Positions 1 to 64,000 of a stretch of 64,000 bases of DNA are shown here, piece by piece; within the stretch, counting starts at the first letter, position 1, and every line of letters begins with the position of its first letter. The notes beneath the pieces were generated by a model. That model ran no database searches. It worked only from the letters and a program-made list of their open reading frames with translations, and was not told where the DNA came from. The DNA is from a virus, in IMG/VR virus record IMGVR_UViG_3300048694_001252, positions 51,247 to 115,246 of that record. One strand, given 5' to 3'. A program made the position numbers and the translations under genes.

Positions 1-476
1 TATAAAATATTATTCACCGTGGCTGTACCACCAAACCCAAAACTCACAATGTTGGCTGCACTGGCAGATCGAGAAAATACCATCTCGGCTTCCATGACAT
101 ACACCGTGCCCGACGACAGTGTCACACCTACACCAAACACGCTATTGGTACCGGACCCTACAGGATATGACCGGTTTGAATTGATACAAAAATACTGCAT
201 GCCCGGGATGATCCCCCTAAGAGCTCCGCTGGGAGTACCATAAAAACCTTGACCATCGTATTCAATAGATCCAGCAGTGGCCGTGGTCAAGAGGTTACCT
301 GAAGCAAAACTAAGTGGGGCGGCAGAGACATTGCCGGGATTGAGTACATTGCTGAGCAATGTGACATTGCCACTGGGCAATGTCAGTGTACCGGCTCCGG
401 CCGCAGCTGGTGCTTGCAATGTGACCGATCCACTGGTATCTCCGGCTATGGTTACTGCGCTCACAGAATCACCCAT
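1..476 (-). CDS. Fibre-type virion protein, 5' part (runs off the window)
   Basis: The minus strand is open from ATG 476-474 to the window edge, about 158 codons, so the C-terminus is missing. The reading begins [18 protein letters not shown] and continues with alternating hydrophobic/Gly-Asn-Ser stretches, including [19 protein letters not shown] and a later SNVFGVG-like beta-rich part. This composition is typical of beta-structured phage fibre segments (family knowledge); no enzyme motif is visible. The start overlaps the stop of the preceding 2,458-aa fibre (TGA 463-461) by 16 bases in another frame, and only a weak purine-rich GGACAGAG lies before the ATG. Translation is therefore probably coupled to the upstream gene. 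A frameshift joining both into one protein is possible but nothing here proves it. Confidence 0.7.
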
Positions 477-3400
477 CTCTGTCCAGATGCCACAGTGACA
501 CTGACGTTGTTGGCTGTGGTAATAGGTCCGATACTAAGAGCGTTATAACCCGATCCCACAGTATAGTTGGCTGTGATAGTGTTCGCTGTGAGTAGTAGTC
601 CATTGGTTGCCAAGAACACCGAACTAGAAAATGTTCCCAATGAAGTCAAGTTGCCGCCGGTAATATTGCCTGTCACGCTGAGCGCATTACTGGTGGCGTT
701 ATAAACAAATCCTGCTGTTGAAACGTTGGCCAACTGGTCAACTCCAGCTGCTCCTACCATAACCGGATAAAGATTAGCGGTAGTGGTATTATTGGTAGCG
801 TTGATTGTATTGGCCGATCCACCGCCCCCACCGCTAGGACCTTGGGCTCCTTGCGTACCCAAAGTACCTTGTGTGCCTGTGGCACCTTGCGTACCCGCCC
901 CTGTAGCACCTTGCGTACCTGTACCTGTGGCACCTTGCGTACCTGTACCTGTGGCACCTTGTGCACCAGTGGCGCCCTGTGTACCTGCCCCTGTAGCACC
1001 TTGTGCTCCGGTCACGCCCTGAGCGCCTGTAGCGCCTTGCGCGCCAGTTGATCCTTGTGCGCCAGTTGTGCCTTGAGTTCCCGTGGTTCCTTGCGCACCT
1101 GTTACACCTTGAGCCCCGGTAGCGCCCTGCGCACCATCTGTGCCCTGTGCACCTATTGTGCCCTGTGCACCTGTTGTGCCCTGTGCACCTGTGGTTCCTT
1201 GAGCTCCGGTTGTGCCTTGTGTGCCATTTGTTCCACTAGTACCCTGTGCACCTGTGGTGCCTTGAGCACCTGTTGTACCTTGTGTGCCATCCGTGCCTTG
1301 TGTACCTGTTGTGCCTTGCGCACCTGTTGTGCCCTGTGCACCTGTGGTGCCTTGAGCACCCGTGATGCCTTGTGTACCTGTGGTACCTGTTGTGCCTTGT
1401 GCGCCCGTAGCACCCTGTGCACCTGTGGTGCCTTGAGCACCTGTGGTGCCTTGTGTACCTGTGGTACCCGTGGTGCCTTGTGCGCCCGTAGCACCCTGTG
1501 CACCTGTTGTGCCTTGAGCACCAGTTGTGCCTTGAGCACCTGTTGTGCCTTGTGTACCTGTGGTGCCCGTTGTGCCTTGTGCACCCGTAGCGCCCTGTGC
1601 ACCTGTGGTGCCTTGAGCACCTGTGGTGCCTTGAGCACCCGTGATGCCTTGTGTACCTGTGGTACCTCTTGTGCCTTGCGCTCCAATCGTGCCTTGTACT
1701 CCCTGTGCACCTGTAGTGCCTTGTGCACCCGTGATGCCTTGCGCTCCAATCGTGCCTTGTACTCCCTGTGCACCTGTAGTGCCTTGTGCACCCGTGGTGC
1801 CTTGTGCACCTGTGGTGCCCTGTGTACCTGTTGTGCCTTGAGTGCCCGTGATGCCTTGCACGCCTTGTGCGCCTGTGGCACCTTGCGTACCGGCTGTGCC
1901 TTGAGCCCCGCTGACCAAGGCCACAAACAGAGTACTGTTATCAGCAAAATTGCTTGATCCGGTACCGCCTGATCCCAACAACATAACCGGATAGGTCCAG
2001 TAGTTGTTGGTAACAGTACTGGGTGTGCCATTTATCTGCCAGCGTTGATAATTGGCACTGTTGGCTCGATCCTGTATGGTTATTACTTCGGTATTCTGGA
2101 TCAGAGCCAAGAATATGTCAATGTCCTGACCATCATCTGTGAGGTGATCAATATTGATAGATGTGGCACTGGTCTGGGCCAAGTTATTCCAGATTACCTT
2201 GCCATCACCTGGATCACCACTGGTACTACCAGTATTGGCTCGATAATTGAATAGGTTGCTACTGCTACCTTGATTACCTTGCGTACCCTGTGTGCCTGTA
2301 GCACCCTGTGTGCCTTGAATGCCTTGAGTACCCGTGATGCCTTGCACGCCTTGTGCACCTGTGGTGCCTTGGGCACCTGTGATGCCTTGAGTGCCTTGTA
2401 TACCCGTGGTTCCTTGTACACCTTGTGTGCCTGTAGTGCCTTGTGCACCCGTGGTGCCTTGTGCACCTGTTGTGCCCTGAGCACCTGTTGTGCCTTGTGT
2501 ACCTAGAGTGCCTTGAGCACCTTGGGTGCCTTGTGCGCCTGTGGCGCCTTGTGCGCCTGTGGTACCTGTTGTGCCCTGAGTACCTGTGGTGCCTTGTGTG
2601 CCATTTGTTCCTGCAGTACCCTGTGTACCATCTGTGCCCTGTGCACCTGTTGTGCCCTGAGCACCTGTTGTGCCTTGTGTACCTGTTGTGCCTTGTGTAC
2701 CTGTGGTGCCTTGTGTACCTGTGGTACCTGTTGTGCCTTGGGCTCCGGTTGTGCCTTGTGTGCCTGTGGTACCTTGTGTACCTGCGGTACCTTGTGAGCC
2801 AGTGGTACCTTGATTGCCCGCAGTGCCTTGCGTACCAGTTTGTCCTTGGATGCCCGTGGTGCCTTGAGCACCTGTGGTACCCTGTGCACCTGTTACCCCT
2901 TGAACGCCTTGTGTACCTGTAGTGCCTTGTGCACCCGTGGCGCCTTGAGCTCCGGTTATACCTTGTGTGCCATCCGTGCCTTGTGTACCTGTGGCACCTT
3001 GAGTACCTGTGATGCCTTGAGTACCTACAGTGCCTTGCACGCCTTGCAAGCCCACAGTGCCTTGTGCACCCTGTACACCCTGTGTGCCGAGAATGCCTTG
3101 GAGACCCTGTGTACCTAGAGTACCTTGTACACCCTGAGTACCTACAGTTCCTTGCACACCTTGTGTGCCTTGAACACCCTGTGTGCCCGTAGTACCTTGT
3201 GAGCCAGTTGCGCCTTGAGCACCCACGGTGCCTTGGCTACCAATCACGCCCTGCGCACCTGTGACGCCTTGAGCACCTGTGGTACCTTGTGCGCCTGTGG
3301 TACCTTGAGTGCCTTGACTACCTGTGGTGCCTTGTGTGCCGTCTGTGCCCTGACTACCGGTAGTGCCCTGTGTACCCGTTGTGCCTTGAGCACCTGTGAC

Positions 3401-6400
3401 GCCTTGAGCACCTGTGACGCCTTGATTACCAATTATGCCCTGGAGACCTTGTGTGCCTGTAGTGCCCTGACTACCAGTAGTGCCCTGGATTCCCGTAGTA
3501 CCTTGCGCACCTGTGACGCCTTGAGTGCCCGTGACACCTTGAGATCCCAAGATACCCTGGATGCCTTGCGCACCTGTTGCACCTTGCGCACCCGTGACAC
3601 CATTGACCAAGGCCACAAATAGATTAGTTTCGTCTGCAAAATTGCTTGATCCGGTACCGCCTGATCCCAACAACATAACCGGATAGGTCCAGTAGTTGTT
3701 GGGTACCGAAGTGGGTGTACCATTTACCTGCCAGCGTTGATAATTGGCACTGTTGGCTCGATCCTGTATGGTTATTACTTCGGTATTCTGGATCAATGCC
3801 AAGAATATGTCAATGTCCTGACCACCGTCGGTTAGATGACTGATATTGATTGATGTGGCGTTGACTTGGGTGGCGTTGTTCCACAACAGATGACCGCTAC
3901 CAGGATCACCACTGATTATGTTGGTATCTGACTTGTAATTGAATAGATTACTGCTAGAGCCAGTATTACCTTGGCTGCCTGTAGTGCCTTGTGTGCCAGT
4001 TGTGCCTTGTGTGCCCGTGGTACCTGTGACGCCTTGAGCGCCTGTTGAGCCTTGGGCACCTGCAATACCCTGTGCGCCCGTGGTACCTTGGCTTCCAGCT
4101 ACCCCTTGTGTTCCTGTGGTGCCTTGAGCACCTGTGACGCCTTGCCCGCCCGTGACACCTTGTGTGCCCTGTGTGCCTGTGACGCCTTGAGCGCCTGTGG
4201 TGCCTTGTGTGCCCGTAGCGCCTTGTGAGCCTGTTGTGCCCTGTGTGCCTGTGACGCCTTGCGCTCCTGTGGTGCCTTGACCGCCAGTTGATCCTTGTGT
4301 GCCCGTAGTGCCCTGACTACCCGTAGTACCCTGAGCACCCGTAGTGCCTTGTGTACCCGTAGTGCCCTGTACGCCCGTAGTGCCTTGTGCACCTGTTGAG
4401 CCTTGGGTACCCTCAACTCCTTGGATACCTTGAATACCTTCTACACCTTGAGCACCTGTGACACCTTGGGTTCCAGTAACCCCTTGAACCCCCGTGGTGC
4501 CTTGTGCACCTTGTGCACCTGTAATGCCCTGAGTACCTACAGTACCTTGGGCACCTGTTGAACCTTGGGTACCCGTGGCTCCTTGCACTCCCTGTGTGCC
4601 CGTAGTACCTTGTGCACCCGTGGTGCCTTGGCCTCCTGTCGCCCCTTGTGTGCCTTGTGTGCCTGTGGTACCTTGTACACCCTGTGTACCAGTTTGCCCT
4701 TGGACTCCTTGTGCTCCAGTAGTACCTTGCGAGCCTGTCACTCCTTGCGTACCCTGTGTACCTGTGACGCCTTGTGCGCCATCTGTGCCCTGTGCACCTG
4801 TGGTGCCTTGACCTCCGGTAGCACCTTGTGTACCCTGTGTACCTGTGGTGCCTTGTGTGCCCGTGATGCCTTGGCCGCCTGTGGCACCTTGACTACCTGT
4901 GGTGCCTTGTGTGCCTTGACTACCAGTAGATCCCTGCGCACCTGTGGTGCCCTGTGCGCCATCCACACCTTGTACACCTTGTGTACCAGTGGTACCTTGT
5001 ACACCTTGGCCGCCTGTAACACCTTGTGTGCCTTGTGTACCTGTTGTGCCTTGAGCACCCGTAACGCCTTGGGTGCCTTGCGTACCGGTTTGTCCTTGAG
5101 TTCCTGTGGTGCCTTGTGCACCAGTGACGCCTTGAGTTCCTCCTACTCCCTGTACACCTTGGCTGCCTACAATACCTTGGGTGCCTGTGGTTCCTTGTGC
5201 ACCTGTAGTGCCCTGCGTACCTGTGGCGCCTTGTGTGCCTGTGGTACCTTGTGTACCCGTAACGCCCTGTGCGCCATCTGTACCCTGAGCGCCTGTGATG
5301 CCTTGTGTGCCAGTTGTGCCCTGAGTGCCTGTGGTGCCCTGTGAGCCAGTTGTACCTTGTGTGCCAGTTGTACCTTGTGTGCCAGTTGTACCTTGGGAGC
5401 CAGTTGTACCTTGGGAGCCGGTTGTACCTTGTGCGCCTGCGGGTCCGGGCGTACCACCAAGATTTACCTCCCAAGATGTGTAACTACCGGTTCCCGTTGC
5501 TGTGGTAATATTGGCCACCATGGCGCCGGTACCACTGTCATAACTGGTAACAGTACCATCCATGTAGTTGTTGGCATCGTAACTGATGATAATGTTCTGA
5601 GATGGGATATAGGCCAGGCTGGTTCCCACCGTGAGAGATTTAGATCCTGTGCCAATGGATAGATTGGTTGAGCTAGTGGTTTGATAGGCATCGCCTGTGA
5701 TGCCTTGTGATCCAATCGTGCCTTGTACACCCTGCGTACCTTGCGAGCCATTTGTTCCCTGTGTACCTGTAGTGCCTTGACTACCTACAGTACCTTGCGA
5801 ACCAGTAGTGCCTTGGATACCTGTGATACCTTGGCCGCCTGTAACTCCCTGTGTACCCTGTGTGCCTTGCGTACCTGTGACACCTTGACCGCCCACAGCA
5901 CCTTGACTGCCTACCGCGCCCTGTACGCCCTGACCTCCCACTGCACCCTGTACACCTTGAGTGCCCGTGATACCTTGAGTGCCCGTAGTGCCTTGTGCAC
6001 CAGTAGATCCTTGAGCGCCAAGAACTCCCTGTGTGCCTTGTGTGCCAGTATTGCCTTGTGTGCCCGTAGTTCCTTGAGCACCTGTGGTGCCCTGTGTACC
6101 CGTAGAGCCTTGAGCTCCTTGACTACCTGTGGTTCCTTGCGAGCCCGCAGTACCCTGTGTGCCTGTTATGCCTTGTGAGCCAGTAGTGCCTTGTACACCT
6201 GTCGCGCCTTGCGAGCCCGTAGTGCCTTGTGTGCCAGTTGTACCCTGTGATCCAATCGTGCCTTGTGTGCCTTGACTACCTGTGGTGCCTTGCGAGCCCG
6301 CAGTACCCTGTGTGCCTGTGGTGCCTTGAGCACCTGTGGTGCCTTGGCCGCCCGTGACACCTTGTGTGCCTTGAGTGCCCGTAACGCCCTGTGTGCCAGT

Positions 6401-7837
6401 TGTACCTTGTGCTCCAGTTTGTCCTTGACTACCGGTCACTCCCTGCGTACCCTGTGTGCCTGTGACGCCTTGCACTCCTGTAGTGCCTTGTGTGCCTGCG
6501 GTGCCCTGCGTACCTGTGGTGCCTTGTGATCCAACCGTACCTTGTGATCCGGTAGTGCCTTGTGTGCCCGTAGTGCCTTGTGCACCAACGGTGCCTTGCG
6601 ATCCTAGGGTGCCTTGAACACCTTGACTGCCTACGATACCTTGTGCACCAGTCTGACCTTGCGTACCTGTGGTGCCTTGAGTACCCGTGATGCCTTGTGT
6701 ACCCGTGGTGCCTTGTGTTCCCTGTGTGCCTGTAGTGCCTTGCGCACCCGTGATGCCTTGAGCGCCTGTGGCTCCTTGCACACCTTGAATTCCAGTAGTA
6801 CCTTGGCTGCCCACGCTACCTTGTACGCCTACCAGGCCTTGTGTGCCTACCACGCCTTGGAGACCTGTGGTTCCTTGCAAACCCTCAGTACCCTGTGTGC
6901 CCGTAGTGCCCTGAGTGCCCGTGGTACCCTGTGTGCCTGTGGTACCTTGCGCACCTGTGGTGCCTTGAGTGCCCGTGGTACCCTGTGTGCCTGTGGTACC
7001 TTGTGCGCCATCTGTTCCCTGTGTGCCTACCACGCCCTGGATGCCTTGTGCACCCACGGTGCCTTGACTTCCGGCTACGCCCTGACTGCCTGTGGTACCT
7101 TGGGTGCCACTCACTATGGACTGGCCGTTGGCTAGATAGAATGCATCGCCTACGATATTGCCGGCGGTTGTCAGTCCCTCGGCAGAAAACGTGGTCTGGC
7201 TACCAGTAGGATCACTGAGGATAAGGCTGTCGGCATTGGCCGAGATCTCAGCTGAACCCAGATATATGGTGCTGTTGGATAGATAGAGGTCGCGCCAACG
7301 AGCTGTGTCACTGCCTAGATCATAGGTGATGTTGGCTGCGGGTTCTAGATTGGCTGCGAATGTCACCTGGTTGCTGGCAAAAACAACCACATTACCGGTG
7401 CCGTTGATGCCCACTGTGATATTGCTGTCAGCTGCTAACACGCTCACGTTGGAAGTACCATTGGCGATGGCAGTACCATTGCCTGCACCGCCGCCGGAGA
7501 TACCGGTTAGAAATCTACCATTGCCATAATAGTAGCGGCTGTAGGTGCTGTCAAAGTAGCGATTGGCCGATCCTAGGTCATAAACGGAATCTATATTGGG
7601 CACCACGGTACTGGCCATGGTCACATTGCCTATCCCGTTGCCGGCTAAGACCAGATCTAGATTGGTTTCATTGGTACTGACACGATTGTTGGAGATCTGG
7701 ACTTGGCTGTTGACCGGTCCCGCTGTCCATATATTGGCAAAATTGTTATTGACCGCTTGAAAAGCGTCGCGCAGACTTTCACCCGTGCCGTCATTTACCG
7801 CACCGATGTCTATTAGCTGTTGTGGTGTATCGCTCAT
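461..7837 (-). CDS. Giant collagen-like tail fibre protein (2,458 aa)
   Basis: Residues 1 to about 240 form a T4-superfamily fibre head starting [20 protein letters not shown], followed by beta-repeat text with [14 protein letters not shown]. From about residue 242 to 2335 the protein is mostly Gly-X-Y repeats of the [10 protein letters not shown] type, expected to form a collagen-like triple helix. Three non-collagen islands interrupt it, at about residues 707-800, 1294-1411 and 1857-1974. The last two are near-duplicates, sharing for example [17 protein letters not shown]. The C-terminus (about 2336-2458) is a non-repetitive beta-type domain ending GQRWVIL. Collagen-like phage fibres are usually trimeric adhesion rods, so a host-contact role is inferred. 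The N-terminal anchor is paralogous to the 1,842-aa fibre at 16794-22322. A late-type promoter precedes it. Much of the opposite strand is also stop-free because of the repeat, and those readings are artefacts. Confidence 0.92.
1911..2262 (-). repeat. Duplicated globular module inside the collagen fibre, copy A
   Basis: This roughly 350-bp segment encodes a non-collagen island (SSSNLFNY... to ...[13 protein letters not shown]) and is closely similar at DNA and protein level to 3604-3957 in the same gene. Shared motifs include [20 protein letters not shown] and [21 protein letters not shown] segmental duplication within one fibre gene is the simplest reading. Confidence 0.85.
3604..3957 (-). 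repeat. Duplicated globular module inside the collagen fibre, copy B
   Basis: This is the second copy of the module at 1911-2262. The copies differ mainly at their edges (for example [14 protein letters not shown] against [14 protein letters not shown]), while the core is nearly identical. Both are bounded by Gly-X-Y repeats, which are natural substrates for homologous exchange. Confidence 0.85.
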
Positions 7838-7840
7838 TTA

Positions 7841-7864
7841 GTGGGATCCTATAGGATATTTACC
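7841..7864 (-). promoter_or_regulatory. Late-type promoter and leader of the collagen fibre gene
   Basis: Reading the minus strand, GGTAAATA (7864-7857) is a T4-late-like octamer (T4 consensus TATAAATA). It is followed by TCCTATAGGA, a perfect 10-nt palindrome, and the ATG at 7837. The context TTGGTAAATATCCTATAGGA closely matches that before the gene at 40590. The AGGA may also act as a weak ribosome-binding site. Confidence 0.6.
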
Positions 7865-7889
7865 AATTTAGATCCCAAACTATTTTGCG

Positions 7890-10800
7890 CTAGACTCTGC
7901 CCACCACGATTTCAATCAGGCCCTGATCGCCCTCAAAGTTTTCCAGACTCTTGCCTATAATAGCACCAGTTGGGGGGTCTGCATCCGATCTGGCCGCGCC
8001 GTTGCCCGCGCTCACCATCATGTCGCCCTTGCGTATCACGCCCGTGACACGGGTTTTTACCCGCCCCTGCAGAGCCAGCAGTACCGGATGTTCAGCTGAT
8101 ATGCCCGCGTTCATGACGTGTCCCGGACCGGTACTGACCACACCGGCCACGGCTCGATCACCATCAACTGAACTGATAGTTACTTCGTGTGTGCCACCAA
8201 AGCAGAGCACAGTACCCGGTTCATAGTCTTGATCGGCGCTGTATTTTTCGGCCAAGTCGGCATATTGAGCTTGTGTTGATGTGACCTGTAGCGTGTTATT
8301 TGCTGCATCAAAACTGAATGCCGTGGCTGCTGTTCGAACTGAGGCTGTTTGGTTGCTACCGGCTGCGGCCACAAAAACCGGATAGAATGTACCAGTTGTG
8401 ACCGCTGTGGCATTGATAGCCGTACTGGGTCCAGTGGAGCCCTGAGTGCCCGTGGAGCCCTGAGTGCCCGTGGAACCCTGAGCGCCTGTAGCACCTTGAG
8501 TACCAGTACCTGTGGTACCCTGTGCACCTGTTGTGCCTTGTGCACCTGTGGTGCCTTGTGTGCCATTTGTTCCTGCAGTACCCTGTGCACCTGTGGTGCC
8601 TTGAGCACCTGTGGTACCTTGTGTGCCATTTGTTCCTGCAGTACCCTGTGCACCTGTGGTGCCTTGAGCACCTGTAGTACCTTGTGTGCCATTTGTTCCT
8701 GCAGTACCCTGTGCACCTGTGGTGCCTTGTGCGCCATTTGTTCCACTAGTACCCTGTGCACCTGTGGTGCCTTGTGTGCCATTTGTTCCACTAGTACCCT
8801 GTGCACCTGTGGTGCCTTGGCCGCCGGTGGCACCTTGTGTGCCATTTGTTCCACTAGTACCCTGTGCACCTGTAGCACCTTGGCCGCCAGTGGCACCTTG
8901 TGTGCCATTTGTTCCACTAGTACCCTGTGCACCTGTGGTGCCTTGAGTGCCAGTACCTGTGGTGCCTTGTGCACCTGTGGTACCTTGTGTGCCATTTGTT
9001 CCACTAGTACCCTGTGCACCTGTGGTACCCTGTGCACCTGTGGTGCCTTGTGCGCCATTTGTTCCACTAGTACCCTGTGCACCTGTAGTGCCTTGTGTGC
9101 CATTTGTTCCACTAGTACCCTGTGCACCTGTGGTGCCTTGTGCACCTGTTGTACCTTGAGCACCTGTGGTACCTTGTGTGCCATTTGTTCCACTAGTACC
9201 CTGTGCACCTGTGGTGCCTTGAGCACCTGTAGCACCTTGTGTGCCATTTGTTCCATTAGTACCCTGTGCACCTGTGGTGCCTTGGCTACCAGTAGCACCT
9301 TGACTACCTGTGATACCTTGAGCACCTGTTGTTCCTTGAACACCTGAACCTGTAGTGCCTTGAGTACCTTGGGTACCCGTAGCTCCTTGGGTACCAGTAA
9401 TTCCCTGTCGACCTTGAATACCTTGAGTGCCCTGTGCACCTGTGGTGCCTTGGCTACCAGTAGCACCTTGACTACCTGTGGTGCCTTGAGCACCTGTGGT
9501 GCCTTGAGAACCTGCACCTGTGGTGCCTTGTGGTCCCGGAGTTCCACCAAGATTTACTGACCAAGAACTATAAGTACCAGATCCAGTAGTACTAGTAATA
9601 TTGGTTACTAGCTGTCCAGTACCGCTGTTATAACTGGTAACAGTTCCTGACATATAATTGCTACCGTCATATGAGATAACAATATTTTGAGATGAGATAT
9701 ATGCTAAATTGGTACCAACAGTTATCGTTTGACTGCCAGTTGCAATAGTCAGACTAGTTGAGCTAGTGGTTACATAAGCGTCGCCAGTTATACCTTGTGA
9801 ACCTAGAATACCTTGCGATCCAGTGCTGCCTTGACTACCTGTAGCACCTTGGGTACCTGTGGCTCCTTGGGTACCAGTAATTCCCTGTCGACCTTGAATA
9901 CCTTGAGTGCCCTGTGCACCTGTAGTGCCTTGGCCACCAGTAGCGCCTTGACTACCTGTAGCACCTTGACTACCTGTGATGCCTTGCGCACCTGTGATGC
10001 CTTGGCCGCCGGTGGCACCTTGTGTGCCATTTGTTCCACTGGTACCCTGTGCACCTGTGGTGCCTTGTGTGCCATTTGTTCCACTGGTACCCTGTGCACC
10101 TGTGGTGCCTTGGCCACCAGTAGCGCCTTGACTACCTGTGATGCCTTGAGTACCTGCACCTGTGGTGCCTTGGCCACCAGTAGCGCCTTGGCCACCAGTA
10201 GCGCCTTGACTACCTGTGGTGCCTTGAGTACCTGCACCTGTGGTGCCTTGGCCACCAGTAGCGCCTTGTGTTCCCAATAAACCTTGAACGCCTTGAGTGC
10301 CCATGGTTCCTTGGCTGCCTGTGACACCTTGAGCACCTGTGCTACCTTGTGTTCCTTGTATTCCGGTAGCTCCTTGAGGACCGGTTGTGCCTTGCGCACC
10401 AGATCCAGTACTGCCCTGTATGCCCGTGGCACCTTGAGCACCAGAAGCTTGCACAGCCACACCATTGGCATATTGGAATCCTGCAGCAATGACGTTGCCA
10501 ACTGCTGTGACTTTACCGCTAGAAAACACATTTCCGCTGGCAGAAATTGCACCAGTGGCATTGACATTTGCACCCTGGACATTGCCCGATGCTGATACTG
10601 TAACACCTTGCACCAGCGCGGCAGATATTAGATTACCACTGGTGACATTTCCCGAAACTGAAACTGTGGTCCCAGTATGGATCACTGCGTTGACATTGGC
10701 CCCACCAAGTATATTGGCACCAGTAATATTGCCCGTGACTGATAGTCCAGTACCGTTGAATATTGCTGCTTGAGATCCACCAATACCCACTGTGACCGCA

Positions 10801-10997
10801 CCGCCGGCGCTGACCACCTTGACATTGCTGGTACCATTGGTTATTTGATTAACCGATACGTTGCCACCAATACTGGTATTTCCGTTGATGGTTAGATCCC
10901 CGGTGATGGTAGTTGCCCCAGCCGAAAGCTTGATCGAATCTGTAGGATCTATGGTTTCGATGGTGTAATTGCCGCTAACGCGCTTGATTGTGCTCAT
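7890..10997 (-). CDS. Second collagen-like fibre with YADLAEKY C-terminal domain (1,035 aa)
   Basis: The protein starts MSTIKRVSGNYTIETI, a common N-terminus of T4-superfamily fibre proteins, followed by beta-repeat text (GNVSVNQ, GNITGANILGG) to about residue 186. Gly-X-Y repeats ([16 protein letters not shown] type) fill about 187-398 and 487-856. A globular island at about 399-486 is paralogous to the first island of the 2,458-aa fibre; both carry SYxSGTG and NLGGTPGP. The C-terminal domain (about 880-1035) has YADLAEKYSADQDYEPGTVL, a motif widespread in marine phage fibres and, as I recall, related to self-cleaving Peptidase_G2-type domains; cleavage here is inference. The ATG directly abuts the amber stop of the upstream gene in the same frame (TAG-ATG). 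Its own stop is TAG, followed ten codons later by TAA. Confidence 0.9.
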   Translation of the reverse strand: MSTIKRVSGNYTIETIDPTDSIKLSAGATTITGDLTINGNTSIGGNVSVNQITNGTSNVKVVSAGGAVTVGIGGSQAAIFNGTGLSVTGNITGANILGGANVNAVIHTGTTVSVSGNVTSGNLISAALVQGVTVSASGNVQGANVNATGAISASGNVFSSGKVTAVGNVIAAGFQYANGVAVQASGAQGATGIQGSTGSGAQGTTGPQGATGIQGTQGSTGAQGVTGSQGTMGTQGVQGLLGTQGATGGQGTTGAGTQGTTGSQGATGGQGATGGQGTTGAGTQGITGSQGATGGQGTTGAQGTSGTNGTQGTTGAQGTSGTNGTQGATGGQGITGAQGITGSQGATGSQGATGGQGTTGAQGTQGIQGRQGITGTQGATGTQGATGSQGSTGSQGILGSQGITGDAYVTTSSTSLTIATGSQTITVGTNLAYISSQNIVISYDGSNYMSGTVTSYNSGTGQLVTNITSTTGSGTYSSWSVNLGGTPGPQGTTGAGSQGTTGAQGTTGSQGATGSQGTTGAQGTQGIQGRQGITGTQGATGTQGTQGTTGSGVQGTTGAQGITGSQGATGSQGTTGAQGTNGTNGTQGATGAQGTTGAQGTSGTNGTQGTTGAQGTTGAQGTTGAQGTSGTNGTQGTTGAQGTSGTNGAQGTTGAQGTTGAQGTSGTNGTQGTTGAQGTTGTGTQGTTGAQGTSGTNGTQGATGGQGATGAQGTSGTNGTQGATGGQGTTGAQGTSGTNGTQGTTGAQGTSGTNGAQGTTGAQGTAGTNGTQGTTGAQGTTGAQGTAGTNGTQGTTGAQGTTGAQGTAGTNGTQGTTGAQGTTGAQGTTGTGTQGATGAQGSTGTQGSTGTQGSTGPSTAINATAVTTGTFYPVFVAAAGSNQTASVRTAATAFSFDAANNTLQVTSTQAQYADLAEKYSADQDYEPGTVLCFGGTHEVTISSVDGDRAVAGVVSTGPGHVMNAGISAEHPVLLALQGRVKTRVTGVIRKGDMMVSAGNGAARSDADPPTGAIIGKSLENFEGDQGLIEIVVGRV

Positions 10998-11585
10998 CTA
11001 AAGGTCCTTTGGATTATTTAGTCGTCGTTGTAGGTCTTCTAGATCCAGATGAAACAGGTTAGCCAATCCATCAAATTGAGCAATATGCGCCGTGGTTGAT
11101 CCACGCACTCGGACAAAACGTATCCGCGGGAAATCGCCGGCGATACGCAGAATCTGCCGTGTCCAATTACCGGTATAAGTGGGTTGACTGCTGCTTTTTT
11201 TGTAGAATTCGGTATCCGCATACACATTGTTGAACAGATCGCCCGGCATTGGCCCCATATCAAATCCCACGAGATATATGGGATCATGATGGGCCAGTGC
11301 AGCCAAACTCACGGCCAATGGACCTGAACTAAATCCAAAATACTGCTGGGGTACAGACTTGGCACCTAGACCCGGAATAGGTTTACGAGTATAGAACTCG
11401 TATTGAGCCGAATAGCCACTCTCTTGTATGGCCGTGCTTATGGGTCTATCTGTAGACACCAATACTGTGGGTATAAATTCACGATAGAGAGCATTACAAC
11501 CATAGACGGGACCATGTCTTTTTACCTGATCCAGATCCAGCCCCATGCGACTGCGCCCGTTACCCAACACAAAAGCCACACTCAT
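10998..11585 (-). CDS. Conserved phage protein of uncertain family (195 aa), DUF115/Rossmann-like
   Basis: The N-terminus VAFVLGNGRSRMGLDLDQV followed by GPVYGCNALYREF has the look of a nucleotide-binding Rossmann start, with a later segment PIYLVGFDMGP. Similar GNG...GCNALYR proteins occur in aquatic T4-like phages. A relation to the DUF115 (MptE-like or sugar-transfer) group is possible but I cannot confirm it, so no reaction is assigned. The Shine-Dalgarno GGGAGG lies within the 3' arm of the terminator hairpin just upstream (11591-11617), with TTTTT between it and the ATG. The stop TAG (11000-10998) abuts the start of the collagen-like fibre in the same frame, so amber readthrough would fuse the two into one 1,231-residue protein. 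Confidence 0.72.
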   Translation of the reverse strand: MSVAFVLGNGRSRMGLDLDQVKRHGPVYGCNALYREFIPTVLVSTDRPISTAIQESGYSAQYEFYTRKPIPGLGAKSVPQQYFGFSSGPLAVSLAALAHHDPIYLVGFDMGPMPGDLFNNVYADTEFYKKSSSQPTYTGNWTRQILRIAGDFPRIRFVRVRGSTTAHIAQFDGLANLFHLDLEDLQRRLNNPKDL

Positions 11586-11623
11586 AAAAAATCCTCCCAG
11601 TAGTTATCTGGGAGGATCCTTTT
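11586..11623 (-). terminator. Intrinsic terminator overlapping the ribosome-binding site of the next gene
   Basis: On the minus strand, ATCCTCCCAG (11617-11608) pairs perfectly with CTGGGAGGAT (11600-11591) around a 7-nt loop, followed by TTTTT (11590-11586) and at once by ATG 11585-11583. It follows the stop of the 275-aa gene and has the form of a Rho-independent terminator. The 3' arm also contains GGGAGG at Shine-Dalgarno distance from the next start, so the hairpin would mask that ribosome-binding site. Confidence 0.8.
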
Positions 11624-11636
11624 GGTTTGACAAATG

Positions 11637-12464
11637 TTACGAAGTAAGGTTGTTGATCTGGGCCAATTGCAGACTACCATTCTGTGCGGAAGCACCATTG
11701 ATAACTTCTGCACCAGACCATGTGACCGTACCTTCATCAGTGAAGAAGTTGGTGGGATAAAAGTTTTCGCTACTTTGTACATTGGTACCATAGTTGCTGT
11801 CAGCGTAGTTGCCATAGGTCATGCCATTCCAGTCACGTACCCATTTATTGGTGATATAAGAAGCGTAAACAGCCGAACTATCACCCACAGAGTATGCCAC
11901 GCTCATATATCCTGCGCTGGGAGAACCAGTGTTGGCCAGAACACAGATACCCACATTCCACACGGTACCGTTGTCAACAACAGCCGAACTACCACTGATA
12001 GTGGCTGTGAAAATATCACCCTGTGCTGCATTGGGGCTAGCACCAAACTGAGACCAATCTGTACCGCTGGCACTGTTGATCATATAGGTATTACCGGCCA
12101 CGATGTCCTCATCTTGTATGTCCGAGGCTTTGGCCACCAAGAATTTGTGTGCACCCTTTTGGCGCAAGATGCGGCCCGATCCCGAACCAGTGCTAGAACC
12201 GCTGTTTAGTACGATATTGACCGTGCAGTTGATGTAGGGATTGGCAGCTGATCCCTGACCTTCTTGGAATCCACCCACCACGCCCAGATAATCCGAGGCG
12301 CTGAGTGTGCCAGCTGAGTTGTAAACCGGATCTGTCAGTGACCCAAAGTTGGGATAACCCACATCCACATTGACCGCGGCTGCGGGTTGATTTATGGTAC
12401 CATCGGCGTTGATCGTGATGCCCTGTGCAGGACCACGTTTGGAGATTTTGAGAGCTCGACCCAT
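11637..12464 (-). CDS. Probable virion structural protein (275 aa)
   Basis: The start MGRALKISKRGPAQGITINA with a short basic head then a Gly/Ser/Asn-rich beta-type body resembles conserved structural proteins of marine T4-like phages whose exact position in the particle is not known to me. No catalytic motif, signal peptide or membrane segment is visible. A segment near the middle (GRILRQKGAHKFLVAKASDI) is basic and differs from the rest. The gene has its own late-type promoter and a roughly 85-nt structured leader with AAGGA before the ATG, and ends in TAA followed by a strong terminator, so it is probably expressed as a single-gene late unit. A head-decoration or fibre role would fit, but this is inference. 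Confidence 0.65.
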   Translation of the reverse strand: MGRALKISKRGPAQGITINADGTINQPAAAVNVDVGYPNFGSLTDPVYNSAGTLSASDYLGVVGGFQEGQGSAANPYINCTVNIVLNSGSSTGSGSGRILRQKGAHKFLVAKASDIQDEDIVAGNTYMINSASGTDWSQFGASPNAAQGDIFTATISGSSAVVDNGTVWNVGICVLANTGSPSAGYMSVAYSVGDSSAVYASYITNKWVRDWNGMTYGNYADSNYGTNVQSSENFYPTNFFTDEGTVTWSGAEVINGASAQNGSLQLAQINNLTS

Positions 12465-12473
12465 TTTGTTTGT

Positions 12474-12558
12474 TCCTTGTGTAAAGTTGCGGGTTCTATC
12501 CCGCTACGCTGTTTGGGGAAACAGCATAAGCCGCATGATTACGGACCAAGTATTTATG
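12474..12558 (-). promoter_or_regulatory. Late-type octamer and two-hairpin leader of the 275-aa gene
   Basis: The minus strand shows CATAAATA at 12558-12551, then two perfect hairpins in the leader: GCTGTTT/AAACAGC with a CCCC loop (12125-type spacing; bases 12508-12525) and GCGGG/CCCGC with a 6-nt loop (12489-12504). AAGGA (12478-12474) follows before the ATG at 12464. The long structured leader is unlike the very short leaders of other late genes here. Confidence 0.55.
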
Positions 12559-12598
12559 CAAAAACCAAATTATACCAGAGTACCGTAGTAAATACCCC

Positions 12599-13747
12599 GT
12601 GAATACTGCACAGCTAATTGAAACCGGCAATCAACATCGTGCTGATCGCCAATATGATGCGGCTCTGGCCTGCTATGCCCAGGCCTTTGCCCAGGATCGC
12701 GGCTCATCTGCGGCCTTCAACAATTATGGCAATGTACTGCGTGAGATCGGGGAACCTGCTGGGGCATTGCCGTTCTTGGAACGTGCCATCCAGCTCAATC
12801 CCCAGGATCCCATGGCACAGTTCAATCGATCCGTGTGCTTGCTGCTCTTGGGCGACTATGAGCGCGGCTGGCCCGCATACGAGACCCGTTGGAACTACGA
12901 ACATCTCGCGGGCACCTTGCCCCAGCTTGATCGACCGCGCTGGACCGGACAAGATCTCCGGGATCGCTCTATACTGGTCATAGGCGAACAGGGACATGGT
13001 GACTGCATACAATTCAGTCGCTTCCTATGGAACCTACATGCCTTGGGCGCCCGCGTACATTTGCAGACCACCGATGGTTTGATACCGTTGTTCCAGAACA
13101 GCACCGTCATAGCATCGGTCTCGGCATACAGTAGTGCCATGCCCGAGGTTGATTACTGGATACCCATCATGAGCATCCCGGCCGTGCTGGGCCTGACCCT
13201 GCAGAATCTACCGCGATCCATCAACTATATCACAGCACCCGACAATTTGTGCCAGCAATGGCGCCAACTGTTGGGCAACAAAACGCGATTGAGAGTAGGC
13301 TTGTCCTGGAGTGGCCGCCGGGACGCCTGGCTCAACACCCACAAAGGTATGCCATTTGCTCAGGCTCTCACGCTGATACGATCAAACCCGCAATGCGAAT
13401 GGATCAATCTCCAGATTGATGCCACCCCAGAAGAAACAGCGGCCTTGGCCGAGCTGGGTGTGCGCATGTTTCCCGGTACCATCACTGGATTCCATGATAC
13501 TGCGGCCCTGCTGATGAACTTAGATGTGGTGCTGAGCGTGGATACTGCCATAGCGCATCTAGCTGGGGCGCTGGGTCGTCCCACCTGGGTCATGTTGCAG
13601 CGATTTGCCGTGGACTGGCGCTGGCTTCTAGCGCGATCAGATTCGCCCTGGTATCCCACAGCACGCCTGTTCCGTCAGGAGAATTTTGATGACTGGTCCA
13701 CGGTCATACGCGAAGTCAGTCAATATATCTCATGGTTCAAGGTATGA
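12599..13747 (+). CDS. TPR repeat protein with GT9-like glycosyltransferase domain (382 aa)
   Basis: Residues 1 to about 110 contain tetratricopeptide repeats (for example FNNYGNVLREIGEPAGALPF and the ERAIQLNPQDP helix). Residues about 115-380 resemble GT9/heptosyltransferase-like domains found behind TPRs in bacteria: SILVIGEQGHGDCIQFSRF, a central VGLSWSGRRDAW and a C-terminal DVVLSVDTAIAHLAGALGRP, which matches the nucleotide-sugar-binding end of the fold. The start is GTG without a clear Shine-Dalgarno sequence; no in-frame ATG lies between it and the upstream stop at 12536. The stop overlaps the next ATG (ATGA). The setting between fibre genes suggests glycan transfer to virion proteins or to host surface glycans; the substrate is unknown. 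A bacterial origin is plausible. Confidence 0.85.
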   Translation: MNTAQLIETGNQHRADRQYDAALACYAQAFAQDRGSSAAFNNYGNVLREIGEPAGALPFLERAIQLNPQDPMAQFNRSVCLLLLGDYERGWPAYETRWNYEHLAGTLPQLDRPRWTGQDLRDRSILVIGEQGHGDCIQFSRFLWNLHALGARVHLQTTDGLIPLFQNSTVIASVSAYSSAMPEVDYWIPIMSIPAVLGLTLQNLPRSINYITAPDNLCQQWRQLLGNKTRLRVGLSWSGRRDAWLNTHKGMPFAQALTLIRSNPQCEWINLQIDATPEETAALAELGVRMFPGTITGFHDTAALLMNLDVVLSVDTAIAHLAGALGRPTWVMLQRFAVDWRWLLARSDSPWYPTARLFRQENFDDWSTVIREVSQYISWFKV

Positions 13748-13914
13748 GTCGACAACCAACCAAACTGATCGCAGCCGGAGACATAGTGCGCAGACCCACA
13801 GACCGTGCGCAGGGCGTGGTATTGTCACGCCGGGGCATATGGACCGTGGAGGTCAAATGGCCCAGTGGTGCCAAGGAAATCGTGAAAATCTCGGAGCTGA
13901 TCAGGGTGGCCTAG
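13744..13914 (+). CDS. Small conserved-type protein, SH3/KOW-like barrel (56 aa)
   Basis: The start at 13744 is chosen because ATGA overlaps the glycosyltransferase stop (13745-13747); an in-frame ATG at 13732 would add only MVQG. The sequence has GDIVRRPTDRAQGVVLSRRG and a VEVKWPSGAKE strand, ending in an ISELIRVA strand. Short proteins of this GD-(I/L)-V...V-x-W pattern occur in many aquatic phages and look like small beta barrels; function unknown. The stop is TAG, and its last codons lie in a 17-bp sequence that recurs at 14607-14623. Readthrough of the TAG would add 21 codons, ending inside the tRNA gene. Confidence 0.7.
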   Translation: MSRQPTKLIAAGDIVRRPTDRAQGVVLSRRGIWTVEVKWPSGAKEIVKISELIRVA

Positions 13915-13915
13915 A
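13899..13915 (+). repeat. 17-bp direct repeat, left copy
   Basis: GATCAGGGTGGCCTAGA differs from the copy at 14607-14623 by one base (16/17). It contains the last codons and TAG stop of the 56-aa gene. The two copies bracket the tRNA plus amber gene, as an insertion-site duplication would. Confidence 0.75.
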
Positions 13916-13928
13916 TTGTCCAATTTGT

Positions 13929-13958
13929 TTGTAAACCACCTGCAGAATCGTGCATAAT
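13929..13958 (+). promoter_or_regulatory. Candidate sigma70 promoter for the tRNA and amber gene
   Basis: TTGTAA (13929-13934) and CATAAT (13953-13958) are separated by 18 bp, matching 4/6 and 5/6 of the sigma70 consensus. The predicted start would fall at the tRNA 5' end (13967). The spacing is good but the -35 box is only fair. Confidence 0.45.
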
Positions 13959-13966
13959 TACCATAT

Positions 13967-14040
13967 GCGCCCGAAGCTGATCGGATAGCCGGAGCCTCTA
14001 AAACTCCTGGTAGCGGGTTCGACTCCCGCCTGGCGCACCA
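13967..14040 (+). tRNA. Suppressor-type tRNA, anticodon CUA (reads UAG)
   Basis: The 74-nt sequence folds as a cloverleaf with encoded CCA. The acceptor stem is GCGCCCG/CTGGCGC with one C-T mismatch; the D arm is GCTG-ATCGGA-TAGC with G18G19; the anticodon stem is GGAGC/ACTCC with a C-A closing mismatch. The seven-base loop CTCTAAA has U33 and A37 flanking CTA, the variable region is TGGTA, and the T arm is GCGGG-TTCGACT-CCCGC. The discriminator is A. Position 8 is A instead of the near-universal U. The GCGCCCG acceptor recalls bacterial and phage tRNA-Arg genes, so it may derive from one, but the charging amino acid cannot be told from sequence. It is the only tRNA I find, and it sits 18 bp before a gene with an amber codon at position 3. 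Confidence 0.88.
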
Positions 14041-14058
14041 CTAACCAAGGAGACTTTC

Positions 14059-14601
14059 ATGTCCTAGATTGAATATGCATGCCGAGATTGTGTTTTTCAT
14101 TTCAACAAAAAACATCTAGAAGACCCCACCGTGCCCATGTGGGTAATCAAAACACATGGTGAAACGTTCTATGTGAATCATGTCACATGCGAACTTGCCT
14201 GGTCAACCAAAGAAACCCCCGACAACACGCATACCAAAGGATCTCTCAAGATCCGTGAATGCCTGCTGACCATTGACGATGCCAATGAGGCCCGACTCAC
14301 TGAACTCACAGTCTGGGATCGGGTTCGTCTGCGCAATCAGCGACTGGGTATAACTCGAATCATATTTGCATACGGTAGTGATATCCATCGTGCGCTCAAG
14401 GCCAAGGAGTTCCGGCACAGCTCTTTCAAGAACGTGAGCGGAGGATGCGGTACCAGTTTTGTGGTCTGTGATCTCCTAGATCCAGCAGAGGCCACGTTTG
14501 CTGCTCTCAAATATCAGTTCAGAGTAATGAAACCCAATGAAGATTATTATCGAGCCTATGATCAACCCGGATCTCACATAGAGGAATCGGGAGAATACTG
14601 A
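14059..14601 (+). CDS. Amber-interrupted gene: in-frame TAG at codon 3 (180 residues if read through)
   Basis: AAGGAG stands six bases before ATG 14059, the strongest Shine-Dalgarno placement in this island. The reading is ATG-TCC-TAG (amber at 14065-14067), then open to TGA 14599-14601. The early part includes YACRDCVFHFNKKHLEDP, with a CxxC pair at residues 8 and 11, and runs without a break into VPMWVIKTHGETFYVNHVT. The later part has ELAWSTKETPDNTHTKGS and CLLTIDDANEARL. Proteins of the WVIKT-GE-FYV type are, as I recall, a family of unknown function in T4-like phages. Without suppression only Met-Ser is made, unless weak starts at GTG 14131 or ATG 14137 are used, which lack a good Shine-Dalgarno. 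The CUA tRNA directly upstream would allow full translation. A TGG-to-TAG or CAG-to-TAG change would explain codon 3. A sequencing error is the main alternative. Confidence 0.75.
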
Positions 14602-14606
14602 GGACA

Positions 14607-14623
14607 GATCGGGGTGGCCTAGA
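14607..14623 (+). repeat. 17-bp direct repeat, right copy
   Basis: GATCGGGGTGGCCTAGA is 16/17 identical to 13899-13915. On the minus strand it contains the TAG stop of the LamG gene ending at 14619. Without the intervening 708 bp, the 56-aa gene and the LamG gene would converge on one shared CTAG. Confidence 0.75.
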
Positions 14624-15314
14624 CTCCATATTGCCCACGTGAGGCATTGAAGTTTTGCAAGACTTCCCAGTCAGACAAGGATCTATTGTAGCAGAAAAAC
14701 TGGCCTATACTGCCACTCAAGAGATTGCCATGATCGTAACTGGCTATGTCGGTGCTACCGTCGCCGGGATGCGGGTTGAGATTGTAGCTTGAACTGGCGT
14801 CAAATACACCGTTCACATAGGTTTTCATACTTACATAGGCTTCAAATGTCACGGCTATGTAATACCACTGACCTAGATCAAACGTGGCCACGGTGGGAAA
14901 TGCATTGTAGTTGGCCCAGTCCTGGTGTCCGCTATAGAAACGGTTGCCACCTGATCCAAAAGTGAAGTGACCACCTGCGAAACTACTCACTATGTTGTTG
15001 TTATAGCTGTAGCTGTTAAGACGCAACCACATGCTCTTGGTATACTGATTGTTGGGTAACACATTGGCAGTGAATCCCACACCGTACTGATTGGCGCCAT
15101 TGAACGTGAAGTAGGAGGGTGTGCCTGAGGTCCACGTGGGCGAATTCTGCAAGCTAATATTGGCTCCAAAACCCGAAAGATCATACCAGGTGGTTCCAGA
15201 TCCCGGATAGCTGGCAGGGTTATTGGCATCCAACCACATGGTCAGTCCTGTGGTGACATATCCAGGTTCATCCTGCAAGATTGTGCCTTGAATTTTGCCG
15301 CCTGAGATAATCAT
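14619..15314 (-). CDS. LamG/concanavalin-type lectin-domain protein (231 aa)
   Basis: After a short head (MIISGGKIQGTILQDEPGYV) comes LTMWLDANNPASYPGSGTTW followed by YDLSGFGANISL, the classic opening of LamG_3/concanavalin A-like domains in phage and marine bacterial adhesins. Further typical pieces are SYFTFNGANQYG, SMWLRLNSYS, WYYIAVTFEAYVSMKTYVNG and a final GSIGQFFCYNRSLSDWEVLQNFNASRG. The domain fills the whole protein, so it is a single lectin unit that would bind glycans as part of, or attached to, the tail fibres. It overlaps the upstream LamG gene by 4 bp (ATGA at 15314-15311). The stop is TAG, inside the right 17-bp direct repeat. Confidence 0.88.
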   Translation of the reverse strand: MIISGGKIQGTILQDEPGYVTTGLTMWLDANNPASYPGSGTTWYDLSGFGANISLQNSPTWTSGTPSYFTFNGANQYGVGFTANVLPNNQYTKSMWLRLNSYSYNNNIVSSFAGGHFTFGSGGNRFYSGHQDWANYNAFPTVATFDLGQWYYIAVTFEAYVSMKTYVNGVFDASSSYNLNPHPGDGSTDIASYDHGNLLSGSIGQFFCYNRSLSDWEVLQNFNASRGQYGV

Positions 15315-16030
15315 ATTCCAAACCTTGATCTATTGGCATTGAAGTTCTGTGACACACCGCTGGTACCAATATCTGCGTTATAGATTCTTACAATGCTGAG
15401 TTTGCCGCCCCAGTATTGATAATTGTCCCAACGACTCATCAATCTGATGCCATTTCCACCACGCACTGAGTTGAAGCCGGGCCATGCACGACTGTTAACC
15501 AAGACGCCATTTACATACAGTCGCACGGTGGTGCCGTCCCAAGTGCCTGTGACCTGATACCAATTGCCTGTGATTAGTGTGACCTGCCCAGAATAAGTTG
15601 ATGCCCAACCACCATTGAATGAACCAGACTGGAGGTAGGGAAAACTGTCTTCGGTGTTGCCCAAAGTAAAGTTGAGGGGATTGCCAAAATACATTTCTGT
15701 CACAATACAAGGAGATCCCGAGCCCATGTTGGTAGTGTCATGATACAACCAGGCTTCCACAGTCCAGTTTGAAAATGTTGATGCAAATGATGGTCCCTGA
15801 GCATACTGACTCAAAGCCGGATCAAACAATATACTACCGCCATTGCCAGCATCGTAGGCAGGGCTGTTGGCCAAAGTATATACCAATCCGCTTTCAGTAT
15901 CAGTCCATGTTGAGCCTGAGCCTGGATAACTGGCAGGATTACCGGCGTCAAGATTCAAGATCAAATTGGCCTGCACCACTCCGGGTGTTTGATATCTACC
16001 GCCGCGATAGGTTCCACTTCTTATGATCAT
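15311..16030 (-). CDS. LamG/concanavalin-type lectin-domain protein (239 aa)
   Basis: The start ATG 16030 gives MIIRSGTYRGGRYQTPG, matching the head of the neighbouring LamG gene; an in-frame TTG two codons further up overlaps the previous stop and is less likely. The lectin fold is marked by LILNLDAGNPASYPGSGSTW, SILFDPALSQYAQGP, NWTVEAWLYHDT, GNWYQVTGTWDGTTVRLYVN and the ending GGKLSIVRIYNADIGTSGVS. It shares the same design as 14619-15314 but is clearly diverged, consistent with an old tandem duplication. It lies in a tightly packed row of three LamG genes behind the 1,842-aa fibre, with which it may assemble (inference). Confidence 0.87.
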   Translation of the reverse strand: MIIRSGTYRGGRYQTPGVVQANLILNLDAGNPASYPGSGSTWTDTESGLVYTLANSPAYDAGNGGSILFDPALSQYAQGPSFASTFSNWTVEAWLYHDTTNMGSGSPCIVTEMYFGNPLNFTLGNTEDSFPYLQSGSFNGGWASTYSGQVTLITGNWYQVTGTWDGTTVRLYVNGVLVNSRAWPGFNSVRGGNGIRLMSRWDNYQYWGGKLSIVRIYNADIGTSGVSQNFNANRSRFGI

Positions 16031-16032
16031 AA

Positions 16033-16794
16033 TCAAATTCCGTAGGTAGTTTTCACAGCATTGTAGTTTGCGGTGACTTGAGCTTGACTCAAAGCAATGT
16101 TGTAAGCTCTCATTTGATAATAGGTGCCAATAGCAACATCAGTTGGCGTGCCTGAGGTACCAGCATTAGGATGGCGAGAACCAAAGTTCAATCCTGTGGC
16201 GGCAGGGCTTTGTGCAGAATTATATCCAGTGGAGACTGAGTTTTGTAGCGTTCCGTTGATGTATAACTTGAGGCTAGGTGTAGCATCTACTGTGATAATA
16301 AATTGTCTAATAGCTCCTGAGTTGGCAGTGACATTATAAAGGTTGTATTTGCTGGTCACTCCACCTATAGAGATTTGAGTTGAGCTTGCCCAATACGCCA
16401 TCCAACCAAGGCTCGCCAGGTAACTTTCATTGCCAAACAGTGTAGACCAAAAACTCGTTGCAGTAATATTTGCAATAACTTCAACGGTGAACGGGACTGC
16501 CAAATTATATGATGTATTGGCTACCATGGCCATGTTTGTGGCTTGACTTGGTCCCAATATCAACCCTCCATTGTTGCTGGAGGTATAAGTAGCGGTTCCG
16601 GTGCCTGTTTTGTATATCGTACCATTGCGACCATTGCCCGACTCATCTAGCCAATAGTTGAAGCTGGCAGTTGGTGCATTGAGATAGTTGATCTGTAGGC
16701 CTGATGTAGTGCCGGTCCAAGTATTATTGCTGGGGTACACAGGTGATGAAGCTGATCCCACGTTGTTCATCATATTCATCATGATGCCAGTCAT
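16033..16794 (-). CDS. LamG-type lectin-domain protein (253 aa)
   Basis: The ATG at 16794-16792 overlaps the TAA of the 1,842-aa fibre (TAATG), a translational-coupling arrangement; a TTG further upstream is rejected for this reason. After a Met/Asn-rich head (MTGIMMNMMNNVGSA) follow NYWLDESGNGRNGTIYKTGT, VPFTVEVIANITATSFWSTL, IRQFIITVDATPSLKLYING and YYQMRAYNIALSQAQVTANY, all landmarks of LamG-like domains. It is the most divergent of the three tandem lectin proteins. Glycan binding at the fibre tip is inferred from the domain and the position. Confidence 0.85.
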   Translation of the reverse strand: MTGIMMNMMNNVGSASSPVYPSNNTWTGTTSGLQINYLNAPTASFNYWLDESGNGRNGTIYKTGTGTATYTSSNNGGLILGPSQATNMAMVANTSYNLAVPFTVEVIANITATSFWSTLFGNESYLASLGWMAYWASSTQISIGGVTSKYNLYNVTANSGAIRQFIITVDATPSLKLYINGTLQNSVSTGYNSAQSPAATGLNFGSRHPNAGTSGTPTDVAIGTYYQMRAYNIALSQAQVTANYNAVKTTYGI

Positions 16795-19700
16795 TAACTT
16801 ACTCCTGTGCCGTTGATCATCCAAACGTTGGCGGCAACATTCAATAGTGTCGCCATGCCATATGTGGTCACGGTTCTATTACCAGCAGTGGCATTGCCTG
16901 CAAGATACAGACTTACTCCGGTGTCTTGTGCAATAGTGATGTTGCCGGTTCCACGATTTACAATACTGATTGCTGTGCCCACGGTCCAACTCACAGATGA
17001 GTTATTTGCGATAGTCAATGTGTTACCAGTGGACAATGTTGAGTAGTAATGCTTGCCTGCATCGGCTGCTGCTATTGTGGCATTGCCAGCGAACGATATT
17101 TGGGGAAGATCTCTATAACCAATGGCATAGTTAGCAGTGGTTACTGTTGCTGAATTGCCTAACACTGCTCCAGGAGCAATGATATTGCCACCCAGTTGCA
17201 CATTACCGCCCAAAGGATTCAACACGATTGGATAGTAAGTGGCATTTTGTGAATATCCGCTTTGTATCCATTGTGCATAGGCTGTGCTCACACCATTTAG
17301 TGTAGATCCAACTGGATACTGACCCAAAGCCAGATAGTTGCTGCCGGAACCGCCTATTGATACCGCAGCATTGGCAGTGATTGCGTTGGCTGCTGGGGCA
17401 AGCTGAATTCCGCTTAGTAAACTATGTTGTAATGTGGCTGTGGCGTTGGAGCCTACATTCAAGTTACCTGTAACACTGGCAGTTCCTGCGGTGCTGATGT
17501 TACCACCAATGATATTACCTGTGGCTGTGATCAATCCGCCAGTTAAAATGTTACCGTGTGTGGCATTACCAGTAGAACTCATAATGCCAGCAGTTAAGAT
17601 ATTGCCACCAGTGATGTTACTCGAGGCTGATATCAATCCACCTGTTAATACGTTACCACCTGTGATATTACCAGCGTTAACTGTGCCGGTGGTAGATATT
17701 GTGTTACTGCCATATGCAGCCAACAATGTGGTTACGTTTGAGTTTCCATAACTGCTACCTGCAGCAACCGCGGCAAACACACCATTACCATATAACACGG
17801 TGCTGGCGTTGCCGTTTAAGTTGATTGAACTAATATTGCCCAAGTTTGCGGCTGTGATATTACCTGTGGCCGAAATCAAACCTGCTGTGAGTAAGTTGCC
17901 ACCCGTGATGTTGGCTGACACTGACACTGTGGTTCCTGTGTACGTGGTAGCATTGACATTGGCACCACCTAGGATATTACCACCTGTGATGTTGCCAGTA
18001 GCTGAGATCAAACCTGTGGTCGTGACGTTGCCGCTGATTACGTTACCAGTCACAGATGCATTACCACTGGTAACTGAGAATCCACTTACAATCAAGTTAG
18101 ATTGGGCATTGACATTACCAGTTACAAAAATACCATTTGTGCTGTTGAAGTTTACTCGCTGACCAAACTGAACTGCGGAGCCATTCTGAGTTGTAATCGT
18201 ATTGTTAGAACCATAAATGGTCAGTGCTGTACCAATAGTTGCGTTGCCTGTTGCAGTCACATCAGATAAGGTCGTAGCTCCGGTTACCTGCAACGATGTG
18301 GCTGTAACTGTGCCCGAAGCTGATATACCAACACCAAGTAAGTTGCCGCCACGCACGTTACCAGTTGCACTGATTGCACCACCTGTGAGTATATTTGCAC
18401 CAGTGATGTTGCCAGTGGCATTTACCTGTCCTGCGGTAGACAAATTGCCACCAATCACATTGGCTGCGCTGGTGACAGTACCAGTTGCACTGATTGCACC
18501 ACCTGTGAGTATATTTGCACCAGTGATGTTACCTGCGGTCACAGTGCCAGTAGTGGATATTGTGTTGCTGCCAAATCCAGCTAGCAAAGTGGTCACATTT
18601 GAGTTGCTGTAGGCGGCTGGTAATCCTGTGAGCTGGCTACCATTGCCAAAAAAGTAGTTTGCTGAGATATTTCCCGAAGCACTGACCACTCCTGTGGCAA
18701 CAAGATTGCCACCTGTAACGTTACCGGTAGTGCTGACTGGCGCAGAACCACTGACTTGTATATTGCTTAGTAAACTGCCATCGCCTAAGATATAGGCACC
18801 ACGCACGTTACCAGTGGCCGAAATAGCACCACTGGTAGTGATCCCTGTGTTGGAGATTTGCGCCACGGTGTTTGCTGAGCCCGAGCCGCCGGCATTGAAC
18901 TTGATACCGTAGCCTGCTGTTGTGGTACCAAGAACCAAGTTGCCACCTGCTGCCCCACCTTGCACATACAGATAACCGTCTCTGCGCTGCACTGCTGAAC
19001 CAAGACTGTTGTCTTGTGTACCGTCCCACACACTGCTGGCTATACCCATGTCAAGATAGTTTGTGGTATCTGTGCCGTCATCTGCTGTGATCGCCAGTTC
19101 CATAGACGCCACATTACCGTGATTGGTATTCTGCAGGTTTACTTGGGTATAGCTGTTGTCATCGCCTGTTATTTGTACCACAGTGTTGGGCAGAGGTGTA
19201 TAACCGGTCTTGCCAGCATAGATAGCACCAATACCTGTTGATATATTGCCGTAGAACACACCCGAGTTGCCAGAAATCTGTGTGACGTTTCCTGTAAAGT
19301 TTATGTTGCCAGTCACAAACAAGTTACCACCAATGGTAGCGTTACCATCTAAATCAAAGTTTTTTGAGCCGTTGATGTTGCCACTTATGGTAGCGTCGTA
19401 AACACTCAGGTTGCCAGTTGTTGTGATATCTCCGGGAGCAGTCAGTGCACCTGTGTTATCAAATGTCCAATGGCTTGTGAATGCGCTTATGCTCACATTG
19501 CCATTGGCATAGATCTGGATATCGTTGGCATCCATGTAGATGGCTGTGAGATCATCCACAGTAGAAGTTAGATAGGCAGTGTTACCACCGTTTTCGTTCA
19601 GCGACAGTTTTGAGTTGCCCTGTACAACGTTGCCAGGTATAGTCAAGTTACCAGTATAATCAAACACCCAACTGTTAGAACCAGCTGTGATGTTTACATT

Positions 19701-22322
19701 ACCTGCATGGCCTGCTGGGTCTGCACTGTTGCCTGTTGTGAGATAGATGCTGCCGCCAGGACCTCCTCCACCTCCATCATTGAAGGCACCAACGCCGCCT
19801 GTGATCACAACGTCTCCACCAGAAGTGGTATAGTAGTCGCCTAGATCTGCTGATCCAGCTGTGATAGCTATGTTGTATCCATCAACCGCACCTGTAGCAG
19901 ACACTGTGGAAACGGTTGTATTACCCGACACAGTGACATTGCCAGTGGTATCAAACGTCCATACTGCTGTGTTGGCGGCCAGTTCAATGTTGCCTGTTCC
20001 GCCTTGGAACGTGACATTGCCTGCGGTATCAAATGTCCAGGCATACGATCCAGCAATGACTTCTACATTGGGGTTGGTGCCTACAAACGCACCTGCACTC
20101 ACATTACCTGTGGTCACCACATTGCCCGGAGCAAACAACTGGCCATTGGTATCAAAGTTCCAAAGATTGCTGTTGCTGACCAGTTGCATATTGCCACTGG
20201 CGCCCAAGTTACCTGTGCTGTCAAATGTCCAACCATACACATTGCCTGCATTGCCCACATTGGTTTGGATGACCACATTGGCATTAGCATACGTATAAGT
20301 GTCAACTCCATTTTCCATGCTGACACCATTGACATCACTTTGTATGTTGGCTGTAACAGTGAGTCCAGTGTTGCTGTAGGCCCAAAAAGCCTGATTGGTG
20401 TCTAAAATGATATTGCCGGGTGCTGTAAGATTGCCAGTATTGTCAAAGGTCCAAATATATACATTGGCCACCAGTTCAATATTGGCCTGATCGCCTACAA
20501 ATGTGTTGGCTGTGATATTACCTGTGGTTGATATCACATTTGATCCAAAGTTGGCCATGAGTGTGACCACGTTGGAGTCACCGTAATTACTGATTACGCC
20601 ATCTAGAATACTGACACCATTGGCATAGTTGATGTTTGATGTGTTACTGGGTAGATCTATATTGCCATTGCTTCGGAAGGAGTATGATCCTGTGCCCACA
20701 TTGAGAACAACACCACTACCGCTGGTGCTGTAGATTTGAACAGGTTGACTGCTTTGATTCAGTACTGATGGAAAAGTCATACCGGCATTGCTTTCAATGC
20801 CGGGATCAATGCGTATACCTTCATTGCCTAGACCACTATTGGGGGCACCTAAATTGCCATTGAATTCACCGATGGTCCATTCACCGTCCAACCATGATAT
20901 TAAATTACCCAATCCGTATTGAATGACGTTGCTAGCAGCCATCGGGGTATTGGTCATCGTGATACTGGCAAATGTATTACCGCCACCACCATAGGGATTA
21001 CCATTGGCATAGTTGATACTGCTGGTGTCTGAGGGCAGGGTAATATTGCCATTGTTTTCAAAACGCCATTGGCTAGCACCAGCATTGACCAGCACATTGC
21101 CGTAAAAACCTAGACCACCGGTGCTGATACCGCCACCAATGGTGACATTACCCCCGGGACCATCCCCACCATAACCTCCGGTCATTGTGATGGCTCCACC
21201 AGAACCACCGCCTCCATAACCGCCTAAGATCTCAACATAACCACCCGAGCCACCGCCACTGTCCCCACCTTTGAGGTATAGATATCCAGCTGTGCCTGCA
21301 CTTTGTACATCCCCGGCTTCTACACGAATATATCCGCCTGAACCGTTGCCGGGTCCATATCCGCCGCGTATCTTGACGTCACCGCCATTGCCGTCTGTAT
21401 CGCCACCGCGACCGGCCCAGAGATAGATATCGCCACCTTCTCCGCCAGTACCGTCGGCACCTTTGCCAGGATTGATTACCAAACGTTGTGAGTTTATGTT
21501 TGTATTTGCATCGCCATTGGCCGTGGTTATTACAGACTCGTAGTTGTTGTCTGTCAACGACAACGTGTAACCATACACTGTACCACTGGATATATCTCCA
21601 CGAGTCGTGTATTGCAATGGAGCAAGAAGTTGACCATTGTTGTCAAAGGTCCATGTGGCCGCGGTCACCCCAGTATTGTTGCCAGTTTGTAACGCTAGGT
21701 TACCATAGAGATTGAACAGCGTGGTCGTGTTGTTGATTGCACCATTAGTGGGCAGAATCAAGGCCGCAGTGGGGCCAGACAACAGATCACCGTTTGTGAC
21801 GGAACCGCCATTGATGTTGTATTGTGTGTTGCCTATAAATGCCCAGTTACCAAGATCAGCATTGCCACCCGCTACGTTACTCCAATAGGTGTTACCTACA
21901 CCATCCGTGGTCAAGACCTGACCTGCAACGCCCGCCAGACCGGTGTAGCGTACATTGCCTACCTGAACTACCTGACTGGTGATACCCGTCGTGTTGAGAT
22001 AGCGTATCCAGGCACTGTCATACCAGAACGCAGGGGTACCTAGATCATACACACTGTCCGACAAGGGTCGCATGTGCTGTGTGAGCGCCGTGGTCTGCAT
22101 CTGTATGTTGCCTAGACCATTGCCCGCGATCACGAGATCTAGATCGGTCTGGGTAGTTGACACCCAGTTGTTGGTGATCGTCACATTGGTGTTGACCGGA
22201 CCTGCTGCCCACACGTTGGCAAAGTTGTTGTTGACGTTGTCAAAGGCCTCACGCAGGCCTTCACCGGTACCGTTGTTGGGTGCCGAACCTAGATTGATTA
22301 CCTGCTGGGGGGTATTGCTCAT
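16794..22322 (-). CDS. Long tail fibre protein (1,842 aa), beta-repeat type
   Basis: The N-terminal anchor (MSNTPQQVINLGSAPNNGTG ... FANVWAAGPVN) is paralogous to that of the collagen-like fibre at 461-7837. Residues about 280-420 are extremely Gly-rich (GGYGGGGSGGAITMTGGYGG), and the body consists of repeats of the types WTFDNTGNLTAPGNI and GNITGGNILTGGLISATGN. This pattern suggests a long beta-helical shaft. The C-terminus (SWTVGTAISIVNRGTGNITI, ending VWMINGTGVS) is a beta-type tip domain common in marine phage fibres. It is expressed from a late-type octamer just upstream and coupled to three LamG lectins downstream, so a composite adhesion device is likely. No enzymatic or intramolecular chaperone motif is recognised. 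Confidence 0.88.
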   Translation of the reverse strand: MSNTPQQVINLGSAPNNGTGEGLREAFDNVNNNFANVWAAGPVNTNVTITNNWVSTTQTDLDLVIAGNGLGNIQMQTTALTQHMRPLSDSVYDLGTPAFWYDSAWIRYLNTTGITSQVVQVGNVRYTGLAGVAGQVLTTDGVGNTYWSNVAGGNADLGNWAFIGNTQYNINGGSVTNGDLLSGPTAALILPTNGAINNTTTLFNLYGNLALQTGNNTGVTAATWTFDNNGQLLAPLQYTTRGDISSGTVYGYTLSLTDNNYESVITTANGDANTNINSQRLVINPGKGADGTGGEGGDIYLWAGRGGDTDGNGGDVKIRGGYGPGNGSGGYIRVEAGDVQSAGTAGYLYLKGGDSGGGSGGYVEILGGYGGGGSGGAITMTGGYGGDGPGGNVTIGGGISTGGLGFYGNVLVNAGASQWRFENNGNITLPSDTSSINYANGNPYGGGGNTFASITMTNTPMAASNVIQYGLGNLISWLDGEWTIGEFNGNLGAPNSGLGNEGIRIDPGIESNAGMTFPSVLNQSSQPVQIYSTSGSGVVLNVGTGSYSFRSNGNIDLPSNTSNINYANGVSILDGVISNYGDSNVVTLMANFGSNVISTTGNITANTFVGDQANIELVANVYIWTFDNTGNLTAPGNIILDTNQAFWAYSNTGLTVTANIQSDVNGVSMENGVDTYTYANANVVIQTNVGNAGNVYGWTFDSTGNLGASGNMQLVSNSNLWNFDTNGQLFAPGNVVTTGNVSAGAFVGTNPNVEVIAGSYAWTFDTAGNVTFQGGTGNIELAANTAVWTFDTTGNVTVSGNTTVSTVSATGAVDGYNIAITAGSADLGDYYTTSGGDVVITGGVGAFNDGGGGGPGGSIYLTTGNSADPAGHAGNVNITAGSNSWVFDYTGNLTIPGNVVQGNSKLSLNENGGNTAYLTSTVDDLTAIYMDANDIQIYANGNVSISAFTSHWTFDNTGALTAPGDITTTGNLSVYDATISGNINGSKNFDLDGNATIGGNLFVTGNINFTGNVTQISGNSGVFYGNISTGIGAIYAGKTGYTPLPNTVVQITGDDNSYTQVNLQNTNHGNVASMELAITADDGTDTTNYLDMGIASSVWDGTQDNSLGSAVQRRDGYLYVQGGAAGGNLVLGTTTAGYGIKFNAGGSGSANTVAQISNTGITTSGAISATGNVRGAYILGDGSLLSNIQVSGSAPVSTTGNVTGGNLVATGVVSASGNISANYFFGNGSQLTGLPAAYSNSNVTTLLAGFGSNTISTTGTVTAGNITGANILTGGAISATGTVTSAANVIGGNLSTAGQVNATGNITGANILTGGAISATGNVRGGNLLGVGISASGTVTATSLQVTGATTLSDVTATGNATIGTALTIYGSNNTITTQNGSAVQFGQRVNFNSTNGIFVTGNVNAQSNLIVSGFSVTSGNASVTGNVISGNVTTTGLISATGNITGGNILGGANVNATTYTGTTVSVSANITGGNLLTAGLISATGNITAANLGNISSINLNGNASTVLYGNGVFAAVAAGSSYGNSNVTTLLAAYGSNTISTTGTVNAGNITGGNVLTGGLISASSNITGGNILTAGIMSSTGNATHGNILTGGLITATGNIIGGNISTAGTASVTGNLNVGSNATATLQHSLLSGIQLAPAANAITANAAVSIGGSGSNYLALGQYPVGSTLNGVSTAYAQWIQSGYSQNATYYPIVLNPLGGNVQLGGNIIAPGAVLGNSATVTTANYAIGYRDLPQISFAGNATIAAADAGKHYYSTLSTGNTLTIANNSSVSWTVGTAISIVNRGTGNITIAQDTGVSLYLAGNATAGNRTVTTYGMATLLNVAANVWMINGTGVS

Positions 22323-22327
22323 ATTTT

Positions 22328-22351
22328 CCGTATCCTATAAGGATATTTATG
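22328..22351 (-). promoter_or_regulatory. Late-type promoter of the 1,842-aa fibre
   Basis: On the minus strand CATAAATA (22351-22344) is followed by TCCTTATAGGATA, an imperfect palindrome like the one before the collagen-like fibre, and ATG 22322. The octamer overlaps the TAA stop (22349-22347) of the homing endonuclease gene. Confidence 0.6.
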
Positions 22352-23120
22352 GGCTGTACCTATCTCCCCGGCCACCACCGCGGCGCGCACAATGATCACC
22401 GTGCCGGTGATACCAGCCACGAGCAATATCGCGATCACAGTGCGGGCAATGTATCTTGACTCGTTTTTGGCCACGTTGCTTGGCTACTCTGCGTTCTACT
22501 ACTTCTGGGTCTACTTTACGCCCCAACATCGCTTTTCTGAGTTTTTGTTTTTGTTCATCACTCATTGGAATACCTTTGTTGTGGGCTTGTTGTTTGCCTT
22601 TTTTGGCTTCGCTTATCTTACGGCGAGTTTCCTCTGATACCGCTTTACCATAACGTCCATTTTTTTCTCCCTTGTGAGCTTCAGAGTTTTTGCGTCTATG
22701 ATCTTCTGTTGCTATTTTGCCCTTATTCTTTCCAACATTTGATTGTCTAATTTTTTCAATTTGTTCTTTAGACTTAGGTTTACCTTTGTGAAACTCACTG
22801 ATCTTACGACGACTCTCTTTAGTAGGTACAATATATCCCGCGACATTCTGATTGATCCAACGATCATCTTCTAGCACGCGGCAGCGCCGTAACACTCTGG
22901 TTTCCCATGCTACTGCTTGTTCTCGAGTTTCAAACACCCGGCGTATCTCTACATCAAAACTATCGCGGCCGGTCTCTTCAATCAACCGTTGTACTTTGGG
23001 ACTGCTGGTAAAGTATTGGTGCCAGAGATCTTGCTCTGGTGGTAATTTGTTGGCACTGCGTACCCCGTAATATACACGATTGGTAGGACGATGTCGGATT
23101 AGATATGTATAAGGTTTCAT
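22347..23120 (-). CDS. GIY-YIG homing endonuclease with NUMOD3 motifs (257 aa)
   Basis: The N-terminus YTYLIRHRPTNRVYYGVRSA is a GIY-YIG nuclease signature, with the E of AVAWETRVLRR in the expected later position. Residues about 105-200 hold several NUMOD3-type DNA-binding units (SRRKISEFHKGKPKSKEQIE, DHRRKNSEAHKGEKNGRYGK, ETRRKISEAKKGKQQAHNKG). The C-terminus has a zinc-finger-like CPHC...H...HGDHC. This is the layout of free-standing homing endonucleases such as T4 Seg proteins. It sits between the capsid gene and the fibres without an intron and has its own sigma70-type promoter, so it is likely expressed early and independently. It would spread itself by cutting phages lacking it at this spot. 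Confidence 0.9.
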   Translation of the reverse strand: MKPYTYLIRHRPTNRVYYGVRSANKLPPEQDLWHQYFTSSPKVQRLIEETGRDSFDVEIRRVFETREQAVAWETRVLRRCRVLEDDRWINQNVAGYIVPTKESRRKISEFHKGKPKSKEQIEKIRQSNVGKNKGKIATEDHRRKNSEAHKGEKNGRYGKAVSEETRRKISEAKKGKQQAHNKGIPMSDEQKQKLRKAMLGRKVDPEVVERRVAKQRGQKRVKIHCPHCDRDIARGWYHRHGDHCARRGGGRGDRYSP

Positions 23121-23157
23121 ATTGTTATTTAGTTAGAGAGTGCGATTTCACCTATCT

Positions 23158-23186
23158 AACATAACATTCTTAGGAGAAATAGTCAA
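23158..23186 (-). promoter_or_regulatory. Sigma70-type promoter of the homing endonuclease
   Basis: The minus strand carries TTGACT (23186-23181) and TATGTT (23163-23158) with a 17-bp spacer, about 40 bp before ATG 23120. The -35 box is 5/6 and the -10 box 4/6 of consensus. It begins right behind the capsid gene terminator. Confidence 0.6.
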
Positions 23187-23214
23187 CAAAAAACCCACCG
23201 AAGTGGGTTTCTTG
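23187..23214 (-). terminator. Intrinsic terminator after the major capsid gene
   Basis: On the minus strand AAACCCAC pairs with GTGGGTTT around a TTCG tetraloop (23210-23191), followed by TTTGTTG. It lies 27 bp past the gp23 stop. A UUCG-capped 8-bp stem plus U-rich tail is a classic Rho-independent terminator and fits a highly expressed gene. Confidence 0.85.
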
Positions 23215-23237
23215 TTTTGTTGCGTCGACCAACTGGA

Positions 23238-24434
23238 TTAGCTGAAGGACAAATTGCTCACGGCAATTTCCCCTACGTAGTCGCCAGCATTGCCGAAGCT
23301 GCTTGCGGTGTTTGTCAACTCGATGTAGCCATATCTCGTCATAAAGCTCACGACCGGTTCAAACGTGGTCGGATCCAGCACCACGCCTGAGCTCATCAAG
23401 GGGATGTAGGGGCAGTAGAACGCCGGGGCGTCTGCTTCCGAACTTCCCTTGTAGCCAACCAGCACCGGGGTGGTGTCAGCAGCGTAGCTGTCAACAAACA
23501 CGCGCATGCTGCCGTTCAGGGTGCCCACAAACTTGGTGTTGGTGGGAGCCTCAAACGTGCCTTCGGTGGTGCGAGCAAAAGCCGAAGTGGTAGCTGATTG
23601 CAGCACAGTGAGTGCAGCCGAGCTAACAACGGCATAGTTACCAGCGCCACGACGTGTGCGTTGAGCGATCAGGTTTGCCACACGATTGATCAGCACTGCC
23701 AGAGCAGCGTGTTCGTCACCCACGAACGTAGCAGTACCCGAAACGGTAGCTTGGTTGTAAGTAAACTCAGTCGAAGCCAGGCTGCGCAGGCTCAACAGGA
23801 TCTCTTGGTCGATTTCAGCCGTGATTTCCTGAGCCAGTGCTGCCATGATTTCAGCTTCAACGTCGATGCCGTGCATGGCCTGTGCATCTTGTGCCGATTC
23901 AAACGTCCAACGAGCCTGCAGTTTGCGGGTCTTGGCTTCAACCGCTTGCTTCAGGATCTGAACGCTGATCTGTTTACCGCCAGTGCCTTCCATGGTAGCT
24001 GTGTTGCCACCGGTGTAGTTGGCCGTGCTGGTGGTATCTTTGGGCACAGTTGAGTATGCCACAGCGATCGTGAACGGGCTCAGTGCTTCTTGACCCGCGG
24101 TCACGCTGGTAGCAGCGGCCGAAGTATCAGTCAAGCTCTGTGCATAACGCACACGCAGAGTGTGGATCTGACCCACAGGACCGGTCATGGGCTGTACACC
24201 AACCAGCTCATTGGCGATAACCGTAGGCATCACACGTCGGATCACCGGCAGAATCACGCGATTCAGCGTAGCGATGTTGCCCGCAGCGGTTGAACCGCTC
24301 GAGGCATTTTCTTTCAGGTAGCGTCGGGTGTTTTCAAGAATCACCTTCATGCTATTGCGTCGAGTACCTTGGAGTCCTTCCAACAGGGCCTCTTTGGTTT
24401 CTTCCCAACGGCTTTCAAGTAGTTGCTCTGACAT
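23238..24434 (-). CDS. 23: Major capsid protein gp23
   Basis: This is the main shell protein of T4-like heads. Diagnostic features are the N-terminal region with RRYLKENASSGSTAAGNIAT, then LNRVILPVIRRVMPTVIANE and LVGVQPMTGPVGQIHTLRVR, and the C-terminal VVSFMTRYGYIELTNTASSF. At 398 aa it is shorter than T4 gp23 (521 aa), the difference falling in insertion regions. In T4 the N-terminal part is removed by the prohead protease gp21, which is encoded two genes upstream here; the region around residues 45-65 is the likely cut zone by analogy. A strong Shine-Dalgarno (AAGGAG, 8 nt from ATG) and a UUCG-type terminator behind the gene fit high expression. It closes the head operon running from 32065. 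Confidence 0.97.
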   Translation of the reverse strand: MSEQLLESRWEETKEALLEGLQGTRRNSMKVILENTRRYLKENASSGSTAAGNIATLNRVILPVIRRVMPTVIANELVGVQPMTGPVGQIHTLRVRYAQSLTDTSAAATSVTAGQEALSPFTIAVAYSTVPKDTTSTANYTGGNTATMEGTGGKQISVQILKQAVEAKTRKLQARWTFESAQDAQAMHGIDVEAEIMAALAQEITAEIDQEILLSLRSLASTEFTYNQATVSGTATFVGDEHAALAVLINRVANLIAQRTRRGAGNYAVVSSAALTVLQSATTSAFARTTEGTFEAPTNTKFVGTLNGSMRVFVDSYAADTTPVLVGYKGSSEADAPAFYCPYIPLMSSGVVLDPTTFEPVVSFMTRYGYIELTNTASSFGNAGDYVGEIAVSNLSFS

Positions 24435-24453
24435 TTCTGTCTCTCCTTTGTTA

Positions 24454-25545
24454 TTACAGCCCTGCCAGACGCTTGAGTTCGATCACGTTGTTATCTGTGT
24501 CTTGCTCCTGCGACTCCGGCAATTGTTTATCACCAGTCACTGCCGTGACCGATTCAGCCACGACCTTGCGAGTTGTGGTTTTACGGTCTTCCAGCACTGC
24601 CGGTAGATACTTTTCAAATGCGCCTTTCAACCGCGAGGTCTGGACGCTTTCCAACAGACCGCGCATGACTTCGGCCTTGTCCCGGTTCAGGGGTGCAAGT
24701 AGTTCGGTCATGGTCTGTGCACGTTCGTTGTTTTCACGGATCATGCTCAGTTCACGGTTTTTGCTCTCAACAAGCACGCGAGCGCGTTCGCTGAGTTCAA
24801 TCGCTTCACGCAGTTTGTGATCCTTGTCCACCACCAGCTGATTCAAGCGACGCATCTCGGCCTTTTCGTTGAGATGTGTGGCGCCAAATTCTGCTGCATA
24901 GGCTTCAAAAATCCTGCGTCCAAAACTGTTCTCGCGAGCAATTTGGATATCTTCCTGCAGTTGTGACAGTTCGCTACGTAGATGCTGGCTCACAGCCTGG
25001 CTCATCTTGGCCGCGCTTTCTTTAACAAAGCGGGTCTTGAGTGCCTCTAGTTTGCCTCGTGCTTCGCGGACCAAACGCACTTTGGTTTCCACCACATCGC
25101 GTTTGTCCTGAGCAAACTCTGTGATCTCACGTGCCAGTGCAGCCACTATGAAGTTTTCTAGTTTGACCAGACCTTCATTGTGGATCTTGCGATCACGGCG
25201 CAGTTCGGTGATTTCTTCTGCCAATTTCTTGGTAAGGAAGCCATTGAACTTTGTGGCCGATTCCTGCATTTTGCGCTGGAAGCGCACTCGATCTTCGGCC
25301 AAGCGGGTTTTTTCTTCCACCTGGGCCTGGATCTCTGCGGTGAGACCTTCTGTTACCATGCGATCTAGGGCTTCTACCATCACAGTCTTGTCATGCTCAT
25401 AGCGTTGTGCGAATTCCTCGCGGAGTTCCACACGTACTTGTTCACGGGTCTCATTGAGCTTGGTTTCCCAGGCTTCATTGATCTCCTTTCCCATTTCTTC
25501 GGTGATCAAGTTGCTGTCAAGCAATGGTTTCAGTTGCTCAAACAT
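24454..25545 (-). CDS. 22: Prohead scaffold protein gp22
   Basis: The protein is almost entirely charged alpha-helix or coiled coil (for example NETREQVRVELREEFAQRYE, KTRLAEDRVRFQRKMQESAT), as expected for the assembly core that gp23 polymerises around and gp21 later degrades. The N-terminus MFEQLKPLLDSNLITEEMGK matches gp22-type starts, and the C-terminal part contains TMTELLAPLNRDKAEVMRGL and FEKYLPAVLEDR. It has 363 aa against 269 in T4. It lies in the canonical place between the protease (gp21) and the major capsid protein, 13 bp after gp21 and 19 bp before gp23, with AAGGAG before the ATG. Confidence 0.93.
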   Translation of the reverse strand: MFEQLKPLLDSNLITEEMGKEINEAWETKLNETREQVRVELREEFAQRYEHDKTVMVEALDRMVTEGLTAEIQAQVEEKTRLAEDRVRFQRKMQESATKFNGFLTKKLAEEITELRRDRKIHNEGLVKLENFIVAALAREITEFAQDKRDVVETKVRLVREARGKLEALKTRFVKESAAKMSQAVSQHLRSELSQLQEDIQIARENSFGRRIFEAYAAEFGATHLNEKAEMRRLNQLVVDKDHKLREAIELSERARVLVESKNRELSMIRENNERAQTMTELLAPLNRDKAEVMRGLLESVQTSRLKGAFEKYLPAVLEDRKTTTRKVVAESVTAVTGDKQLPESQEQDTDNNVIELKRLAGL

Positions 25546-25558
25546 GCTTGGTTTCTCC

Positions 25559-26203
25559 TTAGATTTTGAGATCCCGGATCAGGCGTTTGACTTCCTGAGC
25601 CAGATATCTCTGTACCTTGTCGCTTTCACCAGCTTCACGGGCCATTTCAATCAGCCTATGACCATTACGCATATTCATGAGACCTTCATAGATGGCCTGT
25701 GGATATGCGTTGGGTGCGCTGGGTTGTGCGACTACATCAATAGTGACGATTTCAAAGTCACTAACATGTCCTGTATGGTCGTCAACGTTGCCGCTACCGC
25801 GGCTGCTGACGCCCAGTTTGACTCCGCTTTGCAGCAGAGTCGTGATCAGTTGTCCCATGGGCGTGGGTAGGATCTTGAGCTTGCCGCAACCGGCATGCCC
25901 GTCCATCCACATTTCTTGCACATCATGACACACACGATCCAGATTGATCTTGAGATCATCGGGGTGGTCTACCTCGCCCAGTACTGAATTGCCATTACGG
26001 ATCTGCTCGTTGATGGTGTTTACGGCCTTGGTAATCTCATGACGCGGATATATGCGATCATTGGCGTTTCTTTTGTCGCCTTCGATACAGATGCCCTTGA
26101 GATAGAGATTCTTACCTCCCTTGCCGGTAGCATCGTCCTCGGTTATGACTTCGATACGTGCCTGATTGAAGGTAAGATTTTCTCTGAGATAACGTGGTGT
26201 CAT
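25559..26203 (-). CDS. 21: Prohead core protease gp21
   Basis: This is the serine protease that matures T4-like proheads by cutting gp23 and degrading the core. Visible landmarks are KGICIEGDKRNANDRIYPRH, GNSVLGEVDHPDD with the probable catalytic His80, and VKLGVSSRGSGNVDDHTGHV with the probable nucleophile Ser134, followed by VSDFEIVTIDVVAQPSAPNA. The length (214 aa) equals that of T4 gp21 (212 aa). No clear Shine-Dalgarno precedes the ATG at 26203; the stop of the core gene is only 6 bp upstream, so coupled translation is likely. Confidence 0.95.
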   Translation of the reverse strand: MTPRYLRENLTFNQARIEVITEDDATGKGGKNLYLKGICIEGDKRNANDRIYPRHEITKAVNTINEQIRNGNSVLGEVDHPDDLKINLDRVCHDVQEMWMDGHAGCGKLKILPTPMGQLITTLLQSGVKLGVSSRGSGNVDDHTGHVSDFEIVTIDVVAQPSAPNAYPQAIYEGLMNMRNGHRLIEMAREAGESDKVQRYLAQEVKRLIRDLKI

Positions 26204-26209
26204 CTGGTG

Positions 26210-27142
26210 TTAGCCCCGGCGACCCGGTAGCGGGCTCTTGGTGTTGACACCTGTGGCCTGGGCCAAGTGCGGCTTGGTAGCAGGTTTCTGACCCTTCATG
26301 TCTTTGCCCGGTTGGTTTTGCACGTCCGAGATCAGGTCTTTGGTGGTGTTTTTGTAGGCCGGGGTGTCATGCTTGCCTTCGGGGCTGTCACCGGTCACAT
26401 GCACGGGCTTGCCCGCCATGCCAGTTTTGCCACTGTTGAAAGCTACAGGACCGGACTTACCATCACCTTCTTCGCTGGTGGTAACTTTGGGTTTTACCTG
26501 CTTGAGGCTGATAGCTTCGGCCATGGGTTCCATTTCTGCGGTGTCGTCAGTGGCAATAGCATCGCCACCAATATCGGCCGGCATGTCATCACCATTGCCC
26601 ATGTCATCGTGCTCGGCTTCTTCATGGCCCATGAGATCTTCAAACTCAGCCATGAGTTCATCCAGCTTGTCTTCTAGATTCATGATGTCGTCTTTGGTGG
26701 CCGGTTCGTCACCGCCCATGTCAGCGTCATCCATATCAGCATCATCCATATCAGCATCATCCATATCAGCATCATCCATATCGGCGTCGCTGTCTTCAAC
26801 ATCGGTCACTTCTGCTTCTTCGTCTTCGCCTTCCATGGTGTTGATGTCGCTTTCTTCGTCCATCTCCACATCATCAATCAGACCCTTGGCTGCGTCGCCG
26901 CCCATGGCAGATTCTTCGACTTCGTCATCGGCAGCTTCGTCTAGTTCTTCGGCAGATTCTTCAACTTCGTCGTCGGCAGCTTCGTCAAGATCTTTATCTT
27001 CTTCGCTGTCTTTGGCCTCTTCCTGCATGAGGTTTTCATAGATTTCGCGGCTCTTTTCTACCACGATTTCATGGAAAAGTTCGCGAGCTTTGGCTTCTTC
27101 ATCATTGATCACATATTCGATCAACTGTTCAAATCGGTTCAT
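26210..27142 (-). CDS. Acidic prohead core protein (gp67/gp68-like, 310 aa)
   Basis: The N-terminus MNRFEQLIEYVINDEEAKAR with ELFHEIVVEKSREIYENLM is characteristic of a prohead core protein conserved in aquatic T4-like phages. The middle (about 45-200) is extremely acidic, with a DEAADDEVEES duplication and five tandem copies of ADMDD encoded by a 15-bp DNA repeat. The C-terminus is Lys/Gly/Pro-rich (GKSGPVAFNSGKTGMAGKPV). Core proteins in T4 (gp67, gp68, internal proteins) occupy the same site between gp20 and gp21. I cannot decide between the gp67 and gp68 names because the protein is much longer than either. AAGGAG lies before the ATG, and a TGTAAATA octamer sits about 35 bp upstream. Confidence 0.82.
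   Translation of the reverse strand: MNRFEQLIEYVINDEEAKARELFHEIVVEKSREIYENLMQEEAKDSEEDKDLDEAADDEVEESAEELDEAADDEVEESAMGGDAAKGLIDDVEMDEESDINTMEGEDEEAEVTDVEDSDADMDDADMDDADMDDADMDDADMGGDEPATKDDIMNLEDKLDELMAEFEDLMGHEEAEHDDMGNGDDMPADIGGDAIATDDTAEMEPMAEAISLKQVKPKVTTSEEGDGKSGPVAFNSGKTGMAGKPVHVTGDSPEGKHDTPAYKNTTKDLISDVQNQPGKDMKGQKPATKPHLAQATGVNTKSPLPGRRG
26721..26790 (-). repeat. 15-bp tandem repeat coding for ADMDD units
   Basis: About four and a half tandem copies of a 15-bp unit (plus-strand TCAGCATCATCCATA) encode ADMDD in the acidic core gene. The inner copies are identical at DNA level, a hallmark of recent slippage. Confidence 0.85.
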
Positions 27143-27226
27143 GAGGGCTACTCCTTGTAGGTAAAGTGTAGTGTTATTTACAGCAATGCCTAAAAACCCG
27201 GTGTTTTAGGGGGTAAAAATAGTATT

Positions 27227-27448
27227 TTACAGACCGGGCGCGGCTGGTGGGGGTGCGTATTGCTTGCGAATTTCTTCTAGATCACGTTTGTATTCCACGG
27301 CGCGCACATCATTCATGCGACGTAGCTTGTTGAGTTGTCGCAGCGTGAGACGTGTTTTGCGCAGATCTTTTATGGTGATCTGGCTGTTGTCTTGGCTAAG
27401 ATCTTGATAGGCCTGGGGCTCAGTGGCCCAAAATTCACGCAATATCAT
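27227..27448 (-). CDS. Small conserved head-module protein (73 aa)
   Basis: The sequence contains RKTRLTLRQLNKLRRMNDVR followed by a helical AVEYKRDLEEIRKQYAPPP tail. Small basic proteins with this LTL-LNKLRRM pattern lie between portal and core genes in aquatic T4-like phages, so it is probably a real head-assembly gene; T4 has gp67 in a comparable place, but I do not claim identity. There is no Shine-Dalgarno: a perfect T4 late octamer TATAAATA (27461-27454) ends only five bases before the ATG, so the late transcript may start at or very near the start codon. Confidence 0.75.
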   Translation of the reverse strand: MILREFWATEPQAYQDLSQDNSQITIKDLRKTRLTLRQLNKLRRMNDVRAVEYKRDLEEIRKQYAPPPAAPGL

Positions 27449-27453
27449 GTTGG

Positions 27454-27461
27454 TATTTATA
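27454..27461 (-). promoter_or_regulatory. Perfect late octamer TATAAATA before the 73-aa gene
   Basis: The minus strand reads TATAAATACCAACATG, an exact T4 late consensus. It lies inside the last codons of the portal gene. In T4 the start point is a few bases downstream of the octamer, which here coincides with the ATG. Confidence 0.6.
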
Positions 27462-29259
27462 CTGCTGGTGGAGGTGTTGCCGGGGGTGTAGCAGCACCGG
27501 GCAAGGCACCACCCGGAGCAGCGGTGCCTGGGGCAGCGGTGCCAGGAGCACCCAGAGCACCAGGTTCACCCATGCCGGCCACGTCCTGAGCCATACCAAT
27601 GTCACTTTCTATACCGCCCGGTGTGACTCCCACACTGCGTAGGTCCGAACCTGATACCGGAGTAACTTCAGGCTTACTGCGTTCCTCATTCCACAACCGG
27701 GCATTTTCTTTGATCTCATCTTCGGAAAGCCCCAGGAAACGCTGCATCATGAAACGCTTGCTCATGTAAGGAAGCTGTTCCATCTGCGTGAATGACGTGA
27801 TACGTGCTGTGTCCAGTTCGCTCTGGCGATAGCTGGCAAAGTTTTGCGGGGCGCAGAACTTGATGTTGAACAGGCTGCTATCAATATTGAACCCGCGCCA
27901 TTTCAAGAACATCTTGAATTCGTCATCTAGCTTTTGTACAATATGCTTCTGTAGGCGTTCGCAGTACTGATTGAATCGATATTCCTGTATCAGGGCTGTG
28001 CCCACTTTACCATCACTCATGACTCGATCACTATCATCGGGGCCGGTGGGCAAATAGCTTGAAGGTACACGTAGACCGCGAGCCATCTTGTTGTTGAAGT
28101 ACTTGAGGTCGTCAATCTCACCTAGATTTTGACCACCTTGCAGTGTGTCAACCGTGCTGCCACGACCTTCGGCTGTGACAGGGAAAAAGTAATCTTCGTT
28201 GATGCTGAGTGGATTGTAGCTGGCATCCATCATGTTGGCACCACCACCTGTGACCGTGGGGATACGGCGCTGATGCATCTCGTTTTTCACGCGCTCCACA
28301 AACTGCATGGCCAGGTGCGATGGCATGTTGCCCACGTCAATCTTGAAGATCCTGCGTTCAGGAGCACGAGCCACGCGATATATCAAGACCGAATCTTCCA
28401 AAAGCTCTTTCTGCTTGAACACCTTGTAGATCTGCTCCAGCACCGAACGTCCAAAAGGCCAGAACACATCTAGACCCTCGTTGAGACTGATGTGTACCAC
28501 ATGTTTAGCGTCAATACAGGTCTCGTTCATGGCAGTCATGAAGCGGCTGTTGCCCACGCCGCCGCCTGCACCACCATTGGGCATGGTGTAATTGGCCGAA
28601 CCTGATATGGTACCGGTCACAGGATTGGTCATGTAGTCTGTGGTGGTCTTCTGCGCTATGCTCAGGCTCTGGAAGTTGGGGTTGATATCTCGGATCACGT
28701 ACTGTTCGGGACGTTTGCCTTCGGACTCGTTTACAATGATGCGCATGACCTTGCTCATGTCCACCCACATCATTTCAAATGTTTCAGGGTCACGTATGAA
28801 CAACTGATCACCATACTTGATACCGTTCCTGAACAGTTTGAATATGCGTTCGTCCAGGCGGTTGATCTTGGTCCACTGCTGGAGTTGTTTGCGTATGATT
28901 GAAACTTCGTGTTCGGTGGGATCGTCTTTGTAATCGACCTCAAAGGGTGTGCTATTGTCTTTGTTGGGTTGAGTACTGAATTCTGCTATGATGTCGAGAC
29001 AGGCATTGATTTCCGAATCCATGTCCATGTTTTCGTACTGATTATATCGCTCGATACGATTGGGGTGTCCCGAATACACTTCGGGCAAACGACTGGCATA
29101 ATTCCGGAACTGGAAATCTGGTGGCATGCCGGGATAGCCACCATCATTGCGTGGATAACCCGGTAGCCCAAATTGATTTTTGCCCGAGATCGGGCTCATC
29201 ATGCCTGATGTGTCTGCTATCTTGAAATACTTGCGCCAGCCGCGTTTGTCTTGTGCCAT
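27457..29259 (-). CDS. 20: Portal vertex protein gp20
   Basis: This is the dodecameric portal through which DNA enters and leaves the head and on which prohead assembly starts. Typical gp20 segments are YNQYENMDMDSEINACLDII, FRNGIKYGDQLFIRDPETFE, SEGKRPEQYVIRDINPNF, DVFWPFGRSVLEQIYKVFKQ, VYRVARAPERRIFKIDVGN-type text and FFPVTAEGRGSTVDTLQGGQ followed by LKYFNNKMARGLRVPSSYLP. It has 600 aa against 524 in T4; the extra length includes a low-complexity Ala/Pro/Gly tail (GTAAPGTAAPGGALPGAATP). No Shine-Dalgarno is seen; AATAAATA ends seven bases before ATG 29259. Confidence 0.96.
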   Translation of the reverse strand: MAQDKRGWRKYFKIADTSGMMSPISGKNQFGLPGYPRNDGGYPGMPPDFQFRNYASRLPEVYSGHPNRIERYNQYENMDMDSEINACLDIIAEFSTQPNKDNSTPFEVDYKDDPTEHEVSIIRKQLQQWTKINRLDERIFKLFRNGIKYGDQLFIRDPETFEMMWVDMSKVMRIIVNESEGKRPEQYVIRDINPNFQSLSIAQKTTTDYMTNPVTGTISGSANYTMPNGGAGGGVGNSRFMTAMNETCIDAKHVVHISLNEGLDVFWPFGRSVLEQIYKVFKQKELLEDSVLIYRVARAPERRIFKIDVGNMPSHLAMQFVERVKNEMHQRRIPTVTGGGANMMDASYNPLSINEDYFFPVTAEGRGSTVDTLQGGQNLGEIDDLKYFNNKMARGLRVPSSYLPTGPDDSDRVMSDGKVGTALIQEYRFNQYCERLQKHIVQKLDDEFKMFLKWRGFNIDSSLFNIKFCAPQNFASYRQSELDTARITSFTQMEQLPYMSKRFMMQRFLGLSEDEIKENARLWNEERSKPEVTPVSGSDLRSVGVTPGGIESDIGMAQDVAGMGEPGALGAPGTAAPGTAAPGGALPGAATPPATPPPAV

Positions 29260-29266
29260 AGTGGGG

Positions 29267-29274
29267 TATTTATT
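29267..29274 (-). promoter_or_regulatory. Late-type octamer directly before the portal gene
   Basis: AATAAATA on the minus strand is one base from the T4 late consensus and is followed by CCCCACT and the ATG. It is squeezed between the stop of the upstream gene (29276) and the portal start. Confidence 0.5.
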
Positions 29275-29275
29275 G

Positions 29276-32065
29276 TTAATGCATCGACGAGCGAGCTATC
29301 TTGGCCGTGATTTCCGCACTGGTTTCGTGTGTGCGTTTGATGTTTCTCAAGAGATCCAGCATTTCAATCTGATTGGGTTTGGGCTTGGCCAACTCGCTGG
29401 CCAGGTCTTTTATGGCCGTTTTGATATCAACCTTGACTGCATCGCGCAGATTTTGCTGCAATCGATCGGGGTTTGGCAGATCTCCCAGCTGCCGGATGAT
29501 CTCACCTACTTCACCTAGATCCACGGGAATATTACCGCCCTTGAGTGGTATCACAGCTTCAGCACCGGCCTCGCCCACGACACTGGGACCTAGAGCGATG
29601 CCTCCTCTGGCCAGTGCGGGTAGATCTTGCACAAACAGATCGTGTTCTTTTTGGCGTCTTTTTTGCAGAGTCGGATCTACCTTGCCACTGGCTTTGTTAT
29701 AGAGCAGCATGGCATCAGCAGTTTCTTGATTGATGCGTTTGCCTCGATTGGTCACGGTAGACAATACACCGTCACCAAGATTGTAGGCAAAGGATGTCAT
29801 GGCATCTATCTGGTTTTGACCCCACTCTCGATCTTTGCCGACCGCAACAACCTTGGCAACTAGATTACCTATCCAGGTTGTGAGTCGTTTGTATGCTTCT
29901 TCTTTGTCAATAGTTTTTTTGCCCGAGATTTCATCAGGATCTTCGGTCCTGGTACCATAACCAATGCTATATTGTGAATGATCTTTGTAGGCCTTGGCCC
30001 TGAATCCTTCAAATTGCATGATCATGTCAATACCTTGACTTGACACGTTTGAAATTGGTACCTTTATTGTTTTGGCCGTAGATGATTTTTTCTTGGGCTC
30101 TAGAGGTTCACCCATGGCCAGACCGGATGTTTGTTTGGGGTTAGCAGCCGCTGGAGCAGGTGTTGGTGCTGGCATAGTAGCCGCAGGTTTAGTAGCTGCC
30201 GGAGCAGGTGTTGGTTCTGGCATAGTGGCCGCCGGAGCCGGTGCTGCTGGAGCAGGTGTTGGTGCTGGCATAGTGGCCGCTGGAGCCGGTGCCGCCGGAG
30301 CAGGTGTTGGTGCTGGCATAGTGGCCGCAGGTTTAGTAGCTGCCGGAGCAGATGTTGCGGGAGCAGGTGTTGCCGCCGGAGCAGGTGTTGGTGCTGGCAT
30401 AGTGGCCGCAGTCTTGGGTGCAGCCTTTTGTTCTTGCTGTCGTTGAGCAGCATCCTCGGTGCGTTTTTCCTCGGCTCTCTTGTTCCTGAGATCAGCTTCT
30501 CTTTTTACGGCCTGATTCAATTCTTCTTTCTGTTGATCCTCACGCTGTTTCTTGGCTTCAGCATCTTGCTGTTTGGCCCGTTCTCGAGCAGCCTGCCCCT
30601 GATCCTGGGCCTGGGCCTTGGGTTCAAGCTCATCTTTTTGTCTCAATATCGTCTTGTTGAACCATTTGAGCGCTGTGGTAGCAGCCTCTAATCCCCAGGT
30701 CATGAGCCCAAACAGAGTACTCACAGGCCCGGCGCCGGCTCGTACAAATTCCTGCATGGCCAGGCTCAGTTCCAGTTGACTATTTCGTAGTTTGGCCTGT
30801 GCTTCGGTGGCAGGATCGGCCTGGCCACTCAGAGTTTTCTGTTGCTGTTTTACCAATTGCTGGTATTGCGCAGTAAGATCTTTGTTGGCCCGATTGCTGG
30901 CATTCACTACTTCATTGAGTGATCCAAAAGTTTCATTGAATGCCATGGATTGACCATACATGCCACCAAATCGATCCTTGGTCTTGGCCATGGCATCAAA
31001 GGCCTTTTGCATGGCATCGGTGGGGCTTTTCAATCCCTTGCTTGCAGCCATGAGATCATTGGCCGCATCAGCACCTATGGTCAATAGCAGTTTGCGAGCC
31101 GCGGGATCCTGGAGGTTGCCCGAAAACCAAGCTCTCAGGCCCTTGGCATACAAGGGTCCAGCAGAATTTTCCATGAGTGTGCTCATGGCCATCATGCTGC
31201 GAGCATCTTCTGAACGACCTTGGGCCTCGGCCTGATTTACAGCGGCCAAGAACTGTTCTTGAGTGAGCGCTTCGGCACGTTGCGTTTCTAATTCTTTGCG
31301 TGTGGCACCGGTCAATTGGGTCAGCACATTCATTTCTTGGATATACTCAGCTGCACTATGTGCCACCTGCTGATCTGTGCGGCGGGTCGTGGCACCCATG
31401 AGATTCTGCTGATTTATATAACCGGCCACACCCTCATTGAGGTCGTTCACGGTCATGCCCAGAGCCATATAACCTGTACGGTCTTTTTGCAGCTCTTTGC
31501 TGACCTGGGCAAATCGAGTTCGGCCTTCAGCTGCGGTACCACCAAACAGAGCCAGGCTACGACTATTGGCCGCTATCAGTTGAGCATAGCTCTGGAAATC
31601 TTTCATGACCAGACCCATGCTGGCCGCATCTTGGGCCGCACCGGTCATGCCATCTGCTGCTACTGCGCCCGATTTGCTGAGCGATTGGAACAGTTCAAAC
31701 TGTTTGTCCAGCATGGCGCCAACGGCACGAGTGTACTCCACAAAAGCCGTGCTGGTCTTGAGTATGATACCAGCCAATCGAGTGTGCGGGAACCTCAAGA
31801 GTATGCTGCCCACGCTGCTCATGGCCTTGCTGCCCTCGGCTAGAGCACCATCAAAGGCCTTGTATCCCTGTTCACCGCGATAGAGATCGCCCGTGAGCTG
31901 CTTGACACTGCGCAGCATGTGGGACAGGGCTTCGCGGCGCAGACGATTTATTTCTTTTTGGTTGGCTTCGGCCGCGGCCGCGGCCTGTTCGGCATCTCGC
32001 GCAGCCTGCTCTTTTTCTTGCTGAAGCTTCTGGATGGCATCCAGCAGTTCTTTATTGTCGGCCAT
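29276..32065 (-). CDS. Tape-measure-like tail protein with GH24 lysozyme domain (929 aa)
   Basis: Residues 1-60 are a coiled coil (DAIQKLQQEKEQAARDAEQA). About 60-470 is Ala/Leu-rich helical text typical of tail tape-measure or central tail proteins. About 490-560 is Lys/Glu/Gln-rich, and 560-660 a Pro-Ala linker with repeated AATMPAPTPAPA. Residues about 675-820 form a phage lysozyme (GH24): FEGFRAKAYKDHSQYSIGYG with Glu686 and Asp695 in the E-x8-D spacing of T4 lysozyme and Ser700 in place of the usual Thr. The end contains ARGGIALGPSVVGEAGAEAV, a motif common near the C-terminus of tape-measure proteins. The likely role is local peptidoglycan cutting during DNA injection. T4 instead carries its tail lysozyme in gp5; the gp5-like gene here lacks it. 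Confidence 0.85.
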   Translation of the reverse strand: MADNKELLDAIQKLQQEKEQAARDAEQAAAAAEANQKEINRLRREALSHMLRSVKQLTGDLYRGEQGYKAFDGALAEGSKAMSSVGSILLRFPHTRLAGIILKTSTAFVEYTRAVGAMLDKQFELFQSLSKSGAVAADGMTGAAQDAASMGLVMKDFQSYAQLIAANSRSLALFGGTAAEGRTRFAQVSKELQKDRTGYMALGMTVNDLNEGVAGYINQQNLMGATTRRTDQQVAHSAAEYIQEMNVLTQLTGATRKELETQRAEALTQEQFLAAVNQAEAQGRSEDARSMMAMSTLMENSAGPLYAKGLRAWFSGNLQDPAARKLLLTIGADAANDLMAASKGLKSPTDAMQKAFDAMAKTKDRFGGMYGQSMAFNETFGSLNEVVNASNRANKDLTAQYQQLVKQQQKTLSGQADPATEAQAKLRNSQLELSLAMQEFVRAGAGPVSTLFGLMTWGLEAATTALKWFNKTILRQKDELEPKAQAQDQGQAARERAKQQDAEAKKQREDQQKEELNQAVKREADLRNKRAEEKRTEDAAQRQQEQKAAPKTAATMPAPTPAPAATPAPATSAPAATKPAATMPAPTPAPAAPAPAATMPAPTPAPAAPAPAATMPEPTPAPAATKPAATMPAPTPAPAAANPKQTSGLAMGEPLEPKKKSSTAKTIKVPISNVSSQGIDMIMQFEGFRAKAYKDHSQYSIGYGTRTEDPDEISGKKTIDKEEAYKRLTTWIGNLVAKVVAVGKDREWGQNQIDAMTSFAYNLGDGVLSTVTNRGKRINQETADAMLLYNKASGKVDPTLQKRRQKEHDLFVQDLPALARGGIALGPSVVGEAGAEAVIPLKGGNIPVDLGEVGEIIRQLGDLPNPDRLQQNLRDAVKVDIKTAIKDLASELAKPKPNQIEMLDLLRNIKRTHETSAEITAKIARSSMH

Positions 32066-32075
32066 GTTCTAACCC

Positions 32076-32096
32076 CATAAATATCCTATATTTATA
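32076..32096. promoter_or_regulatory. Overlapping divergent late promoters in a perfect palindrome
   Basis: ATAAATAT-CCT-ATATTTAT (32077-32095) is a perfect inverted repeat. The plus strand shows CATAAATA (32076-32083) ahead of ATG 32105; the minus strand shows an exact TATAAATA (32096-32089) ahead of ATG 32065. It probably drives the tape-measure-like gene and the gp26-like gene in opposite directions. Confidence 0.65.
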
Positions 32097-32104
32097 GGTA
32101 TTTT

Positions 32105-32947
32105 ATGACCCAAACTCCCAACCCTTTACAAGCCTGGTTTCGTCGTGCTGCGATCTATATGCGTTTGCCCAGCCAGGGTCAACACTGGCCCGAAGGCTCA
32201 CTGGACATGCCCGCAAACGGAGAATTTCCCGTGTTGCCCATGACCGCCCTGGACGAAATTACCTACCGCACACCCGATGCTCTGTTCAATGGTCAGGCCG
32301 TGGTAGATGTGGTACAGAGCTGCCTGCCCAACATACGCGACGCCTGGCTCATGCCCAGTACCGATCTCATTAGCGTGTTGATCAGCATCAGGATCGCCAG
32401 CTACGGACAGGACATGGAAATTGTCAGTACCTGTCCCAAATGTAATGAAACCCAGGACTATACCCTGGATCTCAGACAGATCCTGGATGGGCTTAGCCAG
32501 GCCGATTTTGGTCAAAACCTGGTAATCAACGATCTGGAAGTGTTCTTTACACCCATGAACTATCGTCAACAGACACAGATTGGCATGGATCAATACGAAA
32601 CCCAGCGCCTGATAGCCAACAGTCAAGACGCAGCTCTAACCGATGATCAGAAAAATCAGGCCCTGAACGAGGCCATGAAACGCATCAGCCAAGCCACCAC
32701 TCGGGCCATGGCATTCGGCATAGCAGGCATACGAGCACCATCGGGCTTTGCCAGCGAGCCTGAACACATCATGGAATTCCTTACACAGTGCGATCGCCGT
32801 GTGTATGCAGCCATACGCGATCATCAGGTCACACTGCGCGAAGCCGGTGAGATCAAACCTGTAGATATCACTTGTAGCGGTTGTGAAAATCGATATCAAC
32901 AACAGATTGAACTGGACCTGGCAAATTTTTTCGCAGCCGCCTCTTGA
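32105..32947 (+). CDS. 26: Baseplate hub subunit, gp26-like (280 aa)
   Basis: The N-terminal WFRRAAIYMRLPSQGQHWPE and LPMTALDEITYRTPDALFNG, plus VVQSCLPNIRDAWLMPSTDL and ISIRIASYGQDMEI, match the conserved gp26-type hub protein of T4-like phages. Two CxxC pairs, CPKC (in STCPKCNETQDYTL) and CSGC near the C-terminus, probably bind one metal ion. It has 280 aa against 208 in T4. It forms a two-gene unit with the next gene (TGATG overlap) and is driven by a late-type octamer in the palindrome at 32076-32096. It acts in assembly of the central hub of the baseplate. Confidence 0.85.
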   Translation: MTQTPNPLQAWFRRAAIYMRLPSQGQHWPEGSLDMPANGEFPVLPMTALDEITYRTPDALFNGQAVVDVVQSCLPNIRDAWLMPSTDLISVLISIRIASYGQDMEIVSTCPKCNETQDYTLDLRQILDGLSQADFGQNLVINDLEVFFTPMNYRQQTQIGMDQYETQRLIANSQDAALTDDQKNQALNEAMKRISQATTRAMAFGIAGIRAPSGFASEPEHIMEFLTQCDRRVYAAIRDHQVTLREAGEIKPVDITCSGCENRYQQQIELDLANFFAAAS

Positions 32948-33162
32948 TGCTGTCAGTTGGCGATATCGAAAAACAAATCACCAGCATGGAGCAAGAGGCG
33001 GCGGCAATCAGATCCAATTGCATGAAGATGGCCTGGCACATGCGCGGTGGCGCCAGTTACGAACACATACTGTTGATGAGCAGTCACGAACGCGAAGCCA
33101 TTGGCAATCTCATCAAGGAAAATATCGAAACCACAAACAAGACTCGATTGCCTTGGTTCTGA
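32947..33162 (+). CDS. Small hub-assembly-type protein (71 aa)
   Basis: The ATG overlaps the gp26-like stop (TGATG), so the protein starts MLSVGDIEKQITSMEQEAAA; an in-frame TTG one codon earlier is not needed. The C-terminal half MAWHMRGGASYEHILLMSSH followed by EREAIGNLIKENIE resembles a small protein that follows gp26 in aquatic T4-like phages and is often labelled a hub assembly catalyst (gp51). At 71 aa it is far shorter than T4 gp51 (249 aa), so I do not use the symbol. The protein is helical and probably cytoplasmic. Confidence 0.75.
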   Translation: MLSVGDIEKQITSMEQEAAAIRSNCMKMAWHMRGGASYEHILLMSSHEREAIGNLIKENIETTNKTRLPWF

Positions 33163-33592
33163 CTGGTAATAGAGAGATCTCTTGCGAGATCTGTTGATTC
33201 GCTTGCGCTCATCAACTGTTTCCGAGCGGAGCGATTTTTAGGATCATCTAGATGGAGTGGTCACACTTGGCCCGCACAGGGCCAAGATTGATCTGCACAT
33301 CATCTGAGTATCGCAGTCACCTAGCGTTAGAGCATTACAGAGGCGGTTGTCCGGTACCTCGAGCTCCGTCTTATTACAACGGCGGCCTGCATCAAATACG
33401 CTAACATTCCATGCAGACGTGCACGATCACTCGTGCGTCATTGGGCCTTGATATCCTGTTCTAACAATCAAACCCCGGCGTTTTGGGATCCTCGTCCTGT
33501 GAAGGATAGTGATTGAGAGCTCCTGCGGCGGAGTCTTTGGTCCCGGTGATCCGATAGATCCCGTTGTCATCAGTGCACGAATTTGGCCTGCA
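33163..33592. other. 430-bp gap without a convincing gene, rich in hairpins
   Basis: The stretch separates two convergent genes. Perfect hairpins include AGATCTC/GAGATCT (33175-33192), GTTGAT/ATCAAC (33193-33216) and CTTGGCCC/GGGCCAAG with a 5-nt loop (33266-33286). Others are CTGCAT/ATGCAG (about 33397-33416) and GCACGA/TCGTGC (about 33421-33436). A TTTTT run at 33235-33239 may end plus-strand transcription. On the minus strand the frame of the next gene stays open for 43 codons past its amber stop, to a second TAG, and an overlapping 47-codon ATG frame (33570-33427) is also open; neither has a good ribosome-binding site. A structured RNA, a terminator region or gene remnants are all possible. 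Confidence 0.4.
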
Positions 33593-34033
33593 CTAGCCCT
33601 GACCGCTTAGTTTGCCTCGGATATGACTGCCATGCACACGTACCTGGATGTGGCCGTTGTAGTAGCTGTCACTCTCTAACACACGCTGACTAAATTGTTC
33701 TCTTGCTTCGATGTAGCTGCATTCTGCCCGGCTTTTGCAATAATAAAGTATTTCGCGCTGGAAGTTTTGGTTGCCTAGTTTTGCGATGTCTTGGAGCAGT
33801 TGGGGGCTAGACCCCCAATAGTCTCGCCAATCACTCTCGACTTGTGTGCGTATTTTGCGTTTTCGTTTGTTGCCGTTTTTGAATTTGACTGTGCGTTGCC
33901 TGGTCTTGCGAAATTGAGCTAGTTTTTTGCCTATGTACTTGCGCTGCGTGATGAGATTGGTTATTTCATATACAAAACCCGCACAATCTAGGGGCAGTTG
34001 TTCTACTGGGTTGCCTTGATATAGCCATGTCAT
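33593..34033 (-). CDS. GIY-YIG/Seg-like endonuclease-type protein (146 aa)
   Basis: The N-terminal part CAGFVYEITNLITQRKYIGK is a GIY-YIG-like pair (FVYEI...KYIGK), followed by a basic stretch KFKNGNKRKRKIRTQVESDW, then YWGSSPQLLQDIAKLGNQNF and CSYIEAREQFSQRVLESDSY with the expected Glu. Proteins of this layout are common in T4-like phages and are labelled Seg-like or hypothetical; nuclease activity is inferred. The ATG lies within a palindromic element and lacks a Shine-Dalgarno sequence. The gene is last in the gp55-gp47-gp46 operon and ends in TAG; amber readthrough would add 43 residues, including NGIYRITGTKDSAAGALNHY, before another TAG. Confidence 0.72.
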   Translation of the reverse strand: MTWLYQGNPVEQLPLDCAGFVYEITNLITQRKYIGKKLAQFRKTRQRTVKFKNGNKRKRKIRTQVESDWRDYWGSSPQLLQDIAKLGNQNFQREILYYCKSRAECSYIEAREQFSQRVLESDSYYNGHIQVRVHGSHIRGKLSGQG

Positions 34034-34054
34034 AATGACATATAATTATGACAT
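34027..34054. promoter_or_regulatory. Palindromic half-site cluster over a start codon
   Basis: ATGTCAT-A-ATGACAT (34027-34041) is a perfect 7-bp inverted repeat, and a further ATGACAT follows at 34048-34054. The start codon of the endonuclease-type gene (34033-34031) lies within it. It could be an operator or an RNA hairpin masking the start; no regulator is identified. Confidence 0.4.
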
Positions 34055-34062
34055 TTGTGAAA

Positions 34063-34545
34063 TTATATGTTTTTTTCATAGACCCACCCTTGATTGTTGG
34101 TTTCCACGCTGTAGATCCAGGAAAATGTAGGCCATGTCCATTCCAGCCACCACTCACCGTTGAAACCTAGATAATTGCTGTGTATGATAGGTTCTACAGA
34201 GATACCACGTTCCTGCGCGTATTGATAGTAACTCGCGGTATACTCGGGTCGATAACGTGTGTGTCGCATGAAACTGTCGTAAAAAAACTTTTCGATTCCT
34301 ATGCGTTTTATTATAACAGCCTTGTCTCGACCATCGCGATTGTCGCTCTCCCGTTTGTTCAAAAAGAACACACTGAGTCTGTTGTGATCTAGAGCAGGCA
34401 GGGTCCAGGTAAATTCACTTTCGTTATCACACAGACCTTGATGTAACACACGGTCGTTGAATAGTATCTGTACGGCAGGAGGATCCTGCCATAACACTGG
34501 TTGTAAAACCAAGTCCAAAATCACATCACGTTCCGCAATAGCCAT
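34063..34545 (-). CDS. Small phage protein with carbohydrate-binding-like fold (160 aa)
   Basis: The start at ATG 34545 (MAIAERDVILDLVLQPV) is preferred over one 24 codons upstream, because it leaves only a 20-bp overlap with the radical SAM gene. Features are QILFNDRVLHQG, a beta-strand set ESEFTWTLPALDHNRLSVFF, DKAVIIKRIGIEKFFYDSFM and NYLGFNGEWWLEWTWPTFSW near the end. This arrangement (short beta-sandwich with LG-NG-W) resembles proteins near tail or capsid genes of cyanophages that look like carbohydrate-binding modules. The function is not known to me. Its place directly behind two radical SAM genes might make it their substrate or partner, which is speculation. Confidence 0.62.
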   Translation of the reverse strand: MAIAERDVILDLVLQPVLWQDPPAVQILFNDRVLHQGLCDNESEFTWTLPALDHNRLSVFFLNKRESDNRDGRDKAVIIKRIGIEKFFYDSFMRHTRYRPEYTASYYQYAQERGISVEPIIHSNYLGFNGEWWLEWTWPTFSWIYSVETNNQGWVYEKNI

Positions 34546-35845
34546 ATTGAGATAGTAGATTGTAATGAACCAGCGAATAATCGCGCAAGTTAATAGACTT
34601 GAGACGATCCCATTCATCTAGACGTTTGGCACACGTGGTCAGTAAATCATGAACATCTGCGGGTTCTGGTTGTTCAAGATATCTAATAATACTCTGACAC
34701 TCGTTGCGTATACTGATGTTGATCCTACCGGGATCTTTTTGATTATTGAGTTGGGCCGAGTCTGTGCCCGGTACCCGATCTAGAATTGTTTGGATGTGTT
34801 TGATGGTCTCGCTCTTGATATGCTGTGGTAGTAACCGACCCACTTGCCAGGGTGGATTGATCATCAAACTGTTATCTATGGGAATGCCATGACTCCAAGC
34901 CCACTCGATCAAGTTGCCATATGTAGGTAAACTCAGGAGTCCGGGCACAGTTCTAATAGCCAGACTGGTGTTTTGTGGACGTTGATCTATAAGCACTTGG
35001 ATATTTCGCAATATCTGCGATATATTGCCGCCTTGGCGTATATAATCACCGATGGTATCTACGCTTTCGATACTGATTCCAATTTCAGTCCGTTTGAACT
35101 GACCGAGACGCTTAAAATATCTAGTATAGTCCAAGCTACCATTGATGGTGAAACTGAAGTTCACATCATGAGCATAGTTCCGGTCAATGAAGTAATCAAG
35201 CAACCAATCAAACCTGGGCATCAAACCCACTTCACCACCAATCACGTGTATGACCTTGATTTGATGTGCCGAACTGTCAAGAAAATCCACAAAGTTTTTC
35301 CATCCTGTGGCATCATCGGACCAGTGCGTAAAATCACTGTCTGGCGGCAACCAATTCAGCTGACGATGTTCCTGTTGTAGTTTGCTGCTGAAGTAAGGAT
35401 TACACATCCTACAGGCAAAGTTACAGACATCACCAAGATTGATATGCAAACTATGTGGTGTAGTTTCGGTCAGCCCTTGATTGAGTTCGCTGAATCTAAA
35501 TCGGTGATAGTTGGGACTTTGAACATAACTTCTTTCAAATGAATCGTGGAATATGACAGATTTCATGTTTTCTTTGCGCCGTATACTCTCATACCCAACA
35601 GCATCTTTGGTCTGACACATACGACACATGGGATCTGGGGTATCACCCAGCTTGATCATGCGAGCCTGGCGCATACGTTCTCCATTCCAGTAATCCTGCA
35701 TGGTAATGCGCTTGATGTTCCAGATCTTGCCCAGGGCGGTGCCTCGAATTTTGTCATTCTGGCAACCACAGAGGTCAAAACTACCATCATGATTGATGTT
35801 GAGTTCGTACCAGGGAACACCACAAAATATTTTACTGTTGGGCAT
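34526..35845 (-). CDS. Radical SAM protein with N-terminal SPASM/twitch-like region (439 aa)
   Basis: The radical SAM cluster motif C-x3-C-x2-C is present as CNFACRMC (Cys141, Cys145, Cys148) in HINLGDVCNFACRMCNPYFS, followed by IHVIGGEVGLMPRFDWLLD and a later IGISIESVDTIGDYIRQGG typical of the fold. In front of it (residues 1-80) lies a cysteine set CGVPW...LCGC...CRMC with the NHDGSFDLCGC pattern, like an extra iron-sulfur (SPASM/twitch) domain, here at the N-terminus rather than the usual C-terminus. Radical SAM enzymes of this group often modify peptides or cofactors; the substrate is unknown. It overlaps the previous radical SAM gene by 14 bp, so the two are co-expressed and may act together. 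Confidence 0.87.
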   Translation of the reverse strand: MPNSKIFCGVPWYELNINHDGSFDLCGCQNDKIRGTALGKIWNIKRITMQDYWNGERMRQARMIKLGDTPDPMCRMCQTKDAVGYESIRRKENMKSVIFHDSFERSYVQSPNYHRFRFSELNQGLTETTPHSLHINLGDVCNFACRMCNPYFSSKLQQEHRQLNWLPPDSDFTHWSDDATGWKNFVDFLDSSAHQIKVIHVIGGEVGLMPRFDWLLDYFIDRNYAHDVNFSFTINGSLDYTRYFKRLGQFKRTEIGISIESVDTIGDYIRQGGNISQILRNIQVLIDQRPQNTSLAIRTVPGLLSLPTYGNLIEWAWSHGIPIDNSLMINPPWQVGRLLPQHIKSETIKHIQTILDRVPGTDSAQLNNQKDPGRINISIRNECQSIIRYLEQPEPADVHDLLTTCAKRLDEWDRLKSINLRDYSLVHYNLLSQYGYCGT

Positions 35846-36809
35846 TTTTACACTTGAGTTGACAGATCTCTACGGGATTGTGTTCCAGTCCATCCTGAAA
35901 CTGCTGCCATAGCTGATGGTCGTTCATGATATCAAAAAACGAACGACGGCGTATGCTCAAAAGATCACGATGTTGTCTTACGAATTCATTGTATTGATAA
36001 TCACTGCTGAACCATGGGCAAGGTGAGACCACACCGTTGACTCCAATAAACAAATCTTTTTTGTAGTTCAAACAACGTGCCCAGGCATGCGGAAACCGTG
36101 GTTCTGACACAGCGATAGCTGCATACTCACAGGGATTGATCACATCTATGTTGGCGTCATAGATTAGATTTTGAGATACCAGATCCGGTCTTGGCTTGAG
36201 ACGGTCCAAACCATTTACACTATAGCTATGATCAAATTTGCTACTTTTCACAGTCTGGAACCAGTTACAACCTAGATCTCGAGCTAGATCGCGTATAGAA
36301 TCTATATGATCTTGATTGAAGGCAAAGTAAATGGTGCTCCATTTGATTAGGCAATCACTGCTGCGTCTCAGCGCACGAATACCTTCCTGGATGGTCGCAA
36401 AGTCACTGTTCACACGATACTGGTTGTTGCTGTGATCGTCCCAACCATCCACGCTGAATGTGACCATGTCGTTGCGATCTAACATGCGACCCAGTTGACT
36501 CCACCACTGGGCTTTTTTGTAACTGCCATTGGTGATAGTGCGGATACGAACATTGCTGTTTTGCTTGATGTAATTGATGATATCTAAAAAATCACTGGCA
36601 TAGATGGGGTCACCTATGTCACCGCAGAACAGTATGTGTTTGATTCGTGCTAGTGTCTCGGGGGGGAATCCTCTTTGAAAATCTCCAAGACTGATTTCCT
36701 GATTGATGCGATCGAGATCAAGCTCGGTCCTGGGGCAACGTGGACATCTAAGCACACATTTGCTACTGAGCTCAATGTGAATACTATCAGTGTTAAACAA
36801 CGTCAACAT
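35832..36809 (-). CDS. Radical SAM protein with C-terminal SPASM-like cysteines (325 aa)
   Basis: Starting at ATG 36809 (MLTLFNTDSIHIELSSKC) the motif CVLRCPRC gives Cys18, Cys22 and Cys25 of the radical SAM 4Fe-4S site. HILFCGDIGDPIYASDFLDI, IRTITNGSYKKAQWWSQLGR and FSVDGWDDHSNNQYRV follow the usual order of the half-barrel. Cysteines near the C-terminus (ARCLNYKKDLFIGVNGVVSP, then CPW, and EICQLKCKN at the end) resemble a SPASM auxiliary cluster. The longer upstream start is rejected because it would run deep into gp46. The gene overlaps gp46 by 17 bp and the next radical SAM gene by 14 bp. A peptide or tRNA substrate is possible; nothing here decides it. Confidence 0.88.
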   Translation of the reverse strand: MLTLFNTDSIHIELSSKCVLRCPRCPRTELDLDRINQEISLGDFQRGFPPETLARIKHILFCGDIGDPIYASDFLDIINYIKQNSNVRIRTITNGSYKKAQWWSQLGRMLDRNDMVTFSVDGWDDHSNNQYRVNSDFATIQEGIRALRRSSDCLIKWSTIYFAFNQDHIDSIRDLARDLGCNWFQTVKSSKFDHSYSVNGLDRLKPRPDLVSQNLIYDANIDVINPCEYAAIAVSEPRFPHAWARCLNYKKDLFIGVNGVVSPCPWFSSDYQYNEFVRQHRDLLSIRRRSFFDIMNDHQLWQQFQDGLEHNPVEICQLKCKNAQQ

Positions 36810-38556
36810 CGGTATTATAGTTAGTAAACCCGCCCTCTTTGACCACACGCAGGATATTCTCCACACGTCCAGCCAGCTCATCCCGGTGACTGACCAGCCA
36901 GATGCTCTTGTGGCGCTCGCGGCTCATCTTTTTCAGTAGAGCCAGACTGTTTTCTACACCTTGTGTATCCATGCCGGAATCTACCAGTTCATCTATGAAT
37001 AGCACGTTGATGGTGCTGTAGAGGCTTTCCCATACATCCCGGAACGCCCAGCTCATGCTCAAGATCAAGCGATTGCGTTCACCACGCGACAGATTATCAA
37101 AGTCCAGGTCACGACCCAGTTCAGTGATAGTGACCGAAAGATCGTTTTGGAATATGACCTGATGCGGCAATCCTATGCGGTCCAGGTACCAGGTCAGTCT
37201 AGAGTTGAGATAGCTGAGATTCTGTTCTATGATCTTTTTACGGATAAAGCTGTCTTTGTTGGTAAGCAGCTTCAAGAGAAAGTCCTGATGCTCGTGCAGG
37301 CGAGTCAAAGTGTTGAGAGCGTCATAGGTCACGATCTGGAGAGCCTGATTCTGCATGTCCGAGATCTGATCAGCATAGGGATCAATTTCGATCTGGCGCA
37401 CAGCCAATTCACGGCGCAATTGTTCCAGGCTGTTGCGATGATTCAGGGCCTGCTCAAGATCATCGTAGAACATGGCGGGTGGCTTGCCCAATTCACCCAG
37501 CTCTCGCAACGTTGCCAGATGTTCCTGTTCCTGTGTATCTGCGGCCAACCATTGCAGGGCCGCTTCCTGCAGATGAGTCTGTTTTTCCTTGAGTATCTTG
37601 TCTTGCTTGTCGTCATGTATGTTCTGACCGCAGGCATAGCATTGGTGTTTGCTCAATTGATCGATTTCCCGTTCCAGCTGGCTCTGTTGCTTTTCCAGTT
37701 TGGTTTTGTCTGTGCGTATAGTGCGGAGATACTGGTTGCACTGATCGATCTGTTTCTTGACTTCGTTATAGCGATCCAGATCACGATGCGCCTGTATCTC
37801 CTGCTCAATGTCGATGTGTTCCAGTTCCTGTATCGAAGTCAGGAAAGCTGCACAGTCCTCGCGTTGCTTTTTACCCCAAAGAGTCTGGCGTTTGCGCAGA
37901 CTTTCAATCTGTTCTTCGATACGTCGATTGGCCTCCTGCACGGCCCGGATACGCATTTCTTCCTGAGTGATGCTGTCGCGGGTTTCACGATTGAGTTCTT
38001 TCACGCGATCAGCCCGCTCACTCAGTAGCGTGATGCCTAGCAGTTGTTCGATTATGGCGCGCTGGTCATTGGCCTTGAGAGCTAGGAAAGGTTCAGTATA
38101 GGTATTGAGTGCCAATACATGACGGAACATGTCATGGCTGAGACCCAGGATTCGTTCTATTGCGGTTTGGGTTTCGCGGCTATCGCCCTGACTGTTGTCC
38201 TGTGAGGCCTGCTCTTCCTGATTCACATAGAATTTGAGCACGTTGGGCTTGCGACCGCGCTCGATACGATAGTCCACACCGTTCACGGCAAATTCCAGGC
38301 TGACCAACATGTTTTTGGCATTGGTCTTGTTGATGAGATTGTCTCGGCGTATGTTAGTAAGAGCCTGACCATACAGTGCATAGCTCAGAGCATTGATGAT
38401 CGTGGTCTTGCCAGTACCGTTCCGGCTGCCATCACCGCCCAGGTCTAGATTTTCACCCAGGACCAAGGTAAGGTCCCGGCGATCAAAATTGATGGCTTGG
38501 GTAGCATTGCCCACGCTCATGAAGTTGCGTACTGTGAGATCTCGTATGTGTATCAT
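36793..38556 (-). CDS. 46: Recombination endonuclease subunit gp46 (SbcC/Rad50-like)
   Basis: This is the ATPase partner of gp47 in DNA end resection for T4-type recombination-dependent replication. The N-terminus MIHIRDLTVRNFMSVGNATQ and SRNGTGKTTIINALSYALYG supply the Walker A loop (Lys50). A central coiled coil carries the zinc-hook CYAC (Cys306, Cys309). The C-terminal part has the ABC signature NLSRGERNRLILSMSWAFRD and Walker B INVLFIDELVDSGMDTQG, with a later IWLVSHRDEL switch. It has 587 aa against 560 in T4. The start overlaps the gp47 stop by 4 bp (ATGA). Confidence 0.96.
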   Translation of the reverse strand: MIHIRDLTVRNFMSVGNATQAINFDRRDLTLVLGENLDLGGDGSRNGTGKTTIINALSYALYGQALTNIRRDNLINKTNAKNMLVSLEFAVNGVDYRIERGRKPNVLKFYVNQEEQASQDNSQGDSRETQTAIERILGLSHDMFRHVLALNTYTEPFLALKANDQRAIIEQLLGITLLSERADRVKELNRETRDSITQEEMRIRAVQEANRRIEEQIESLRKRQTLWGKKQREDCAAFLTSIQELEHIDIEQEIQAHRDLDRYNEVKKQIDQCNQYLRTIRTDKTKLEKQQSQLEREIDQLSKHQCYACGQNIHDDKQDKILKEKQTHLQEAALQWLAADTQEQEHLATLRELGELGKPPAMFYDDLEQALNHRNSLEQLRRELAVRQIEIDPYADQISDMQNQALQIVTYDALNTLTRLHEHQDFLLKLLTNKDSFIRKKIIEQNLSYLNSRLTWYLDRIGLPHQVIFQNDLSVTITELGRDLDFDNLSRGERNRLILSMSWAFRDVWESLYSTINVLFIDELVDSGMDTQGVENSLALLKKMSRERHKSIWLVSHRDELAGRVENILRVVKEGGFTNYNTDVDVV

Positions 38557-39569
38557 AGGGTCTGATAGATTTGTAATAGCAGTTTGGGATCGTAGAATTC
38601 GCTTTCGATGTGCGAGATCTGATCGGTCACGATCTGATCCACACTTTCAAAACGCACCTGACCCGGAGCCATGTCTTCTTCCAGGGCCGCACGTTTGTTG
38701 GGTATCAGGGCCATCTCGCGCAGGCGATACTGATCCACAAAGGTCTCGCGTATGAAGTTGGCTTCTTCGTAGCTGATTTCGATGTCCAATTGAACCCTCA
38801 CATGCATGTTGGGCTTTAGGATATCAGCGGCATGATCGATCACGTGCGAGAGATTCCATACGTTGTATAGAGGCTGATCGGTCCAGGCATGATATTCAGG
38901 TTCGCCGCCCCATTCCAAGATCATGCAGCCGCGCTGACTGTCACCGGCATCAGCATAGTTGTGCGGAAACGCATTGCCGATATAGTGTATGTTGCCGTGA
39001 TTTTGCCTGAGATGGAAGTGTCCCGAGAACACCCGATCAAAGTTGGCAAAGTGCTCGCGCTTGATTTCACCGGTATCGGGCATTTCTACCATGGCATTCA
39101 TTTTGAAGTGCGGCAGTTCAAAGTGTCCGAACATGTAGCGAGCCTGCATCCGGGAGATCTGTTTGTGATCGTCACCTACCAGCCAAGGCGCTATGATCAC
39201 ATCGCCGCTTTCAAACCAGTCGTTGCAGATGTGTATGTTGGGTATATGTCGGGCCCACTCGGTGCTGTAGATGTCGCGCCGATCACGATAGTAGAGATCG
39301 TGATTGCCCGGTATGAAATACACCTGGTCAAAGGCCGCGCCGAGTCGTTCCAGGGCCCGCAGGCTGTATTGCAGAGTCATCATGTTGATACTGGCTCTGT
39401 GATGACTCCAGTCGCCCAAGAACATGGCAGTTTCGCAACCTTCGCGCCGGGCCAGATCTATGAACCAATCCACGAACTGCTCGCAGTCCTGATTGTGAAT
39501 CAAACTGTTTGATTTGAGTCCAAAGTGTATGTCCGTGAATACCGCGGCCTTGCGAAATAAATTTGCCAT
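38553..39569 (-). CDS. 47: Recombination endonuclease subunit gp47 (SbcD/Mre11-like)
   Basis: This is the metallophosphoesterase nuclease of the gp46/gp47 complex. The motif order is AVFTDIHFG (Asp13, His15), MFLGDWSHHRASI, VYFIPGNHDLYYRD, MFGHFELPHFKMN and VFSGHFHLRQNHGNIHYIGN, which provides all metal ligands of the family. The length (338 aa) equals T4 gp47 (339 aa). It lies 12 bp after gp55 and overlaps gp46 by 4 bp, so the subunits are co-translated. Confidence 0.96.
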   Translation of the reverse strand: MANLFRKAAVFTDIHFGLKSNSLIHNQDCEQFVDWFIDLARREGCETAMFLGDWSHHRASINMMTLQYSLRALERLGAAFDQVYFIPGNHDLYYRDRRDIYSTEWARHIPNIHICNDWFESGDVIIAPWLVGDDHKQISRMQARYMFGHFELPHFKMNAMVEMPDTGEIKREHFANFDRVFSGHFHLRQNHGNIHYIGNAFPHNYADAGDSQRGCMILEWGGEPEYHAWTDQPLYNVWNLSHVIDHAADILKPNMHVRVQLDIEISYEEANFIRETFVDQYRLREMALIPNKRAALEEDMAPGQVRFESVDQIVTDQISHIESEFYDPKLLLQIYQTL

Positions 39570-39581
39570 GGCTCTAGTTTA

Positions 39582-40478
39582 CTATTCTTCCGAAACAGTT
39601 GCAACCCCAGATGGCTTGGTTTGACTATATTGACGCGTCCATGAGGGATTGAGACCGTTGATTTCGAGTATGTCGTCGCGTATGTTCTGCATCTTCTTTT
39701 CAATATTGAGTATGCGAGTAAACGAGTTCGTGATGGCCGCAGTGTAGTAGGCAAAGGGATTGGAGCTCTTGCTCTCATCAAATTGCAGGCCGATCTGGCT
39801 GAGTTGCAGCAGAGCCTGTCCGCGCATTTCTTCGTTGTAGGTGTATCCGCGCCAGTTGCTTCGGGTGGCATAGCGTTCGCACAGCTTCATGAACATCAGG
39901 GCCAGCTTGCGAGTCATGGCGCCATGTTCTCGGAAAAAGGTACCGCTGTCAAGATCACCCTGCCAGTGGCTTTTGCCCACTACGTAGGGTATACGATGTT
40001 CGTTGATGCGATAGTGGAAAAAGGGCGGGAAATTTACTCGTATGTGCGTGGGATCTTGAAGACCGTTTTCGATCGCGGCCGTGCGATCGACCAAATCCTC
40101 GGCAGTCTCTTCCACATCGTCGAGATCCAGGATGTCTTCCAGGCGACGTTTTTTGGCCTGAGATTTGGGTATTTTTTTGGGAGCAAGTGGTATATGTTCC
40201 CAGGTCATGACACGGAATACCAGATCAGTATTGGGTATTTTCTTTTCGTTTACTTCTTGACCGGTTTCGCGACTGAGTCGATCTGCGCGATTGCGCCGAG
40301 CTTCGGCTATGGTTCGTAGATTGATACGTGCTAGACTGGGCAGTATGATATCGTATTGATGATCCAGTACAGGATCGCGGAACACACAGTAGGTGTTCTT
40401 GCTGAGATGTATTTCTTTCAGGATGTCGCGATTGTTCAGATAGTTTACTCTTGCGGGGGTCCGTGTTTCAGTAGGCAT
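39582..40478 (-). CDS. 55: Late-transcription sigma factor gp55 with N-terminal extension (298 aa)
   Basis: The C-terminal part, from about residue 180, matches gp55-type sigma factors: REHGAMTRKLALMFMKLCER, SNWRGYTYNEEMRGQALLQL and FAYYTAAITNSFTRILNIEK. In T4, gp55 directs host RNA polymerase to TATAAATA late promoters, and such octamers precede most virion genes here. T4 gp55 has 185 aa; the extra N-terminal 140 or so residues (YLNNRDILKEIHLSKNTYCV, NTDLVFRVMTWEHIPLAPKK) look like a separate conserved phage domain fused in front. It is first in the operon, with a good sigma70 promoter upstream. The stop is TAG immediately followed by TAA. Confidence 0.88.
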   Translation of the reverse strand: MPTETRTPARVNYLNNRDILKEIHLSKNTYCVFRDPVLDHQYDIILPSLARINLRTIAEARRNRADRLSRETGQEVNEKKIPNTDLVFRVMTWEHIPLAPKKIPKSQAKKRRLEDILDLDDVEETAEDLVDRTAAIENGLQDPTHIRVNFPPFFHYRINEHRIPYVVGKSHWQGDLDSGTFFREHGAMTRKLALMFMKLCERYATRSNWRGYTYNEEMRGQALLQLSQIGLQFDESKSSNPFAYYTAAITNSFTRILNIEKKMQNIRDDILEINGLNPSWTRQYSQTKPSGVATVSEE

Positions 40479-40499
40479 TACCTCATTCTCCAGGGTGAG

Positions 40500-40532
40500 T
40501 ATTTATTGTAGCATTTTTTACCAGTCTGTCAA
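40500..40532 (-). promoter_or_regulatory. Sigma70 promoter overlapped by a late octamer, gp55 operon
   Basis: The minus strand carries TTGACA (40532-40527), a 16-bp spacer and TACAAT (40510-40505): the best sigma70 match in the window. AATAAATA (40507-40500), a late-type octamer, overlaps the -10 box. The operon could thus start from host sigma70 and later from gp55 itself. Confidence 0.7.
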
Positions 40533-40564
40533 CCTGTTTCTAATACTAAGCTGTTATTTTTATT

Positions 40565-40589
40565 GGTAAATATGCGATAGGAACCCAAC
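40565..40589 (+). promoter_or_regulatory. Late-type promoter of the baseplate operon
   Basis: GGTAAATA (40565-40572) followed by TGCGATAGGA and CCCAAC before ATG 40590. The text TTGGTAAATATNCNATAGGA is shared with the promoter of the collagen-like fibre (7841-7864 region), and AGGA may serve ribosome binding. Confidence 0.6.
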
Positions 40590-42446
40590 ATGGCCGGCAT
40601 AAAATTACCCCCAAATGTGACCCTGGACTCAAACACTGGTCTTTACATCATACGCAACCCGCAAGGGCAGACCATCAGAGTAGGTGCTGATACCCAGGCT
40701 CAACTGGATCAATATGTAAATTCAGTCAATACCGGTGTACCCACATCGATCACAGTCACCGATCCCAACACCGGAAATCCGCGTACCAGCAATTTTGATC
40801 CCACGGCGATCATACAACAAAGTAACGAAATAGCAGCGCAGAACGCCTTGTTGACCACGACCAAACGCCAGACTGGGCTGTTGGGCAACACCGATGGTAC
40901 GTACACTGATTTCCGGACCGGGCAAACACTGACCCAAGCCGAAGCAGCGGCCAAGATACAGGCCGCCGGGTTACCGCCCGAAGCTCTAGTCGCGATCACC
41001 CCTAAAAATGCTCCCACATACGCAGCGGCCCAGGCAGCAGTGAACGATACCACCAATACCCCCAGCAATCGCACCGGGGTCAACGCCGAACAGCCGTCGC
41101 AATCACCCGCGGCCACCAATACGAATATCGCTCCCACAGCACCGGCTGCTCCGGCAGTGGAAGCACAGCAACCGGCTGCTCCGGCTGCGGATACAGTTCC
41201 CGCGGCAGCAACGGCTCCGCAACCAGAAGCTGCGGCAGCAACCCCAGTGACTCCATCGGAATTGGCTGACCCCACGGTCAACAACGCGCCTCCACAGCCC
41301 GACGCTACAGCAGCAACACCGGTTTTCTACAATGATGAGTTACCGCCAAACAGTACACAGACAGCAGAGAATTTGATACAGAACACAGCGCCAGCTCCGG
41401 TTTTCTACAATGATGAGTTACCGCCAAACAGTACACAGACAGCACAGGATTTGATACAGAACACAGCGCCGGCGCCGGTGCCGCCCAGTGGATTGCCCTA
41501 TCGTAACGATTTTACCGGTAGTTATGTTGGTCAAAACGGTGAAGTACCTCCGATAATCGGTGACTTTAATCCCGAAGCCAGTCTCGAGCAAGCCATCAAG
41601 TCCGCGGCTCAAGATCAAAGCACACTGCAACAAAGGTATGGGCAAACTACCAATAGCGGTGATTGGCGTGTGCGTATACGTCTGGCGACTGGTGCCAATT
41701 ATCTATATAAAGACAACAGCAACGATCTTATGGCTCCACTAAGAACTAGTGATGGTGTGATTTTCCCCTACGTTCCCACAGTAAACACCAACTATGTGGC
41801 CGACTATGATGCCAAGGCTCTCACACACAGCAACTATCGTGGTCTCTTTTACAAAAGTAGCTATGTGAATGACATTGGGATCACGGGCACCTTTACGGCC
41901 CAGAACACACCCGAGGCCAAGTATCTCTTGGCCGTGATACATTTTTTCCGATCAGCTACCAAGATGTTTTATGGACAGGATGCACAGCGTGGAGCACCAC
42001 CGCCCGTGGTATATCTTTCGGGTTTTGGTCAATATCAATTCAATAATCACCCCTGTGTGATCGCTAACTTCCAATATCAGCTGCCTAATAGTGTGGATTA
42101 TATTCGAATTGATCCCAACAACCAAGGGCAGAATCTCGTGGTAAATCGTAGCCAGGTTTCCAGTTCACCCAGCCCAATCAGCAGCGTACTGTCTCGATTG
42201 GAGTCTTTGAAAAATATCATAACCGGTACCACGGTGCAGGCAGGTGCACAAGGTTCGGGTAATCAGGCCCAGGATCTGGGTGCTGTGTCAGGTACTGTGA
42301 GTGGGACTGCACAAACCACCTATGTGCCCACTCGCATGGATATCACAGTAACACTGAGACCCATACAAACACGCAGTCAGATCAGTCAACAGTTCAGTCT
42401 CAAAGATTTTGCCAATGGTAGCCTGCTCAAACAAGGATTCTGGTAA
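40590..42446 (+). CDS. Baseplate tail-tube junction protein, gp48/gp54-like (618 aa)
   Basis: The C-terminal half (about 355-618) carries the conserved domain: DWRVRIRLATGANYLYKDNS, VIFPYVPTVNTNYVADYDAK, SNYRGLFYKSSYVNDIGITG, KYLLAVIHFFRSATKMFYGQ and VVYLSGFGQYQFNNHPCVIA. It resembles the tail-tube cap or initiator proteins (gp48, gp54) that join baseplate and tube; I cannot choose between them. The N-terminal half is Ala/Pro/Gln-rich linker with an exact-type tandem duplication of 26 residues (VFYNDELPPNSTQTA core). T4 gp48 has 364 aa and gp54 320 aa, so the linker explains the size. It opens the baseplate operon and overlaps gp53 by one base (TAATG). Confidence 0.78.
   Translation: MAGIKLPPNVTLDSNTGLYIIRNPQGQTIRVGADTQAQLDQYVNSVNTGVPTSITVTDPNTGNPRTSNFDPTAIIQQSNEIAAQNALLTTTKRQTGLLGNTDGTYTDFRTGQTLTQAEAAAKIQAAGLPPEALVAITPKNAPTYAAAQAAVNDTTNTPSNRTGVNAEQPSQSPAATNTNIAPTAPAAPAVEAQQPAAPAADTVPAAATAPQPEAAAATPVTPSELADPTVNNAPPQPDATAATPVFYNDELPPNSTQTAENLIQNTAPAPVFYNDELPPNSTQTAQDLIQNTAPAPVPPSGLPYRNDFTGSYVGQNGEVPPIIGDFNPEASLEQAIKSAAQDQSTLQQRYGQTTNSGDWRVRIRLATGANYLYKDNSNDLMAPLRTSDGVIFPYVPTVNTNYVADYDAKALTHSNYRGLFYKSSYVNDIGITGTFTAQNTPEAKYLLAVIHFFRSATKMFYGQDAQRGAPPPVVYLSGFGQYQFNNHPCVIANFQYQLPNSVDYIRIDPNNQGQNLVVNRSQVSSSPSPISSVLSRLESLKNIITGTTVQAGAQGSGNQAQDLGAVSGTVSGTAQTTYVPTRMDITVTLRPIQTRSQISQQFSLKDFANGSLLKQGFW
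41319..41474 (+). repeat. 78-bp tandem duplication in the tail-tube junction gene
   Basis: Two adjacent 78-bp units (41319-41396 and 41397-41474) are nearly identical and encode PVFYNDELPPNSTQTA(E/Q)(N/D)LIQNTAPA in the linker. Very few bases differ, pointing to a recent duplication. Confidence 0.85.
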
Positions 42447-42745
42447 TGGCCACTTACGATAGCACCAGTCCCTATTTCACCACGCCCTATAGTCAGTTCT
42501 TCTTGGACGTCATGAATAATCGCCCTATACCCAAAGAGAGTGATGATGTATTGACCACGATTTCACTGACCTATCAGTATCGACCGGATCTTATGAGTTT
42601 TGACCTGTATGGCACACCCACACTGTGGTGGGTATTTTATCAGCGTAACCCCAATACCTTGACAGCCCCGCCCTGGGATTTCGTGGCCGGCACCAGGATC
42701 TACTTGCCCAAGCAAAGTACCTTGAAATCCACGCTGGGATACTGA
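42446..42745 (+). CDS. 53: Baseplate wedge protein gp53
   Basis: The 99-aa sequence contains TTISLTYQYRPDLMSFDLYG and TPTLWWVFYQRNPNTLTAPP followed by WDFVAGTRIYLP. This is the LysM-like core of gp53, which links wedges around the hub in T4 baseplates. T4 gp53 is longer (196 aa); the short form is usual in aquatic relatives as far as I recall. The ATG overlaps the previous stop (TAATG), and the next gene begins 2 bp after its TGA. Confidence 0.9.
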   Translation: MATYDSTSPYFTTPYSQFFLDVMNNRPIPKESDDVLTTISLTYQYRPDLMSFDLYGTPTLWWVFYQRNPNTLTAPPWDFVAGTRIYLPKQSTLKSTLGY

Positions 42746-42747
42746 GC

Positions 42748-45624
42748 ATGGCCGATCAACCAGTTGCCCCAATCACTGCCGACACCGCATCTGGTGCCAC
42801 TACTGGAACCGACGCGCCGGTACGACCCCTGGATCAGACTCAAGCACCTGCCTATACTCCAGCTCGTCGTACCGGTAGACTGATTGGATTTGAATCCAAT
42901 CGCGGTGGCGCGGCTGTGGGAGAGATTAGAGCACCGGTAGAACCTGTGGCACCAGTTGCGCCCGGTGCAGGTGCCACTGATGATAATCCACAACCCGATC
43001 AAGTGGATCTCACTGGGGCACGTAGCTATCAAGACCTAGTCACAGAGTGGAGCGTGAAACCGCAGCCCAACATCCTGGATCGATATCCCAGCTATACCTG
43101 GCAAGCATCGGTCTACATGATGAGCCCCGAACAGGCCAATGCCTATATCAAGAATCCCCGCAAACGACCCAATGGTTACAATCTCCTGTTCCAGAGTGGT
43201 GGTGCGGCCCGGGGACGCGGCGCACCACGCGGCGCCAGTGCCGGCACCGAGCAAGAACTGTTTCAAGATACCGATAATCGCAATCCCTTCTTCAGCAACG
43301 ATTTCTATATCGATGAGATCACGTTCAAGACACTGGCTCCCGGTAAAGGCTCTCAAACAGTCCACAGTGATGCCGAACTCAAATTCAGTGTGATTGAACC
43401 TGGTAATATCAGTCTCATTAGTAGATTGGCCGATGCTGCGCGTGACTTGTCGCCCACGCTCGATGGCAAAACCAACTATGCCTCGGCATCATATCTCATG
43501 ATCATTACCTTTTGGGCCCAGGATCAAGACGGTAACATGGTACAGGTAGGCGAGCGATCATCCACCAATCCCGAAGGGGCCTTGGTAGAAAAATACCTGC
43601 CCTTTACCATACAAAAAATATCCTATACCATCGGCAGCGGCCTGGTCAAATACGAATGGGCATGTGCCGTGACCGGCTTGTGGGAGGGAACCACCACACG
43701 CTGGAATACCATACGAAACACTGTGGAGTTACGCGGTGCCACTGTGGATGAAATGCTCAATGGTGCCAATCCCGCTACGATACAAGAACAGCAAGCGGCA
43801 GCCGACACGGCTACTACCACTACAACCGCGACCCCAACTGCTCCGCCTCGTCGCACTGGTAGACTGATTGGATTTGAATCCAACCGTGGTGGTGCGGCTG
43901 TGGGTCAGATACGCGCATCCACGCTACCCCCACCCAAAAGCAACGTTTCCCAGAGTGCTCTTGGACTCATGGACTATCTCAATGCACAGGAAAAGCAGGA
44001 TGTGCGCAACGGTTTGAAAAACATAGCCAATGAATATGTGCTGGAATACACACCCGAAGCAGAAGCTCTGATCAAATCAGCCCAATTACGCAAGGTCGGC
44101 GAAACAGTAAACAAAGCGGCCACGTCCATGGAACAGGCCAAGTCGCAGGACCCCCAATCGGCCAATCCTGACAAAGGTGGGCAGAGCATAAACACTCGCC
44201 TATTGTCAATAGCAGGCGGCGCTCAAGTGGTCAAGATCATGGAGATGGTGATTCGTGGTAGCACCTATATCACAGATCAAGCCAATGTGGAATTTGATGA
44301 GGAAAATAATCTACCGGTACCCAATAAAAAAATACCCAGCAAACAGAATCCCGGATTCAAGTGGTTCAGTATCATGCCTCGAGCTGAAAAATTGGGATTT
44401 GATGACAAAATTAGAGATTATGCTCGTCGCATAACTTATACCATCAGCACATTCAATGTGGCTCTCATGATGAGCCCTTATTTTTCCAAAGGTATATTTC
44501 CGGGACTACACAAACGCTATCCCTATTGGTTCACTGGTCAGAACATCGCAGTCTTGGACTATAAAGAAACTTTCAACTATTCCTATTTGATAACCAATAG
44601 TGGTAGTCCCGATAGTAAAAGTGTCAAAGCTACCACCGATGAAAATATGACTACTAGCATGGTAGTCATACCCTACGTAGCGATAGCAGCACGATCCAGC
44701 GAAAGTGGCCAAGGCGCTCAAAATCGCGCCAACGATATAGCAGCCAACGCAGCCGAAAATCTTTTCAATCCAGCCGATCTAGGCACTGCAAAAATCACTA
44801 TCCTGGGAGATCCAGCCTGGATCATGCAGGGCAGTATGCTGAATTCAGGACTCAATACTTCCAACGATACTCGTGGCTTCAACGATGATGGTAGTATAAA
44901 TTTTGATACCCAGCAGGCGCTCTGGGAAATAGTGTGGCAGAAGCCCGAAGATTATGATCTTGCCACTGGATTGGCTGATCCCTATAGTCGCACCGAACGA
45001 CTTTACAAAACTCGCCAGGCTCTCCAGAGTCGGGTATATATAGCCAATACGATAGAAAACTTTTTCCGCGGTGGTGAATTCACACAGACTATTGAGGGTA
45101 GCCTGGTACCAATACCAGTTGATGCCCAAGTCAGCGCAGACGCCAAAACCGAATTTGATGCACAAAATCAAGCCGCTACCGAGGCTGCCGGTGGTATGGA
45201 TACTCAATCGGATCAACGCGAACAGCCTGTGAGCGATAATCGATCGGTACCGGCTGTATCCCAGGCCTTGAACGGTGCTGCTGGAGAAATCGCAGGTGGC
45301 GTAGAACCCACATCAGTTGTGCTCAACAACGATTTCTTCAACGCAGCGCGTATGCAAAACACCGCCGGTGGTGCATCGGCTCTGTTGGTAGCAGCCACAC
45401 CTACCTTGTCTAATATCATTCCACTCAATAATGGTGTTAGCAGTATGTCTCAAATGATAAATTCTGCAGTGGCCAATGCTGCACCTGGTATCGCAACAGT
45501 ACAAACAGCACCGGCACCCTTGCCGGTAATCAGCAATGGACAGGTAGTGGGTGGTGCACAACCCACCACAGGCGAGGTCAACCCCGTGGTGTCGCAACCA
45601 CAGAACATGGCAAGAGAAACCTAA
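42748..45624 (+). CDS. Large baseplate structural protein, possible hub component (958 aa)
   Basis: The first conserved block (about 95-345) includes NILDRYPSYTWQASVYMMSP, FFSNDFYIDEITFKTLAPGK, LMIITFWAQDQDGNMVQVGE and KYEWACAVTGLWEGTTTRWN. The second (about 480-790) includes MEMVIRGSTYITDQANVEFD, AKITILGDPAWIMQGSMLNS and FFRGGEFTQTIEGSLVPIP. GDP-x-W-I and GEF-Q-I pieces recall hub proteins of the gp27/late-control-D kind, and the next gene is the gp5-like spike, so a hub role is inferred. Two Ala/Pro/Thr linkers each hold a 23-residue copy of RRTGRLIGFESNRGGAAVG. No enzyme motif is seen. Both neighbours are virtually contiguous, so it is a single operon. Confidence 0.75.
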   Translation: MADQPVAPITADTASGATTGTDAPVRPLDQTQAPAYTPARRTGRLIGFESNRGGAAVGEIRAPVEPVAPVAPGAGATDDNPQPDQVDLTGARSYQDLVTEWSVKPQPNILDRYPSYTWQASVYMMSPEQANAYIKNPRKRPNGYNLLFQSGGAARGRGAPRGASAGTEQELFQDTDNRNPFFSNDFYIDEITFKTLAPGKGSQTVHSDAELKFSVIEPGNISLISRLADAARDLSPTLDGKTNYASASYLMIITFWAQDQDGNMVQVGERSSTNPEGALVEKYLPFTIQKISYTIGSGLVKYEWACAVTGLWEGTTTRWNTIRNTVELRGATVDEMLNGANPATIQEQQAAADTATTTTTATPTAPPRRTGRLIGFESNRGGAAVGQIRASTLPPPKSNVSQSALGLMDYLNAQEKQDVRNGLKNIANEYVLEYTPEAEALIKSAQLRKVGETVNKAATSMEQAKSQDPQSANPDKGGQSINTRLLSIAGGAQVVKIMEMVIRGSTYITDQANVEFDEENNLPVPNKKIPSKQNPGFKWFSIMPRAEKLGFDDKIRDYARRITYTISTFNVALMMSPYFSKGIFPGLHKRYPYWFTGQNIAVLDYKETFNYSYLITNSGSPDSKSVKATTDENMTTSMVVIPYVAIAARSSESGQGAQNRANDIAANAAENLFNPADLGTAKITILGDPAWIMQGSMLNSGLNTSNDTRGFNDDGSINFDTQQALWEIVWQKPEDYDLATGLADPYSRTERLYKTRQALQSRVYIANTIENFFRGGEFTQTIEGSLVPIPVDAQVSADAKTEFDAQNQAATEAAGGMDTQSDQREQPVSDNRSVPAVSQALNGAAGEIAGGVEPTSVVLNNDFFNAARMQNTAGGASALLVAATPTLSNIIPLNNGVSSMSQMINSAVANAAPGIATVQTAPAPLPVISNGQVVGGAQPTTGEVNPVVSQPQNMARET
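42865..42933 (+). repeat. Internal 69-bp repeat, copy 1 (second copy at 43849-43917)
   Basis: Encodes RRTGRLIGFESNRGGAAVGE followed by IRA. The second copy in the same gene differs by one residue (Gln for Glu) with several silent changes, so selection has kept the peptide. The copies sit in the two disordered linkers of the 958-aa protein. Confidence 0.8.
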
Positions 45625-47136
45625 ATGGCTGAAAATACACAACGTACCAATGGAGTACCAGTCAACTATCGCTTTGATCGTGGCGGTACCCCGGCCCTGT
45701 TTGGACCGTTTTATGGCAAGGTCATGAACAATGTCGATCCCACCCGTAATGGTCGATTGCAAGTGTACATTGAGGCGTTTGGTACTGCGGCCGAGGATGA
45801 CGATAGCCAGTGGAAAACCGTGCAATATCTCCCGCCCTTTTACGGAGTAACACCACCCAATCTTACCCCATCAACCGGCGATGGTCAGTTTCCCAACAAT
45901 CAAAACAGCTATGGCATGTGGTTTACACCTCCCGATCTAGGCGTCAAGGTGTTGTGTATGTTCGTGGATGGTGACACACAGGATCCTTCCAAGGCCTACT
46001 ACATTGGTGTGGTACCCGTGAACAGCGTGAACCACATGATACCGGCCATTGGGGCTGAATCCAACTATGTGCCCGGCAATCCCAATCAAGAGGCCTATTT
46101 TGTCAATGCCAGCAGCATGCCGGTCACGGAAATCAATACCAACAACACCACACAGGACAATGCCAGTAGATTCTTTGACGCTAAAAAACCAATACAGAGC
46201 GTGGTGGCTGCGGCCATGTTCCAGCAGGGTCTAGCCGAGGATACCGAACGTGGTCCCATACATAGCTCGGCGCAGCGTGAAAGTCCCAGTGCCTGTTATG
46301 GTATCAGTACACCAGGAACTGCGATCTATCAGGGTGGTCTCAAACCCAAAGATATATTGCAAAAACTCAATGCGGATGAAGTCAAACCCGCGGATCTACA
46401 GGTGATAGGTCGCATGGGCGGTCATACCCTGGTCATGGATGATGGCGACATCGAGGGCAACAATCAACTGTTCCGCTTGCGTACAGCCAAGGGTCATCAG
46501 ATCATGATGAATGATACTGATAACTTCCTCTATATCATACATGCCAATGGTCAGACCTGGATCGAGCTGGGTGTAGAAGGCACTGTGGACATCTACAGCA
46601 GCAATTCAGTCAACGTGCGCACCCAGGGCGATATCAATATGCATGCCGATCGCGATATCACAATGTGGGCCGGTCGCGATATCCGGATGCATGCTCGGCA
46701 GGATATCATTCAAGAAGCTGATCGAAACTATGCTCTTACGGCACAGGCTGACTTGAAAATCTACAGCAAAAATACCCTGTATGTCAAAGCCGATGGCGCC
46801 ATAGGTATACAAAGCGCCAGCACCACTTGGAATTCCGGTAGCCAGTATACTTTGACCGCTGGCGGTATTGATCTCAACGGTCCGGTAGCACCACCGGTCA
46901 CCGCACCCACACCCATACCCAAGGTCAAACTAGATACTGTGAAATTTAGCACCAATAAAGGTTGGATCAAGGACACCGGCAATCTCGAATCCATCTGTAA
47001 TCGTGTGCCCACACACGAACCCTGGCCCTATCACAATCTTGGGGTCAACGTCAAGATTGAGTATGAATCAGGTCAACCCACCCCGCCGCCCGCGGCACCA
47101 CCAATCCCGGCCAATGTGACCTTGAGAGTAAAATGA
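45625..47136 (+). CDS. 5: Baseplate hub spike protein, gp5-like without lysozyme (503 aa)
   Basis: The N-terminal part (LFGPFYGKVMNNVDPTRNGR, LQVYIEAFG, YGMWFTPPDLGVKVLCMFVD, AYYIGVVP) is the OB-fold of gp5/VgrG spikes. A middle segment VIGRMGGHTLVMDDGDIEGN and LRTAKGHQIMMNDTDNFLYI leads into a beta-helix of short repeats (GDINMHADRDITMWAGRDIR, MHARQDIIQEADRNY). T4 gp5 (575 aa) has a lysozyme domain between OB-fold and helix; I see none here, and a GH24 domain is instead found in the 929-aa protein at 29276-32065. The spike pierces the outer membrane during contraction. It overlaps the next gene by 4 bp (ATGA). Confidence 0.87.
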   Translation: MAENTQRTNGVPVNYRFDRGGTPALFGPFYGKVMNNVDPTRNGRLQVYIEAFGTAAEDDDSQWKTVQYLPPFYGVTPPNLTPSTGDGQFPNNQNSYGMWFTPPDLGVKVLCMFVDGDTQDPSKAYYIGVVPVNSVNHMIPAIGAESNYVPGNPNQEAYFVNASSMPVTEINTNNTTQDNASRFFDAKKPIQSVVAAAMFQQGLAEDTERGPIHSSAQRESPSACYGISTPGTAIYQGGLKPKDILQKLNADEVKPADLQVIGRMGGHTLVMDDGDIEGNNQLFRLRTAKGHQIMMNDTDNFLYIIHANGQTWIELGVEGTVDIYSSNSVNVRTQGDINMHADRDITMWAGRDIRMHARQDIIQEADRNYALTAQADLKIYSKNTLYVKADGAIGIQSASTTWNSGSQYTLTAGGIDLNGPVAPPVTAPTPIPKVKLDTVKFSTNKGWIKDTGNLESICNRVPTHEPWPYHNLGVNVKIEYESGQPTPPPAAPPIPANVTLRVK

Positions 47137-48533
47137 GCAAATTCACTTTCACCAATCCCTTGAATGGTCAGATCATAGAAGTAGAAGGTCCGCCCACGTT
47201 GACCCAGGCCCAGGCTCAAGAGATTTTCAAACAGCAGTTTGATGCCGGTAGCCTGGTGGGTCTCCGATCCGGCGACACCATCAACAGCGCCAGTCAACTG
47301 GCTGGTGGTCTGCTGAGTTCAGCGGCACAGGTAAGTCAATCACTGTTACCCCAGGCATCGACACTGCTGAATCAAGGGCTACCCCAGGCTCTAACAACTG
47401 CTTCGGCGGCCGCCACGGATATCACAGACAAAATCAAGAACGTGGTGCCTACATTGCCCATCAACATGGGAGACCTGGCCAAACAGACCAGTTCCTTGAT
47501 GCCCATGCAGGGTCTGGATCAACTGGATGTGAGATCTACCTTGAGTCAGGCCAGTAAACTGGTAAGTCAAGCCGCCGATCAAGTGTCAAATGAACTGGGC
47601 GCTGGCAAATTTGGATTTGATGCTCAGCAGTTGGAACGTGCCGGTGTGCTCAAACCAGGCACATTTAGTACCTATCTCGCAGATGGCACTGCCAATCTTA
47701 CTTCGGTGCTAAACAGCCCCTCGGTCTGGACCGGTGCCAATGGCATAACCGATGTCGACAAATTATTGAGTTCGGTACCCACGCAGAATCTCATACAGCA
47801 GGATCTCATGAGTCAGGGTCTGTCCGGAGTCAAGGAACTGGGTGTGAATATTGACAAGCTGGGTAAATCTCTACAGGCCGGAGTAGCACTCAATGCCAGC
47901 AAAAGCATCCAGGACACAGTGGCCTGGGCCAAGGGCCTGCCACTTCCGGCCGAAGTCAAAACCCAGTTGGATCAGGCTGCTCGTGATGCTGCATTTGCTA
48001 CCGATCTTGGCAACACCGTGGCCAATGATGCAGTCAAACAACAGGATCCTGCCTTGCCCGCGATCGATACTGCGCAGAGGCAGACCGTGGATGCAGCCAC
48101 CACACGGGTGACTGGCAGCGACAAGATACCGCAGGTGGATTTTCAATCTGCTTCGGTCCAGGAACTATTGGGTACCACAGTGGCCACTTTTGGTATACAG
48201 GTGGATGTGTTGGCTCGTAATCGCTATACCGATCTCAATAACCAAACCATCGAACTCATACCCCTGACTGACACCGTGAGCACAGAAAAAAATCCCGCTC
48301 AGATAGCCAGTTTGCTCCAGCGTTGGCAGGATCTACTGGGCGAATATGATGCGTTTAGCGGTGAAATCCTGAGCCTCCAACGACAAAGTCAGGCCCTGGA
48401 AACTCGTAGTGGTAAACCTATCCCGGGCGCAGCCAACCTTGAAGCCGTGGCAGTGCGCATACCGCCCGCAGTGGCCATAGTGAAAAAGTATATTGATCGT
48501 TTGCAAAACCTACTGCAAGGGCTTACGAGTTAG
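47133..48533 (+). CDS. Baseplate-operon structural protein of unknown type (466 aa)
   Basis: After MSKFTFTNPLNGQIIEVEGP and PTLTQAQAQEIFKQQFDAGS, which looks like a small beta unit plus helix, the protein is Gln/Ser/Ala-rich helical text (LLNQGLPQALTTASAAATDI). The C-terminal part is more ordered (QVDFQSASVQELLGTTVATF; YIDRLQNLLQGLTS at the end). I recognise no named family. The position between the gp5-like spike and gp25, and ATGA coupling to the spike gene, make a hub or spike-associated role likely. It ends in TAG, with TAA two codons later, and its stop is followed at once by a late octamer for gp25. Confidence 0.72.
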   Translation: MSKFTFTNPLNGQIIEVEGPPTLTQAQAQEIFKQQFDAGSLVGLRSGDTINSASQLAGGLLSSAAQVSQSLLPQASTLLNQGLPQALTTASAAATDITDKIKNVVPTLPINMGDLAKQTSSLMPMQGLDQLDVRSTLSQASKLVSQAADQVSNELGAGKFGFDAQQLERAGVLKPGTFSTYLADGTANLTSVLNSPSVWTGANGITDVDKLLSSVPTQNLIQQDLMSQGLSGVKELGVNIDKLGKSLQAGVALNASKSIQDTVAWAKGLPLPAEVKTQLDQAARDAAFATDLGNTVANDAVKQQDPALPAIDTAQRQTVDAATTRVTGSDKIPQVDFQSASVQELLGTTVATFGIQVDVLARNRYTDLNNQTIELIPLTDTVSTEKNPAQIASLLQRWQDLLGEYDAFSGEILSLQRQSQALETRSGKPIPGAANLEAVAVRIPPAVAIVKKYIDRLQNLLQGLTS

Positions 48534-48534
48534 C

Positions 48535-48542
48535 TATAAATA
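48535..48542 (+). promoter_or_regulatory. Perfect late octamer TATAAATA before gp25
   Basis: TATAAATATCATT precedes ATG 48548, leaving five bases between octamer and start codon and no Shine-Dalgarno. It is an exact T4 late consensus. A transcript starting the usual few bases downstream would have virtually no leader. Confidence 0.6.
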
Positions 48543-48547
48543 TCATT

Positions 48548-48922
48548 ATGACTACTTTCGTTGGTTTCAGCACAGTAAATCGTCCCAAAAAGTTCACGCT
48601 CACGGACTTTGCATTGGTCAAGCAGGACTTGATCAATGCCTTCAACATACGTCAAGGAAGCCTGCCCGGTCGTCCGGCCACGGGTACCTTGATATGGGAC
48701 TTCCTGTTCGAAAATCAAATCGAAGAACTACAAAACAACGTGATCCGAGAGATACAGCGAGTGGTGGCCCAGGATCCACGTATCACTGTGACCAACCTCC
48801 AGGTATTCCCCCAAGAAAATGGCATGCTGATCCAGCTACAACTGGCCACAGTGCAGAGTACCAATGCCGAAATACTCAGCGTGTTTTTTGACGCCCAACA
48901 ACGATTCGCCTCCTACGTATAA
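48548..48922 (+). CDS. 25: Baseplate wedge protein gp25
   Basis: The sequence LTDFALVKQDLINAFNIRQG, SLPGRPATGTLIWDFLFENQ and VIREIQRVVAQDPRITVTNL is the gp25/TssE-like fold found in all contractile injection baseplates. The conserved QGS-PG-P-GT-IW pattern is complete. The length of 124 aa is close to T4 gp25 (132 aa). It connects wedge and sheath and helps trigger contraction. No ribosome-binding site is seen; a late octamer is directly upstream. Confidence 0.95.
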   Translation: MTTFVGFSTVNRPKKFTLTDFALVKQDLINAFNIRQGSLPGRPATGTLIWDFLFENQIEELQNNVIREIQRVVAQDPRITVTNLQVFPQENGMLIQLQLATVQSTNAEILSVFFDAQQRFASYV

Positions 48923-48941
48923 CCTAGCCTTTTTTGCCGCC

Positions 48942-48949
48942 CATAAATA
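48942..48949 (+). promoter_or_regulatory. Late-type octamer before gp6
   Basis: CATAAATA in the 54-bp gap between gp25 and gp6, 27 bp before ATG 48977. The leader includes AAAGG (48961-48965), rather far from the start, and a T-rich stretch. Confidence 0.5.
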
Positions 48950-48976
48950 ACAGGCAACCAAAAGGTTTTTATTGAG

Positions 48977-51900
48977 ATGGCACAAACCACCCGACAGACT
49001 GCTATTTTTGGTGTGGAAGACTGGAAACAGATCTACCAAACCTACCGCGAAGCTGACTTCCAGAGCTATGATTTCGAAACTCTACGCAAGAGTTTCATAG
49101 ATTACCTCAGACTATACTATCCCGAAACATTCAATGACTATGTGGAGAGTTCGGAATTCATAGCTCTGCTGGATATCATTGCTTTCATGGGTCAGAGTCT
49201 GGCATTTCGTACCGACTTGAACACACGCGAAAACTATATCGACACCGCGGAACGTCGTGACAGCGTGACTCGCTTGGCCAATCTCGTGAGCTATACTGCC
49301 AAGCGCAACACCGCAGCCCAGGGCTTGCTCAAGGTATTCAACGTGGTCACTACCGAGAATGTGGTAGATTACAATGGTGTGAATTTGGGCAATATCATAG
49401 TGAACTGGAATGACCCTACCAATCCCGATTGGCAGGAGCAATTCACTACCATCATCAATGCAGCACTGGTAGATAGCCAAAAGATCGGCCGTCCTGGTAA
49501 CCGACAGAGCATATTGGGTGTGCTCACAGATGAATATGCTGTGAATCTAGTGCCCGGCTTCTTGCCCGTGATCAGTTATAGTGCCACGGTTGACAACATA
49601 TCCATGCCGTTTGAGGCCATGAGCTCAACCACAGTGGGTGAGGATTACATATACGAACCGCCGCCACGCCCTGGCGTCAGCTTCAACATGCTGTATCGCA
49701 ATGATCAAATGGGCTATGCCAGTGCTGATACCGGTTATTTCTTCCTGTTCAAACAGGGGGTGTTGCAGAATCAAGATTTCAACCTGCCCGAACGCATCGC
49801 CAATCGCACTGTAAACATCAACATTGAAGGTGTAAACAATCAGGATCGTTGGTTGTTCCAGTTGGATAACGTGGGCAACATCAATCGCGAATGGCAGTAT
49901 GTGGAGAATATCTATTCCGCTGCGGCCCAGCAACAACAGCAGTTGCGCCCAATCTATACTGTGAACAGTCGTACCAACGATCAGATCACCATGGTGTTTG
50001 GTGACGGTGTGTTTAGCGAGATTCCAGTGGGCACGTTCCGTGCCTATGTGCGAGCCAGCAACGGTCTGCAATACATCATCAATCCTGAAGAGATGCAGAA
50101 CGTCACGCTACCTATCAATTATATCAGTCGTACCGGTAACCTAGAAACTATAACTTTCACCTGCGGTATCACCAAGCCCGTGAGCAACGCACAAGCTCGC
50201 GAAAGCATCAACGACATCAAACAACGTGCCCCGGCCCGTTACTATACACAGAATCGCATGGTAAATGGCGAGGATTATAACCTGTTCCCGTTTACGGCCT
50301 ACAACAGCATACTCAAAAGCAAGGCCGTGAATCGCAGCAGTATCGGAACCAGTCGCTATCTTGACCTCGTGGACAACACCGGCAAATACAGTAGCACCAA
50401 TACATTTGGCAGTGACGGTGGTTTGTGGGAGGAAAACATCCTACCGGCCATACTATTTTCCTGGACCAATCGTAACGAGATCGCAGATGTTATCGCCAAT
50501 CAGATACAGCCACACCTGATTGATCCTACCATGCGGCAGTTCTATTATGCCAATTTTCCACGTGAGCTCTGCAACACCTTTGATATACAATGCACGGCCA
50601 CCACGTCGGGCACCAATGCCATCACGGTATCTGATACCAATGCTGACGATTTTTTCAATCGCTATGTGACCACGTCGGTATTACCCTTGCAAATTGTTTT
50701 CAACGGTGACGTGGGCGGTGGTATTATATCAGGCTTGCCCTACTATATCATCGGCATCAACAGCATCAACAAAACCTTTACTGTCAGCACCGCACCCAAT
50801 GGCAGCGCCACGGTCTTGACCAATAGTACTGTGACCATGCCGGCCACGATCAATCTCAATACCTATAACACCACCTGGCATCAAAGTACTACGTTGGCCA
50901 ACGAAACCACGGGCTATTTTGTCAATAATTCTTCATCGCCTATTGCAATAGGTAGTACTTCAAGTACCACTTTGCGTTATGCAGTCGTGGGTAGCCTTGT
51001 AAGATTTGTAGCGCCCAGCGGTTACTATTTTGATGCCAATAATCATCTCCAGGTGGGAGTTCCACAACGACCCGAAGAGCATCTAGAAATCTGGGCCAGT
51101 CCCATCAAGATTTCAGGCGATGGCAGCAACAACGGTCTGGGCAATTTCTCCAATGGTCAAGGACCGGTCACACTGAACGACTTTGTGCCCACGGGCGCTA
51201 TAGTGGATACCATTATCCCGTTGTTCGCAACCGATCTCACTACCAGCGTAAAACAACAGATAACCGAGCAGATGTTGCTGTACAAGACCTTTGGTCTTGG
51301 TTATGATAACGATGGTAGCATAACCGGTACACCCTATTCTTGGTATGTGATCACTGCCACCAACATCAATACCGATGCGCCCTGGAGTCAGACCTATGCA
51401 GGTAACACCTCGGGATTGAACCTTGACGCGTCATGGTTAGCACAGTTCGTGGTAGAAAATCAGAACTATACTATCACGTTCCGGGGTCTGGCCTATGTGT
51501 TTGGATCAGTCCTGCAGACTAGATTCTTCTTCTACGGTGATGAACAGATCTATGACAGCCGCAGTGGCACCGTGATACGTGATTTCATCGATGTGCTGTC
51601 GGTCAACACTGAACCTGACAGCAATGCGCATCTGCCGGGCAGCATCTATACGACCATTATAGGTCAGCCGGTAGAACCAGACGGTTATGTGGATGATTTC
51701 AAGGTATTGGTTAGCTATCGCGATCACGACAATGATGGTGTGCCAGATAACCCTGACTTTTTTGAAGAAATCGTGGCACCCACAGTGAACCCCACACAGA
51801 AATTGATTTTCCTCCAGCAAGTGGTAGATTTTGACAATCTGCAGAGATATGTGCTGGTAGAACCCGGTCGGGTGAGTTCTGACTATGCCACGCTACCTGA

Positions 51901-52681
51901 TATTGAGATGGCCAAAAACCAATGGGTACCTGGGCAGGTGTTTTATGCCACGTCTGAGGAGGCTTTTTATCAATTGAACATAACCACAGATGGTGTGCTG
52001 CAAGTAAACCCAATATCGGGCTGGCAAGCGCGGGTGGGACGTCAGGCTCTGTACTATCAATATCGACACAATGCGCCCCTGACCACACGTATTGATCCTG
52101 GTACTACCAACATCATAGATCTCTATCTGGTTACCAATCAATTCTATACTGCCTATCAAAATTGGTTGAGAGATACCACGGGCACTGTGCTTGAACCCGA
52201 ACCACCCACCATTGGTGAGCTCAGTACAGCATATCAGGCTCTGGATGATTACAAAATGTTGAGCGACAATATTGTGCCCAACAGTGTGGTTTTCAAACCG
52301 CTGTTTGGTGCCAAGGCTGCCCCGCAATTGCGAGCCACTGTCAAGGTCATACGTGCAGCCAACAGCACCGCAACCTCTAGCGAAATCAAGAGCGCAGTAT
52401 TGGCACAGATGAACGCCTATTTCAGCATCGACATCTGGAACTTTGGTGACACCTTTTATTTCAGCGAACTGGCTGCATATCTGCACCGTACACTGGGTAC
52501 CATCATATCTTCGGTGGTCTTGGTCCCCCTTGACCCACAAAAGAGCTTTGGTGATCTATACGAAATCCGCAGTCAGCCCAACGAGATTTTTGCCAATGCA
52601 GCAACCATTGACAACATTGATGTGATAGAAGCCTTGACCAGCGTCAATTTGCATACAGCACCAGGTAGTGGAGTAATTTGA
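48977..52681 (+). CDS. 6: Baseplate wedge protein gp6 (1,234 aa)
   Basis: The N-terminal half matches gp6: LRKSFIDYLRLYYPETFNDY, SEFIALLDIIAFMGQSLAFR, TDLNTRENYIDTAERRDSVT and RLANLVSYTAKRNTAAQGLL, followed by FGDGVFSEIPVGTFRAYVRA. The C-terminal part has IRAANSTATSSEIKSAVLAQ and MNAYFSIDIWNFGDTFYFSE, as in the J-type baseplate family. It is about twice as long as T4 gp6 (660 aa), with extra beta-rich insertions in the middle (about 560-1000). gp6 dimers form the iris ring of the baseplate periphery. The stop overlaps the next ATG (TGATG). Confidence 0.93.
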   Translation: MAQTTRQTAIFGVEDWKQIYQTYREADFQSYDFETLRKSFIDYLRLYYPETFNDYVESSEFIALLDIIAFMGQSLAFRTDLNTRENYIDTAERRDSVTRLANLVSYTAKRNTAAQGLLKVFNVVTTENVVDYNGVNLGNIIVNWNDPTNPDWQEQFTTIINAALVDSQKIGRPGNRQSILGVLTDEYAVNLVPGFLPVISYSATVDNISMPFEAMSSTTVGEDYIYEPPPRPGVSFNMLYRNDQMGYASADTGYFFLFKQGVLQNQDFNLPERIANRTVNINIEGVNNQDRWLFQLDNVGNINREWQYVENIYSAAAQQQQQLRPIYTVNSRTNDQITMVFGDGVFSEIPVGTFRAYVRASNGLQYIINPEEMQNVTLPINYISRTGNLETITFTCGITKPVSNAQARESINDIKQRAPARYYTQNRMVNGEDYNLFPFTAYNSILKSKAVNRSSIGTSRYLDLVDNTGKYSSTNTFGSDGGLWEENILPAILFSWTNRNEIADVIANQIQPHLIDPTMRQFYYANFPRELCNTFDIQCTATTSGTNAITVSDTNADDFFNRYVTTSVLPLQIVFNGDVGGGIISGLPYYIIGINSINKTFTVSTAPNGSATVLTNSTVTMPATINLNTYNTTWHQSTTLANETTGYFVNNSSSPIAIGSTSSTTLRYAVVGSLVRFVAPSGYYFDANNHLQVGVPQRPEEHLEIWASPIKISGDGSNNGLGNFSNGQGPVTLNDFVPTGAIVDTIIPLFATDLTTSVKQQITEQMLLYKTFGLGYDNDGSITGTPYSWYVITATNINTDAPWSQTYAGNTSGLNLDASWLAQFVVENQNYTITFRGLAYVFGSVLQTRFFFYGDEQIYDSRSGTVIRDFIDVLSVNTEPDSNAHLPGSIYTTIIGQPVEPDGYVDDFKVLVSYRDHDNDGVPDNPDFFEEIVAPTVNPTQKLIFLQQVVDFDNLQRYVLVEPGRVSSDYATLPDIEMAKNQWVPGQVFYATSEEAFYQLNITTDGVLQVNPISGWQARVGRQALYYQYRHNAPLTTRIDPGTTNIIDLYLVTNQFYTAYQNWLRDTTGTVLEPEPPTIGELSTAYQALDDYKMLSDNIVPNSVVFKPLFGAKAAPQLRATVKVIRAANSTATSSEIKSAVLAQMNAYFSIDIWNFGDTFYFSELAAYLHRTLGTIISSVVLVPLDPQKSFGDLYEIRSQPNEIFANAATIDNIDVIEALTSVNLHTAPGSGVI

Positions 52682-55600
52682 TGGCACGTTTTAGAACAGT
52701 AAACTATCTTCCCGAGATTTTTCAAACCGATGCCAACCGGCAATTTTTGGCAGCCACACTTGATACCCTAGTACAAGAACCACAACTCAAGCAGACACAG
52801 GGTTTCATAGGTCGCACAGTGGGACCGGGTGTGATACCCGAAGACCGTTATGTAGTAGAGCCCAATAAAACACGTGCCGACTATCAGTTGGAGCCGGGTG
52901 TGATCAGCCTTGATCCCAAGGATACTGCTCGCATACAAGATGCCATTACCTATCCTGGTATACTTGAATCGGTATCTGCTCGCGGTGGCGTGGGCAGCAG
53001 ACCCGATCGCCTCATGCAGAGCGATTACTACACCTGGGATCCATTTTGCAATTTTGATAGTCTGGTCAACTACAGTCAATATTACTGGCTGCCCAATGGA
53101 CCTGATGCAGTAGATGTAAGTGCCACTGGAATACCGGTCACTGACACATTTGATGTGACTCGTGCCAATGGTGTGTATACTTTTTCAGGCCTGGCTGGCA
53201 CCAACCCCACTGTTGAATTGGTGCGTGGTGGCAGTTACATTTTCAATGTATACCAGAACAGCAAAGAAACTGTAAACTTCAAGGTCAGCAATCAGGGTCT
53301 GGCCGGATACACCATAGACAATCAGGTCAATCCCACGATTACCCTGGCTCGGGGCAACACCTATGTGTTCAATCTGGTTCTGCGTGGTCCCTACCCCTTC
53401 TGGATCAAGACCAATAACGAACTGGGCACAGCCTATGCCTACAATGATGGCGTCACACGTAACGGTAGCTTGACCGGGATCGTGACTTTTGTAGTTCCTC
53501 AAGACGCTCCGGATGTGCTGTATTATGTGTCGGAAAATCAACCCAACATGCGTGGTATGATCAATATCGTGGATGGTGACCCCGGAACCGGCCCTGGTTT
53601 CTGGATCCAAACCGAACCCGGTATTGGTGGCCGAAACAGCGCCAGCCCCAACATCTCCACACGTGAAGTCCTGGGTGTGATCAACAATGGTGAAGATCTG
53701 GGCACCGTGGTATTCAACGTGCCTACCAAGACACAGCAGAACTATTTCTACAATCTACCCACCTACAGTCTACCTGTGGATCTGGTCAGCACCATAAGCT
53801 ATACCGATCTGCAGGGTCAAAGCGTGAGTGGATTCCTGCAGATCTATGGTGGCATCGATGGCGTCAGTAATCTTGACAATCGCACTGTGATTTTCACAGG
53901 TGGTAGTCCCGGGATTGACCCGCCTGATACCCGCCAATTGTTCCAGATCACCTATGACTATATTGACAACATTCCCTACATCAATGTGGCCAAGATAGCC
54001 GACATACCCAATCAATGCAAGTGGATGATACGTTATGGCACGATGTATTCCAATACGCAATGGTACAAGACTCCGCAGGGTACCTTCAAACGAATGCCAC
54101 TGCTGACTGCGGCACTGGATACTCTGTACTATCAGGATGGCACTGATCCTGGTATAGTGGGAAAAATACGGCTCGTTGATCCAGTCAACAGCAGTACCAT
54201 CTATATCGATGACATCCTGGGCAAAAAGAACTATACCAGTCCCAACGGAGTCACATTTACCAATGGACTCAAGGTGGTGTTTCGTGGTGATGTATTGCCA
54301 GACACCTATGCCAGCAACACCATCACGATCGATTGTTTATCCACCACTAGCCAACAAAATCTCATCAGTACCTACAGCACCGAACATCTACGTGTGGGTC
54401 AAGAAATCATATTCTCGGCACCCACGCTGGGCGGTCTGACACCGGCACAGCCCTACTATGTGCGCTTCATAGACAATGTGTTGCAGTTTCAAGTTTCTGA
54501 AACGCCCGATGGTGCCGCAGTAGCCCTAGCCAACGGAACTGGCCATATGTTGGCGGCCGTGACCAATTATCGTGCCTATTATGTGGCCGGTGTGGGTACC
54601 GCTATCCAACTATTGCCAGTGACCGATTTCGTTACACCTGAACTGTATATCGGTGATGAAAACGAGTCCGGTAGCACGGTACCGCTCTTGCCGGACTATA
54701 TCACGATTGATCGTGCCAGTTCCGATCACAATGCATGGAGCCGCAGCAATCGCTGGTTCCATATTGATGTGATACAGGCCACAGCCGAATACAACAACAC
54801 CATAGTCACGCTCAATGAAACTGATCGTGCACGTCGCCCTATCATACAGTTCAATGCGGGGATACGCCTATTTGACATGGGCTCACAGGGCCTGGCTCCG
54901 GTTGATGTGATTGATTTTACCGAAACCGATGCTCTAAGCAATGTGGAGGGTGCTACCAGTTATACCGTTTATGGATATAGCGTAATCAATGGTTCCAGGA
55001 TTATTTTTGCCAATGATCTAGATCCACAGGTGCGGGACAAAATATGGCAGGTAGAATTTATCTATCCCGATACAGTACCGCCCCTGGTCAGTCAACCTGT
55101 GATACATTTGCGCTTGGCCGATGATGGTGATGTGGCGGTTGATATGTGCACGGTGATCTTGAATCACGGTACCAGTCAGCTACCGGTTCCCACAGGTGAA
55201 ACAGAAATCATAGGTGGACAAACGGTGATCAAGGGTCAAGCCGGAGCCAGCTACTGGTATGATGGTACGGCTTGGATAGCATCACAAACCAAGACACAGG
55301 TGCAGCAGCCACCACTGTTCAATGTGTATGACATGCAGGGCGTGAGTTTTAGCGATCGTGTCAAATATCCCAGCACTGACTTTGCAGGAACTCGGTTGTT
55401 CAGTTACGCCATCAGTGATGTTGGTGTCAAAGATGTGGTGTTGGGTTTTCCTCTGCGATACCTCACTATCAACAATCTAGGTGATATTGTTTTTGACAAC
55501 AACCTCTACACCGATCAATTCAACTACGTCAAAGATAAAGGCAGTTATACACAGTCGATCAGTGCAGGTACGCCAAGAGTATACAGCACACGCACGGAAT

Positions 55601-58600
55601 ACCAACGTGTGCTAGGTTGGCAAGATGCTGTGACTACCACGCAGGTATATCAGCAGTTCCGATTCGTATTCACCACAGTGAATCTTGAATTGGATGTGGT
55701 GGTAAGCGAACGCACTGATATACCTGTGGTCAAGGTCTATGTCAACAACGTATGGCTACCACCGGCGGGATTCAGTATCGCACGATATGACAAACGAACT
55801 GTGATAACTCTGGCCACAGCACCGGCACCAGATAGCATTATAGAAGTCGTGGCACTGAGCGAGCAGACTAGCAATACCGGTTTCTATCAGGTACCCATCA
55901 ATCTACAAAACAATCCGTTCAACGCCAACAGCGATGCCTTTACCTTGGGTACCATACGGCAACACTATCAGAGCATTTGCGAAAATCTCTTGCCATTGTC
56001 GGGTCCGGTAAATGGTGCAAACAACTCTCGTGACCTTGGTGATATTGTGCCCTATGGTCAGGTGATATTACAACAGAGCGCACCGCTCACCTTGGCCGGT
56101 TACTTTTTGCGTAGCAACAAGTTCAATATCTGGAACAGTCTGGTCTATAACGGCCGAGAGTACACCAAATACAAAAATCTCATACTAGAAAACGTCACTC
56201 AGCAGGTGATCAATTTTGAAACTGCGGCTCAAATACTCGATCGTGCCATAGCCAATGTGACTCAAGGGCGCGTAGAAACACAGCCATTCTATTGGTCCGA
56301 CATGTTGCCTTCGGGATCAATCTATCAAGAAACTGTCTACCCCATCACATACATCACCACGCGCACTTTCAACACGCTTTACGTGCATGATTATACTTCG
56401 GCCAATTATCTTGGCATGGATGTGTATCTAGATGGAGACATACTCACTCGCGGGCGTGATTATACTGTGGCCGCCAATGCTGCCACGATCACAGTCATAA
56501 CCACGCTGGCAGTGGGTCAGACTCTGACCATTCGAGAGTACGAGACCACTGCGGGCAGTTTCTGCCCCAACACACCCACCAAGCTGGGATTGTATCCGGC
56601 CTGGCAACCGGAAATAGTGGTGCAGACCACCACGGACGGCGAGCAAGCCATGATCATGGGTCATGATGGCAGCGCCACCAAGATTTTTGGGGATATACGT
56701 GATAGCGTGTTATTGGAGTTTGAAACACGCATCTACAACAATCTCAAATTGGATGACAATCCAGTACCCTTGACTATAGCAGATGTGTTACCGGGGCAAT
56801 TCAGACGTACCGGATTTGATCTGAGCGAGATACAGAATATTCTCAATCAAGATTTCCTGAGCTGGATAGCCTGGAACAAATTGGATTATACCACACAAGA
56901 ATTCAATATTTCCAACAGCTTTACCTACAATTATAGCCAGGCCCAAAATCGCCTGGATTCGTCCCTGCTGCCCGGAGCTTGGCGCGGTATCAATCGCTAT
57001 TTCTATGACACAGTGCAGCCACAAAGCACACCATGGGAGATGCTGGGATTCTCGGTCAAGCCCACTTGGTGGGATCTCACCTATGGTACCGGACCCTACA
57101 CCGATGGTAACTTGGTGTTGTGGGATGATCTTGAGGCAGGTATCGTGCGTGATCCCCTGGGAGCCTATGTGCTTCCGGCCTATGTGCGTCCACGTCTGAC
57201 TCAAGTGATTCCCAGTGGCAGCGAGGGACAATTGCTATCGCCCCTGGACACTGTGGTGGGCAATTTTGAAGATGAAACGTTTGTTAATGATTGGTCAGTG
57301 GGCAATGGCGGACCCACCGAAGCGTCATGGTGGACCAGCAGTCTCTATCCCTTTGCTGTGATGCGCGTGTTGGCTCTGACTCGCCCGGCCAAGTTCTTTT
57401 CACTGTTCGTGGATCGCGATCTCTATCGCTACAACAGCGAATTTGAACAATACCTCTATCGGGGTCGTTATCGCATGGATGCTCGCGATCTTGAAGTGTA
57501 TGGCAATGGAGTTAGCAAGGCCAGCTTCATGAACTGGATCGTGGATTACAATCGTCAAACCGGCCTGGACAGTACCCAGGAAATGTCTCAGGATCTAGCC
57601 AATCTAGATGTGCGGTTGTGTTATCGCATGGCCAGCTTCTCAGACAAACAATACATCACGCTCATGACCGAGCGCAGTACTCCCAACAGCAACAACAGCG
57701 GATTCACCATACCCGACAACAGTTATCAATTGTTGCTGTACAAGAATCAAGTGTTTGCTGAAGTGACCTACAGCTCGGTCATCGTACAACGTACCAATAC
57801 CGGATATCAGGTGTTTGGCTATAGCACCTTGCAGCCCTATTTCACACAGACTGTGAGCATGAGCACCAGTAAGCCACTCACGATCACATCAGGTGGTATC
57901 ACAGTACAGGTCAGCACAGTATTCAGCAATATCACGCAACAGATACCTTACAGCACGGAATTTGCCACGCCCCAAGAAGTGGCCCAATTCTTATTGTGTT
58001 ACGGCCACTGGCTAGGAACTCAAGGTTTTGTGTTTGACAACATCAGTAATGGTTATGTACTGGATTGGACTCGCATGGCGTCTGAGTTCCTCTACTGGGC
58101 CGGTCAAGACTGGGACAATGGTGTATTGATCAACATCAATCCCTTGGCACAAAAATTGCAGATCACCAAGGCTCAAAGTGTGGTGGACAGTCTCCAGGTA
58201 CAGAGCGCCGAAAACGTGTTGCTGGATCAAAATCGTCGAGAACTACCCACTCGCAATCTCAACATCGTGCGATTGGACAATACTCTCACTGTAGAGCCCA
58301 TGACTGATCAAAGCCTCAGTTTCGTAGATCTTAATTTTACCAGCTACGAACACATGATAGTGCTGAACAATCGCAGCGAGTTTGGCGATCTTATACTAGA
58401 TCCTACCACCGGTGCGAGACAGTCGCGCTTGTATCTCATGACCACGAATACCAGCGACTGGAATGGTAGCATCGATACCCCGGGCTTCATACTCAACCGT
58501 GACAACATCGAAGCGTGGACCGGTTTGAGAACCTATGCCAAAGGCGAGATAGTGCGTCACAAAGGTAGCTATTGGAGCGCGGCCACGATCGTGCAACCCA

Positions 58601-61600
58601 GCGCCAGATTCAACTACAATGACTGGTTACAGAGCGATTATACCAAGATTGAACAGGGTCTCCTGCCCAACCTGGCCAACAAAGCGGTACAATTGCAACA
58701 GAGCTATGACATCAATCAGGCCAACATTGACAGTGAACAGGATCTATTCAGCTTTGGTTTGATCGGATTCCGCCCGCGACAGTATCTGGCCGCGTTAGAT
58801 CTTGACAGTGTGGGCCAAGTCAATGTGTATCGACAATTCTTGGGCACCAAAGGTACCAAGCTCAGTGCAGAAAATCTACGTTCCAGCCGCCTGACCAAGG
58901 AGCAGGCTGATTATGCTATCTTTGAAAACTGGGCAGTACAGCGCGGAGTCTATGGCGCAAATGCCAATCGTAGCTTCGTGGAATTCCGACTGAATCGAGC
59001 TCTTTTGAGCGCCAATCCCAGTACAGTACAGGTGATCAATGCCGGTGAATCCAGCGAAGCTGATCAGACCATACTGTTGGGAAATATCTGGCGCCAGAGC
59101 TACAAACTGACCACAACCGACATATTCCCTACCACGCTAGATTTGCCCACTGATGTGGGATTGCCCAGCGCCGGCTATGTGGATATTGACGATGTGGATA
59201 TCACGGTATTTGATATCACAGATCCGGCCAATCTATCGGCCAACCTTGACAAGATAGGTGTGGGCACTTCGGTCTGGGTGGCCAAAATCAACGATTATGA
59301 TTGGAACATTTATCGTTGCGAAAGTATTCCAGGCAGCATCAATCATCTCTGCGATAATCTTGATGGTACCAGCCTGGTTATCTTTACCCAACAGCACGGA
59401 TTGTCTGTGGGTAATCAGTTGATCATAAGATTTTTTGACGCCGCGGTAGATGGCATTTACCGTGTGCTTTCGGTACCCAGCCTCAACCAGGTGACCATAG
59501 CCTATCAGTTTGTGGGTCGCGGTCGCACTGTGATAGATGGCACCGGTATCGGTTTCACGCTGGAAACCATGCGAGTGGCCCAATTCAGTGATTTGGTGAA
59601 TCTACCCTATGCCAATCAACTCACACCGGGTGCTAGAGCCTGGGTAGACGACGACGGCGATGGACGTTGGGGAGTGTATGAAAAGCAGGACATCTATACC
59701 GCTACTACCACGCTTGCCAGCAAAAATCCAGATGCAACTGAAGGCTATGGTGCCACGGTGGCCATGGGTGCCAATCAACAATCGGTTCTAGTGGGAAGCC
59801 CAAGATATGGATTCCCGGCAGGCGCGGAAAAAGGTGCCATCTATACCTACGTCAAAAACTATACCGGCACCTTCCAACCGGTCAGTCCGGTGCTGGGCAC
59901 GGATGCCATCCTAGAGCTAGGCACTGCAGATTCCAGAGGATTTGGTAGCAGCCTCAGCATAGGCAATCTAGATTGGGCCGTAGCTGGTGCACCTGGTAGC
60001 TTGGGCGGAGCGGCTCAGACCGATTCGGGATATGCTGCCGTGATACATCGCAGTGAAGCGGTAGTGCCCAACGCCAATCCTTATCAGCTGTGGCAATTGT
60101 TGACCACTCCGGGTCTGATCAATACAGATCAGGCTCAGTTTGGTAGCACCGTGGCCATGAGTCATGATGAGCGTTGGATGTACATTGGTGCACCCTACAA
60201 AGACAACGGTTCAGTTGCGGCCTACACTCGAGTAGAGTGGCGCGAACAGACACTGGACACTCATGGAACCGGATCTCAAACTGACTATGCGTTTGGTGGC
60301 ACGATAGAGATCAGTGATGCCAATCAACTAGCGGTCACCGTGAATGGCATATTACAAACGTTGGGAGTGGATTACTCGGTAAATCTCGTTACGCAACAGG
60401 TGATATTTGGATCGGCACCGGCTGCTGATCGACCCATACGTATTCGCAGGCTAGATGCTGTGCAGTTGGATGAAACAGCAGGACCCACCTATGATTTGGC
60501 ACAATATTTCTATCAGGTAGATCTCGCGGATAGCAATATCTATAGCTTCCAACTCACGCTCAATGGCGATCTATTGCGTCCCAATATCGATTATACATTC
60601 AACACCATGACCAAGATAGTGTCTATCTCGGCGGCGTTGACCCTGGGTGATGTATTGTTGGCTCGCGCCAGCTGGTACTGGCTCTATGTGGATACCATAT
60701 TACCGCCCACGATCACTGGTACCCCGGCTCTGTTTGGATCAAGTCTGGTCTGCACTACTGATGGTAGACAGGTCTTGATAGGTGCACGTAATCAGGATGT
60801 GGATGGGGTCGTGCAAGCCGGCTGTGTTTATGTGTATGATCGCGATGTACAGCGTTTCCATTATGGCGAAACCAGTACAGTAACGTTCACGGTGTTGGGC
60901 AGTGCGCCCAATCCACTAGCAGTATCGGTCTTGGTCAACAACCAGTTTTTGACACCCGAAACCAGCACAGTGGTAGATGCACCCAATAGCTTTACCGTAA
61001 GCGGCAACAACATCACAGTCAATACCGATCTCGTTACAGGTGATTTTGTCGACATTGAGACCAATCAATTCCAGTTAGCACAGGTGATCATGCAGGACCA
61101 GATTGCGGAATTCAGCAACTATGGACAGGCAGTCGACATCTGCCGGTACAATTGCAGTCTCTATGTGGGAGCACCACAGAGCAGCGTACAGATATTCAAG
61201 GGTGGTGTGGTAGAACGCAGCGTGAATCAGGCCCGATCTTTTGGTATCATCGCCAGCGTCAACACCAATCCGGTACTAACTCCCGGTGATACTCTGCGGG
61301 TCAACAATCAAGATGTTGAGGTTCCCGCGGCCAGTGGCAGCGTGTCCAGCCTGCAGGGTTTGGCCCTGGCCATAACCAATCAGGTACCCAATACGCAGGC
61401 CTCAGTCACAAACGGAGTGTTGCAGATCACAGTAATGAACATGGCAGCCTCGGTACCGGGCAATCGTTTGCAGGTGGCACCTGGCACTGTGGGTACCGCG
61501 TTCGATGATCTAGGGTTCGACACCTTTGTGATAGCCCAGACCATAACCAGTCCCCTGCCACTACAATATGCGCAATTTGGTGCCGCACTTACCATATCAG

Positions 61601-64000
61601 ACACAGCCACAGAATTGTTAGTGGCCGCTCCCGCAGGCAGTACCTATCTCGTGATAGAATTTGACAACGATCAAACCGATTTTGATGCTGGATCTACGCT
61701 GTTGTTCAATTCCAGCGATGGTAGTGGTGCTGTCTATGTTTACGATTACTTGCCGTCAAATCAACCCAGCGTGACCAATCCGGCAAAGTTTATACTGGGA
61801 CAGCAGATCGCTATTTCAGATCTAGGCACTCTGGATCAACTGGGTCGGGGCTTGAGCTATCGCGATGGTGTGTTACTCATGGGAGCTCCGGGCAGTGATC
61901 TCAACGACAGCAGCCAGGCCGATTATGGGCGAGTGTATATCTGGCAAAATCCCACTCGTGAATCAGCCTGGCGTCTGCTGCATCGAGAAACTGCGGTAGT
62001 GGACATTCGCATGCTGGATAGCGTATATCTGTACAATCTAGTCAGCAGTGAGACCACGCAGTTCTTGGATTTCTTCAGTCCCTTGCAGGGCAAAATCCTG
62101 GGTGCTGCGCAGCAAAATATCGATTTTATCAGTGCAGTTGATCCGGCCGGTTACAACGTGGGTGCCATAGGATCCAAGGGTCAGACCTGGGGGCAGGATC
62201 GTGTGGGTGAAACTTGGTGGGATGTTTCCAGTGTGCGTTTCTTGGACAGCAGCCAAGACAACATCACCTATGATGCACGTCAGTGGGGTCGGGTATTTCC
62301 GGGCAGCCAGATCAACATATATCAGTGGATCGTGAGTGCTGTACCACCGGCCAACTATAGCGGTCCTGGGCAGGTGCGAGATGTGACGAATTATTCTGTG
62401 AATTCCGTGCTCACCCGCGAAGGTATATTGCAAACTCAATATTTCTTCTGGGTAAGTGATCTCACTACCATAGCCACCAACAAGGGCAAAACGCTATCGA
62501 TCTCTACGGTAGCTCAATACATAGAAAACCCGCGCCTGAGTGGTATCGCTTATATGGCACCTATCAATGCCAACACTGTGGCCCTATACAATTGTCAAAA
62601 TCTTATAGAAGCCCAGGACACTGTGCTACATGTTGAGTTTGATCGCGAACTCAATGATGACAATGTGCATATAGAGTATCAATTGATACCGCAAGATCGT
62701 GCAGATGGTTGGCTCAGTGACAGTTTGTATCGCAAATTGTTGGATAGCTTCTGTGGTGTGGATGCAGCCGGCAATCTTGTGCCCGATAATTCACTGAGTC
62801 CGGCCGAACAGTATGGTGTGCAATTCCGTCCTCGCCAGAGCATGTTCTCGGATCGCTTCCTGGCGCTCAAGACCTATATTGTGCGCTCCAATACTATATT
62901 GGCTCAATATCCCATAGTGGAAATGCGCAATCTTGGCCTACTCAATAGCGAACAGCCCATACCACCTGTCAATTCAGGTGAATACGACGTACAGGTAGCT
63001 GACATAGAAATATTGGGATACCAAAACATATATCAGGTGCCCTTGGGTTATCGATATCTAGTCCAGACTGATAGTTCTGAATTTGGTCTCTGGACCATAT
63101 ATCAGGTGGTCTTGACCGGAGAAAGTGTTACCAGAGAATTGAGATTGGTTCAAGTGCAGAATTATCGCACTGCCGATTACTGGAACTATATCGATTGGGT
63201 TCGTCCCGGATATAATGCCAGCATCCAGCCCTTGGCTCAGGTGGCAAACTACAGCGCTCTAGATACAGTATCGGTGCCTGTGGGCAGCAGTGTCAAGGTC
63301 CTGGCCAACAGTCAAGGCATGTACGAAATCTACTTGCGTACCGACACCGGATGGGAGCGTGTGGTATTGCAGAATGGTACCATAGCCATATCTGATACCA
63401 TATATGATTATCCCGCAGGCCGATTTGGCTTTGACGCCGAGGCTTTTGACACCCTATATTTTGATCAAGATCCCACTACGGAAACTCGTCGTATTTTACA
63501 AGCACTCAACGAACAGATTTTCACAGATGAGCTCTTGATCTATCGCAATCAACTGTTGATCTTGATGTTCAATTTTGTATTGACTGAATTCCCGGCGCCG
63601 CAGTGGTTGATGAAAACCAGCTTGATTGACGTGGATCATAGACTACGAAGTCTGTTGCCGTTCCCCAACTATCAATTGGACAATCAGGAATTCGTGGTAG
63701 ATTACATTCAGGAAGTCAAGCCCTATCATGTGCAAATACGACAGGTCAATCTGCGCTATTTTGGTCAGGACGATTTCATGGGTGACATCACAGACTTTGA
63801 TGTTCCGGCCTATTACAATACAGCATTGGATATACCTCAATATGTGAGTCCCATCCTGACTCCCTATGCCATAAGCACAGCCACAGGGTCGCCTAGTACG
63901 ATCCAGAGCGATGCCTCGGCCACTGACCCCATCTGGACTCAGTGGCCCTGGAGTCAATGGTATGGCCACTATCTCATGTTGATTGATGGTGTCACTGTGG
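52681..64000 (+). CDS. Giant virion structural protein, at least 3,773 aa (runs off the window)
   Basis: The frame starts at ATG 52681, overlapping the gp6 stop, and stays open to the window end. The start MARFRTVNYLPEIFQTDANR with MQSDYYTWDPFCNFDSLVNY is characteristic of giant structural proteins behind gp6 in aquatic T4-like phages. The body alternates beta-rich segments with Tyr/Trp-rich parts. Residues about 2350-3100 hold a series of FG-GAP-like blades (YGATVAMGANQQSVLVGSPR, FGSTVAMSHDERWMYIGAPY, GRGLSYRDGVLLMGAPGSDL), suggesting an integrin-type beta-propeller. Near the end, VDYIQEVKPYHVQIRQVNLR is another conserved piece. A role at the baseplate rim or as fibre attachment, with adhesion by the propeller, is inferred. 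It has no internal stop of any kind, including TAG. Confidence 0.88.
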   Translation, partial: MARFRTVNYLPEIFQTDANRQFLAATLDTLVQEPQLKQTQGFIGRTVGPGVIPEDRYVVEPNKTRADYQLEPGVISLDPKDTARIQDAITYPGILESVSARGGVGSRPDRLMQSDYYTWDPFCNFDSLVNYSQYYWLPNGPDAVDVSATGIPVTDTFDVTRANGVYTFSGLAGTNPTVELVRGGSYIFNVYQNSKETVNFKVSNQGLAGYTIDNQVNPTITLARGNTYVFNLVLRGPYPFWIKTNNELGTAYAYNDGVTRNGSLTGIVTFVVPQDAPDVLYYVSENQPNMRGMINIVDGDPGTGPGFWIQTEPGIGGRNSASPNISTREVLGVINNGEDLGTVVFNVPTKTQQNYFYNLPTYSLPVDLVSTISYTDLQGQSVSGFLQIYGGIDGVSNLDNRTVIFTGGSPGIDPPDTRQLFQITYDYIDNIPYINVAKIADIPNQCKWMIRYGTMYSNTQWYKTPQGTFKRMPLLTAALDTLYYQDGTDPGIVGKIRLVDPVNSSTIYIDDILGKKNYTSPNGVTFTNGLKVVFRGDVLPDTYASNTITIDCLSTTSQQNLISTYSTEHLRVGQEIIFSAPTLGGLTPAQPYYVRFIDNVLQFQVSETPDGAAVALANGTGHMLAAVTNYRAYYVAGVGTAIQLLPVTDFVTPELYIGDENESGSTVPLLPDYITIDRASSDHNAWSRSNRWFHIDVIQATAEYNNTIVTLNETDRARRPIIQFNAGIRLFDMGSQGLAPVDVIDFTETDALSNVEGATSYTVYGYSVINGSRIIFANDLDPQVRDKIWQVEFIYPDTVPPLVSQPVIHLRLADDGDVAVDMCTVILNHGTSQLPVPTGETEIIGGQTVIKGQAGASYWYDGTAWIASQTKTQVQQPPLFNVYDMQGVSFSDRVKYPSTDFAGTRLFSYAISDVGVKDVVLGFPLRYLTINNLGDIVFDNNLYTDQFNYVKDKGSYTQSISAGTPRVYSTRTEYQRVLGWQDAVTTTQVYQQFRFVFTTVNLELDVVVSERTDIPVVKVYVNNVWLPPAGFSIARYDKRTVITLATAPAPDSIIEVVALSEQTSNTGFYQVPINLQNNPFNANSDAFTLGTIRQHYQSICENLLPLSGPVNGANNSRDLGDIVPYGQVILQQSAPLTLAGYFLRSNKFNIWNSLVYNGREYTKYKNLILENVTQQVINFETAAQILDRAIANVTQGRVETQPFYWSDMLPSGSIYQETVYPITYITTRTFNTLYVHDYTSANYLGMDVYLDGDILTRGRDYTVAANAATITVITTLAVGQTLTIREYETTAGSFCPNTPTKLGLYPAWQPEIVVQTTTDGEQAMIMGHDGSATKIFGDIRDSVLLEFETRIYNNLKLDDNPVPLTIADVLPGQFRRTGFDLSEIQNILNQDFLSWIAWNKLDYTTQEFNISNSFTYNYSQAQNRLDSSLLPGAWRGINRYFYDTVQPQSTPWEMLGFSVKPTWWDLTYGTGPYTDGNLVLWDDLEAGIVRDPLGAYVLPAYVRPRLTQVIPSGSEGQLLSPLDTVVGNFEDETFVNDWSVGNGGPTEASWWTSSLYPFAVMRVLALTRPAKFFSLFVDRDLYRYNSEFEQYLYRGRYRMDARDLEVYGNGVSKASFMNWIVDYNRQTGLDSTQEMSQDLANLDVRLCYRMASFSDKQYITLMTERSTPNSNNSGFTIPDNSYQLLLYKNQVFAEVTYSSVIVQRTNTGYQVFGYSTLQPYFTQTVSMSTSKPLTITSGGITVQVSTVFSNITQQIPYSTEFATPQEVAQFLLCYGHWLGTQGFVFDNISNGYVLDWTRMASEFLYWAGQDWDNGVLININPLAQKLQITKAQSVVDSLQVQSAENVLLDQNRRELPTRNLNIVRLDNTLTVEPMTDQSLSFVDLNFTSYEHMIVLNNRSEFGDLILDPTTGARQSRLYLMTTNTSDWNGSIDTPGFILNRDNIEAWTGLRTYAKGEIVRHKGSYWSAATIVQPSARFNYNDWLQSDYTKIEQGLLPNLANKAVQLQQSYDINQANIDSEQDLFSFGLIGFRPRQYLAALDLDSVGQVNVYRQFLGTKGTKLSAENLRSSRLTKEQADYAIFENWAVQRGVYGANANRSFVEFRLNRALLSANPSTVQVINAGESSEADQTILLGNIWRQSYKLTTTDIFPTTLDLPTDVGLPSAGYVDIDDVDITVFDITDPANLSANLDKIGVGTSVWVAKINDYDWNIYRCESIPGSINHLCDNLDGTSLVIFTQQHGLSVGNQLIIRFFDAAVDGIYRVLSVPSLNQVTIAYQFVGRGRTVIDGTGIGFTLETMRVAQFSDLVNLPYANQLTPGARAWVDDDGDGRWGVYEKQDIYTATTTLASKNPDATEGYGATVAMGANQQSVLVGSPRYGFPAGAEKGAIYTYVKNYTGTFQPVSPVLGTDAILELGTADSRGFGSSLSIGNLDWAVAGAPGSLGGAAQTDSGYAAVIHRSEAVVPNANPYQLWQLLTTPGLINTDQAQFGSTVAMSHDERWMYIGAPYKDNGSVAAYTRVEWREQTLDTHGTGSQTDYAFGGTIEISDANQLAVTVNGILQTLGVDYSVNLVTQQVIFGSAPAADRPIRIRRLDAVQLDETAGPTYDLAQYFYQVDLADSNIYSFQLTLNGDLLRPNIDYTFNTMTKIVSISAALTLGDVLLARASWYWLYVDTILPPTITGTPALFGSSLVCTTDGRQVLIGARNQDVDGVVQAGCVYVYDRDVQRFHYGETSTVTFTVLGSAPNPLAVSVLVNNQFLTPETSTVVDAPNSFTVSGNNITVNTDLVTGDFVDIETNQFQLAQVIMQDQIAEFSNYGQAVDICRYNCSLYVGAPQSSVQIFKGGVVERSVNQARSFGIIASVNTNPVLTPGDTLRVNNQDVEVPAASGSVSSLQGLALAITNQVPNTQASVTNGVLQITVMNMAASVPGNRLQVAPGTVGTAFDDLGFDTFVIAQTITSPLPLQYAQFGAALTISDTATELLVAAPAGSTYLVIEFDNDQTDFDAGSTLLFNSSDGSGAVYVYDYLPSNQPSVTNPAKFILGQQIAISDLGTLDQLGRGLSYRDGVLLMGAPGSDLNDSSQADYGRVYIWQNPTRESAWRLLHRETAVVDIRMLDSVYLYNLVSSETTQFLDFFSPLQGKILGAAQQNIDFISAVDPAGYNVGAIGSKGQTWGQDRVGETWWDVSSVRFLDSSQDNITYDARQWGRVFPGSQINIYQWIVSAVPPANYSGPGQVRDVTNYSVNSVLTREGILQTQYFFWVSDLTTIATNKGKTLSISTVAQYIENPRLSGIAYMAPINANTVALYNCQNLIEAQDTVLHVEFDRELNDDNVHIEYQLIPQDRADGWLSDSLYRKLLDSFCGVDAAGNLVPDNSLSPAEQYGVQFRPRQSMFSDRFLALKTYIVRSNTILAQYPIVEMRNLGLLNSEQPIPPVNSGEYDVQVADIEILGYQNIYQVPLGYRYLVQTDSSEFGLWTIYQVVLTGESVTRELRLVQVQNYRTADYWNYIDWVRPGYNASIQPLAQVANYSALDTVSVPVGSSVKVLANSQGMYEIYLRTDTGWERVVLQNGTIAISDTIYDYPAGRFGFDAEAFDTLYFDQDPTTETRRILQALNEQIFTDELLIYRNQLLILMFNFVLTEFPAPQWLMKTSLIDVDHRLRSLLPFPNYQLDNQEFVVDYIQEVKPYHVQIRQVNLRYFGQDDFMGDITDFDVPAYYNTALDIPQYVSPILTPYAISTATGSPSTIQSDASATDPIWTQWPWSQWYGHYLMLIDGVTV

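Follow-up and report, generated by a model that had tools for sequence, protein, structure and literature searches.

A gene with a stop as its third codon raises the question of whether, and by what means, it is translated. The gene considered here lies in a window of 64,000 nucleotides, the whole stretch of DNA that was analysed, which is the final 64 kb of an IMG/VR record of 115,246 bases. To judge by its gp23 capsid, portal and baseplate hub, the source is a T4-like phage. The stop is an amber codon, and directly upstream of the gene the phage carries a tRNA with the anticodon CUA, as if to read it. We consider it very probable, from the comparisons described below, that the phage CUA tRNA and this one amber-interrupted gene constitute a dedicated, natural gate in which translation depends on suppression. 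Away from this locus, the window contains a Polynucleobacter-1 RNA (Rfam RF01718, 91.2 bits, at 33462-33598 on the minus strand) and an open frame for a giant protein (52678-63999, plus strand), which has at least 3774 codons and no stop before the end of the record.

The anatomy of the locus is directly observed (Table 1). An earlier, sequence-only reading had described a CUA tRNA 18 bp ahead of a Shine-Dalgarno sequence, ATG, TCC, TAG and 177 further codons, and it was right in every coordinate. The gap of 18 nt separates the 3' end of the tRNA (14040) from the ATG (14059), TCC stands as codon 2 between ATG and TAG, and the 177 open codons behind the TAG end in TGA at 14599-14601. The tRNA call was borne out by ARAGORN, which reports a CTA anticodon at 13967-14040 under the label 'tRNA-Pyl', and by the Rfam tRNA model, which agrees. 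In its form the tRNA passes for a suppressor, with a cloverleaf, the CUA anticodon in the loop CUCUAAA (U33, A37) and a CCA end; it has two mismatches, C31-A39 and C6-U67. The -10 element of the upstream promoter is retained as TATAAT in the diverged contig L004, where the flanks differ. Since this promoter lies just 5' of the tRNA and no plus strand terminator was detected in the interval from tRNA to gene, the two are probably expressed as a single transcript from a shared promoter. The DNA of the locus is identical in L002 and L003, two contigs from other metagenomes, which excludes an assembly error; L004 has the same layout.

Table 1. Features of the tRNA and gated gene in the window, and of tmRNA and RF-1 family proteins in related loci (L) and records (G)
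Feature	Position	Strand	Basis or remark
Sigma-70-like promoter, TTGTAA-N18-CATAAT	13929..13958	+	consensus match 9/12 only; ends 8 bp before tRNA
Putative amber-decoding tRNA, anticodon CUA, CCA end encoded	13967..14040	+	ARAGORN; Rfam tRNA 45.0 bits (gathering score 29)
Shine-Dalgarno sequence AAGGAG, then N6, ATG	14047..14052	+	sequence
ATG start codon of gated gene	14059..14061	+	Shine-Dalgarno spacing; frame common to protein in amber loci
In-frame amber codon TAG (codon 3), next base A	14065..14067	+	conserved in 114/120 distinct loci
Putatively amber-gated gene, 180 codons including TAG	14059..14601	+	alignments; structure model
tmRNA	L005:5291-5708		15 bp from CUA tRNA
tmRNA	L011:4433-4813		directly adjoining CUA tRNA
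Further tmRNA loci	L045, L048, L068, L092, L100, L102, L103		often near amber gene
RF-1 family protein	G015:312348-312635		
RF-1 family protein	G016:231273-231590		
RF-1 family protein	G017:63369-63683		
RF-1 family protein	G018:293773-294084		
RF-1 family protein	G020:309673-309957		

The gene has hundreds of relatives, found in four scans of viral contigs (the best 80 of up to 390 per scan). All come from viral collections, and a pattern scan of a collection of bacterial and archaeal genomes yielded none. The amber loci were recruited by mutual homology, and the sample represents one family rather than a census. In 114 of 120 distinct loci, far more than chance would give, the TAG is found at one alignment position, immediately before the conserved protein and 1-12 codons after an in-frame ATG (in one of these loci no ATG is within reach). 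It is kept down to about 45% protein identity and is never TAA or TGA. Six further loci were missed by the motif, and in these the TAG is present in all except L192 (L030 and L290 are one locus). Of 104 distinct loci, 89 have AAGGAG or AAGGA ahead of the outer ATG. The terminal stop of the gated genes, where readable, is TAA in 71 cases and TGA in 38, and never TAG.

The codons from ATG to TAG are unrelated among phages and free to vary. The position of the TAG is taken in four loci (L070, L042, L215 and L244) by an ordinary ATG that has a Shine-Dalgarno sequence of its own. The amber state undergoes only five changes on a tree of 116 sequences: four of them are these loci, each a single tip surrounded by amber sequences, and the last concerns a group attached by long branches, which comprises L192 and the fusions in Phosso and Atu_ph07. 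Judging from the alignments, the gated protein seems to work without an extra N-terminus or an inserted residue, yet nearly every lineage retains the TAG. Because the codons ahead of the TAG show no conservation and a plain ATG replaces it in four independent lineages, it appears that the stop itself is kept as a gate and that the residue is dispensable. The base following the TAG is A in 106 of the 114 amber loci, compared with 26 of 68 ordinary UAG stops. An A in this position favours suppression of UAG; its prevalence is partly due to a conserved isoleucine codon. The gated gene is unannotated in RHph_I1_18, an isolated Rhizobium phage, where the annotated tRNA-Pyl(cta) comes after it.

The pattern of codon changes shows coding selection on the stretch that runs from the TAG to the first ATG inside the gene. 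In the region after the TAG, changes at the first, second and third codon positions number 18709, 11071 and 53268. Between the TAG and the first internal ATG, 39237 single-base codon differences are synonymous and 6353 nonsynonymous; these are all-pairs counts and not independent events, with a clear direction. The residue after the TAG is mostly Ile, and also Val, Lys, Asn, Thr or Gln. It is followed by the fixed residues VFHFNK-HL-D, in which FHFNK-HL is invariant while the codons vary, that of the valine freely. ATG, TAG and protein share one frame in the amber loci, without a +1 frameshift. The internal MWVIKT start, considered by the sequence-only reading as a rival beginning of the protein, is not where the relatives start: in about 120 loci, homology continues upstream of it as far as the amber codon.

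Linkage to a CUA tRNA was assessed in the 86 distinct amber loci that have at least 2.9 kb of flank on each side. ARAGORN places such a tRNA within about 3 kb of the gene in 73 of them, and nine more were found by whole-record searches or with a looser filter (L080, L083, L087, L097, L098, L099, L102, L242 and L199, the last with an unusual C33), so that 82 of the 86 have a CUA tRNA on the same strand within about 5 kb. As for the other four, whole-record scans of L262 (G032, 299 kb) and L189 (G035, 150 kb) found an amber gene and no CUA tRNA; the remaining two, L052 and L224, are fragmentary. Across the full set of distinct amber loci, 99 CUA tRNAs were counted, every one on the strand of the gene and 91 of them upstream, at a median distance of 387 nt. 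In 13 records of 50-374 kb the distance between the gene and a CUA tRNA is 0.1-4.8 kb, and 1 Mb of sequence from three jumbo records holds no genuine CUA tRNA besides the gene-adjacent ones.

Among 38 CUA tRNAs of the family, 16 of the 19 predicted pairs show compensatory changes. The bodies of the tRNAs differ in divergent phages (GGCCACG..., GCTTCGT..., GTGTGCT...), and the presence of CUA tRNAs with unrelated bodies beside the gene indicates that the link is to the anticodon. The inserted amino acid cannot be read from these tRNAs, in which position 73 is A or G and the acceptor stems are lineage-dependent. In most of them, across diverged sequences and including the tRNA of the window, the 31-39 pair is non-Watson-Crick (C-A, A-C or U-C); the mismatch may tune suppression, the efficiency of which may be low. 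The amber-less loci L215, L244, L042, L192 and L070 have CUA tRNAs as well, 0.2-8.5 kb away and some with unrelated bodies. They lie upstream in L215 (0.2 kb), L042 (1.0 kb) and L244 (1.9 kb), 2.6 kb downstream in L192, and in two copies about 8 kb upstream in L070. In Phosso, a non-amber relative, the CUA tRNA is far from the gene. In Atu_ph07, likewise without the amber codon, no CUA tRNA was seen; its suppressor tRNA is UCA, not CUA (PMC6102473).

Elsewhere in these genomes, UAG is a normal stop. The sequence-only reading had counted it at 7 of 35 stops; in the record of the window, TAG terminates 20 of 84 called genes, and in three jumbo relatives 10 of 347, 17 of 352 and 21 of 351. When the four genomes were screened for in-frame stops, the unmasked screen gave hundreds of shadow-frame matches and became readable once real genes were masked. 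The gated gene was then the only clear coding case with a conserved in-frame TAG, in a screen of limited power for genes not common to these genomes. The remaining TAG matches were in tRNA arrays or weak. The proposal of a local device, as opposed to global recoding, is thus upheld for the four genomes.

A lone in-frame stop near the 5' end could signal a pseudogene or an assembly error. The identical and diverged contigs described above, the same TAG in more than 100 distinct loci to about 45% identity and the strong purifying selection downstream refute this explanation, which we regard as practically out of the question. A CUA suppressor tRNA could also be the sign of a code in which TAG is reassigned (code 15), the gene being one of many that are recoded. 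This is highly improbable, and refuted for the four records screened, in all of which TAG ends called genes and no other clear conserved internal TAG is present. A further possibility is that no suppressor is involved, and that translation starts downstream of the TAG, at the AUU or AUC codon, at the GTG of VFHF or at the ATG of PMW, with the ATG-x-TAG minigene feeding re-initiation. The short minigene with its Shine-Dalgarno sequence does end just before the protein, and the codon after the TAG is ATT or ATC in 93 of 114 loci. However, this codon varies (it is otherwise GTA, AAA, AAT, ACT or CAA), as does that of the valine, and with 1-12 codons from ATG to TAG no downstream start has a constant Shine-Dalgarno spacing. 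The internal ATG is without a Shine-Dalgarno sequence in 102 of 103 loci, and a start there would forfeit the most conserved strand. A minigene would, moreover, have no need of TAG in preference to the other two stops, or of a CUA tRNA close by. Re-initiation appears very improbable.

In the suppressor-dependent gate that we prefer, ribosomes would initiate at the ATG behind the Shine-Dalgarno sequence and reach the UAG within a few codons. Termination by RF1 would yield only a useless short peptide. The charged CUA tRNA would compete with RF1, and protein would be made in proportion to the readthrough. The tRNA would have to be made, processed and charged first, and only then could the protein appear, so that the arrangement would be a coherent feed-forward gate, silent without the tRNA. 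We infer the charging of the tRNA, its reading of the UAG in this gene, the shared transcript and the purpose discussed below.

The gated protein is predicted to consist of an N-terminal beta domain and an alpha/beta C-terminal domain (model mean pLDDT 90.2), with residues 2-12 after the TAG as the first beta strand. Pfam, PHROG, PDB-sequence and two Foldseek PDB searches returned nothing on its function. In particular, there was no Pfam release-factor match and no PDB relative. Matches in BFVD were a 52% identical uncharacterised phage protein and, more weakly, small phage proteins. The neighbouring genes are mostly unconserved, and the context gives no clue to function beyond the tRNA. In Phosso and Atu_ph07 (L023 and L024), the N-terminal domain is fused behind an N-terminal region of roughly 95 residues, without an amber codon, and the Phosso fusion gene is near one annotated peptidyl tRNA hydrolase. 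In L018 and L047, small ORFs resembling the C-terminal domain of the gated protein (KHxPFK...LKY) are found downstream (+439 to +693 and +511 to +687, respectively, counted from the FHFNK motif) and are perhaps a duplicated domain.

What might the gate be for? The on/off switch suggested by the sequence-only reading stands as regards the amber gate, which is family-wide in large phages, and is perhaps half right in supposing a plain switch, because amber-less phages keep the CUA tRNA. A gate without feedback would be a plain timing or leak-proof switch. Its product would be an effector with no part in translation, either harmful or specific to one stage, which the amber codon would only hold back until the phage tRNA accumulates. 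The order of promoter, tRNA and gene in the window fits the feed-forward design of Ho et al. (PMC7969014), and we place this explanation a little short of probable. It does not account well for the persistence of CUA tRNAs near the gene in lineages without the amber codon, nor for the many phages whose tRNA lies at a distance of hundreds to thousands of bases, with no single obvious unit. Since amber-less lineages keep CUA tRNAs, the protein may belong instead to the handling of amber suppression. As the purpose of the gate, we tentatively and slightly favour a sensor role, although we hold it to be less likely than not; the amount of protein would report UAG readthrough versus RF1, much as the UGA of prfB reports RF2, and the protein would limit or offset suppression. 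Recent loss of the amber codon would also explain the CUA tRNAs in amber-less lineages, and the weight of this evidence for a sensor is therefore moderate.

The sensor could be part of a homeostat for leakage of the genetic code, in which the phage would unleash amber suppression in its host, protein made in proportion to this suppression would curb it or make good its damage, and the amber codon would be the selected sensor. The phage tmRNA and, in some phages, an ArfB-sized RF-1 family protein would be enlisted as well. We consider this possible, if rather doubtful. All ten records of 229 kb or more (G015-G024) encode one permuted tmRNA of betaproteobacterial type, which in seven of them lies within about 15 kb of the gated gene. 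RF-1 (GGQ) family proteins occur in 5 of 13 records; their frames, of 139-189 aa, match a codon-independent (ArfB-type) rescue factor in size. The co-occurrence of tmRNA and RF-1 family proteins with the gated gene bears on the sensor role by association only; the incomplete record of the window itself has neither. According to Ueda et al. (2002), as cited in PMC3985003, tmRNA copes with readthrough by suppressor tRNAs.

CUA tRNAs without genome-wide recoding have been described in phages XacN1 (PMC5852040) and Summit (PMC9022506) and in clade 8 of the Zeta crAss-like phages (PMC12386605). Targets of the suppressor tRNAs were sought and not found for XacN1 (PMC5852040) and Summit (PMC9022506), and the authors of the Zeta crAss-like study ask why such tRNAs are kept (PMC12386605). 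In those phages no target gene was identified, whereas here it is explicit and conserved. The gated gene family has no tblastn match in XacN1, and a search for a hidden amber gene beside the XacN1 suppressor tRNAs revealed none. For the phage group studied here, a target gene is thus supplied for the puzzle of suppressor tRNAs in phages with the standard code. The gene is visible in more than 100 phage loci, yet it can escape annotation, as in RHph_I1_18, and standard gene calling can hide amber-gated genes in this way. Phages with code 15 (PMC10607447, PMC13037316) likewise use a phage CUA tRNA to decode in-frame UAG; they have many interrupted genes, whereas here a single gene is interrupted in one place and UAG is still a stop. 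The pyrrolysine system shares the CUA tRNA and the ARAGORN label 'tRNA-Pyl'. The tRNA of the window has two bases (AA) between acceptor and D stem and a D loop with GG; it lacks the one-base link, minimal D loop and 6-bp anticodon stem of tRNA-Pyl, and the ordinary Rfam tRNA model fits it. The PylS synthetase scored over the cut-off in none of 13 records and in one control genome.

Searches of the literature outside subscription-only papers and preprints turned up no description of a natural phage gene that the phage's own suppressor tRNA gates. In the synthetic feed-forward loop of Ho et al. (PMC7969014), a suppressor tRNA gates a gene with a nonsense codon and leakage is near zero; that loop is engineered, whereas the present one would be natural. 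The prfB gene for RF2, with UGA at codon 26, likewise keeps an early stop across distant relatives, and its output reports the strength of termination (PMC5009743). A 3' base unfavourable to termination is retained at the RF2 frameshift site (PMC5009743), and the 3' context of the conserved stop is similar in this respect in the gated gene. Both genes have a conserved stop near the 5' end, in front of an intact coding sequence. They differ in that prfB uses +1 frameshifting, while the gated gene keeps its frame and its UAG would be read by a tRNA, and in that prfB encodes the factor that reads its stop, while the gated gene encodes no recognisable release factor. If the gate works as we read it, it would be a natural exception to the code, made of one tRNA and one gene and serving as a switch or sensor, a kind of logic for which RF2 and engineered circuits are the other known examples.
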